Below, piece by piece: positions 1 to 35,611 of a DNA stretch of 35,611 bases (within the stretch, counting starts at the first letter, position 1; every line of letters starts with the position of its first letter). The stretch is from Roseburia sp. (lineage in GTDB: Bacteria; Bacillota; Clostridia; Oscillospirales; Ruminococcaceae), in the NCBI GenBank assembly GCA_023666265.1, contig JAMPCH010000029.1, positions 1 to 35,611 of the forward strand, given 5' to 3'. The position numbers and the translations under genes were made by a program. Under the pieces are notes generated by a model. It worked only from the letters and a program-made list of their open reading frames with translations. It had not been told where the DNA came from and did not search any database.

Positions 1-63
1 TTCTGTTTTGTTGATTTAGCACAATTGGATTTATTTTTCAAACAAGACCTAGTATTGTACAAC

Positions 64-144
64 ATAACCTGACGCCTAGCGGCGTCCCTTCGGCTATGCC
101 GAAGTGTTTGAACTGCGGATTATATCCGCAGTTCAAACGGTTAT
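64..144. repeat. Three tandem perfect hairpins inside a closing stem
   Basis: Three hairpins follow each other almost without spacer: GACGCC-tagc-GGCGTC (71-86), CTTCGGC-tat-GCCGAAG (88-104) and a 15-bp stem with loop TAT (106-138). They are enclosed by ATAACC (64-69) pairing with GGTTAT (139-144). No T-run follows, so this is not a plain intrinsic terminator. It lies just before the ribosome site of the pdxY-type gene. The layout, one closing stem around three hairpins in about 81 nt, matches that of the 131-bp elements at 5881-6142 and 15934-16064, but the sequence does not. Nothing else was recognised in bases 1-63. Confidence 0.6.
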
Positions 145-167
145 TAGCATAAGGAGAAAAAAGCTTT

Positions 168-1046
168 ATGAGAGAGCGTCAAAAAATCGTCGCGGCGATC
201 CACGACCTGTCGGGCTTTGGGCGCTGTGCGCTGTCGGTGATCCTACCGACGATCTCGGCGATGGGGATCCAATGCGTCCCCGTACCGACCGCCGTTTTAT
301 CCACGCATACGGGCGGCTTTGAGGGTTATATTTTAAACGACCTGACGGATCATATCCCCGCCTGTCTCGACCATTATCGGTCGCTCGGGATCGTGTTTGA
401 CGCGGTCTATACGGGCTTCCTCGCCTCGGAGGAACAGGCGGACGGCTGTCTCGGGTTCTTTCGCGCCTTCCCGTCCGCGATGAAGGTCGTCGACCCCGTA
501 CTCGGCGATCACGGCGCGGCGTATCGAACCTGTACCGAGGGGCTGATCCGCCGAATGATCGAGCTCGCGCGGCGGGCGGACGTGATCACGCCGAACCCGA
601 CCGAGGCGGCGCTCCTCCTCGGGGAGGAATATCGCGAGGTCTATACCGAGGCGGCGCTCGGCGAAACGCTTCGCCGCTTGAGCGAGCTTACGCCCGCCGT
701 CGCGCTGACGGGGGTAACGCTCGATGAGGGAAGCTATCTGAACGCGGCGATCGAGCGCGGGAGCGGGGCGATCCGCCTCTTTCGCCTAAAGAAGCTCCCC
801 GTCCTTTACCCCGGTACAGGCGATCTTTTTGCCTCGGTCTTAACGGGCGGACTGCTTCGTGGGGAAGGGCTTTTCTCCGCCGCGGATAGGGCTTCGGCGT
901 TTTGTTCGCGCGCGATCGCCGTCACGATGGGGAACGGCGCTCCCCCGAGAAACGGCGTGGAATTCGAGCGCGTACTGGGCTTTTTAGCGGGCGGCGTAAG
1001 CGGGGAGGAAAAAGAAGGGGAAGATGATCAAACTTGCGATCTTTGA
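168..1046 (+). CDS. pdxY: Pyridoxamine/pyridoxal kinase (PdxY/PdxK type)
   Basis: ATP-dependent kinase of the ribokinase fold that phosphorylates pyridoxal or pyridoxamine in the vitamin B6 salvage pathway; cytosolic. The 292-residue product has the family's usual length. Visible signatures are the N-terminal HDLSGFGRCALSV segment (substrate pocket), VDPVLGDHG near residue 107, ITPNPTEAALLL near residue 140, and the anion-hole motif YPGTGDLFASVLTGG with the catalytic Asp at about residue 219. The start is supported by AAGGAG seven to twelve bases upstream of ATG168. The last 20 residues are acidic and low in complexity and may be an unstructured tail. It stands alone on the + strand; the ammonium transporter downstream has its own promoter. 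The choice between PdxY and PdxK cannot be settled from sequence alone. Confidence 0.9.
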   Translation: MRERQKIVAAIHDLSGFGRCALSVILPTISAMGIQCVPVPTAVLSTHTGGFEGYILNDLTDHIPACLDHYRSLGIVFDAVYTGFLASEEQADGCLGFFRAFPSAMKVVDPVLGDHGAAYRTCTEGLIRRMIELARRADVITPNPTEAALLLGEEYREVYTEAALGETLRRLSELTPAVALTGVTLDEGSYLNAAIERGSGAIRLFRLKKLPVLYPGTGDLFASVLTGGLLRGEGLFSAADRASAFCSRAIAVTMGNGAPPRNGVEFERVLGFLAGGVSGEEKEGEDDQTCDL

Positions 1047-1266
1047 AATGTCGAATGAAGCGATCCTTCAAATAGGGAGCGGCGGCTTTGAACGTAGCCC
1101 GCCTTTCCGAAACGGGGAACGAGGGGCGGAGAAGGAGCGAGAAAAGGCGAATGCCTCGACAAAGCTCGGGATTGTGAACCCTGCACAAAAAGAATAAGGC
1201 GGACGGCAGCGAAACAGTAGATTTCTATAAAATGAAGGATTTATTTTTAAAAATTGCAAAAAGTGA

Positions 1267-1295
1267 TTGACAAACGGCGAAAAACCTGTTATAAT
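1267..1295 (+). promoter_or_regulatory. Consensus sigma-A promoter of the amt-glnB fusion gene
   Basis: TTGACA (1267-1272), a 17-base spacer and TATAAT (1290-1295) form a perfect vegetative promoter about 80 bases ahead of the transporter start. The stretch 1047-1266 between pdxY and this promoter holds no convincing gene. Confidence 0.9.
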
Positions 1296-1313
1296 ACCGA
1301 ATGTAGAGCAAAG

Positions 1314-1346
1314 GAGCTTATGGGGGCGACCCCATAGGCTCTTTTT
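1314..1346 (+). terminator. Leader hairpin with T-run ahead of amt (possible attenuator)
   Basis: GAGCTTATGGGG (1314-1325) pairs over 12 bp with CCCCATAGGCTC (1330-1341), with one G-U pair and loop GCGA, and is followed by TTTTT and, after GGA, TTTTTT. This has the form of an intrinsic terminator but starts only about 12 bases after the predicted transcription start of the amt promoter. It may attenuate amt or insulate it from upstream transcription. Confidence 0.75.
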
Positions 1347-1377
1347 GGATTTTTTAAAAAACGAAAGGGTGTTTTTT

Positions 1378-3120
1378 ATGGAAGAACTGATGGAAACGCT
1401 GAAGGGCGAGCTTTGGGGCGTCTGGTTTTTGATCGGCGCGGCGCTCGTGTTCTTTATGCAGTGCGGCTTCGCGATGGTCGAGACGGGCTTTACCCGCGCG
1501 AAAAACGCGGGGAATATCATCATGAAGAACCTGATGGATTTTTGTATCGGGACGGTCGTCTTTATCCTGATCGGCTTCGGTCTGCTCTTTGGCGAGGATC
1601 TCGTCGGGCTGATCGGCGCGCCGGGCTTTGATATTTTTACCGCCTACGGCGATTTCGACTGGTCAAACTTTGTGTTTAACCTCGTTTTTTGCGCGACGAC
1701 GGCGACGATCGTCAGCGGTGCGATGGCGGAGCGGACAAAGTTCCTCTCCTACTGTGTCTATTCGGCGGTCATCTCGGCGCTTATCTACCCGATCGAGGCG
1801 CACTGGATCTGGGGCGGCGGCTGGCTCTCCCAAATGGGCTTTCACGATTTCGCCGGCTCGGCCGCGATCCATATGGTCGGCGGGCTTTGCGCCCTCATCG
1901 GCGCGAAAATTTTAGGTCCTCGGATCGGGAAATTTGAGCGCGACAAGGACGGTAAGGTCACAAAGGTCAACGCGATCCCCGGTCACTCGCTTACGCTCGG
2001 CGCGCTCGGCGTATTCATTCTCTGGTTCGGCTGGTACGGCTTTAACGGCGCGGCGGCGACCTCGCTCGATCAGCTCGGCTCGATCTTCGTAACGACGACG
2101 ATCTCGCCCGCGATCGCGACGGTAACGTGTATGATCTTTACGTGGCTCAAATACGGGAAGCCGGACGTCTCGATGTGTCTTAACGCCTCGCTCGCGGGCT
2201 TAGTCGGGATCACCGCGCCCTGTGACGTGACGGACGCGCTCGGCGCGTCGATCGTCGGGATCGTTTCGGGTCTCCTCGTCGTATTCGGCGTATGGCTCCT
2301 CGATTATAAGCTCCATATCGACGACCCCGTCGGCGCGGTCGCGGTACATATGATGAACGGGATCTGGGGGACGATCGCGGTCGGTCTATTCGCGAACCCC
2401 GCCGTCCCCGGCTATTCGCTCGACCGCGCGGGTCTCTTTTACGGCGGCGGGTTTGAGCTTCTCGGTATCCAGCTCCTCGGTATGGTATGTGTACTGGCGT
2501 GGACGGCGGTCACGATCACGATCGCCTTCCTCGCGATTAAAAAGACGGTCGGGCTACGCGCGAGCCGCCACGAGGAGATCGTCGGGCTCGATATTACGGA
2601 GCATGGCTTGACCTCCTCTTACGCGGACTTTATCCCGACGATGCATATCGAGACGTCCTCCTCGGGGAAGGAGCGCGAGGTCGCGAACGTGATCCCCGCC
2701 GTACAGCCGGATCAGGCTGTAACCGTCGAGCATAAGAAGGTCGCGGTCGCGAGCGACGCGGACGTAAAGATGACGAAGATCGACATCATCACGAACCGCG
2801 AGCGCTTTGAGGCGCTGAAATCGGCGCTCTACGCGATCGGGATCACGGGTATGACGGTGACGAACACGATGGGCTGTGGGATGCAACGCGGGTCGACCGA
2901 GTTTTATCGCGGCGTACCGCTCGAGGCGCACCTACTTCCCAAGATCAAGGTCGAGGTCGTCGTATGTAAGATCCCCGCCGAGGCGGTCGTCGCGGCGGCG
3001 AAAAACGCCCTCTATACGGGCAACGTCGGCGACGGAAAGATCTTTATCTATGACGTGGAGAACGTCATGAAGGTAAGGACGGGCGAAGAGGGATACGACG
3101 CCTTACAGGATAACGTTTAA
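1378..3120 (+). CDS. amt: Ammonium transporter (Amt) fused to a C-terminal PII signalling domain
   Basis: Membrane ammonium channel carrying its own PII regulator. ATG1378 is preferred because AAAGGG precedes it; the frame is open further upstream but that part overlaps the promoter and leader hairpin. The 580-residue product has the Amt core in about residues 1-430, with roughly 11 membrane segments, the ETGFTRAKNAGNII signature and the twin pore histidines at about H165 (AAIHMVGG) and H324 (AVAVHMMNG). From about residue 463 a complete PII domain follows (MTKIDIITNRERFEALKSAL, then GITGMTVT, then VGDGKIFIYDVENV). The T-loop keeps the usual length (QRGSTEFYRGVPLEAHLLPK), but the position of the uridylylated Tyr51 of enteric GlnB is Leu. 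Regulation by direct nucleotide or 2-oxoglutarate binding is therefore more likely than uridylylation. Monocistronic, with its own promoter and terminator. Confidence 0.95.
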   Translation: MEELMETLKGELWGVWFLIGAALVFFMQCGFAMVETGFTRAKNAGNIIMKNLMDFCIGTVVFILIGFGLLFGEDLVGLIGAPGFDIFTAYGDFDWSNFVFNLVFCATTATIVSGAMAERTKFLSYCVYSAVISALIYPIEAHWIWGGGWLSQMGFHDFAGSAAIHMVGGLCALIGAKILGPRIGKFERDKDGKVTKVNAIPGHSLTLGALGVFILWFGWYGFNGAAATSLDQLGSIFVTTTISPAIATVTCMIFTWLKYGKPDVSMCLNASLAGLVGITAPCDVTDALGASIVGIVSGLLVVFGVWLLDYKLHIDDPVGAVAVHMMNGIWGTIAVGLFANPAVPGYSLDRAGLFYGGGFELLGIQLLGMVCVLAWTAVTITIAFLAIKKTVGLRASRHEEIVGLDITEHGLTSSYADFIPTMHIETSSSGKEREVANVIPAVQPDQAVTVEHKKVAVASDADVKMTKIDIITNRERFEALKSALYAIGITGMTVTNTMGCGMQRGSTEFYRGVPLEAHLLPKIKVEVVVCKIPAEAVVAAAKNALYTGNVGDGKIFIYDVENVMKVRTGEEGYDALQDNV

Positions 3121-3130
3121 GTTGATAAAC

Positions 3131-3162
3131 AAAAAAGGCTTACCGAGCGGTGAGCCTTTTTT
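3131..3162. terminator. Bidirectional terminator between amt and the lipoprotein island
   Basis: AAAAAAGGCTTACC, loop GAGC, then GGTGAGCCTTTTTT. The stem is followed by T-runs on both strands, so it can end amt (+) and the convergent lipoprotein gene (-). Confidence 0.9.
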
Positions 3163-3224
3163 GTTGTTTTTGTTTTTTATTTTGGGAAGGCGTGCGCGGG
3201 GCTTTATTAGTCGGACAATATAAC

Positions 3225-5291
3225 TTATTCTTTAAGCGCGATCTCCGCACGGCGCTCATATTCCCGCACGACCTCGTCTACGGTGATCTTCCCGTCGTGA
3301 TAGTCCGACAGAAATTGCATTCCGTCGGTGCTACCGATCGGCTCGTATACCGCCGCGTTCGCCGAGATGTCAAAAATATCGCAGAAGGCGGGGGAATCGA
3401 TGTCGTAATCCTCCGCGTATTTTTCTATATCCCGATAGACGGGAGAAAAACGGCTTGTCGTATGGAGGAAATCCTCCGCGAAGGCGCTCAGATATTCCTT
3501 CGCCGCGTCGACTTTTTTACTGTAAGGATTGACGACCGCGTAGGATACGATCACGGGGCTTTTATCCTCGACGGAGACGACCTTTGGCGACGGAAATACT
3601 CGCCACGTCTCCAAAGGCTCTTTCCCCTTCATATGATCATACAGATAGTCGACCTTAAACGCCGTTTTTTCGGTATTGAATTCCGAGCCGTCGTGTTTAT
3701 AATAATCCGTAAAAAACGGCGACACGGTATATCTCGGATAGCCGCTTCGCGACCTTTGAAGGAGCGTTTTAAAGACGTCGGTGTGATAGTCGGTATAGCT
3801 GTAATTCACGTTATAGCTTTCCTCCAATATATCCGAGGCGATGCTTTCCATATAGCCGTAATGATCGAACCGATCCTGATCGGTCATCCGTAATAAGGTA
3901 TCGAGAAAGTCGGGGTACATTTTAAAATTATCCTCATAGCTTAGCCCCAGCTCCTCGATATTCTCCGGCACATAAAAGACCGCCATAGTACCCGCATATG
4001 TCGGTACTGACCAAAGATCGCCGTTTTCGTTGGTGAAAAAATCGGAAAGATATTCGTGACACTCCGAGAAAAAATCGTTTATTTTTTCGCAGTCGTTCAG
4101 CGGCTCATATGCGCCGAATTTTCGGACGTTCCTTCCGAGCGGGCGAGTACTGTAAAAATTATAAATATCGACGTCGCTGTCACACGCCATCAGTTTAAGC
4201 AGTATTTCCTCTTCATGATCCGCACTTTGATAGATCGTCGCCGTGATCCCCGTCGCTTTTTTCATCTCGGAAAAGAGAATTGTGTTGCTTTGATCATAGC
4301 CGTAAATAACAAGCTCTTCCCTCGCGAATTTCATCGGGTTCTCCGCGTCTCCCGCGTTCGCGGCTTCGCCGAGAGCAAGCTTTTCGACCTGCATGATGTT
4401 GCGGTTTAAAAAGATCAGATTTCCCTTATAAAGCCGCATATCCGTTCCGCTCAGGCAGTAGCTCCCGTTGGCGTATGATGTGATAAGACCCGATTCAAGA
4501 TTTTTTAAATACAGGTGATCGCGGTCGGGAAGGCTGTAAATGAATTTATTCTCAAAAAGGACAAAGGAGACGATATAGCCGACGTCGTCGGCGTCAAGGA
4601 CGGTGAGGAGCGCCGCGCTGTCGCGATCGAACCTTTTGACCTCGTATTTTCCGCTTTCACAGGTGTAATAATAGAGAGCGTCGCCGTCGTAAAACTGACA
4701 GATCGGGTTATTTACGCCGATCTCCTCCGCGCGCCCTGTCGTCAGCTCGATCCTGTACGCTTTTTCGCCAAAATCCATGTAGCCGTTTTCTTCTTCCGTT
4801 ATATCATCGCGGGTATATGGATTCTCCCCGACCGATAAAACATAGAGAAAGTCGCCGATAATATCCATTCCTTTTATTTCAAAGGCTTCAAGCTCGGCAA
4901 GATCCGACAAGTAATCAAAGCTTTCGTCCAGCCGCTTGATTCTCGCTCCGATTGGGTCGTAAGCGTAATAGCAGTTATTTTCCGTATCAAAAATAATGTT
5001 GTCGTATATTTCTTCGTTGCTCAGTTTCTTTTCAAAGGTGACGGTATCCTTTTCGTATTTTCTGAAATAATCACCGCGCTCGTTCCCGTCGGGGGAATAT
5101 TCAAGCGAGGCGATCCCGCTGTCGGAAATAACAGTAAAGCCTTGGATATAATGCTCCGTGTCCGTCCCCTCAAATGCGATCTGTTCCGTCTGTTGCGCGG
5201 GAAGCAGACGGTCGGGTTTGATGTTTTGCTGTGACGAACAGCCGGAAAAAGCAATCGCGGCGATGAGCGCAAATATCATTCGTTTTTTCAT
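3225..5291 (-). CDS. Lipoprotein: beta-propeller-like region fused to ABC solute-binding domain (divergent paralog)
   Basis: Predicted surface lipoprotein of 688 residues. ATG5291 is chosen over an in-frame start 30 bases upstream because AGGAGG lies directly before it and a classic signal peptide follows, with lipobox FSGC. Residues of about 40-340 contain repeated short beta-strand units (for example YYAYDPIGARIKRLD and NKFIYSLPDRDHLYLKNL), like TolB or DUF5050-type propellers. From about residue 350 the protein looks like a family-1 extracellular solute-binding protein (YEPLND near 392, then NENGDLWSVPTYAGTMAVFYVPENIEELG). It is the most divergent of the five fusions: the C-terminal tail (TVDEVVREYERRAEIALKE) lacks the shared ending of the others. 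It lies downstream of a small Cys-rich secreted protein gene, separated by a hairpin. The ligand is unknown. Confidence 0.8.
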   Translation of the reverse strand: MKKRMIFALIAAIAFSGCSSQQNIKPDRLLPAQQTEQIAFEGTDTEHYIQGFTVISDSGIASLEYSPDGNERGDYFRKYEKDTVTFEKKLSNEEIYDNIIFDTENNCYYAYDPIGARIKRLDESFDYLSDLAELEAFEIKGMDIIGDFLYVLSVGENPYTRDDITEEENGYMDFGEKAYRIELTTGRAEEIGVNNPICQFYDGDALYYYTCESGKYEVKRFDRDSAALLTVLDADDVGYIVSFVLFENKFIYSLPDRDHLYLKNLESGLITSYANGSYCLSGTDMRLYKGNLIFLNRNIMQVEKLALGEAANAGDAENPMKFAREELVIYGYDQSNTILFSEMKKATGITATIYQSADHEEEILLKLMACDSDVDIYNFYSTRPLGRNVRKFGAYEPLNDCEKINDFFSECHEYLSDFFTNENGDLWSVPTYAGTMAVFYVPENIEELGLSYEDNFKMYPDFLDTLLRMTDQDRFDHYGYMESIASDILEESYNVNYSYTDYHTDVFKTLLQRSRSGYPRYTVSPFFTDYYKHDGSEFNTEKTAFKVDYLYDHMKGKEPLETWRVFPSPKVVSVEDKSPVIVSYAVVNPYSKKVDAAKEYLSAFAEDFLHTTSRFSPVYRDIEKYAEDYDIDSPAFCDIFDISANAAVYEPIGSTDGMQFLSDYHDGKITVDEVVREYERRAEIALKE

Positions 5292-5331
5292 TTTTCCTCC
5301 TAACGGTTTCGCTGTGAACAAAATATTATGT

Positions 5332-5375
5332 CAACCATTGCCAAAAATCAAAACTTCAACTTTTGGCAATGGTTG
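5332..5375 (-). other. 15-bp intercistronic stem-loop
   Basis: Bases 5332-5346 and 5361-5375 form a perfect 15-bp inverted repeat (CAACCATTGCCAAAA) around a 14-base loop. It sits between the stop of the small Cys-rich gene and the ribosome site of the large lipoprotein gene. No T-run follows on the minus strand, so an mRNA-processing or stability role, or partial attenuation, fits better than full termination. Confidence 0.7.
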
Positions 5376-5394
5376 AACATAAATTTGTGGATCA

Positions 5395-5718
5395 TCAAAA
5401 TCCCACGCCACAATCCCGCTTATAACTGCCGCATGTACTATGAATTTCCGTACACTGATACGCCATGCCTTCTCCGTAAGAATACCCGCAGGAGCATGAT
5501 CTCAAATGACGAAATGAATAATATGTTACGGTACACGTTTTGCCATGCGCTGCTGTTGAGACACCTACCTGAGAGTGATGTGTAAGATAAACATATGTGG
5601 AATCACACTCGCGACCATTCGTTGGATTTGTATGAACAGCACTTGCCGATACTACCATACTCGTCGCCATTACACCCGCCATAGCGATCGCCGTAACTTT
5701 TTTGATGATCTTTTTCAT
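5395..5718 (-). CDS. Small secreted Cys-rich protein (107 aa), unknown function
   Basis: Not a recognised family. ATG5718 is preferred: AAAGGAGG lies eight bases upstream, and a Sec signal peptide (MKKIIKKVTAIAMAGVMATS) follows with a likely cut after ASA at residue 27. The mature part of about 80 residues has seven cysteines (38, 62, 75, 77, 89, 96, 103) and several histidines, including an SCSCGYSYG segment. This suggests disulphides or metal binding outside the cell. A paralog at 15480-15770 shares the leader, length and position but has five cysteines. Both are first genes behind a long leader containing the 131-bp structured repeat, and both precede a propeller lipoprotein. A role as secreted partner, ligand or toxin-like peptide is possible but unproven. 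Confidence 0.7.
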   Translation of the reverse strand: MKKIIKKVTAIAMAGVMATSMVVSASAVHTNPTNGRECDSTYVYLTHHSQVGVSTAAHGKTCTVTYYSFRHLRSCSCGYSYGEGMAYQCTEIHSTCGSYKRDCGVGF

Positions 5719-5880
5719 GATTTTGTCCTCCTTTAAAATTGTCAATATTTTCGTGTTCTTATTGCCGATGTATGAAAAGACTTATAAGCCCAACGGAATT
5801 ACCTTCTTTCAAGATCGTGAACGGTCTTTTCGGGTCGTGTTCGGTAATCGATCGCGAAACCGTTCCATATTTATTATAAG

Positions 5881-6011
5881 AACCACACGCCGTTAGCCGA
5901 ATCAAAGATTCGGACGGCTGAGCGAACCTTGAAACAGATGCTCGCCGCTGAACGCGGCGCGGCGGTTGCACCGCCCGGTCGAAGCAAGACTTCGACCGCA
6001 TCTGTTTGAAG
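5881..6011 (-). repeat. 131-bp structured element, copy 1 (tandem, gene-proximal)
   Basis: Begins AACCACACGCCGTTAGCC, continues with a hairpin (CCGAATC-aaa-GATTCGG extended by GCCGT/ACGGC), then a closing stem (5928-5940 with 5999-6011, 12 of 13 pairs) around three hairpins. The third hairpin is GGTCGAAG-caaga-CTTCGACC. It lies wholly inside the transcribed leader (about 410 nt) of the small Cys-rich gene. The flanking stretch 5719-5880 and the whole block recur at 15771-16064. No known riboswitch class was recognised. Confidence 0.85.
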
Positions 6012-6142
6012 AACCGCACGCCGTTAGCCGAATCAAAGATTCGGACGGCTGAGCGAACCTTAAAATATATGACCGCCGCTGAACGCGGCGCGGCGGCTTG
6101 CGCCGCCTTGTTGGAACTACGTTCCAACACATATATTATAAG
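6012..6142 (-). repeat. 131-bp structured element, copy 2 (tandem, promoter-proximal)
   Basis: Exactly the same length as and directly abutting copy 1. The first part is nearly identical. The closing stem (6059-6071 with 6130-6142) and third hairpin (TGTTGGAAC-tac-GTTCCAACA, 6109-6129) differ in sequence but keep pairing. Two clean compensatory changes in the closing stem (G-C to T-A, C-G to T-A) and a fully replaced 21-nt hairpin argue that the fold is maintained. Its right end contains the -10 box of the promoter. Confidence 0.85.
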
Positions 6143-6163
6143 CCCCAAAAGAACGAATGTCAA
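6135..6163 (-). promoter_or_regulatory. Consensus promoter of the first small Cys-rich gene/lipoprotein operon
   Basis: On the minus strand TTGACA (6163-6158), 17-base spacer, TATAAT (6140-6135). The -10 box coincides with the end of structured element copy 2. The bases upstream of -35 (AAAAACCTATTGACA) are shared with the promoters at 16057-16085 and 22622-22650. Confidence 0.9.
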
Positions 6164-6259
6164 TAGGTTTTTACGTAATTTACAGGGTCGGAGCGTGAAA
6201 AACGACGCAATTTTCCACTTCGATCAAAGGCGGGCGGGAAGCACGCCTTCCCTAAAAAG

Positions 6260-6297
6260 AAAAAAACGAGGTCGATAAGATCGGCGCTCGTTTTTTT
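6260..6297 (-). terminator. Terminator downstream of the 679-aa lipoprotein gene
   Basis: AAAAAAACGAG and CTCGTTTTTTT arms flank a short inner CGAT/ATCG hairpin; T-runs occur on both strands. It ends minus-strand transcription from the lipoprotein genes to the right. Just left of it (6236-6252) lies a copy of the dispersed GGGAAG-CACGC-CTTCCC hairpin. A degenerate version of the terminator is found at 16190-16212. Confidence 0.75.
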
Positions 6298-6309
6298 AGT
6301 AGATAGGCG

Positions 6310-8349
6310 CTATTCGTTTAAGTAGGCGGAGAGCTTACGGTCGGCTTCCTTGATAAATTCGTCGAGGGTGATCTTATCGTCGAGATAATCCTCAAAATCC
6401 GTTCCGTAGATCTCGTAGGGGTACGCGAATCTTATGACGCTGTTCTCTTGGATACGGTGAAGGTCGCGGTAGAGCCTATTTTTATCGTAGATCGACGAAT
6501 CCGCGAACATCATATTCTCGCATACCTCGTTGGTCACGTCGCGCTTAGAGAGCGCGTTTTTGGCGTAGGCGCTCACAAAAGCGAGCGTCTGATCCAAGTT
6601 CTCGGAATAGGGGTTGATACAGAGAAAGACCACGCTCACGATGTTTTTACCGCTCCCCGTAAAGGTCGGCGTATCGACCGCTCTCGCGTTATCCTTCATG
6701 TCGCGTTCATACAGATGTAGGAGTCCATCGCCCCCCTCCAGCGAAAAGGATTCCTCGGTACGGTCTCCGCTTTCCCAAAAAACACTCGCCGTCCAAAAGG
6801 CGTCCGCGTTTCGGACGATCTTATCCTTGATGAGCGAGGCGAGATCGCGAAACTCGGGCGTGTCAAAGCGCCCGTACTCTATGATATAATCGGAAAGCAA
6901 TTTTTCGTAGTAATGATAATCGCTTGAGATTTCGTAATTGGTATTGCCCTTTTGATACTCGCTCAAGACGAGGTCGACAAATTCCTCCGCGTTCATACCT
7001 TCGGAGAAGTCGATCCCCGCGTCCCGACAGATCGCCTCGTTATAGATCATATAGGTGGCTTCGTTTGTGATCGGGAGCATCCAGACGTCGCCGTCCGCGT
7101 TCGTCGCGGCTTCTTTGATATACGGGAAGCACGCGTCAAGATATTCGGAGACCCCCTCTACCTCGTTGAGCGGATAAAACGCGCCCTTATCGCGTATTTG
7201 CGCCGCGAAATCCTGACGGGAATCGGTGAGAAAAATATCGTAATTTTTATCGAGCGATAAGACCGTAAGGGCGAATTGATCGTAATCGATGATCATCTCC
7301 TCGACGGCGAAGCCGCTCGCGCTCGGCGTGTGGGAATTATACTCGCCCATCACGATACGGATCGCGCTGTCGAGCCTCTTAGAGAGCAACGACGAAATAT
7401 CGGTGATCCATACGCCCTCGTTCGCGAGGTTATAAAATTTCCCGTTTGATATTCGACACCTCCCCCATACGCGCGTATCCTCGTCAAACAGGGGGAGCAT
7501 CCCCTCGGACGAGAGCGAGCCGATCACCGCCCCGGAGGCGATATTCAGGCTGTACGCGACAAATTTTTCGTCATCATAGGCGCATATCCCCTCCGGCGTA
7601 CCGAGGTCTTTATACACCTTCTCCGAAAGGCGATCCTCCGCGGGGTCGTAAGTCATAAAATAATAACCCACGTCGTCACAGGCGTAGATCAAGAGCGCTC
7701 CGCTCACGCTTTTTGAGAAATCGAGAACACCGCTCGGGACAAGGGGTGAGATCTCGAGTGTTTTCAGATCGACCCTCATCAGCTGTTCGCCGTTGTCGCG
7801 ATATGTCTCGTTAGCGGTTTGGATCAGCGGGCGCGGGTAGAGACCGAGTAAAAAGAGCGTATCCCCGACGATCTCGACCTTTTTGACGTCTGTACAGTCG
7901 TCAAGGACGAGGAGCTGTTCCGCGCTTTTCTCGTTTTTTTGGTAACGCATGACGACGTGTTTCTCGGTCAAGTCCTCAAACAGGCGCGGCACGGTATAGT
8001 AGAAGCTCCCGTCGTCCGCGAGCGTTAAATTCCGGGGTGCAAGTCCCTCGTCAAAGACATATTCCTCCGTCGGAACGCCGTCGCCGTCAAAGACGGTGAT
8101 CTTACTTTCGTAGGTCGGGTCGGCGGACTCATTTTCGCTTTGATAGGAGCTCGCGACATAGACGGTATCGCCGCTTATGTCGAAGGAGCTGAAATTGTCT
8201 GTTTCGATCAGCGCTTGGGCAACTTTATTTTCGGGGGTGGCTGTCACGTCGGGGACGTTGTCCTCCTGCGGCGAACAGGCGGAGAGCGCGAACAGGGTTG
8301 TAAGCGCCGCGAGGGCGAGCGAGAGCGTTTTTTTGAAGGTCTTATTCAT
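6310..8349 (-). CDS. Lipoprotein: beta-propeller-like region fused to ABC solute-binding domain
   Basis: A 679-residue predicted lipoprotein; AAGGAGG lies seven bases before ATG8349 and the signal peptide ends in lipobox LSAC at about residue 25. About residues 40-330 contain repeated strand units of a propeller (FSSFDISGDTVYVASSYQ, GSFYYTVPRLFE, GKFYNLANEGVWITD). The solute-binding part follows: TVLSLDKNYDIFLTDSR near 363, DKGAFYPLNEVEGVSEYLD near 386, then DGDVWMLPITNEATYMIYNE, the usual ligand-lobe signature. The ending TLDEFIKEADRKLSAYLNE is shared with three paralogs almost at DNA level. No permease or ATPase gene is adjacent; it may share the MalF/MalG pair at 16.6-18.2 kb. A repeated intergenic segment lies upstream. 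The substrate cannot be told. Confidence 0.85.
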   Translation of the reverse strand: MNKTFKKTLSLALAALTTLFALSACSPQEDNVPDVTATPENKVAQALIETDNFSSFDISGDTVYVASSYQSENESADPTYESKITVFDGDGVPTEEYVFDEGLAPRNLTLADDGSFYYTVPRLFEDLTEKHVVMRYQKNEKSAEQLLVLDDCTDVKKVEIVGDTLFLLGLYPRPLIQTANETYRDNGEQLMRVDLKTLEISPLVPSGVLDFSKSVSGALLIYACDDVGYYFMTYDPAEDRLSEKVYKDLGTPEGICAYDDEKFVAYSLNIASGAVIGSLSSEGMLPLFDEDTRVWGRCRISNGKFYNLANEGVWITDISSLLSKRLDSAIRIVMGEYNSHTPSASGFAVEEMIIDYDQFALTVLSLDKNYDIFLTDSRQDFAAQIRDKGAFYPLNEVEGVSEYLDACFPYIKEAATNADGDVWMLPITNEATYMIYNEAICRDAGIDFSEGMNAEEFVDLVLSEYQKGNTNYEISSDYHYYEKLLSDYIIEYGRFDTPEFRDLASLIKDKIVRNADAFWTASVFWESGDRTEESFSLEGGDGLLHLYERDMKDNARAVDTPTFTGSGKNIVSVVFLCINPYSENLDQTLAFVSAYAKNALSKRDVTNEVCENMMFADSSIYDKNRLYRDLHRIQENSVIRFAYPYEIYGTDFEDYLDDKITLDEFIKEADRKLSAYLNE

Positions 8350-8383
8350 ATAAATCCTCCTTTGTCGGTGTAAAGCTTTTTGT

Positions 8384-8580
8384 GACGACTACGGGAAAAA
8401 TTTTTTTCTCCCGTTTATAAATGCTTTGAGGAGGGTGTTTGGTTGCGTTTTTTTGGAAATTTGATCACTTTCGGCGATGTGGCTAAAAGCGACACGATCG
8501 GTTTGGCGATATTGACGAAGCAAGTTATTTTTACGGAAGGCGGGCGGGAAGCACGCCTTCCATAAATAATAAAACAAAAA
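8384..8580 (-). repeat. Repeated intergenic segment B, copy 1
   Basis: About 195 bp nearly identical to 11918-12117 and more distantly related to 22838-22990. It fills the gap between two lipoprotein genes. It contains an ACGGGA/TCCCGT hairpin around an A/T run, a possible weak minus-strand promoter (CAAACA, 16-base spacer, TATAAA at 8419-8414) and, at its right end, the dispersed hairpin GGAAGGCG/CGCCTTCC (8535-8561). Homology with copy 2 runs on into the 3' ends of the flanking lipoprotein genes. Confidence 0.8.
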
Positions 8581-8601
8581 ACGGTTGGCGGCGCTCCCGC
8601 G

Positions 8602-10674
8602 CTATTCGTTTAAATAGGCGGCGAGCTTACGGTCGGCCTCGGCGATGAAATCGTCGAGGGTGATCTCGCCGGTAAGGTATTTTTCAAGGTCATCGGAATA
8701 CACATCTGTGGGGAGCGTAAAAGAAATTTGAGAGTCTTCGTAAATCTTATACAGACCTTGCGTGAGCGGGTCGTCGTCATACGCGCGTTTATCTTGGAGA
8801 ACGAAGGTGTTTTTTTGATCGGATAAGTGAGAAACCATTCTCTCGAGAAACAGAAGCGTTTCCTCCAAATGCTCCGAATTCGGATTGACACAAAGGAATG
8901 TGCAGAACGCGTTGTTTTTCGTACCCCGAATATGGGGGAGGGACGCGACCGAAAGGTTTTTGTCCCCGATCAGCAGGCATTGGCTTTTGACGTTAAGGAC
9001 TGTTGAAAAAAGAGCCTTGTCATAAACGGTATCGTAATAAATATCCGATACGCCCAGTCTTTCGTTTGATCGCTTAGTCGAAAAGGCAAGTAAGACATTT
9101 ACGCTCGGATCGGATTCAAAATCCGCGTCCTCATACATCCCCTTTAACAGCGGTGCGAGGCTTCGGAAGCTTTCCGTATCGAAGCTGTTGTTTAAGGAAA
9201 GATATGAATGGATCATCGCCTCGACAATGAGATATTTTGAGCAATCGCGGTATTTTGATACCTTCGCCGCTTTTCGCATTTGCTCCAAAAAAGCCGCAAG
9301 GTCGTTTGGAAAGGTGATCCCGTTCTCGGTACAGTTTTTTTCGTGATAGATCATCGTACAGACGTCCAGCGAAATCGGAAGCATCCAAATTTTCCCCTCG
9401 TCGTCTGTGGCGGCTTCTTTTATATAGGGGAAGCAACGATCTATATATTCGGAAACACCCTGCACATCGTTTAGAGGATAAAAGCTTCCTTTTTCTTTTA
9501 TGTCGCTCGCGAAGCTTTCTCTTGAGTTGAGCATAACCAGATCATAGCCTCGGTCAAGAGACAGGACGGTGAGCGCAAAGCCTTCTTCGGAAAGGCGTTC
9601 GCTCTTGATTTGAGACCCGTAGCTGAAGAGCGGTTCAAAGTAAGAAGCGGTTATGACATTTAGGGGAGGATCGGCGGTACTGACATTGGCGGTGTAATAT
9701 TTAAATACGTTACGGTCGTAAAGGTAGGGATCCTCCAGCGCGTTTACACACACGTAATCATCCTCGGCGCAGATCGAACCACAACGCGTAAAGTACAGTG
9801 CGTCATCGATCTGTATCACACCGCTTTCGTCGGATATGCCGCTGACGGCGAGAGTTCCGTTATAGACCGAGGCGGACGCAAAAGCATAATCGTTCCGATC
9901 GTTGATCAGCTCCATATCGCTGATTTGATTTAGTTTATTGGTATAACTTTTTGCTTTTGTCTTGTTGTCGTAAAAATAAAATCCCGTTTCTTTTTCAAAG
10001 GCGTAAACGATCACCTCGCCGTTTCTTTCGTCGAACGCGACAGGATAAGCAATCTCGCTCTCGAGATACTCGCCTCGTTCCCGGTCGAAAGAGCCGAAGA
10101 CCTCGCCCGAATAAAAATAGTCGATGATCTCGCCGTTATCGAGATAAAGGGTATCCGAATCACCGTCATAGCTTTGCGTTGTACCGAGGCAGTAGACCAT
10201 ACCGTCCTCGGAAGCGCGGATCTTTTTTATTGAGGAAAGGTTATCGAACGTGTAAAGCGTCCGCGCCTCGCCGCCTTTGATCCCTACGGAATAAAGCATA
10301 CAGCTCTTTTTCCATTGGCTTGTTTCCAAAACCTGTACTGTATTTTCCGAAACGAAATAAATCACATCGTCAAAAATGTCCCAACAGGCGATCGTCCCCT
10401 CGACCCCCTCTATGAAAAGCTCTTCGTTTTTCTTCCCTCGATCGGAATAAACGGAAACGGTTATGTCGGATTCCTTCTCCGTTTTAAGCTCCGAGTCGAT
10501 CACGTAAAGCCTTCCTTTATATAGATTTATCAAAGAAGGATCGCCTGTCAGCTCGTATACGATCCTTTCTTCGTTATGCGCTTGTTCTGTTTCGGGATCG
10601 GAACAGCCGCCGAGTACCCCGAGAACGACAGAAAGCATAAGCAATATCGTAAGAAAATATTTCACCCGATCCAT
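8602..10674 (-). CDS. Lipoprotein: beta-propeller-like region fused to ABC solute-binding domain
   Basis: A 690-residue predicted lipoprotein. ATG10674 is chosen because AAAGGAAG precedes it and the signal peptide (MDRVKYFLTILLMLSVVLGV, lipobox LGGC) starts there; an in-frame start 42 bases upstream would overlap the previous gene. Propeller-like strands fill about residues 45-340. The solute-binding domain includes LTVLSLDRGYDLVMLNSRES, KGSFYPLNDVQGVSEYID near 395 and EGKIWMLPISLDVCTMIYHE. The tail TLDDFIAEADRKLAAYLNE matches the paralogs. It lies 29 bases downstream of the propeller-only gene with the A8 frameshift, so the two are probably cotranscribed. Compared with its neighbours the coding sequence is richer in AT. 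Confidence 0.85.
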   Translation of the reverse strand: MDRVKYFLTILLMLSVVLGVLGGCSDPETEQAHNEERIVYELTGDPSLINLYKGRLYVIDSELKTEKESDITVSVYSDRGKKNEELFIEGVEGTIACWDIFDDVIYFVSENTVQVLETSQWKKSCMLYSVGIKGGEARTLYTFDNLSSIKKIRASEDGMVYCLGTTQSYDGDSDTLYLDNGEIIDYFYSGEVFGSFDRERGEYLESEIAYPVAFDERNGEVIVYAFEKETGFYFYDNKTKAKSYTNKLNQISDMELINDRNDYAFASASVYNGTLAVSGISDESGVIQIDDALYFTRCGSICAEDDYVCVNALEDPYLYDRNVFKYYTANVSTADPPLNVITASYFEPLFSYGSQIKSERLSEEGFALTVLSLDRGYDLVMLNSRESFASDIKEKGSFYPLNDVQGVSEYIDRCFPYIKEAATDDEGKIWMLPISLDVCTMIYHEKNCTENGITFPNDLAAFLEQMRKAAKVSKYRDCSKYLIVEAMIHSYLSLNNSFDTESFRSLAPLLKGMYEDADFESDPSVNVLLAFSTKRSNERLGVSDIYYDTVYDKALFSTVLNVKSQCLLIGDKNLSVASLPHIRGTKNNAFCTFLCVNPNSEHLEETLLFLERMVSHLSDQKNTFVLQDKRAYDDDPLTQGLYKIYEDSQISFTLPTDVYSDDLEKYLTGEITLDDFIAEADRKLAAYLNE

Positions 10675-10702
10675 CAACTGCTTCCTTTCCGAATAATTTG
10701 TT

Positions 10703-11873
10703 CTATCCGATCTCATGTACGGTTACGCTCCCGTCCTGTTCCGATAACTCGAGTTCGGCGAAGCGCCGGAATTCTTCCGCGCCCCTCACATAACTGACCA
10801 ATGCGTACATCTTTCCGTTTCCGACATAAAGCGTATCGATCCAATAACCGTAGTAGCCGGCGGTTTCTTCGCTGCCTTCGTTGGATTCAAAAGGTAAAAG
10901 CTCGCCTTTTTGATTTGATTGGTACAACCTCCCTTGGATCGTCAGATACAGTTTTTCCTCAAAAACGGTATAATCGCTAAGACCGCCATTTTCGTAAAGC
11001 AATTGTTTTTCTCCGCTTTGAAGATCAATGGAGTATAGCCGGTATTTATCATTATAATCGCGGTAATAATAAACGCCGTTTTCTATGCAGTCGCTTACCG
11101 TGATGGCGTCGGACAAGATCCATCGCTTGTCCCGATCGCTCAACAAAAAATAGTGAAGCCCGTCCTCGCTCTCTTTCACCTCGTTGATCAAGCTGTATTC
11201 TCCAAAGTGTTGAACGCTGAAGCCTCGATATAAGCGCTCGCTTTTCCCGCCTTCCGTATCATAGCGATATATCGTCTTTTCGCCGGTTTCGTTCAACCGC
11301 GTATAATAAATCCCTTTTTTATCTACGCACAGGTTGCTCATCGGTATATCCCCGAGCCGGGAGATCGTCTCGCTTTTTATATCATATCGGTACAGGAAGC
11401 CATATATGTCTGTATGATCATCGAGATTGATCGGGGTCTCGGAGGATAAAAAATACACGCTGTCGTCGTAATAATTCAACGAAAATGCCTGAATATTCGA
11501 AAGACGTTTTGTGCCCTCGCCGTCGTAGGAATAAAGCAGAAGCCCGTCGGCGGGATTTGAAAAAAACACCGTGTTCCCGTCGCAACAAAAAAATTGCATC
11601 GTTTCGCTCTTATTATTTAGGGAAGAAAATTCGGACACGTCTTCCTCCGTAAGCTCAATCCCGGTAAAGGAGGAGAACGAATCCGAATCCGGGATCGGGA
11701 TCACCTTCGGAGCTTGTTCGTCCGTAGAACTTAACGAGGGATCGACACCGATGGAACACGCGGACAGCAGGCATAACGCCGAGACCGCGATCGGGAGCGT
11801 CCGCTTAGGGGGCAGAAACGTTCCCCGAGTACGCTCCGGGTTCGCCGCGATCTTTTTGATGCTTTTTTTTCAT
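10703..11873 (-). CDS. Propeller-only lipoprotein, start codon out of frame by one base at an A8 tract
   Basis: Intact frame from 11870 to 10703, but the only well-placed start (ATG 11873-11871, preceded by AAGGAGG) is out of frame by one base: the ATG is followed by eight A (11870-11863). With seven A the frame would read MKKSIKKIAANPERTRGTFL and on to a lipobox (LLSAC) and the propeller region, about 389 residues. As given, ribosomes starting at the ATG stop after 22 codons. The longest in-frame ORF with a permissible start begins at GTG11704 and lacks the signal peptide. The body (SSLNNKSETMQFFCCDGNTV, YLYRYD-like repeats) is a paralog of the 350-residue lipoprotein at 21486-22538. It may be a phase-variable gene, a recent pseudogene or a homopolymer sequencing error. 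Confidence 0.75.
11863..11870 (-). repeat. A8 homopolymer directly after a start codon
   Basis: Eight A on the minus strand immediately after ATG. One base fewer would join the start codon to the lipoprotein frame. Tracts of this kind can slip during replication. Confidence 0.8.
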
Positions 11874-11917
11874 GATAATGTCCTCCTTGGAAGGTGTACA
11901 AATTTTCACATTTTTGC

Positions 11918-12117
11918 GACGACTTTGGGGGATAATTTTTTCTCCCGTTTATAAATGCTTTGAGGAGGGTGTTTGGTTGCGTTTTTTTGGAAATTTGATC
12001 ACTTTCGGCGATGTGGCTAAAAGCGACGCGATCGGCTTGGTGATATTGACGAAGCAAGTTATTTTTACGGAAGGCAGGCGGAAAGCACGCCTTCCATAAA
12101 GAATAAAACAAAAAACG
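11918..12117 (-). repeat. Repeated intergenic segment B, copy 2
   Basis: Near-identical to 8384-8580, including the TTTATAAATGC block, the GTTTGGTTGCGTTTTTTTGG block and the terminal hairpin GGAAGGC/GCCTTCC (12069-12095). It again lies between the end of one fusion lipoprotein gene and the start of the next lipoprotein gene. Confidence 0.8.
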
Positions 12118-12135
12118 GGGAGCGGCGCTTTCGCG

Positions 12136-14109
12136 CTATTCGTTTAAATAGGCGGTGAGCTTACGATCCGCCTCGGCGATGAACTCGTCGAGGGTGAGCT
12201 CGCCGATCAGATAGCGCTCGAGATCGGCGCGGTAAAGGTCGTCGGAATAAGCGTAGCCGACCCGCCCGGCGGAGAAGATCGCGTAAAGGTCGCGGGCGAC
12301 GGCGGTATCGGAATAATTCGCTTGATCCGCGAAGAGGAAGATGTCTTTCAGCGTTTTGATGTATTGCGCCAAGGTCGCGAGATAGTCGAGCGCGTCGCTC
12401 AGGCGGTCGGAGGTCGGATTAACGCAAAGGTAGATCAAGCTGACCGCGTCGCCGTCCGTAGGATAGGGGACGGACGCCGCGCGAAGCGTCGTATTTTTTA
12501 GATAGTCGCAGTAAACGCTCATCTCGGAAATAAATTCGTCGGTCTTATCCTCATACGCGGCGGCGGACGCGATCTCCATATCCAAAAAATTGACGTTCAG
12601 GCTTCCCGCGTCGTAGGGGAAGCGCTCGGCGAAGAGCGCGGCGGTCGCCCGAAACTCGGGGGTGTCAAAGCTCGTGTTCTCGGACAGGTATTTTAACAAA
12701 TATCCCTCGACATACCAATAGGCGCTGTATCCACAGCTTTTATCCAGCCCGTCCGCCTTTATTTTATCGATATGATCAAAATAATCCTCCATCGAAATAT
12801 CGCGCATATCAAATCCCAGCTCGCGGCATTTCTCATCGTTATAATACAGCGCCAAGACCTCGGACGAAACGGGTAAGCACCAGATCTCGCCCTCGTCGTT
12901 GGTACACGCCTCTTTGATATACGGAAACAGCTCGTCCATATATTCCGCGATCCCCGGTACGTCGTTTAGCGGGTAAAAGCTCCCCTTATCGCGGATATTC
13001 CCCGAGATCGGGTCGCGGGAGCTAAGACAACAGAGGTCATAGTCCTTATCCCGCGAGAGGATCTTTAGCGCGGTCTCGTCGTTCCCGAGGCGAAGGAGGC
13101 GTATATCGTAGCCGCAGGAGAAAGGGTTCGCGCCCGACAGATTACTGCTGAGTAGGGTCAGGGTCTTATTCCCCTTATAATACGCCGAGAGCTTGATCCT
13201 CGTAAGCGCCTTGGCGTTATCGTCGAGAAACCAACAAAAGCCGTCGTTGGCGGTAAGCTCGCGGCGATAATCGCCGAAGAGAAAAACGTCGGGCATGATC
13301 TCGGACGCGCCGTCGCCGAAAATATCCCCCGCGACGAGCGTACCGAAATTAAAGCGGCTGATCGAGCTTAGGATATAATTCTCCTCGGAAAAAGCGCACA
13401 TAGACTTTATCTCGCCGAGCTGGTCGGTATAGCTCGGCGCGGTAAGCCCGTTTTTGGTATACCTTCGGAAATAGAAGCCCTCGTCGTCTTGACAGCCGTA
13501 GATGATCACGGAGCCGCCGAAGCCCTCAGCCTCGAACGGGAAATCGGTCACGATCTCGGAGACCGCGCCTTCCTTAAACGAATAGACCGCGCGCCCCGGA
13601 TAATCGACCTGATTGTAGCCGTTGATCAAATAGCGGCACTCCGTACCGGCTTTTCCGCGAGACGAGCCGATCGCGACGATCTCTTCGCCGAGCGACGAAA
13701 CGCTCCGCAGGTCGGACAGCGCGGGAAAGTCGCAGAGCTTCTCGGTCTCGCCCGTCGCGAGATCGAGCCGATCGACCGCCGCGCAGGTATCGCCCGCGTA
13801 GCCGATCAGGAGCGAGCCGTTATCATAATCCATATCGTAAATTTGGAGATATGGGACAGGAAGCTCGGCGGCGATCCCGCCGCCCTCGTCATATCGGCGG
13901 ACGACCGTCCCGCCCTCGGTCAGCTCGGCGACGAAAAGCTCCGCGCCCTCGCCCGCCGTCATCGCCAGCGGGGAATCGTAATCAACGTTATCGTAAACGA
14001 AATAATCGGCGACCGACGTATATCGATCCTCGAGCCCGCTTTGTTTTTGACAGCCGCAGATATTCACGAGCAGAGACGCCGCGCCGACAAGCGCCAAAAT
14101 TTTTTTCAT
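12136..14109 (-). CDS. Lipoprotein: beta-propeller-like region fused to ABC solute-binding domain
   Basis: A 657-residue predicted lipoprotein; signal peptide MKKILALVGAASLLVNICGC with the lipid-modified Cys at residue 20. Propeller-like strands fill about residues 30-340 (DYDNGSLLIGYAGDTCAAVD and similar). The solute-binding region has LKILSRDKDYDLCCLSSRDP, DKGSFYPLNDVPGIAEYMD near 375 and EGEIWCLPVSSEVLALYYND, ending in TLDEFIAEADRKLTAYLNE. Its ATG overlaps the stop of the upstream propeller-only gene (ATGA), so the two are translationally coupled and probably made in similar amounts. This coupling is the best evidence that a propeller-only lipoprotein and a propeller-binding-protein fusion act together. 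Ligand unknown. Confidence 0.85.
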   Translation of the reverse strand: MKKILALVGAASLLVNICGCQKQSGLEDRYTSVADYFVYDNVDYDSPLAMTAGEGAELFVAELTEGGTVVRRYDEGGGIAAELPVPYLQIYDMDYDNGSLLIGYAGDTCAAVDRLDLATGETEKLCDFPALSDLRSVSSLGEEIVAIGSSRGKAGTECRYLINGYNQVDYPGRAVYSFKEGAVSEIVTDFPFEAEGFGGSVIIYGCQDDEGFYFRRYTKNGLTAPSYTDQLGEIKSMCAFSEENYILSSISRFNFGTLVAGDIFGDGASEIMPDVFLFGDYRRELTANDGFCWFLDDNAKALTRIKLSAYYKGNKTLTLLSSNLSGANPFSCGYDIRLLRLGNDETALKILSRDKDYDLCCLSSRDPISGNIRDKGSFYPLNDVPGIAEYMDELFPYIKEACTNDEGEIWCLPVSSEVLALYYNDEKCRELGFDMRDISMEDYFDHIDKIKADGLDKSCGYSAYWYVEGYLLKYLSENTSFDTPEFRATAALFAERFPYDAGSLNVNFLDMEIASAAAYEDKTDEFISEMSVYCDYLKNTTLRAASVPYPTDGDAVSLIYLCVNPTSDRLSDALDYLATLAQYIKTLKDIFLFADQANYSDTAVARDLYAIFSAGRVGYAYSDDLYRADLERYLIGELTLDEFIAEADRKLTAYLNE

Positions 14110-15407
14110 AACAGCTCGATCTCCTTTACCGTCTTGATCCCCTCGGCGAACTCCTCATCGGTGAATTGAAGCCCGACGAGCTTATAGCGTTTCAGAGACA
14201 AATTGCATCGGACGGTATAGAGCGTTTCCCCGTCCCAAAATAAGCCCTCGTAATACCAGCCCGTCGCCGCGAATTGAGCGGGGGTATAATAGACCTCGGT
14301 CTCGCCGTCGGGTGTGACGCGAAACGCGAATTCGTCAAAAACGAGATAAGCGTCCCCGTCTAAGATACAATAGCCGCCGATATAATGTCCGCCCGAGTCT
14401 ATGATCATCGTTTCCGTCTCCGAGACCTGATAGGCGATCGTATCAAAGCTTTCGTCCGGCATCATCGGGATCGTTTCGCCGTTCGTCGGGTCGAGTCGAT
14501 AAAGACCCGACCCGCCCAGTTTATAATAGCAGTATTCTCCCTCGGTCATAAAGCTGTAAACGGTGTTACTGTCGGTAAAGCGCACCTTTTCGCCCGTGTT
14601 CTCGTTGATGAGACAGCTGTTTACGCCGAAGTCGTCATAGCCGACGGAATATTCCCCGATAAAGCCAAGATAAGCGCCGTGACGCGCCGTGATATTTTCG
14701 CCGTTCAGGTCACATTCGTATACGCGGTTATAATCAAGGTTGATCATATGATTATCATAGACAAAGTAAAGCTTGTCCTCGGACGCGGTGAGCGATATTG
14801 CCTTTGTCGCCAAGATCGGCGTCATTTCGCCCATTTTTAAGTCGACCCGATAAAGGTCGCCGTAACTGTAAGCGGGTAGGTTTTGGACGGGGGCTTCGCT
14901 GTTCATGATACAGTACATTTGACCGCCGACGATATTGATCCCCCAGACGGTCTTATCGAGGAAGACCTCGTCTTTTTGTTTTGTTTTTTTGTGCAGGAGG
15001 TTGTCGTACCCGATCGCGGTATAATAAACGGCTTCGCCGTCGCGGCAGACGATCCCGCAGTACAACGAGGTCGTCAGATTTTGCTGGGAATTTCCGAGCC
15101 TCGGCGTCTCGGACAGGAGCGTAACGCCCGAAAAACCCGAAAAGGATTCGTCCTTCTTCGGGTAGCCCTCCTCGCCGTCCAAGATCGCGGGCAATTCCTC
15201 CTGTTCTGCGGGATAAAAGCCGGTCACGTCCCGGAGAACGGTTTCCGCCGTATCCGTCGACTGTTCCGTGATCGCGGTCGTATCGTTTACGCTTTGCGCG
15301 CCGTATTGTGGGAGGGAGGGAGGGGCGGAGGGGCTTTCGGCGGTACAGCCGGAGAAGGCGAATACCGAAAATATTGAAAGAATCAATGAAATTAGTCTGT
15401 TTTTCAT
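14106..15407 (-). CDS. Propeller-only lipoprotein (DUF5050-like)
   Basis: A 433-residue predicted lipoprotein. ATG15407 is preferred: GGAGG lies seven bases upstream and the signal peptide MKNRLISLILSIFSVFAFSG ends in lipobox FSGC. After a Ser/Pro/Thr-rich linker, the rest consists of repeated units such as AVYYTAIGYDNLLHKKT, DKLYFVYDNHMINLDYNRVYECDLNGE and YCYYKLGGSGLYRLDPTNGE, typical of DUF5050-type beta-propellers. It has no solute-binding domain. The stop overlaps the next gene's start by four bases. It is the second gene behind the small Cys-rich gene, separated from it by a stem-loop. Function is inferred only as a surface binding or scaffold protein. Confidence 0.8.
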   Translation of the reverse strand: MKNRLISLILSIFSVFAFSGCTAESPSAPPSLPQYGAQSVNDTTAITEQSTDTAETVLRDVTGFYPAEQEELPAILDGEEGYPKKDESFSGFSGVTLLSETPRLGNSQQNLTTSLYCGIVCRDGEAVYYTAIGYDNLLHKKTKQKDEVFLDKTVWGINIVGGQMYCIMNSEAPVQNLPAYSYGDLYRVDLKMGEMTPILATKAISLTASEDKLYFVYDNHMINLDYNRVYECDLNGENITARHGAYLGFIGEYSVGYDDFGVNSCLINENTGEKVRFTDSNTVYSFMTEGEYCYYKLGGSGLYRLDPTNGETIPMMPDESFDTIAYQVSETETMIIDSGGHYIGGYCILDGDAYLVFDEFAFRVTPDGETEVYYTPAQFAATGWYYEGLFWDGETLYTVRCNLSLKRYKLVGLQFTDEEFAEGIKTVKEIELL

Positions 15408-15420
15408 GATATATCCTCCG

Positions 15421-15475
15421 TAAGCTTGATTATGTTGCAACAAATACTTTGCTACAGCATAATCCTTTGAGCTTA
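15421..15475 (-). other. Intercistronic stem-loop
   Basis: TAAGCT (15421-15426) pairs with AGCTTA (15470-15475) and, inside, GATTATGTTG (15428-15437) with CAGCATAATC (15455-15464, one G-U pair). It occupies the gap between the small Cys-rich gene and the propeller lipoprotein gene, the same place as the stem-loop at 5332-5375, but with unrelated sequence. No T-run follows. Confidence 0.65.
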
Positions 15476-15479
15476 AGAT

Positions 15480-15770
15480 TTATCTCTCCGGGCAAGCGGA
15501 ATAACTGTGGGTCTCTTCTGTTCGTTGGCTAGAAGCCAGTGTTCCGCAGGAAGCGCAAACGGTCACGAACGTCCTGTATTTAATCGTTACGTAACAAGTG
15601 ACAATACCGACTTGATGAGTCCGGGACGAATAATGCGGCTCAATCTCTCTGACGGAAACCTTACCGACATGGTCACAGGCAGTCGTACTCGCACTTGCCG
15701 CTAAAGGCATGCTAGTTGCCATTATAGTCGCCAAGGCAATCGCCGTAACTTTTTTAAAAAACTTTTTCAT
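15480..15770 (-). CDS. Small secreted Cys-rich protein (96 aa), paralog of 5395-5718
   Basis: Not a recognised family. ATG15770 follows AAAGGAGG and begins a Sec signal peptide (MKKFFKKVTAIALATIMATS, likely cut after ASA). The mature chain has five cysteines (32, 59, 72, 75, 93), with a CASC pair resembling a metal or disulphide site, plus several histidines. The signal peptide and upstream leader are highly similar to those of the 107-residue paralog, but the mature part has diverged strongly apart from the spacing of some Cys/His residues and a shared HQVG/SQVG segment. This pattern, a conserved leader with a diverged mature region, is common in secreted effectors or recognition peptides (inference). 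It is the first gene of an operon with two lipoproteins. Confidence 0.7.
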   Translation of the reverse strand: MKKFFKKVTAIALATIMATSMPLAASASTTACDHVGKVSVREIEPHYSSRTHQVGIVTCYVTIKYRTFVTVCASCGTLASSQRTEETHSYSACPER

Positions 15771-15933
15771 GATTATGTCCTCCTTTAAAATTGTCAATAT
15801 TTTCGTGTTCTTATTGCCGATTTACGAAAAGACTTATAAGCCCAACGGAATCACCTTCTTTCGAGATCATGAACGGTCTTTTCGGGTCGCGTTCGATAAT
15901 CGACCGCGAAACCCGTCCCATATTTATTATAAG

Positions 15934-16064
15934 AACCGCACGCCGTTAGCCGAATCAAAGATTCGGACGGCTGAGCGAACCTTAAAATATATGACCGCCG
16001 CTGAACGCGGCGCGGCGGCTTGCGCCGCCTTGTTGGAACGTAGTTCCAACACATATATTATAAG
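15934..16064 (-). repeat. 131-bp structured element, copy 3 (single)
   Basis: Nearly identical to copy 2 (6012-6142) over its whole length. The third hairpin is the same 9-bp stem but with loop GTA instead of TAC, i.e. the loop is reverse-complemented. TATTATAAG occurs at both borders (15925-15933 and 16056-16064), resembling a 9-base target duplication. Unlike the other locus there is only one copy, which gives a leader of about 280 nt. Confidence 0.85.
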
Positions 16065-16085
16065 CCCTAAAAGAACGAATGTCAA
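16057..16085 (-). promoter_or_regulatory. Consensus promoter of the second small Cys-rich gene operon
   Basis: Minus-strand TTGACA (16085-16080), 17-base spacer, TATAAT (16062-16057). Same relation to the structured element and same upstream bases as the promoter at 6135-6163. Confidence 0.9.
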
Positions 16086-16157
16086 TAGGTTTTTGCGTAA
16101 TTTACAAGATCGGAGCGTGAAAAACGACGGGATCACCCGCTTCGATCAAAGCCGGGC

Positions 16158-16174
16158 GGGAAGCACGCCTTCCC
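16158..16174. repeat. Dispersed GGGAAG/CTTCCC hairpin (representative copy)
   Basis: GGGAAG-CACGC-CTTCCC followed by an A-rich stretch. Related hairpins occur between genes at 6236-6252, 8535-8561, 12069-12095, 22959-22984, 29648-29675 and 33575-33606, usually with the form GGAAGGCG...CGCCTTCC. None is followed by a T-run on either strand, so they are not ordinary terminators. Confidence 0.7.
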
Positions 16175-16219
16175 TAAAAAATAAAAGAAAAAAACGAGAT
16201 CGATAAAAACCGGCGCTTG

Positions 16220-16630
16220 TTATTTCCTTTCGCGAACCTCCGCGCCGTCGTAGAGCTCGCCGTCATACTCGGTCACGATACGATCCGAGAAGGAAATTCC
16301 CGAGATCACCTCGGCATAGCCGTCGCGGTGTTCGCCCGTCTGAATGGGGACGAGGCGGACGAAGTCGCGCTTCGTCCCGTTTTTATCGGCGGAATAGATC
16401 ACGTAGACGCCGCTCTCGAGCATGGCTTCGGAGACGGCGGTCTTGGTCATGCTCCCCGTTTGGGGGGCGCCGTTTTCGTCGAAGTATTCGTAGGGGAACG
16501 GCTTTTGTTCGGGGCGGGCGGTCGTCACCGTCGGGAGCGAGGCGGTATGGATCGTCTCCGCGAAAAGGGTCAGGAACAACATTCCCGCGAAGAAGAGGAT
16601 CGTCAAAAGAAGGAGTATTTTTTTCGTCAT
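16220..16630 (-). CDS. Membrane-anchored protein resembling the C-terminal part of an efflux adaptor (HlyD/MFP-like)
   Basis: A 136-residue protein with one N-terminal membrane segment (about residues 5-25) and an extracytoplasmic domain. The part GVYVIYSADKNGTKRDFVRLVP and onward (QTGEHRDGYAEVISGISFSDRIVTEYDGELYDGAEVRER) closely follows the consensus of the last beta-rich domain of HlyD/RND-type membrane fusion proteins (VRRVPVKTG, GYVEVLSGL, GDRVVTE, DGAKV). The hairpin and lipoyl domains of a full adaptor are absent. It is the last gene of the transporter operon and its start overlaps the permease stop (ATGA), so it is probably an accessory of this permease pair. A link between the permease and the surface lipoproteins is an inference. 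Confidence 0.6.
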   Translation of the reverse strand: MTKKILLLLTILFFAGMLFLTLFAETIHTASLPTVTTARPEQKPFPYEYFDENGAPQTGSMTKTAVSEAMLESGVYVIYSADKNGTKRDFVRLVPIQTGEHRDGYAEVISGISFSDRIVTEYDGELYDGAEVRERK

Positions 16631-17388
16631 GATAAGTCCCCCAAGGTCAGTCCTTTTTCGAGATTTTGGTTAAAGAATAAATATAAGATCAGTACGGGGA
16701 TCAAGAAGATCACCGCCGCCGGGAAAAGCACCTCGCCCTCGTAGCTTTGGGCGTTCGTGATAAAGACGGAGAGCGTTTTTAGGCGGTCGTCCTTTAAAAA
16801 GAGCATCGGCTGTTCGAACATATTCCAGCAATCCGCGAAGACGAACAGGATCACGGCGAGGATACAGACGCGAAGCTGGGGGATCACGCTCGTGAAGAGG
16901 ATACGGAGGATCGAGCTTGTCTCGAGGCGCGTCGCCTCGATCACGGAATGATCGATATTTTTCATATACTGGTGCATGACCACAACGCCGAAGGGGCTGA
17001 AGATCATCGGGAGAATGATCCCCCACGGGGTATCAACCAAGCCCATATCGCGAAGCCCGATATAATTCGGGAGGATCGTGACCTGTAACGGCATCATCAT
17101 CAGAATAATATAAAAAACGAAGAGCGCGCCCTTCCCCCGAAACTTCGCCTGAGAAAAACCGAACGCGCAGGGGATAATAACGGCGAGCTGGACGAGCGTG
17201 ATCGCGGCGGCGTAGAGGACACTATTCCAGAACATCGGGTAGAAAATAAAGCAGTCGAACAAAAGATCGGAATAACCCCGAAGCGAAGGACTTCCATAAG
17301 AAATAAAAGAAAACAAAACGGTAGCCGCCACGGGGAGGATAAAGACCGCCGCGAGGACGGTAAAAAGTACGGCGCTTAGTTTTTTCAT
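16627..17388 (-). CDS. ABC transporter permease, carbohydrate type 2 (MalG-like)
   Basis: A 253-residue inner-membrane subunit with about six membrane segments, typical length for the MalG family. The cytoplasmic coupling helix is recognisable (VIEATRLETSSILRILFTSVIPQLR), but the usual EAA-x3-G core is altered: the invariant Gly is replaced by Thr and the third residue of EAA is Thr. A conserved Q/P-rich segment (MMMPLQVTILPNYIGL) is present. It overlaps its MalF-like partner by four bases on one side and the adaptor-like gene by four on the other, so all are translationally coupled. No ATPase gene is present in the window; such transporters often share one MsmX-like ATPase encoded elsewhere. 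Confidence 0.9.
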   Translation of the reverse strand: MKKLSAVLFTVLAAVFILPVAATVLFSFISYGSPSLRGYSDLLFDCFIFYPMFWNSVLYAAAITLVQLAVIIPCAFGFSQAKFRGKGALFVFYIILMMMPLQVTILPNYIGLRDMGLVDTPWGIILPMIFSPFGVVVMHQYMKNIDHSVIEATRLETSSILRILFTSVIPQLRVCILAVILFVFADCWNMFEQPMLFLKDDRLKTLSVFITNAQSYEGEVLFPAAVIFLIPVLILYLFFNQNLEKGLTLGDLS

Positions 17389-18200
17389 CGATTATACCTC
17401 CGTTGGATCAAAAGCCCCGCCGCGACGATCGCGAAAACGAGGATCGAGGTAAGGACCGCCGAGGTCGCCAAGCTCTGATAGTCGAGCTTTAAAAAATTAT
17501 TGTTCATATAATATTGGAGGGTATAGCTATGGTCGGGCGGATAGTTCGTTCCGTAAAATAAATAGCTCTCTTTAAAAATTTTGAAGCTGTTCACGATCGA
17601 GAGGAGCGCGGTAAAAAAGACGGTCGGGGCGATCATCGGGATCGTGATCTTTAGGTGAAGGGTAAAGCGCCCCGCGCCGTCGAGCCGCGCCGCCTCAAAA
17701 ACGCTCCCCTCGATCGAGGTGAACGCGGCGGTCAGGAGGACGACGCAGATCCCGATATTCTTCCAGATAAAGAGGAGGTAGATCGGGAGGGCGGTCGCGC
17801 TCTCGGCGAAGACGCTCCGCCAGATCAGGACGATACTCGCGGTCGGGATCACCATCGGGAGGACGAACGCGAACCGCGTTTTACGCAGGAGCTTGATCCC
17901 GTAGGAAAGGGCGAGCGAGACGATGAGCGCAAGCACCATTAAGATCGGGACGGCGATCGCGATCAGGAGGAGCGAATTTTTGAGCGCCAGCAGGAAGTAC
18001 TCGTTTGAGAGCGTTTTTATGTAGTTATCGAAGCCTACGAAATTACGGCGAAACTGGTTATCGATCAGGGAGTAGTATAGGACGCGGACATAGGGGATCA
18101 CGAAGAAGATCGCCGTCCCGACGAGGCTCGGGAGGAGGCAGAGCTTACATTTCGTGTTCCATTTCAGGCGTTTTTTCGGCTTTTTGGTTTGAGCTTTCAT
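17385..18200 (-). CDS. ABC transporter permease, carbohydrate type 1 (MalF-like)
   Basis: A 271-residue membrane subunit with about six membrane segments and a canonical coupling motif, EAARLDGAGRFTLHLKITIPM. The N-terminal stretch is Lys/Arg-rich (KAQTKKPKKRLKWNTKCKL), followed by LLPSLVGTAIFFVIPYVRVLYYSLID, the usual start of sugar-type MalF proteins. It begins 12 bases after the stop of the fusion lipoprotein at 18213 and overlaps the MalG-like gene by four bases. The pair forms the channel for solutes delivered by the surface binding lipoproteins. It is the only permease pair in the 19-kb lipoprotein island. Confidence 0.92.
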   Translation of the reverse strand: MKAQTKKPKKRLKWNTKCKLCLLPSLVGTAIFFVIPYVRVLYYSLIDNQFRRNFVGFDNYIKTLSNEYFLLALKNSLLLIAIAVPILMVLALIVSLALSYGIKLLRKTRFAFVLPMVIPTASIVLIWRSVFAESATALPIYLLFIWKNIGICVVLLTAAFTSIEGSVFEAARLDGAGRFTLHLKITIPMIAPTVFFTALLSIVNSFKIFKESYLFYGTNYPPDHSYTLQYYMNNNFLKLDYQSLATSAVLTSILVFAIVAAGLLIQRRYNR

Positions 18201-18212
18201 GGGGTTACCTCC

Positions 18213-20198
18213 TTATTCGTTCAGATAGGCGGTGAGCTTACGGTCAGCCTCGGCGATGAATTCGTCGAGGGTGAGCGCGCCGGCATGATACTCGCGATAG
18301 AGGGCGAAATAGATCTCGTCCGAGATATTAAAGCCGATCTCGGCGGCGGAGGCGAGGTCGTAAACGCTCTCGATCGCCTTATTCGCCGTATAGGTCGACT
18401 TGTCGGCGAGGAGGAAGGAGTTTTGGCTCTCGCCGAGGTGAGCGGCGAGGTCGGAGACATAGCTCAGCGTCGCCTCTAAATTAGAGGAGGCGGAATTGAC
18501 CGTGAGGAAGGCGCAGGTCGCGACGGGCTTAGTGCTTGGGTCGATCGCGGGGACGGCGCAAAAATCGAAGCCGTCAAAGCTCGAGAGCCACTCCACTTTG
18601 TCGAGATCGGAGAGGTAGGAGAAAAGCACGTCCTTTTCGCTCCCCGGCATATAGAGGTTATTCATCGCCGCGTTTACGAGCGGGAAATAGGGCGGGAACT
18701 CGGACAGATTGATCTTTTCCTTGGCGAAAGCCGCGAAATCGCGAAGCTCGGGCGTATCAAAGCTGTCGTGAAACGCCATATAGCGGGTCAAGAGATATTT
18801 CGTGAAGGGATAGGGGTGAATATCGTAGCCGTTTTTATAATCGGAGAGATAAGCGCGCTCACATATCGAGGTAAAGCCGTCGACCGTCAGCTCGCCGCCG
18901 AAGTCGATCCCCGTCGCGTCACAAGCCTCTTTATTATAGACGATCACGGGAAGGTCGATATTGATCGGAAGCATCCAGATATTCCCCTCCGCGTCCGTCG
19001 CCGCGTCTTTTAAATAGGGAAAGCATCGATCAAGATACTCGAGGACGTTCGGGACGTCGTTTAGCGGATAAAAGCTCCCCTTATCGCGGATATTGGACGA
19101 AAAGCCGTCGTAGGAATTGACCATAAAGAGATCATAGCTATTATCCTGAGACAATACCGCGAGGGAAAAGCTCTCGTCGTCAAGCTCGTGATAATCCGTC
19201 ATATAGCCGATACTAAAGGGCTTATCAAACGTATATTCGGGGGAGAGGAAGCGAATGATCTCATTTTGTTTATCAAACGAGGCGGAATTGATCCGCTCGA
19301 GCTTTTGGGTAAAGCCGTTGATATAATAGACATAGGCGGAGCGCACCTTGATCCGATAGGCGGCGGCGCTCTCGATCAGCTCGGAATAGATCGAGTTACT
19401 GTCGAGCCGACCCATATTGAGCGATATGGGATTAACGTCCGAGTGAAACACAAAGTTATTCTCGTTGACGAAGCCGAAGCTATCGACTTGACCGAGGTCG
19501 TTATAGATCTTTTTACCGCCGACGCCGATCGTAAAGTAAGGACCGCTCTCGTCGGCGGCATAGACACAAAGCTCGCCCGATACGGTTTTCGCGATCGCGA
19601 CGGGGTATTCGACGTCGACGAGCTTCTCCGTTTCGTCGCCTAACCGATAGCTGTATAATAATGTCCCGTCGTACTCAAAATCGCTGTTGCCGATCCGCTC
19701 GCGCATACCGTAGCGATCCTCGGTGATCCCCGTATAATAGATCGTATCGCCGATCAGGACGGCGTTTTGGGGAAGGATCACGGTATCGGCGAGCTTCGTC
19801 GTCTCGCCGCTCTCGAGATCGTAGGCGGTGAGAGAGGAGCCGCCCTCCTCCCGCCCGATCGCGAGATAGAGCGTATCGCCGCCCCATAAAACGGCGGAGG
19901 CTCTTATCGCCCCGAGGCTTTTTGTCTCGTGTCCGTCGGGCGCGTAACAGTGAAGCTCCGTGCGCGTACTCCCGTCCTCCTCATAAAAGCTCTGTAACGC
20001 GTAAAGCGTACCGTCGTCGCCGACGTCGTAATCGCTCACGGAAGCGACCTCGTCGTAGGAGAACCGATCCGCCGTCCCGCTCATCGCGAGGAGGAAGCTT
20101 TCTTCGTCAAAGCTTTGGTCGGTCGCCCCCGAGCCTTTACAGCCCGACAGGAAAAGCGCCGCCGCTAATAGGGTCGAAATTATTTTTTTACGTTTCAT
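18213..20198 (-). CDS. Lipoprotein: beta-propeller-like region fused to ABC solute-binding domain, with adjacent permeases
   Basis: A 661-residue predicted lipoprotein. ATG20198 (MKRKKIISTLLAAALFLSGC) is preferred; an in-frame ATG 12 bases upstream abuts the AAGGAAAGGA ribosome site and cannot use it. Propeller-like units occupy about residues 30-330 (DDGTLYALQSFYEEDGSTRT, GDTIYYTGITEDRYGM). The binding domain has LAVLSQDNSYDLFMVNSYDG, DKGSFYPLNDVPNVLEYLD near 373 and EGNIWMLPINIDLPVIVYNKEACDA, ending TLDEFIAEADRKLTAYLNE. Being directly followed by the permease genes, it is the cognate binding protein of this transporter. The other four fusions resemble it enough to use the same permeases, which remains an inference. 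Confidence 0.88.
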   Translation of the reverse strand: MKRKKIISTLLAAALFLSGCKGSGATDQSFDEESFLLAMSGTADRFSYDEVASVSDYDVGDDGTLYALQSFYEEDGSTRTELHCYAPDGHETKSLGAIRASAVLWGGDTLYLAIGREEGGSSLTAYDLESGETTKLADTVILPQNAVLIGDTIYYTGITEDRYGMRERIGNSDFEYDGTLLYSYRLGDETEKLVDVEYPVAIAKTVSGELCVYAADESGPYFTIGVGGKKIYNDLGQVDSFGFVNENNFVFHSDVNPISLNMGRLDSNSIYSELIESAAAYRIKVRSAYVYYINGFTQKLERINSASFDKQNEIIRFLSPEYTFDKPFSIGYMTDYHELDDESFSLAVLSQDNSYDLFMVNSYDGFSSNIRDKGSFYPLNDVPNVLEYLDRCFPYLKDAATDAEGNIWMLPINIDLPVIVYNKEACDATGIDFGGELTVDGFTSICERAYLSDYKNGYDIHPYPFTKYLLTRYMAFHDSFDTPELRDFAAFAKEKINLSEFPPYFPLVNAAMNNLYMPGSEKDVLFSYLSDLDKVEWLSSFDGFDFCAVPAIDPSTKPVATCAFLTVNSASSNLEATLSYVSDLAAHLGESQNSFLLADKSTYTANKAIESVYDLASAAEIGFNISDEIYFALYREYHAGALTLDEFIAEADRKLTAYLNE

Positions 20199-20228
20199 TT
20201 TTATGACCATTCCTTTCCTTCGGAGGCA

Positions 20229-20358
20229 GTTTGTGCCGAGAGCCGAAGCAAGCTTTGATCGCCGCGTCCTTGCGGCGTATGGGCTTGCTTCTTACGGCTT
20301 CCTTGCCTATTTGCCGAGGCACAAACAACGGGTTTGAAAAATCTTCGATTTTTCAAAC
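20229..20358 (-). other. Complex intercistronic stem-loop structure
   Basis: GTTTGTGCC (20229-20237) pairs with GGCACAAAC (20318-20326). Inside, AGCCG...AGCAAGC pairs with GCTTGCT...CGGCT around a CGCCGC-gtcctt-GCGGCG hairpin. A second hairpin, GTTTGAAAAATC-ttc-GATTTTTCAAAC (20332-20358), starts directly after the stop codon of the gene at 20359. There is no T-run. The position between a lipoprotein gene and the binding-protein/permease genes suggests differential mRNA stability, as with the malE-malF intergenic stem-loops. Confidence 0.65.
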
Positions 20359-21441
20359 TTACTCCTTTATCTCGAGCTCGGAGACGCTGTAATATCCGTG
20401 GTTCTCGCCGAATTGAAGCTCGCAGAGCTTCCCGCCCGGCTTTAAGGCGTATATTTTATTATTACAGGTGTAGATATCGCGATAGGATTGCGGACAGTCG
20501 TATTTTATCAGTTCCTCTCCCTCCGTCAGATAAAAACAACTCCCGAGGTTGTATAAACAGAGCTTATCGTCGACGAAGCCGTAATCCTCAAAATAAGCGT
20601 CCTTCGCCCTCCATTCGGTGACAGAGCCGTCGGTGAGATCGATCCTTATCGCCGTGTCCGCCGTACCGCCGGTGTTTCTGATATAATAAACACAGCCGCG
20701 ATAGACCGAGAGCCTGAGCGTCATCTCGGCTTCCTCCGCGAGCTCGACGGTCTCGTTTTTGGAAAGGTCGGTCGCTCGGATCATATCGTCGGCTTGAAAA
20801 ACGCATAAGTCGTCGCCGAAGGAGAGGGCGGAGGCTTTTTCGCCGTTTGAGCCGTCTAAATCGGATCGGAAGCAGGAGATACCGACGCCATGCAAGCCGT
20901 CGCCGAGGTCGATCACGTTTCTTTTGGAATAAAAGATCGCGTCCTTATAGACGGACGCGTTGGCGACCTCCTCCTCTAGGACGCGATCGATCGCGCCGCT
21001 CGACAGATCCATACGATAGAGATCCCCATACGAGCCGACGCGATCCTCGCCGGTGGGGCGGATAAAATACAGCTTCCCGTCCGCGACATTGATCGAGAAG
21101 ATCGGCTCGTCGAGAAGCTTTATCACGCTTTCCCCGTTTTTTTGGTACGTTCCGCCGTTGTCGGAATAAAAGAGGGTGTCCGTCTCGGGGACATAGCATA
21201 CCTTCCCGGGGTTCTGACCCTTTAGATTGACGGAATTATCATAATTACTTTGACCGACGTTGAGGCGGAGACGATCGAGCGTCTCTTGGGTGAGATCGGC
21301 GGATAACACGTCGGACGCCTCGATCGTTTGATCCTCGGAAGGGGAGGGGGAGGTCTCCGACGGCGCGGGGGCGGAGTCGGCACAGGCGGACAACAGGAAG
21401 GTAAGGAACAGGATCGGGATCAATTTTTTTACATTCTTCAT
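20359..21441 (-). CDS. Propeller-only lipoprotein (DUF5050-like)
   Basis: A 360-residue predicted lipoprotein; AAGGAGG lies eight bases before ATG21441 and the signal peptide ends in lipobox LLSAC. A Ser/Pro/Thr-rich linker (SAPAPSETSPSPSEDQ) follows, then repeats of the form DTLFYSDNGGTYQKNG, DGKLYFIRPTGEDRVGSYGD and YRMDLSSGAIDRV, typical of DUF5050-type propellers. There is no solute-binding domain. It is the second gene of the operon running 22538 to 16220, between another propeller lipoprotein (44 bases upstream) and the transporter genes, from which a structured spacer separates it. A surface role with the transporter is likely, but the binding partner is unknown. Confidence 0.8.
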   Translation of the reverse strand: MKNVKKLIPILFLTFLLSACADSAPAPSETSPSPSEDQTIEASDVLSADLTQETLDRLRLNVGQSNYDNSVNLKGQNPGKVCYVPETDTLFYSDNGGTYQKNGESVIKLLDEPIFSINVADGKLYFIRPTGEDRVGSYGDLYRMDLSSGAIDRVLEEEVANASVYKDAIFYSKRNVIDLGDGLHGVGISCFRSDLDGSNGEKASALSFGDDLCVFQADDMIRATDLSKNETVELAEEAEMTLRLSVYRGCVYYIRNTGGTADTAIRIDLTDGSVTEWRAKDAYFEDYGFVDDKLCLYNLGSCFYLTEGEELIKYDCPQSYRDIYTCNNKIYALKPGGKLCELQFGENHGYYSVSELEIKE

Positions 21442-21485
21442 AAAAGAGCCTCCTTATCATTGATGTGTTGGAATATCTTGACGCG

Positions 21486-22538
21486 CTATGCGGCGGGAGA
21501 CGTGATGTTTTTCCCGTGAACGTTGTTTCCGTCGATCGTAAGCTCGAAGAGATCATATTCCATACCGCCGCCTCCATACGTGCGCTTCAGCGCGTACAGC
21601 GCGTTTACGCCGGAATAAATATATTCATATTGATGATCACTGTTTAGATATTCGATCTCTCCGTTATGATGGGACGCCATTTCCCCGTTCAACAACAGGT
21701 ATTCTATCCCTTGAAAAACCGTATAATCGAGAACGCGAGCGTCCGGGGGCGAAATTCGGAGCTGTTCGCCGGTGGCGAGATCCAGCCGCATCAAGGAATA
21801 AACGCCTTGGGGTGTGTAATAATATTTCCCGTTTACGATACAGTCGTGGCGGGGAAGCCCCTCGATCGGGAGTCGAAAGCTTTCCTCATCGTTCGAGAGG
21901 TAAAAGTCGATCCTTTCCTCTCCGGGGACGTAGGAAAGATGATACCTGTGATAGCTTTGGATACTGAAGCTATGATATAAGGGCGTATCGGGAGCGTCGG
22001 GGTCTTCGGAATCGTCAAACCGATATACGTTCATCAGACCGTTTTCGTCCTCGTTTTGATAAAAGATCCCTTCGGCGGTCACGCTCAAGGATGACATGAG
22101 AAAATCGGATAACTTGTCCGTCCTCTTCTCCGATAGGTCATATCGGTAAAGATAACCCGGGACGGTCGTGCGGTCTTGGGGATCGATCGTTCTTTCGTTG
22201 GACAGGAAGTAAACGGCGTTATCGTAATAATTCAGATCGTATGCCGGTATTTCGGTTAGGCGCGTTAAGCGCTCGCCGTCATAGGAATACAGGAATTGAC
22301 GATCGCGGGGATTTGAAAAATAAATATATTCGTCGTCACAGCAAAACGGCTGATATGTACACTCCTTGTTATTCAGGGATGAGATCCCCGTCGTGTCCTC
22401 TAAAGCCGATATTCCCGTAAAATCGGGGATCGCCTCTATGGGCGCGTCGGGGGAGCTATCCGATACATTCGGTTCTTTCGCGCACGCCGCCGATCCCATA
22501 AACGCGCATAAAGCCAAGATTGATAGAAGTCTTTTCAT
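21486..22538 (-). CDS. Propeller-only lipoprotein (DUF5050-like), first gene of the transporter operon
   Basis: A 350-residue predicted lipoprotein. ATG22538 is chosen because AGGAGG precedes it and a signal peptide follows (MKRLLSILALCAFMGSAAC, Cys19 as lipid anchor); the in-frame start 60 bases upstream lies close to the promoter. The body has repeated propeller units (EYIYFSNPRDRQFLYSYDGE, NAVYFLSNERTID, YLYRYDLSEKRTDKLSD). Its closest relative in the window is the frameshifted gene at 10703-11873: both share SSLNNKE/KSET, PFCCDDEYIYFSNP/FFCCDGNTVFFSNP and the LNYYDxAVYFLS block. It has a strong promoter 84 bases upstream and is followed by five genes in the same direction. Confidence 0.8.
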   Translation of the reverse strand: MKRLLSILALCAFMGSAACAKEPNVSDSSPDAPIEAIPDFTGISALEDTTGISSLNNKECTYQPFCCDDEYIYFSNPRDRQFLYSYDGERLTRLTEIPAYDLNYYDNAVYFLSNERTIDPQDRTTVPGYLYRYDLSEKRTDKLSDFLMSSLSVTAEGIFYQNEDENGLMNVYRFDDSEDPDAPDTPLYHSFSIQSYHRYHLSYVPGEERIDFYLSNDEESFRLPIEGLPRHDCIVNGKYYYTPQGVYSLMRLDLATGEQLRISPPDARVLDYTVFQGIEYLLLNGEMASHHNGEIEYLNSDHQYEYIYSGVNALYALKRTYGGGGMEYDLFELTIDGNNVHGKNITSPAA

Positions 22539-22621
22539 TTTTCCTCCTAAAACAACTTTGACAGACGAACAGGCGGCGGTAAAGCGGGGCAAAAGCAAGC
22601 CGATGTTCGGACTCTATCATT

Positions 22622-22650
22622 ATTGTAAACCGAAAGGGGACGGATGTCAA
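22622..22650 (-). promoter_or_regulatory. Promoter of the lipoprotein-transporter operon
   Basis: Minus-strand TTGACA (22650-22645), 17-base spacer, TACAAT (22627-22622). The -35 box sits in AAAAACCTATTGACA, identical to the two promoters of the small Cys-rich gene operons. Confidence 0.88.
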
Positions 22651-22837
22651 TAGGTTTTTGGTTTTTTGACGATTGAGCGCAAGGCGGGCGGGGGGAAGAT
22701 CTCCTTCTACATATAAGACGTTTGAAGGGGGCGAAATGTCTCGCCGTTTTTCTCGTTTTCGGCGAAAAGGAGAGAAATTTCGTCGGAATGTACAAAGGGG
22801 CGACCCGAGGGGCGTTCGGCTTTTGAAATCCTCCCTC

Positions 22838-22990
22838 GTATATAAATGATTTTGGGCGGGGGTTTGGTTGCGTCATTTTGGGGATTTCAGAATTTTCGGC
22901 GATGTAGCCAAAAACGGCGAGGTCGGTTTGGGGAAAACGACGACGGTCTCGGCTTTTGGGAAGGCGCGAAAGCGCACGCCTTCCATAAAA
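22838..22990. repeat. Repeated intergenic segment B, diverged copy 3
   Basis: Recognisable blocks in the same order and orientation as 8384-8580: TATAAATG, GTTTGGTTGCGT, ATTTTCGGCGATGTAGCC and the terminal hairpin GGAAGGCG/CGCCTTCC (22959-22984). The intergenic stretch 22651-23098 holds no gene. Its left part also has an imperfect hairpin (CGAAAT...GCCG / CGGC...ATTTCG) near 22730-22785. Confidence 0.65.
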
Positions 22991-23098
22991 GAAATAACGC
23001 TAATATTTACCGAGAATAATTTAACGAAAAAGGAAGATAATTTTAGTAGCTTTATGGGCGGAGCTTCGTCCAAATAAGAAAAAGGAATGGTTAAATAT

Positions 23099-23758
23099 AT
23101 GAATACTTTTTATAAAATGCTCCTCGCGCTTTTCGCGATCTCGGTCATCGCGCTCTCGATCCGAACGGCGGAGGATCGCCCCGTTTATTCTCAAAACGGA
23201 TCGTCCGGGACGGAGGTCGAGGAGATCCAGCGCGTTTTAGCCGAGCGCGGGCTTTTTAAGGGCGAGATCACGGGCTATTACGGCGCTCAGACCGAGCAGG
23301 CTGTCCTAGCCTTTCAAAAACAGCAGGGGCTGAACCAAACGGGGATCGCCGACGACGCGACGCTAAAGCGGCTCGGGATCACGATCGGGTCGATCCCCGA
23401 GGCGACGGACGCGAATATCTCGCTCCTCGCGCGGATCATCTCGGCGGAGGGGCGCGGCGAGACCTATATCGGTCAGGTCGCGATCGGCGCGGTCATCTGT
23501 AACAGGATCGAGCATCCGTCCTTCCCCGACTCGCTCTCGGGCGTAATCTATCAGAACGGGGCTTTTACCGCGCTCGTCGACGGTCAGTTTAACGAGCCGA
23601 TCTCGGACAGCGCTTACTCCGCCGCGCGGGACGCGCTCTCGGGCTGGGACCCGAGCGGCGGCGCGATCTATTATTATAACCCCGATAAGACGAGCAACAG
23701 CTTTATTTATTCCCGCCCGGTCATCAAGGTGATCGGAAATCATCGGTTTTGTTCCTAA
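23099..23758 (+). CDS. sleB: Spore cortex-lytic enzyme (SleB-like cell-wall hydrolase)
   Basis: A 219-residue exported peptidoglycan hydrolase. It has an N-terminal membrane or signal segment (MNTFYKMLLALFAISVIALS), a PG_binding_1 domain in about residues 36-92 (EVEEIQRVLAERGLFKGEITGYYG), and a C-terminal Hydrolase_2 domain with the catalytic Glu in ISAEGRGETYIGQVAIGAVI and the GAFTALVDGQFNEPI and KVIGNHRFC segments. In spore formers SleB is a lytic transglycosylase acting on muramic-lactam cortex during germination. An ATG 12 bases upstream is in frame but touches the AAAGGA ribosome site, so ATG23099 is preferred. No ypeB partner gene follows; the next gene is a rubrerythrin with its own promoter, as is usual for clostridial SleB outside the gerA clusters. 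Confidence 0.88.
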   Translation: MNTFYKMLLALFAISVIALSIRTAEDRPVYSQNGSSGTEVEEIQRVLAERGLFKGEITGYYGAQTEQAVLAFQKQQGLNQTGIADDATLKRLGITIGSIPEATDANISLLARIISAEGRGETYIGQVAIGAVICNRIEHPSFPDSLSGVIYQNGAFTALVDGQFNEPISDSAYSAARDALSGWDPSGGAIYYYNPDKTSNSFIYSRPVIKVIGNHRFCS

Positions 23759-23798
23759 AAGATTTTACGGCAGGCAGGGGAAAATCGCCGCCGACCGC

Positions 23799-23827
23799 TT
23801 GACTTTCCGTCCGTTTTCGTGTATAAT
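23799..23827 (+). promoter_or_regulatory. Promoter of the reverse rubrerythrin gene
   Basis: TTGACT (23799-23804), 17-base spacer, TATAAT (23822-23827), about 60 bases ahead of ATG23890. No clear PerR-box palindrome was recognised next to it. Confidence 0.88.
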
Positions 23828-23889
23828 GGAGGAGCGGATACGGGGGTTTCCCCGTCCGTAAATCTGACGAAAAAGGATGGTAAACGACA

Positions 23890-24444
23890 ATGAAGACTTA
23901 TGTATGCCCCGTTTGCGGATATGTTCATACGGGCGACGCTCCGCCCGAGAAATGTCCCCAGTGCGGCGTCCCCGGCGAGAAATTTATCGAGAAGGAGAGC
24001 GGCGGCGATAAGCTCGCCTTCGCCTGTGAACACGAGGTAGGGATCGCGAAGGCGGTCACCGACCCGACGATCCTCGAGGGGCTTCGCGCGAACTTCAGCG
24101 GCGAATGCACCGAGGTCGGGATGTATCTCGCGATGGCGCGTGTCGCGCACAGAGAGGGTTACCCCGAGATCGGGCTATACTGGGAAAAGGCGGCGTATGA
24201 GGAAGCGGGTCATGCGGCGCTCTTCGCGGAGATGCTCGGCGAGGTCGTTTCGGCGTCGACGAAGGAGAACCTCGAAAAGCGCGTAGCGGCGGAGCATGGC
24301 GCGACGCAGGGCAAGCTCGACCTCGCGAAGCGGGCGAAGGAGCTGAACCTAGACGCGATCCACGACGCGGTTCACGAGATGGCGCGCGACGAGGCGCGGC
24401 ACGGGAAGGCTTTTGAGGGCTTACTCAATCGTTATTTTAAGTAA
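23890..24444 (+). CDS. Reverse rubrerythrin (NADH-dependent peroxide/oxygen reductase component)
   Basis: A 184-residue cytosolic oxidative-stress protein. An N-terminal rubredoxin-like iron site is formed by C6/C9 and C22/C25 ([23 protein letters not shown]). It is followed by a ferritin-like four-helix domain with the di-iron Glu/His ligands in [35 protein letters not shown] and [15 protein letters not shown]. The order rubredoxin first, ferritin-like second defines reverse rubrerythrin of clostridia, where it reduces hydrogen peroxide and oxygen with electrons from NADH via a rubredoxin reductase. AAAGGATGG precedes the ATG. It is monocistronic, with its own promoter and terminator. Confidence 0.93.
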
Positions 24445-24462
24445 ATCTGTCTTTTATAACAG

Positions 24463-24506
24463 GCAAAAAACCGGCGGGAGCGGATACGCTTTCGTCGGTT
24501 TTTTGC
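24463..24506. terminator. Bidirectional terminator after the rubrerythrin gene
   Basis: GCAAAAAACCGGCG pairs with CGTCGGTTTTTTGC (one G-U), with T-runs on both strands. It separates the rubrerythrin gene from the convergent membrane-protein gene. Confidence 0.88.
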
Positions 24507-24539
24507 GGTGATCTCGGTTTTTTCGGTATAACGCGGGCG

Positions 24540-26003
24540 TTATCCTTCGGCGATCGGCGACAGTCCCGCCTCGGAGCGGCAATAGGGGACATACCACTCG
24601 CGCTGGTAGGCGCAGATGATATTAAACGCGCCCGCCTCGGTCGGGTAGAGCAGACAGGACGTATGATCGGTAATACAGCTCGAAAAAAGCGCGGCGGCTT
24701 TCTCCTCGCCGGGGTCGCCCTCCGTCAGGATCACGGCGCGGAGCGTCTCGTTATATTCCCGAAAGTCGGCGGTCTTTTTAAAATAGCTCGCCGTCTGATC
24801 CGTCAGGACGACGCAAAAATAAAGGGAGACAAAGACCGCCGCGCCCTTTATCGCGGAGGAGACGAGCCTTTTATCCTTGGGCGAGAGCGGTCTATCCTTT
24901 AAGACGCGTCGAAAGAGGCGGTCGGGGTCTCTCGTCAAAAGCTCATAGGCGAAGAGCGCCGCCTTTATGTAGTCGACCGCGATCAAAGCCATCGGGAGCA
25001 TCAGCGGGCGGCGGATATAGACCCCGCTCATACTCAGCGCGGCGAGCCCCGCCGCCCCCGCGAGGAAAAAGCGCGTCTCAAAGATCGCCCTTTTAACGCC
25101 CTCTCGTCGGGTCAGAACGACGAAGCGGAGGAGGAGGAGCAGAAGGAAGAGGATATACATCGTATTTGAGAAGAGGAAGGAGAGATATTTCGGGATCAGG
25201 GGGAGGATCTCGCTCGGGGAGAGGAAGGGGACTTCCTCGATCGCGGCGGATCGCGCGGCGTTCCCCGGGGCGGTCACGACGAAAACGATCCCGGGAAGGG
25301 CGAAAAGGGGCGGGAGAAGGCGGTCGCGGAGAGAACCCTTCCCAAAAAGAGAGCGGAGGAGAAAGAGGACGATCAGCATACCGCCCGTGATCTCGTTTGT
25401 AAAGGAGGAGAGGAGGACGAGCAGACAGGTCGCCGCGAGCGACCCCGCAGTCGGCGAGCGGAAATGACGCTCGGACACAAAGACCGCCGCGATCAGGAGC
25501 GCGGACGACCAAAGGTAATTCACCGAGCCGGAGAGCCAAAGGACGTTATCGCCGAATTGGGGCAGGTAGAAAAACAGGAAGAGGAGGGTCAGCGGAAGGA
25601 GCGCGGGACAGCGGACGAGCCGCCGTCCGGCGAGCGCGGTCTCGGAGAGGAGCAGACCGAGCGCGACGAAGACCAGCGCGTTCAGAACGTTAAACAGCCC
25701 CTTATCAAACCACAGGAGCAGGTAGCCGAGAAAATGGCAAAGCACGCGTCCGCCGCTCAGCCGATAGTAATTCGCCATCGACTCAAAAATATCGGGAAGC
25801 CCGCCGATCCGACGATCGAAGCCGCACGGTGTAAAATCGAGCCAAACGAACTTAAAATGATAATCGTCGGAGACGTAGGGACACCGCGCCGTCAGGATCA
25901 GCATATAGAGGAAAAAGAGCAGACAGGAGAAAAGGACGATCGCCGCGCCGAGGCGGTCGTCGCGGGTCTTATCCGTTCGCGGTTTTAGTTGTGTCAAGGT
26001 CAC
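24540..26003 (-). CDS. Polytopic membrane protein, DUF6056-like (GT-C fold type)
   Basis: A 487-residue protein with about ten hydrophobic segments. The N-terminal loop carries the acidic/His motif CPYVSDDYHFKFVWL, followed by YRLSGGRVLCHFLGYLLLWF and WLSGSVNYLWSSALLIAAVF. This combination is seen in DUF6056 proteins and related GT-C-like enzymes that probably move sugars from lipid carriers on the outer face of the membrane (inference). The start is uncertain: GTG26003 lies only three bases after GGAG, and TTG25997 has better spacing. Thirty bases upstream lies a nucleotidyltransferase gene in the same direction, so the pair may act in cell-surface glycan synthesis. Many Arg/Lys-rich loops face the cytoplasm. 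Confidence 0.75.
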   Translation of the reverse strand: MTLTQLKPRTDKTRDDRLGAAIVLFSCLLFFLYMLILTARCPYVSDDYHFKFVWLDFTPCGFDRRIGGLPDIFESMANYYRLSGGRVLCHFLGYLLLWFDKGLFNVLNALVFVALGLLLSETALAGRRLVRCPALLPLTLLFLFFYLPQFGDNVLWLSGSVNYLWSSALLIAAVFVSERHFRSPTAGSLAATCLLVLLSSFTNEITGGMLIVLFLLRSLFGKGSLRDRLLPPLFALPGIVFVVTAPGNAARSAAIEEVPFLSPSEILPLIPKYLSFLFSNTMYILFLLLLLLRFVVLTRREGVKRAIFETRFFLAGAAGLAALSMSGVYIRRPLMLPMALIAVDYIKAALFAYELLTRDPDRLFRRVLKDRPLSPKDKRLVSSAIKGAAVFVSLYFCVVLTDQTASYFKKTADFREYNETLRAVILTEGDPGEEKAAALFSSCITDHTSCLLYPTEAGAFNIICAYQREWYVPYCRSEAGLSPIAEG

Positions 26004-26032
26004 CTTCTCCTTTTTGGGCTTAAAGCCGGTTT

Positions 26033-26965
26033 TTATTTATCCGACCAAAGCGGGGCGGGGTAGACCCCCCGCTCGGTCAGGGCGAGGAGCTCGGCTTTGA
26101 CCGCCTCGACGTCCTTCTTATAGGTCATACCGAACCATTTCTCGCCGACCTCTAAGACGCGGACGGCGCATTTTTTTTCGCGGATTAGGCGGTCGACCGA
26201 GATCGGGACGAGAAATTCGCCGCGATCGGGATCCGTCTCGTCGACGGCGCTCAGAAATTCGACGAACTGAGCCGAGAGCGCGGAGAGGTAATCCCCCGTA
26301 AAGCACCAAAGATTCATCGAGACGGGCGTATGCTCGGGGACGGTCTTTTTTTCGCCGCCGTAAACGCCCCGGATCGCGCCGTCGGGGTCGCGGCGAAGCT
26401 CCTTCGTCTCCTCGACGCCCGTTAAAAAGCCGCCCTCGACCGAACAGATCCCGCGTGTGACCGAGCCGTTATCGCTCAAGGTATTCTCGATATAAAAGCC
26501 GCACATCGCGTACTCGGGGACGGCTTTATCGCCGTTCTCGGCGTTCGAGAGATAGTCGTAGGCGATCCGATAAGCCTCCGCGCCGTAGAAATCGTCGGCA
26601 TTCACGACCGCGAAGGCTTTTAGCCCGAGGTCGCGGAGGGTCAGGAGGGCTTGTCCCGTCCCCCAAGGCTTCACGCGCTTTTGAGCGAGCGCGGGGCGGA
26701 CGGGGAGATCGTCCTTCTCCTGATAAACATAGGTGAGCTTAACGTGGCGGGAGAGGCGGTCGCCGATCCTCTCGCGGACGAGCGTCTCGATGTCCCGACG
26801 GATAATGAGGACGACATGGGTAAAGCCCGCGCGGATCGCGTCGCTCACCGCGTAGTCGATCATCAGCTCGCCTTTCGGGCCGATCGGCTCGAGCTGTTTG
26901 ATCCTTTCGCCGAAGCGAGAGCCGATCCCGGCAGCCATAATCACGAGGGTAATTTCCTTCTCCAT
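26033..26965 (-). CDS. Sugar-phosphate-type nucleotidyltransferase
   Basis: A 310-residue cytosolic enzyme of the NTP-transferase superfamily. The N terminus has the nucleotide-binding loop LVIMAAGIGSRFGERIKQLE, a variant of GxGxRxxP...K; PIGPKGELMIDYAV supplies the usual lysine region, and AFAVVNADDFYGAEAYRIAY the metal-binding acidic residues. This fold activates sugar phosphates as NDP-sugars, but this subfamily is often annotated only as nucleotidyltransferase, and the substrate cannot be assigned. AAAGGAAT precedes ATG26965. It is cotranscribed with the DUF6056-like gene downstream and is separated by a terminator from rplA upstream. Surface polysaccharide or teichoic-acid-like modification is a plausible setting. 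Confidence 0.82.
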   Translation of the reverse strand: MEKEITLVIMAAGIGSRFGERIKQLEPIGPKGELMIDYAVSDAIRAGFTHVVLIIRRDIETLVRERIGDRLSRHVKLTYVYQEKDDLPVRPALAQKRVKPWGTGQALLTLRDLGLKAFAVVNADDFYGAEAYRIAYDYLSNAENGDKAVPEYAMCGFYIENTLSDNGSVTRGICSVEGGFLTGVEETKELRRDPDGAIRGVYGGEKKTVPEHTPVSMNLWCFTGDYLSALSAQFVEFLSAVDETDPDRGEFLVPISVDRLIREKKCAVRVLEVGEKWFGMTYKKDVEAVKAELLALTERGVYPAPLWSDK

Positions 26966-27005
26966 TTTTAATTCCTTTCGGTTTTGTTGGTTTTATTCAA
27001 ATTCC

Positions 27006-27040
27006 AAAAAAGGGCATAGCTTTTTCGCCATACCCTTTTT
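27006..27040 (-). terminator. Terminator after rplA
   Basis: On the minus strand AAAAAGGGTATGGC, loop GAAAAA, then GCTATGCCCTTTTTT, with two G-U pairs. It ends the ribosomal operon directly after rplA, before any rplJ-rplL. Confidence 0.88.
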
Positions 27041-27054
27041 GTCGTGAAAAATAA

Positions 27055-27747
27055 TTAGCAACCGTACTTCGCGGTACTGATCTTAACGCCGGGACCCATC
27101 GTCGAGGAGATCGTACAGCTCTTGAGGTACTGACCCTTCGCCGCCGCAGGCTTCGCCTTAACAAGCGCGGACATCAGCGCCTCGAGGTTTTCCTCGAGCT
27201 TCGCCTGTCCGAAGGAAGCCTTACCGATCGGGCAATGGATAATATTCGTCTTATCGAGACGATACTCGATCTTACCAGCTTTCGCGTCGGTGACCGCCTT
27301 CCCGACCTCGGGGGTGACCGTACCCGCCTTGGGGTTCGGCATCAAGCCGCGTGGACCGAGAACCTTACCGAGACGACCGACAACGCCCATCATATCGGGG
27401 GAAGCGATCACGACGTCGAAATCCATCCAGCCGTCCATGATCTTTTTCACGGTATCGTCGTCCGCGATATAATCCGCGCCCGCGTCCTCGGCGTCCTTGA
27501 TCTTATCGCCCTTTGTAAAGACGAGCGTCCTTACGGTCTTACCCGTCCCGTTCGGGAGAACGACCGCGCCTCTGACCTGTTGATCGGCGTGACGGGAGTC
27601 GACGCCGAGACGAACGTGAAGCTCGACCGTTTCGTCGAACTTAGCCTTAGCGGTCTTACAAACCAAGTCGCAAGCCTCGCCGACCTCATAGAGCTTAGAA
27701 GAGTCGACGAGCTTTACGCTTTCCACATATCTTTTTCCGTGCTTCAT
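27055..27747 (-). CDS. rplA: 50S ribosomal protein L1
   Basis: L1-stalk protein that binds 23S rRNA and acts in release of deacylated tRNA from the E site; in many bacteria it also represses its own mRNA. The 230-residue product has full family length and the signatures [58 protein letters not shown] and [18 protein letters not shown] precedes ATG27747. It is normally directly behind rplK; here 264 bases with a MITE-like element intervene. The operon ends after this gene at a terminator, so rplJ and rplL must be elsewhere or in another unit. Confidence 0.97.
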
Positions 27748-27824
27748 GTAATAATCCTCCTTCGTGGTCGAGCGGCGGGGACTTATCCCTCGCCTCCCAC
27801 GTTCATTTTATGATTGTTAGAGCT

Positions 27825-27987
27825 ACACCGCATAATTATTGTCGTTCGAGTGGCAGTCAGATTTTTCGTCAGATTGTAGAGAATTTTTGCAGGAAGGCTG
27901 ACGCCTTTCAAAAAAATTCTGTGCGATATGGCGGAAAAGATGGCTGTCAATCGGGCGGCAAAGGCGTAGCCGGTAATTGTGCGGTGT
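27825..27987. mobile_element. MITE-like element with 14-bp imperfect terminal inverted repeats
   Basis: ACACCGCATAATTA (27825-27838) and TAATTGTGCGGTGT (27974-27987) are inverted repeats with one G-U type difference. They enclose 135 bp with an internal stem (AGAATTTTT/AAAAATTCT around GGAAGGC-tgac-GCCTTTC). No transposase is encoded and no clear target duplication is seen. It lies between rplK and rplA, which are normally adjacent. The open frame that crosses it on the minus strand is probably not a gene. Confidence 0.7.
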
Positions 27988-28011
27988 TGCCTTAGGTTTA
28001 TCGGTCTCGTT

Positions 28012-28440
28012 TTAGCCCTCAACGACCTCGATCCCCATCGAGCGGGCGGTACCCGCGATCATCGACATCGCCGCCTCGATCGAGCCGGCGTTAAGATCGG
28101 GCATTTTTTGCTGGGCGATCGCTTGAACCTGAGACTTGGTGACCTTAGCGACCTTGGTCTTATTCGGCGTACCCGAAGCGGTCTCGATCCCCGCCGCCTT
28201 TTTTAACAGGACAGCCGCAGGGGGAGTCTTGGTCACGAAGGAGAAGCTCCGATCGGCGTAGACCGTGATCACGACGGGGATGATAAGACCCGCGTCATTT
28301 TTTGTGCGCTCGTTAAATTCCTTCGTAAACGCCATAATATTGACGCCGTGTTGACCCAGCGCGGGTCCGACAGGCGGAGCGGGGGTAGCTTTCCCCGCGG
28401 GGATCTGTAACTTAATAAATCCGACTACTTTTTGAGCCAT
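28012..28440 (-). CDS. rplK: 50S ribosomal protein L11
   Basis: GTPase-centre protein of the large subunit, which binds 23S rRNA near the factor site and is needed for RelA activation. The 142-residue product has full family length and all signatures: [57 protein letters not shown] and the C-terminal [22 protein letters not shown] lies nine bases before ATG28440. It follows nusG by 56 bases in the conserved order secE-nusG-rplK-rplA. Confidence 0.97.
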
Positions 28441-28496
28441 TGTTATTTACCTCCAAAAACTTAAAGAACTCGATCCTGCCCTAAAAAAGAACAGGG

Positions 28497-29030
28497 TCAA
28501 TTGATTTTTTCGACCGCCGACAGCTCGAGGGTCGTGGGCGTTTCGCGCCCGAACATCGAGACCGTCACGACGACCGTACCCGCCGCCTCGTCTACCTCGC
28601 GAACCGTCCCCTCAAAGCCCTCGAGCGAGCCGGAGATGATATTCACGAGATCGCCCTCGGCGAGACGAACCTGAACCGTCTGTTTAACGACACCGAGGTT
28701 ACGAACCTCTTCGTCGGTCAAAGGGATCGGCTTTGAGCCGGGACCCACGAAGCCGGTCACGCCTCTCGTGTTGCGGCAGATGTACCACGTTTCGTCGGTC
28801 ATCACCATTTTAACGTAAACGTAGCAGGGGAACAGCTTTTCTTCTTTTTGATTCCCCTCTTTATCGAGAACGGGCTTCCCGTAATCGTCGGTCGCGGGAC
28901 CGATCGGAACCATCACGTCCTCGATGAGCTGTTGAAGATTTCTGTTCTCCGCGAGCGTCCGAATGTCGTTCGCGACCTTATTCTCGTACCCCGAGTAGGT
29001 ATGCAGGATATACCATTTAGCTTCTGACAT
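28497..29030 (-). CDS. nusG: Transcription termination/antitermination protein NusG
   Basis: RNA-polymerase-binding elongation factor that modulates pausing, Rho-linked termination and coupling to ribosomes. The 177-residue product contains the NGN domain (about residues 1-110: KWYILHTYSGYENKVANDI, KLFPCYVYVKMVMTDETWY, NTRGVTGFVG) and a C-terminal KOW domain (about 123-177: EGDLVNIISGSLEGFEGTV). The ribosome site AAGGGG lies before ATG29030. It is flanked by secE and rplK in the usual order. Confidence 0.97.
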   Translation of the reverse strand: MSEAKWYILHTYSGYENKVANDIRTLAENRNLQQLIEDVMVPIGPATDDYGKPVLDKEGNQKEEKLFPCYVYVKMVMTDETWYICRNTRGVTGFVGPGSKPIPLTDEEVRNLGVVKQTVQVRLAEGDLVNIISGSLEGFEGTVREVDEAAGTVVVTVSMFGRETPTTLELSAVEKIN

Positions 29031-29051
29031 ATTCTTCCCCTTACCGCGACG

Positions 29052-29291
29052 TTACTTCCCGAGCATCAGCTTGATCAGGGCGATGAAGATCGAATCCATC
29101 CCCCAGATCGCGACACCGCTCACCACCATCGCGACGATCACGACGACCGTATTGTTAAAGACTTGTTTCCGGGAAGGCCACACGACCTTTTTAAACTCGG
29201 AGCGCGCGTCTTTAAAATACTTCACGATGGATTTTTTCTGCTTCTTGGGAGCGGAAGGCTTCGCCGCAGACGCCGTTTTTTCGTTAGCCAT
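29052..29291 (-). CDS. secE: Preprotein translocase subunit SecE
   Basis: Small essential subunit of the SecYEG channel; it clamps SecY in the cytoplasmic membrane. The 79-residue product has the bacterial short form: an Ala/Lys-rich N terminus, the amphipathic SIVKYFKDARSEFKKVVWPS helix with the conserved KKVVWPSRKQ motif, and one membrane segment (TVVVIVAMVVSGVAIWGMDS). AAGGAGG precedes ATG29291. It lies 12 bases downstream of rpmG, with no tRNA-Trp gene between them. Confidence 0.95.
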   Translation of the reverse strand: MANEKTASAAKPSAPKKQKKSIVKYFKDARSEFKKVVWPSRKQVFNNTVVVIVAMVVSGVAIWGMDSIFIALIKLMLGK

Positions 29292-29303
29292 ACAGAATCC
29301 TCC

Positions 29304-29453
29304 TTACTTGGTTTCCTTATGGAGCGTGTGCTTGCGGCAGAACTTACAGAACTTGTTCATTTCGATTCTGTCCGGGTCGTTCTTCTTGTTTTTCTTGGTG
29401 TTGTAGTTGCGCTGCTTACACTCCGTGCAGGCGAGCGTGATCTTAACTCTCAT
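29304..29453 (-). CDS. rpmG: 50S ribosomal protein L33 (zinc-ribbon form)
   Basis: A 49-residue ribosomal protein: starts [20 protein letters not shown] and ends [11 protein letters not shown]. Two CxxC pairs (CTEC and CKFC) mark the zinc-binding form, which can be replaced by a Cys-free copy under zinc starvation in many Firmicutes. GGAGG lies eight bases upstream of ATG29453. It is the first gene of the rpmG-secE-nusG-rplK-rplA unit; the leader of about 115 nt contains a small CTCCTT-atgg-AAGGAG hairpin (29488-29503). Confidence 0.96.
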
Positions 29454-29573
29454 ATTCGGCACCTCCTATTTTATTTCTTACTCCTTCTCCTTATGGAAGG
29501 AGCAAGGTCTCAGCCTCCCTCGCTTTTTAAAAAGAGACACACAAAAAAGACCCCTTTTTAACGAGGTGAATTT

Positions 29574-29602
29574 ATTTTACCATATTTTTTGAGGGTTGTC
29601 AA
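29574..29602 (-). promoter_or_regulatory. Promoter of the rpmG-secE-nusG-rplK-rplA operon
   Basis: Minus-strand TTGACA (29602-29597), 17-base spacer, TAAAAT (29579-29574), about 120 bases before the L33 start. Confidence 0.88.
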
Positions 29603-29694
29603 GGGTTTTTTTGTTTTTTTCGCGGAGAGATGGCTTTTTTATTTTAGGGAAGGCGGCAAAGCGGCAGGCCCTTCCATAAAAAAAGAAAGAGAGA

Positions 29695-30015
29695 TCAGCC
29701 GCGTAACGCGTCGGCATAGCCGATCAGGCGACCTTTTTCGCGTTCGCCGAGGGCGCGGAAGATCGAAAGAAGCTCCTCCTCCTCGGGGACGAGCGGGACG
29801 GGGACGAGATCCTTTCGGTTCGTCCGCCCCGCGAGATAGTCGAGGCTCACGCCGTAAAAATCCGCGAGCGCGACGGCGAAGTCGAGCGGGACGGTATGCT
29901 TCCCCTGTTCGTAATTCGTGTAGGTCGTTTTATGCATCCCGAGGCGTTTTATCAGCTGTTCCTGTGTCAGATCCGCGTCCTCTCTCAAGTCGCGTATCCT
30001 CCCGTAGTATTTCAC
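29695..30015 (-). CDS. XRE-family HTH transcriptional regulator
   Basis: A 106-residue cytosolic DNA-binding protein. GTG30015 is preferred because GGGTGG lies six bases before it; a TTG 33 bases upstream would add a Lys/Arg-rich stretch without a ribosome site. The helix-turn-helix of the Cro/CI type lies in about residues 5-60 (IRDLREDADLTQEQLIKRLG, MHKTTYTNYEQGKHTVPLDF, ALADFYGVSLDYLAG). The last 40 residues are acidic and helical and may serve dimerisation. It is divergent from a zinc-ribbon membrane-protein operon; the shared intergenic region has repeated operator-like sites, so it probably represses both directions. The inducing signal is unknown. Confidence 0.88.
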   Translation of the reverse strand: MKYYGRIRDLREDADLTQEQLIKRLGMHKTTYTNYEQGKHTVPLDFAVALADFYGVSLDYLAGRTNRKDLVPVPLVPEEEELLSIFRALGEREKGRLIGYADALRG

Positions 30016-30077
30016 GGCGATCCACCCTTTCCTTTTTCGTTTTTCCAAAATATTTTACCACAAATTATGGTTTCCTA

Positions 30078-30132
30078 TTGACAAATTACAATGAATATGG
30101 TAATATATTTTTGAATTACAACGAACGTTGTA
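30078..30132 (+). promoter_or_regulatory. Promoter with operator-like repeats for the zinc-ribbon operon
   Basis: TTGACA (30078-30083), 17-base spacer, TAATAT (30101-30106). AATTACAAYGAA occurs twice exactly 30 bases apart (30084-30095 in the spacer, 30114-30125 after the -10). The second overlaps the palindrome TACAACG-AA-CGTTGTA (30117-30132). A partial third site (AAATTATGG) lies at 30062-30070. This suggests cooperative binding by the divergent XRE protein. Confidence 0.75.
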
Positions 30133-30173
30133 GAAAAAGGCGGAGGTCAAGCTTCGCGGAAAGGTAGGAAGTT

Positions 30174-30641
30174 ATGTTTTGTCAAAAATGCGGGAGGGAG
30201 ACGGGAGCGCCGATCGTCTCTTGCCCGAGCTGTGGGGAGGCGCTGAAGCCGACGCGGAGAACCGAGAGCGCGGAGGATACGCTCCTAAAAATATTCGGTA
30301 TCCTTTTCGGCGTATACGGGCGGTTTTCCCTCATTACGCTTTTGGCTGTGCTTTCTCTCGAATGGGGGGATTTTATGGCGGGTCTCGGGCGCTTCATCGC
30401 TTGTCTCCCGGTCGCGGTTTTATGTCAGGCGATCGTGTTTTTGGGTATGATAGTGCTTTTAAAAAAGAAGTGGGCGCTGATCCCGCTCGGGTTGATCTTG
30501 CTTCTTATGGGGGCGGGCGCGGTGATCCTTATTTTATTCGGAAATCATACGGCGATCGCGGCGGCGAACCTCACCTTCGCGGTCGGGCTTTTGATCGGGG
30601 TCTTTGAATGTCTGAAAGCGGTCGGAAAGGAGGCAAAATAA
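30174..30641 (+). CDS. Zinc-ribbon membrane protein (155 aa), unknown function
   Basis: An N-terminal zinc ribbon (C3/C6 and C17/C20: MFCQKCGRETGAPIVSCPSC) is followed by a hydrophilic linker and about four membrane segments in residues 45-150. Proteins of this build are common in Clostridia, and their function is not known. GGAAAGGTAGG lies before the ATG. The stop codon directly abuts the start of a second protein with the same layout, with which it shares MFCQKCGxE and VLLKKxWAL, so the two arose by duplication and may form a heteromeric complex. Confidence 0.8.
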   Translation: MFCQKCGRETGAPIVSCPSCGEALKPTRRTESAEDTLLKIFGILFGVYGRFSLITLLAVLSLEWGDFMAGLGRFIACLPVAVLCQAIVFLGMIVLLKKKWALIPLGLILLLMGAGAVILILFGNHTAIAAANLTFAVGLLIGVFECLKAVGKEAK

Positions 30642-31226
30642 ATGTTTTGTCAAAAATGCGGGAAAGAGATCCCGGACGGCTCGGCGTTTTGCGCGAATTG
30701 CGGGACGAGAGCGGGAGAGAGCGGCACGCCGCAGGTCACGTATATTGTAAAGGAGGCGAAGCCGAAGCCGATCCTTACGGGCGGGGAGAAGGCTTTAATT
30801 ACGGTAATCGGGATTTTAAAGATCGTCCGATTTTCGTTAATGATGATTCTTTTTTTGATCGGAGGGACGACGGCAAGCTCTGTATTGGGGTATGACATAC
30901 GGGTCATTCAGGCGCTTCAATCGATCATGCTGCTTGTGATCTTGTTCCTTGGCGTGTTCATTTTCTTTGGGGTAATGGTCTTGCTGAAAAAGAGGTGGGC
31001 GCTTATCATATTTGATGTTGTGCAGATTTTGGGAATGGTAATTTCCGTCATTCTCATTTTAACAGGAAATCTCCTTTCGGTCGTTGATCTTATTATCCAT
31101 ATCGTAATGGTGATTTTGATCCATAAAAGTATCAAGGCGCTGTCGTGGGAGGTTCAGGAGGCACGGAGAACCGCGCAACAGCGCGTTTCAAAGATCGGAT
31201 CGGATCGAACGGACGGTTTATATTAA
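30642..31226 (+). CDS. Zinc-ribbon membrane protein (194 aa), unknown function
   Basis: N-terminal zinc ribbon (C3/C6, C17/C20: MFCQKCGKEIPDGSAFCANC), a Lys/Pro-rich linker, about four membrane segments in residues 48-165 and a charged cytoplasmic tail (WEVQEARRTAQQRVSKIGSD). AAAGGAGG lies in the end of the preceding gene; the TAA of that gene touches this ATG. Together with the preceding paralog and the lipoprotein that follows, it forms a three-gene unit under the XRE-type promoter. Function not recognised. Confidence 0.78.
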   Translation: MFCQKCGKEIPDGSAFCANCGTRAGESGTPQVTYIVKEAKPKPILTGGEKALITVIGILKIVRFSLMMILFLIGGTTASSVLGYDIRVIQALQSIMLLVILFLGVFIFFGVMVLLKKRWALIIFDVVQILGMVISVILILTGNLLSVVDLIIHIVMVILIHKSIKALSWEVQEARRTAQQRVSKIGSDRTDGLY

Positions 31227-31243
31227 ACGGAAAGGAACAAAAA

Positions 31244-31819
31244 ATGAAAAAATATTTTAAATTGATTACGGCGAATTTACTTGTTATAGGAATGTTGTTG
31301 GCGGCGGGGTGTTCCCGAACGGCTTTTATGTCGCCGTATGAGCTTTCGTCCTCAGTTACGGCTGCGGATGCGACTGCATCCTCCATTTCTATTGAAATCG
31401 ACGATTTAGATTTAGGCAGTGTGACGGGATTTCTTTCGCTTTCCTTTGAGGAATATAAAGGTACGGGTGAGTTCAACGACCTTACGGGCGGCGGGGGCGA
31501 TTTAAGTGACGAGGTCGTTTCAAAAGCCCTTAAAATGGTTCAAGAGCTTTTTGTTCTAAGAAAAGGTGTTATAAAAGCATTTCTTTCGGAGGGCAAATGT
31601 ATCGCGGTCGCGTATACGAAAGATACGAGCGACGCGGACAAGCTCGAGTTCGGAAAAATCTTTACGGATCTTGCTTCCGAAGAGGACGCGAAAACAGTCA
31701 CGGAAATCACAACAAAAACCTGTGTTTGGGACGGGAATACAGCCGGGGTAGGCGGGAGCGGAATGGGAGAATCCGAGGGACTTATTATCGGGACTTGTCC
31801 CAAGCTTACTTTAAGTTAA
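31244..31819 (+). CDS. Small lipoprotein (191 aa), unknown function
   Basis: ATG31244 follows AAAGGAAC and begins a lipoprotein signal peptide (MKKYFKLITANLLVIGMLLA, lipobox AAGC); an upstream in-frame start would run inside the previous gene. The mature part is soluble, rich in Ser/Asp/Gly, with a Gly-rich loop (DLTGGGGDLSDE) and a Gly-rich end (TAGVGGSGMGESEGL). No family was recognised. It is the last gene of the zinc-ribbon operon, and its 3' end overlaps the convergent DUF2493 gene by 14 bases. Codon use is richer in AT than in the ribosomal genes, hinting at a later arrival. Confidence 0.72.
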   Translation: MKKYFKLITANLLVIGMLLAAGCSRTAFMSPYELSSSVTAADATASSISIEIDDLDLGSVTGFLSLSFEEYKGTGEFNDLTGGGGDLSDEVVSKALKMVQELFVLRKGVIKAFLSEGKCIAVAYTKDTSDADKLEFGKIFTDLASEEDAKTVTEITTKTCVWDGNTAGVGGSGMGESEGLIIGTCPKLTLS

Positions 31820-32162
31820 AGTTAAAGCTATTTTTATCGAGGAAAATTTCGATCGGCTTTCCCTGTTTTTGACAGGCGTCGATCACGTAGCGCGTACCGT
31901 GCGATCTGCCGTCCCAAATGGCGAGGATCAGGTCGGCGTAGGCGACGATTAGGTCGTTTCGGCGGAGGGGAGCGGACTTCCCGAATTTCTTGTAATCGGG
32001 GAGAAATTCGGTATACTTGATCTTGTTTCGCAGGGCGTAGTCCCTCGCACAGGTATCGATCCCCCTCGCGCCGCCCGAGACGATCTCGGTCGTCTCGGGC
32101 GGGAGAAGCTCCTCCAAACGGTCGATCGTCAGACCGCGCGAGCCGATCACGGCAACCTTCAT
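31806..32162 (-). CDS. DUF2493 / SLOG-domain protein
   Basis: A 118-residue protein with the Rossmann-like SLOG signature: MKVAVIGSRG at the N terminus and EIVSGGARGIDTCARDYAL in the middle, then RRNDLIVAYADLILAIWDGRSHGTRYVIDAC. SLOG/DUF2493 proteins bind nucleotides or nucleotide-derived ligands and are common in phages, plasmids and defence islands; most are uncharacterised. Minus-strand promoter TTGCGT, 17-base spacer, TATAAT lies in the divergent region shared with a ribbon-helix-helix regulator gene. A TATG start follows AAGGTGG. The C-terminal end overlaps the convergent lipoprotein gene. Confidence 0.85.
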   Translation of the reverse strand: MKVAVIGSRGLTIDRLEELLPPETTEIVSGGARGIDTCARDYALRNKIKYTEFLPDYKKFGKSAPLRRNDLIVAYADLILAIWDGRSHGTRYVIDACQKQGKPIEIFLDKNSFNFNLK

Positions 32163-32174
32163 ATGAACACCACC

Positions 32175-32245
32175 TTAACATTATTTTGATGTCATTATAC
32201 CACCATTTTTATTATGACGCAATATTTACGTTATAATAATGTTAA
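32175..32245. promoter_or_regulatory. Divergent promoter region with an 11-bp inverted repeat
   Basis: TTAACATTATT (32175-32185) and AATAATGTTAA (32235-32245) are perfect inverted repeats 49 bases apart. Between them lie the minus-strand -10 TATAAT of the DUF2493 gene and the plus-strand TATAAT (32232-32237) of the ribbon-helix-helix gene, plus a GTCATTAT/ATTATGAC near-repeat. This suits a repressor that bridges both promoters. Confidence 0.65.
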
Positions 32246-32271
32246 AAAGACATATTTTTGGAGGTAGTGAT

Positions 32272-32457
32272 ATGAAGGATGAGCTGTTAAGGTATACGCT
32301 GAGGGTCGATCGGCAGTTGTTCCGAAAATTTCGGTATATCGCGGAATATAAGGGGCGCTCCGCGAACCGTGAGATCGAACAGATGCTGAAAAAGCGGGTC
32401 GAGGCTTTTGAGAAGGAGCATGGGCGGATCGAGCTCGGCGAGGAGGGGGAGAAATGA
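32272..32457 (+). CDS. Arc-like ribbon-helix-helix regulator (61 aa)
   Basis: ATG32272 follows GGAGG with seven bases spacing; an in-frame start 33 bases upstream lies in the promoter. The sequence LLRYTLRVDRQLFRKFRYIA followed by EYKGRSANREIEQMLKKRV matches the beta-strand and two helices of the Arc/MetJ (RHH_1) fold, and the tail is acidic. It is probably a dimeric repressor of itself and of the divergent DUF2493 gene. It stands at the left edge of the phage head genes and could be a phage regulator, but no antirepressor or integrase is near. Confidence 0.82.
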   Translation: MKDELLRYTLRVDRQLFRKFRYIAEYKGRSANREIEQMLKKRVEAFEKEHGRIELGEEGEK

Positions 32458-32515
32458 GGTGTTATGACAATTTCTTCGGGGAAGAGGCTTCCGAGGGCTT
32501 GGACGCGAACGGAGG

Positions 32516-32815
32516 GTTTCAATAGAAGAGAAATTCCTTCGGAATTGAAAAAGAAAATGGTCGCCGATCGCGGGGACTTGGGACACGGGCAGAACGTATC
32601 AAAAAAGGAACGATCTCTTCGGAGCTGAAAAGAGAAATCTCCTCGGAACTGAAAAGGTAAATGGTCGCCGATCAAAGAAACTCGGGACACGGGCAGAGGG
32701 TTTCAATAGAGGAGGACTGTTTCGGAACTGAAAAAAGGAAATGCTTGCCGATCAAAGAAACCCGGGACACGTGTAGAGAGTTTCAATAAAGGAGAAATCT
32801 CCTCGGAACTAAAAA
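32516..32815. repeat. Degenerate tandem repeats, unit about 80 bp, about 3.7 copies
   Basis: Units begin GTTTCAATA (32516, 32597 as TATCAAAAA, 32700, 32780) and contain CTTCGGAACTGAAAA, GCCGATCAAAGAAA and CGGGACACGGGCAGAG. Start-to-start distances are 81, 103 and 80; the second unit is longer by an internal 24-base duplication. Each unit can form a hairpin between GTTTCAAT and ACTGAAA/ATTGAAA. No gene covers this stretch (32458-33044). It lies between the regulator gene and the phage scaffold gene; an iteron-, packaging- or recombination-type site is possible. Confidence 0.75.
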
Positions 32816-32888
32816 AGTCCGGGAATGTCCGGGCGTTGTCCTTGAATGTCCCTTAAAGAGCGTGTAAAATGTAAAATGTAAACAAATG

Positions 32889-32923
32889 AGCGCGAGACTT
32901 CTTTTAAAAAGTCCGCGCTTTTT
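32889..32923 (+). terminator. Intrinsic terminator between the repeats and the phage genes
   Basis: AGCGCG-A-GACTT pairs with AAGTC-CGCGCT over 11 bp with one bulged A and is followed by TTTTT. Confidence 0.8.
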
Positions 32924-33131
32924 GTTGTGACGGAAAAATTCTTCGGGAGCGTCCGCGCCGAAGGTTCGGGACGGGCGGGGACGCCGGTATTCGAGGGAGG
33001 TTTCGTCACGGCGGGGTTTACGGAATTATAAAGGAAAGGACGGATCAAAAACGGAAACGGAAGAAAAGCAAAAGAGAGAGGAGAGCGCCCCCGAGGGCGA
33101 AGCCTTTACCCGAGCGCAGGTCGAAGCGCTT

Positions 33132-33518
33132 TTGGACGAGCAGAAGGCGGCTTTTGAACAAAAGCTCGCCGAAACGGAGAAGCTCTCGGCAATGGACGAG
33201 GGGGAGAAGGAGAAATTCCTACGCGAAAAGCTCAAAAAGGAGCTGGACGCGAGAGAGGCGGCGCTTTTAAAGCGCGAGCTTCGCGCGGCGGCGGTCGAAA
33301 AGCTCGGCGAGCGGAGATTACCCGCCTCGCTCATCCCCTGTATCAACCTCACCTCGGCGGAAAGCTTAGAGGAAAGTCTTGACGCGGTGGCGGAATGCTT
33401 CTCAAAAACGCTCCGCGAGGAGATCGGCGCGAGAGTCCACCTCGGCGCGCCGAAGGGAGCGCCTTACGTCGGCTCGGACGCATTTTTGGAGGGTCTCGGG
33501 CTTCGCGCGGAGGGGTGA
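33132..33518 (+). CDS. Phage scaffold-like protein (DUF4355 type), N-terminal start missing
   Basis: The frame is open from 32931 and reads like a scaffold protein from about 33045 (ETEEKQKREESAPEGEAFTR, then AQVEALLDEQKAAFEQKLAE), but contains no ATG, GTG or TTG before TTG33132, which lies inside the conserved FTxxxVEALL motif. AAAGGAAAGG at 33030-33039 sits where a ribosome site would be expected, so the original start codon near 33044 seems lost. The protein is a highly charged coiled coil (about 80 residues of Glu/Lys-rich helix) followed by a C-terminal capsid-binding part. Scaffold proteins guide assembly of HK97-type heads, and the major capsid gene follows directly, as expected. The gene may be decayed or use a non-standard start (ATC/ATT). 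Confidence 0.7.
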   Translation: MDEQKAAFEQKLAETEKLSAMDEGEKEKFLREKLKKELDAREAALLKRELRAAAVEKLGERRLPASLIPCINLTSAESLEESLDAVAECFSKTLREEIGARVHLGAPKGAPYVGSDAFLEGLGLRAEG

Positions 33519-33650
33519 GTACTCCTTCGCCCCTACGCGGTAAGAGGGTAGGGCAAAATAAAGAAACGGAAAAGGGGAAGTCGGGCGGGAGTACGCACGC
33601 CTTCCCAAAAAGAAAAAAGAAAAACGAAAAACGGGAAAGGAACGATCATT

Positions 33651-34715
33651 ATGGCAATCAATTTAGCGGAAAAGTATTCCAACCAGATCGACGAGACGAT
33701 CAGAAGCGGGCTTCTCTCGTCGGCGGGGGTCAACAACGACGTATCCTTTGGGAACGCGCAGACGGTCACGGTTTTTTCCATGGAGACCGCGCCGCTCGGA
33801 GATTACAACCCCGACGGGGGTATGCAGCGATACGGCGAACCCGTCGAGCTACAGGACGCGACGCAGGAAATGAAGATGACGCAACAGAAGGCGTTTACCT
33901 TCACGATCGACAAGACCTATGCCGCCGACTCGCCCGAGGGCGTAAGAAACGCGGGGCGGGCGCTCCAGCGCCAGATCGAACAGGTCATCGTCCCCGAGAT
34001 CGATCGCTATCGCTTCGCCAAGCTCGCCGAGCTCGCGGGGAATAAGGACTATGGCGCGCTCACAGCCGAGAACGCGTATACCGCCTTTGTCGAGGCGAAC
34101 TCGAGGATCACCGACGAGGAATTCCCGGTCGAGAACCGCGTCGCGTTTTGTTCCAACGGGTTTATCGACCTTTTAAAGCAGGACAGCGTACACTTCACAA
34201 AGGCGACCGAGCTCGCCCAGCGGCGCGTCGTCTATAAGGGCATGATCGGGGACTGTGACGGCGTGGCAATCATCGCCGTACCGAAGCGGCGCTTACCCGC
34301 GGGGGTATCCTTTATCATCACGCACCCCTCCTGTGCCCCCGCGCCGGTAAAGCTGCAGGAATATAAGATCCACCGCGACCCGCCCGGGATCGCCGGTCAC
34401 CTCATCGAGGGGCTTTTATACCACGATATTTTTGTATTTGACCGTAAGAAGGCGGCGATCGCGGTACGCTATGGGGCGCTCGGGAAGCTCGAGGCGAAGG
34501 TAACGGACGGCGTACTCGCCGTCAGCGGCGACACGAACGGCGGGACGCTCGTTTATAAGGCGACCTCCGCCGCGCCCGCGCTCGGGGACGCGCTCGGGGC
34601 GGACTGGATCGCCGTCCCCGCCGACGGGAAGCTCGCGGCGAGCGGGAAGCTTTATATCGCGGTCAAGAACGCGGAAGGGAAATGTACGGCGGTATCGGGG
34701 TCGGTAAGCGTTTAA
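33651..34715 (+). CDS. Phage major capsid protein (HK97-fold type)
   Basis: A 354-residue structural protein that forms the head shell. Opening MAINLAEKYSNQIDETIRSG followed by the N-arm and the PLGDYNPDGGMQRYGEPVEL strand region are typical of capsid proteins of clostridial siphoviruses lacking a prohead protease cut. DKTYAADSPEGVRNAGRALQ and RVVYKGMIGDCDGVAIIAVP follow. The last 75 residues (KLEAKVTDGVLAVSGDTNGG and onward) look like a small beta-sandwich added to the end. AAAGGA lies nine bases before ATG33651. It follows the scaffold gene by 132 bases that hold one copy of the dispersed GGGAAG/CTTCCC hairpin, a host-type repeat. Confidence 0.88.
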   Translation: MAINLAEKYSNQIDETIRSGLLSSAGVNNDVSFGNAQTVTVFSMETAPLGDYNPDGGMQRYGEPVELQDATQEMKMTQQKAFTFTIDKTYAADSPEGVRNAGRALQRQIEQVIVPEIDRYRFAKLAELAGNKDYGALTAENAYTAFVEANSRITDEEFPVENRVAFCSNGFIDLLKQDSVHFTKATELAQRRVVYKGMIGDCDGVAIIAVPKRRLPAGVSFIITHPSCAPAPVKLQEYKIHRDPPGIAGHLIEGLLYHDIFVFDRKKAAIAVRYGALGKLEAKVTDGVLAVSGDTNGGTLVYKATSAAPALGDALGADWIAVPADGKLAASGKLYIAVKNAEGKCTAVSGSVSV

Positions 34716-34867
34716 CGGCTTGATCGGCTTCGCGGTTTTGATCTAGGGAAGGGATCGGTCGGCGGGCGCGGCGATTTTGGGCAGGATCAGAACGTTTCGC
34801 CGCTATATGGGATGGGCGTTCGCCGACGAACCCCGACCTTTATGAGAAAAAAGAAAAGAGAACGGAG

Positions 34868-34946
34868 CTCCTCGGGGGCTTCCAAAATATCGAACGGCAC
34901 GGTTTTTGTCGGGCGATATTTCGGAAGCTCCCGAGGAGAGGTTTTT
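34868..34946 (+). terminator. Long hairpin with T-run between capsid and connector genes
   Basis: Bases 34868-34892 pair with 34914-34938 over 25 bp (one G-U, one mismatch; core CTCCTCGGG/CCCGAGGAG), followed by AGG and TTTTT. It lies inside the phage late gene block, so it should lower expression of genes after the capsid gene. The rest of 34716-34964 holds nothing recognisable. Confidence 0.7.
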
Positions 34947-34964
34947 ATCGGGAAAGGAAAGGAT

Positions 34965-35306
34965 ATGGAGGATACGGCGATGGAGCTTTTAAAGCTCCGA
35001 CTTCCGCCGGACGCAGAGCCGGACGAGGATCGGCTCGGCGCTCTCCTTTTACAGGCGGAGCATACGATATTGGACATCATCGGGCGGGAGAGCCTACCCG
35101 ATCGGCTCGTCGACGTAAAAGCCGCGCTCGCGCTCGTTTATTATAACCGAGGCGGGACGGAGGGCGAGATCAGCCGAACCGAGGGGGAAGCGTCGATGCG
35201 GTATCTCGACGGGCTACCCGAGGAGATCGCGCTAAGGCTCAGAAATTATCCGAGAAAGGTAGGTGCGGTCTATGCGACCCGCGTGGAACAGGGTAAAGAA
35301 AATTGA
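34965..35306 (+). CDS. Phage head-tail connector protein
   Basis: A 113-residue product starting MEDTAMELLKLRLPPDAEPD; AAAGGAAAGGAT directly precedes ATG34965. The frame is open for 153 bases upstream, but that part runs through the long hairpin and is unlikely to be translated. The helical pattern (DEDRLGALLLQAEHTILDII, LVDVKAALALVYYNRGGTEG, EGEASMRYLDGLPEEI) matches gp6/DnaPack-type connector proteins that bind the portal ring after DNA packaging. The position directly after the capsid gene and before a head-closure gene supports this. Its end overlaps the next gene by 35 bases. Confidence 0.8.
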   Translation: MEDTAMELLKLRLPPDAEPDEDRLGALLLQAEHTILDIIGRESLPDRLVDVKAALALVYYNRGGTEGEISRTEGEASMRYLDGLPEEIALRLRNYPRKVGAVYATRVEQGKEN

Positions 35307-35586
35307 TATTTATTCGCCGGGGGAGGTCGCCGACCCCTATCTCGGGACGAGGATCGAGCCGAGACTTCTCGGGTATGTTTACGCGGACGTTCAGGGGAAC
35401 GCCGAAACGCTCGAAAACCTCCGCGAGGGGACGAGGGAGCGGCGGGGCGTCCGCCTTTTTTTACGCCCCGACGCGGGGATCAAATGCGGCGATCTCGCGG
35501 CGGTCTATGGGAAAGCGCCGGACAGCCGCATCATCGAGGTTCGCCGCGCGGGGGAATATGTCGCCGCGACGGCGGAGCGGCTATGA
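35272..35586 (+). CDS. Phage head-closure / head-tail adaptor protein
   Basis: A 104-residue product; ATG35272 has GGTAGG eight bases upstream, whereas an in-frame GTG nine bases earlier lies within that site. The mostly beta sequence (IDIYSPGEVADPYLGTRIEP, LLGYVYADVQGNAETLENLR, VRLFLRPDAGIKCGDLAAVY) with a short helix fits the stopper or adaptor proteins of siphoviruses, which seal the portal and join the tail. It overlaps the connector gene by 35 bases and the next start by four (ATGA), typical of packed phage late genes. Confidence 0.72.
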   Translation: MRPAWNRVKKIDIYSPGEVADPYLGTRIEPRLLGYVYADVQGNAETLENLREGTRERRGVRLFLRPDAGIKCGDLAAVYGKAPDSRIIEVRRAGEYVAATAERL

Positions 35587-35611
35587 TCGGGCGGGACGAG
35601 GCGGCGCTTTA
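35583..35611 (+). CDS. Start of the next phage morphogenesis gene (cut by window edge)
   Basis: ATG35583 overlaps the stop of the head-closure gene (ATGA); only MIGRDEAAL is visible. From gene order a tail-completion (HK97 gp10-like) protein is expected. Confidence 0.5.

What the first reader, a model, noticed from the sequence alone, without database searches (positions are those of the whole stretch)
5881..6142. Exact tandem pair of a 131-bp structured element with compensatory changes
Two abutting copies of identical length share the first 45 bases but differ in the closing stem and third hairpin while pairing is kept. Closing stem: 12 of 13 pairs in each copy, with two clean compensatory exchanges (G-C to T-A, C-G to T-A). 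Third hairpin: GGTCGAAG/CTTCGACC in one copy, TGTTGGAAC/GTTCCAACA in the other, both 21 nt. This is strong within-sequence evidence that the fold itself is under selection or is generated by a structure-dependent mechanism. The fold, one side hairpin plus a closing stem around three hairpins, matches no RNA class I know.
Basis: partly seen in the sequence, partly recalled or inferred. Interest (0 to 1): 0.85.

Follow-up and report, generated by a model that had tools for sequence, protein, structure and literature searches.

The report
Mobile DNA hairpins in tandem arrays
The two abutting copies belong to a widespread family of short, gene-less DNA hairpin elements of Clostridia that insert cleanly after the letters TAT, often inside promoters, and stack head to tail; what moves them is unknown.

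Summary
In detail: two abutting, strongly folded 131-bp copies whose arms have diverged with pairing kept. They belong to a dispersed family: eleven places in this genome, 81 and 59 hits in the genomes of Anaeromassilibacillus senegalensis and Clostridium sp. D33t1, matches in 21 of 394 genomes of the order and 24 of 391 of the class. Borders are T|AAN, so the window units are 5878-6008 and 6009-6139. Three filled/empty site pairs show clean insertion after TAT; one of them allows at most one duplicated base. Units of different kinds stack exactly head to tail. Helices covary almost without G-U pairs (10 of 1805 cells; tRNA control 46 of 436), which points to DNA, not RNA. One strand of the closing stem matches the element's own end. 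AAT- and AAC-class elements sit in promoter -10 boxes; the window's AAG class does not. The mover is unknown: no Y1 transposase in 6 of 11 carriers, no IS110 transposase over cut-off in 10 of 10, no integron integrase over cut-off in 12 of 12. Best reading: hairpin cassettes recombined site-specifically, like attC or IS608 ends but members of neither family.

The parts
5878..6008 (+). Unit 1 (131 nt, AAG...GTTTG)
   Evidence: Family border T|AAN; absent from the paralogous region at 16 kb
6009..6139 (+). Unit 2 (131 nt, AAG...TTAT)
   Evidence: R1 match 6009-6062
5878..5930 (+). Conserved first hairpin (hp1, AAG...CTT) of unit 1
   Evidence: Alignment A1 and model R1
6009..6061 (+). Conserved first hairpin (hp1) of unit 2
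5928..5941 (+). Unit 1 closing stem, 5' arm (guide-like strand); pairs with 5998-6011
   Evidence: mismatch 5931/6008 is G.G
5998..6011 (+). Unit 1 closing stem, 3' arm; last three bases (AAG) are the start of unit 2
5943..5997 (+). Three inner hairpins of unit 1 (5943-5959, 5961-5975, 5977-5997)
6059..6071 (+). Unit 2 closing stem, 5' arm; pairs with 6130-6142
6074..6129 (+). Three inner hairpins of unit 2 (6074-6090, 6092-6107, 6109-6129)
6130..6142 (+). Unit 2 closing stem, 3' arm (CATATATTAT plus the following AAG of the flank)
5871..5877 (+). Left target flank TTATTAT
15931..16061 (+). Third copy, single unit of the unit-2 kind
5639..6296 (+). Intergenic region paralogous to 15691-16225 (two pieces, 89% and 91% identical); differs from it by one unit
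   Evidence: BLAST

Best explanation
The pair is two stacked copies of a small gene-less mobile DNA element (66 to 131 bp in the family). SHOWN: each unit is a conserved hairpin (hp1) followed by a variable stretch usually closed by a stem; at three sites the element or array lies cleanly after TAT where a relative has the uninterrupted site; units stack head to tail at the same joint, different kinds mixed; pairing is kept by two-sided changes with almost no G-U; the base after NTT and the last base of the unit form a non-Watson-Crick pair. INFERRED: the element moves as a folded single DNA strand. When its two ends are joined (circle or array), its 3' end X plus AAN faces NTT plus rc(X), which extends hp1 into one long hairpin with an unpaired spot at the joint. 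A strand-specific recombinase cuts between T and A there and joins the ends to a TAT|A target. AAT- and AAC-class elements bring AAT or AAC on the left and mostly TAT on the right, so a -10 box is rebuilt on both sides and insertion into a promoter is tolerated. The enzyme is not identified; I favour a recombinase working on folded hairpins as the integron integrase does, with an IS608-type enzyme second.
For: Three filled/empty pairs between A. senegalensis and Clostridium sp. D33t1, inserts of 904, 582 and 90 bp. The window locus and its paralogue differ by one unit. Mixed-kind arrays with exact joints, e.g. periods 125, 90, 125, 125 in L129. Covariation: 98.2% of cells paired, 53 two-sided changes, 0 of 500 shuffles as high on four of five measures, 70 of 500 on the fifth. 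G-U 10 and other mismatches 35 of 1805 cells against G-U 46 of 436 in tRNAs. Closing strand matches own end at 5.7 of 7 against 3.6 for other units; joint pair non-Watson-Crick in 81 of 82 units. Target logo TAT|AAN. AAT and AAC classes: TGn and a -35 peak at a 17-nt spacer. Insertions at the same TAT|AA in duplicated tRNA-Arg(CCT) sequence.
Against: No enzyme and no autonomous copy found. Guide-target match beyond class membership is weak (p 0.03). No replication-strand bias in the AAG class (30 of 65). L005 keeps no closing stem. In D33t1 several orthologous sites have only remnants, so loss as well as gain occurs, and direction of the three polymorphisms rests on the empty site looking like an intact sequence. 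Single-strand substrate not tested.
Confidence: 0.5

Rival explanations
1. A non-autonomous relative of IS200/IS605 or REP/RAYT elements moved by a Y1 HUH transposase in trans: hairpin recognition, insertion just 3' of a short TTAT-like target, no target duplication, DNA guide pairing.
For: Same kind of insertion and guide logic as IS608 (PMC5934647, passages); Y1 genes exist in 5 of 11 carriers tested, among them G357 with 37 elements.
Against: No Y1_Tnp match in 6 of 11 carriers including G126 (81 elements), G058 (59) and G000; the guide-like strand lies 3' of hp1, not 5' of the hairpin foot; the second half is not a second copy of the first hairpin; no replication-strand bias in the AAG class.
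Confidence: 0.2
2. No mobility today: old repeats whose arrays expand and shrink by slippage and homologous recombination, and whose arms are kept perfect by template switching inside palindromes.
For: Unit numbers differ between orthologous arrays, e.g. 1/6, 5/2, 6/2 by my scan; perfect arms without G-U are what palindrome correction gives.
Against: Clean filled/empty pairs; arrays of mixed unit kinds with exact joints; same target motif at unrelated places.
Confidence: 0.15
3. A structured RNA: a 5' leader or small RNA starting at the -10 box, with the fold selected in RNA.
For: In the AAT and AAC classes hp1 starts just downstream of a real promoter; 74 of 108 arrays with a scored downstream gene have it on the same strand; stable fold.
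Against: G-U avoidance; the AAG class, with the window copies, has no promoter signal; window copies precede no same-strand gene; no Rfam match.
Confidence: 0.08
4. A classical MITE moved by a DDE transposase with an AT-rich target duplication (TA or ATTATA) hidden by target preference.
For: Many own-genome copies show ATTATA on both sides.
Against: Site L261/L314 leaves room for at most one duplicated base; the right-hand T is the element's own, since units may end in G; the ends are not inverted repeats of each other (sequence).
Confidence: 0.05

Closest known systems
Integron gene cassettes and attC sites
   Same: Hairpin kept by structure rather than sequence, with outer box, unpaired spacer, inner box with unpaired bases and variable tip (PMC2727003, passages); tandem arrays; site split between the two ends of the unit.
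   Different: No integron integrase over the curated cut-off in 12 of 12 carriers; units carry no gene that I found; cut is T|A three bases outside the unpaired spacer, not in a GTT/AAC R box; no attI platform seen.
IS200/IS605 elements (IS608) and their non-autonomous relatives
   Same: Insertion just 3' of a short target, no duplication, DNA guide that pairs with cleavage site and target (PMC5934647, passages).
   Different: No Y1 match in 6 of 11 carriers; guide-like strand 3' of hp1; hp1 and second half differ.
REP/BIME and REPINs with TnpA-REP
   Same: Short palindromic intergenic repeats with a conserved bulge, often in tandem (PMC8266576, passages; REPINs PMC3116915, search listing only).
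   Different: No GTAG head; unit is not two inverted REPs; Y1 enzyme absent from several carriers.
IS110 with bridge RNA
   Same: One segment that matches both donor end and target (PMC11208160, search listing only).
   Different: No IS110 transposase over cut-off in 10 of 10 carriers, two weak matches below it; here the guide-like strand is in the element's own DNA.

Membership tests
Integron cassette / attC | Integron integrase (IntI) in the genome | tested here: not met
   TIGR02249: 0 of 12 carriers over cut-off; sub-cut-off matches in 12 of 12 and in 14 of 14 control genomes, i.e. other tyrosine recombinases
Integron cassette / attC | R boxes RYYYAAC/GTTRRRY with the cut inside them | tested here: not met
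   Outer pairs are AAN/NTT, N = G in 68, T in 59, C in 12, A in 2 of 141 first units; joint is T|AAN
Integron cassette / attC | Folded hairpin with unpaired spacer, unpaired inner bases and variable tip | tested here: met
   Alignment and pair counts
IS200/IS605 or REP/RAYT | Y1 HUH transposase available | tested here: inconclusive
   PF01797: none in 6 of 11 carriers, present in 5; 2 of 7 genomes without known elements also have it
IS200/IS605 | Insertion 3' of a fixed short target without duplication | tested here: met
IS200/IS605 | Guide sequence 5' of each end hairpin | tested here: not met
   The complementary strand lies 3' of hp1
IS110 bridge-RNA elements | IS110 transposase available | tested here: not met
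   PF01548: 0 of 10 carriers over cut-off
Classical DDE MITE | Terminal inverted repeats and a target duplication | tested here: not met
   Ends are not inverted repeats (sequence); site L261/L314 leaves at most one duplicated base
Structured RNA family | Covariation including G-U pairs | tested here: not met
   10 G-U against 35 other mismatches in 1805 cells; tRNA control 46 of 436
Known Rfam family | Match to an Rfam model | tested here: not met
   No match on the elements at E up to 10 in the window stretch, none over gathering score in 15 loci

The most novel reading that the evidence does not exclude
An undescribed single-strand recombination system of Clostridia: gene-less cassettes whose own internal DNA strand pairs with the cassette end and with the target, so that one short guide marks both partners, with a kept mismatch at the cut. 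In the AAT and AAC classes it inserts into the -10 box, perhaps into the melted strand of an open promoter, and rebuilds a -10 box on both sides, stacking cassettes between a promoter and its gene.
Probability: 0.3. Interest if true: 0.85.

Novelty: new variant of a known kind. Interest (0 to 1): 0.6.

Why it matters
Few systems are known that recombine folded single-stranded DNA; integron attC sites and IS608 are those I read about. Here is a widespread family with dozens of copies in sequenced genomes of named strains, clean filled/empty site pairs, and a natural series of guide, end and target combinations. Finding the enzyme would test whether attC-like recombination exists outside integrons and whether promoters are the actual target. 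It would also explain a class of tandem intergenic repeats in Clostridia at which several assemblies end.

Tried and rejected
RNA reading: rejected as the main one because of G-U avoidance. Caveat: my pattern forced Watson-Crick at pair 3 and at two of three pairs 7-9, and the genome pattern fixed further stem bases. The six pairs 21-35 to 26-30, which neither forced, give 4 G-U and 22 other mismatches in 570 cells, so the conclusion stands on them alone. The tRNA control is biased towards pairing by ARAGORN.

Large cassettes with a gene between hp1 and its closing end: looked for up to 6 kb downstream of 198 hp1 hits within the fetched loci; convincing ends lie within about 150 nt, longer ones look like chance or opposite arrays. 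A common neighbouring mover: 536 neighbouring ORFs clustered; the largest cluster is 8 diverse ORFs in 6 loci, two of which I confirmed as large serine recombinases by Pfam; a neighbourhood, not a shared gene. Three clustered tyrosine recombinase hits in G058: one lies beside SpoIIM and I take it for XerD (synteny recalled). Replication strand: AAG class 30 of 65, AAT class 40 of 58 on the G-rich strand, which follows gene direction. Guide against target flank: 160 matches against 138 +- 6 over all, p 0.03 within N classes. The arms test used units chosen for having arms, so I rely. The first tRNA parse took 5 tRNAs and was replaced.

Papers: searches listed no description of this family in the held open-access library; most subscription papers are not in it. 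PMC2727003, PMC5934647 and PMC8266576 were seen as passages; the others as search listings only.

Full report
OBSERVATION. The window holds two abutting 131-nt copies at 5881-6011 and 6012-6142. They differ at 34 of 131 positions, only one of them in the first 50. Each folds below 200 of 200 shuffles (z -7.4 and -7.9). In unit 1 the closing stem has 13 pairs and a G.G mismatch; in unit 2 it has 12 pairs and an A.A mismatch.

FAMILY. The pair used as a query matched 11 places in the own genome: by my reading seven full units and five partial ones, three of the partial ones at contig ends with hp1 or part of it. A pattern for hp1 gave 10 hits, nine exact. Of 60 near genomes, own included, 14 matched by DNA. 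From 20 aligned hp1 sequences I built model R1. R1 matched 21 of 394 genomes of the order, 24 of 391 of the class and 12 of 398 of the phylum, own genome included each time. In seven of those 12 every listed match covers only the inner part of the model; see the distant form below. Rich carriers in a deeper search of 16 genomes are G126 with 81 hits, G058 with 59, G357 with 37 and G026 with 17. G126 and G058 have the contig lengths of Anaeromassilibacillus senegalensis mt9 and Clostridium sp. D33t1_170424_F3. A pattern scan of named genomes gave 102 stretches, with titles such as Ruminiclostridium, Oscillospiraceae, Ruminococcus and Clostridia bacterium. Two IMG/VR contigs matched the pattern; blastn found nothing in the phage and plasmid collections. 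No Rfam family matches the elements.

ANATOMY. Each unit starts AAN-AAC-C with hp1: outer pairs AAN/NTT, a 3x3 AAC/AAC loop, CNC/GNG, an unpaired A.A and a T, CGCCGT/ACGGC, a 3-base bulge and a variable tip. NTT is followed, mostly, by G and a strand that pairs with the unit's own 3' end. Between these lie a small loop, three hairpins (the window kind) or weakly structured sequence. Tandem periods run from 66 to 131, with one 152 that is a double step. In 82 unique units whose borders are both fixed by neighbouring units, the closing strand matches the own end at 5.7 of 7 positions, against 3.6 for ends of units with another guide; 50 of 82 reach 6 or 7, 32 do not. The base after NTT and the last base of the unit are G/T in 46, G/G in 26, T/T in 8, G/A in 1 and A/T in 1. 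Collapsed to 46 distinct guide and end combinations, 45 are non-Watson-Crick. Related units are not independent.

DNA, NOT RNA. In 20 sequences 98.2% of cells pair, with 53 two-sided changes; none of 500 shuffles reaches this on four measures, 70 of 500 do on the number of pair types. In 95 unique hp1 sequences 1760 cells are Watson-Crick, 10 G-U and 35 other mismatches. In 21 unique tRNAs from the same loci 46 of 436 pairs are G-U. Part of the stem was forced by my patterns; the six apical pairs 21-35 to 26-30, which were free, give 4 G-U and 22 other mismatches in 570 cells. In 36 three-hairpin units G-U makes 20 of 980 predicted pairs.

INSERTION. Over 126 first-unit flanks the base before AAN is T in 98%, before that A in 94% and before that T in 83%. 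At three orthologous loci A. senegalensis is filled and D33t1 uninterrupted. L248: GGGTAT|904 bp|AATAAAA against GGGTATAATAAAA. L255: ATGGTAT|582 bp|AATGACT against ATGGTATAATAACT. L261: GGTAT|one 90-bp unit|ACTGGG against GATATACTGGG. The first two leave up to three bases (AAT) formally ambiguous, L261 one. I queried flanks of eleven arrays. Besides these three, L247 is not occupied in D33t1 but its left flank had diverged; L245, L252 and L265 carry units or remnants there; L244, L250, L253 and L257 were not examined closely in D33t1. Matches of L250 and L257 in two further genomes of the genus were too diverged at the site to call. At other orthologous arrays unit numbers differ by my scan, which misses decayed units: 1/6, 1/3, 5/2, 6/2, 3/2, 4/3, 2/1. 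In the window, 5639-6296 and its paralogue 15691-16225 differ by one unit. The same target is used in duplicated tRNA-Arg(CCT) sequence beside an intact gene in L052, L055, L057, L059 and L062, and by sequence alone in L126 and L225.

PROMOTERS. Among 141 non-redundant first-unit flanks, the AAT class (59) has TAT in 97% and TGn before it in 80%, and the TTGACA match peaks at a 17-nt spacer (mean 2.49 of 6; other spacers from 8 to 39 give 1.29 to 1.93). The AAC class (12) behaves alike (TAT 100%, TGn 83%, 2.83 at 17 nt). The AAG class (68), the window's own, does not (TAT 69%, TGn 9%, 1.38 at 17 nt). So AAT- and AAC-class units sit in -10 boxes. Either promoters are the target or promoter-neutral insertions are what survives; I cannot separate these. 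Of 108 arrays with a scored downstream gene, 74 have it on the same strand.

MECHANISM. Clean insertion, a recognition hairpin kept by DNA-type pairing, a kept mismatch at the joint and exact stacking of unlike units point to site-specific recombination of a hairpin rather than to a DDE transposase or to slippage. In joined form the unit end X plus AAN faces NTT, G and rc(X), which lengthens hp1 and sets an unpaired spot at T|A. This resembles attC, with its paired boxes, unpaired central spacer, extrahelical bases and variable tip (PMC2727003, passages), and IS608, where a DNA guide pairs with cleavage site and target (PMC5934647, passages). Neither membership holds. No integron integrase is over cut-off in 12 of 12 carriers. 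No Y1 transposase matches in 6 of 11 carriers: G000, G021, G012, G058, G126 and G350; the other five carriers have one. No IS110 transposase is over cut-off in 10 of 10. The single-strand step and the class of enzyme are inference.

AGAINST. No mover and no autonomous copy found; the guide-target match beyond class is weak; no strand bias in the AAG class; L005 lost its closing-stem pairing; 32 of 82 tandem units have weak closing stems by my 7-base test. Counts come from related sequences.

DISTANT FORM. In G903, G1161, G1123 and G826 the inner hp1 sits near the tip of one long palindrome. The arms are perfect over 16 bp in L325 and L324 (AGCTCGCATGTATTAT/ATAATACATGCGAGCT in L325) and over 10 bp in L326; L325 folds at z -7.0 as DNA. 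G903 has 14 scored hits, G1161 nine, G1123 and G826 one each. This nested arrangement is what I infer for the joined form of the window family; whether it is the same system is open.

VERDICT. A real and widespread family of mobile DNA hairpins with an unknown mover; not shown to be, and unlikely to be, an RNA class; not described in the papers that my searches could reach.

Noticed in passing
L324, L325, L326, L327 near 1455-1610: A dispersed long palindrome in other lineages of the phylum carries the same inner hairpin at its tip between perfect arms (16 bp in L324 and L325).
   Followed up: partly
L028 and L027: Second halves that are a palindrome containing a complete promoter (TTGACA-17-TATAAT in L028, TTGACG-17-TATAAT in L027); in L028 nearly the same promoter also flanks the element upstream.
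   Followed up: partly
L172, L207, L217, L224, L133, L166: Diverse serine recombinase-like ORFs lie near hp1 elements; two (L172, L217) confirmed by Pfam. L224 is an IMG/VR contig.
   Followed up: partly
L052, L055, L057, L059, L062, L126, L225: Duplicated tRNA-Arg(CCT) sequence is hit repeatedly at GGATAT|AA in different genomes, next to an intact tRNA gene.
   Followed up: partly
L229 from 1501: Variant in which the AAC/AAC internal loop is replaced by a fully paired AAAGAC/GTCTTT.
   Followed up: no
L005 from 1501: Own-genome copy with a unit-1-like 5' arm and a unit-2-like 3' arm, so that the closing stem is broken; looks like a recombinant.
   Followed up: no
window 5314-5396: A long near-perfect palindrome upstream of the pair (AACCATTGCCAAAAATCAAAACTTCAACTTTTGGCAATGGTTGA in its middle) that gave only chance-level microRNA-precursor matches in Rfam.
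   Followed up: no
window 6310-8349, 12136-14109, 16627-18200: Solute-binding-like and permease genes of sugar-type transporters, with paralogous intergenic regions that both carry the element.
   Followed up: no
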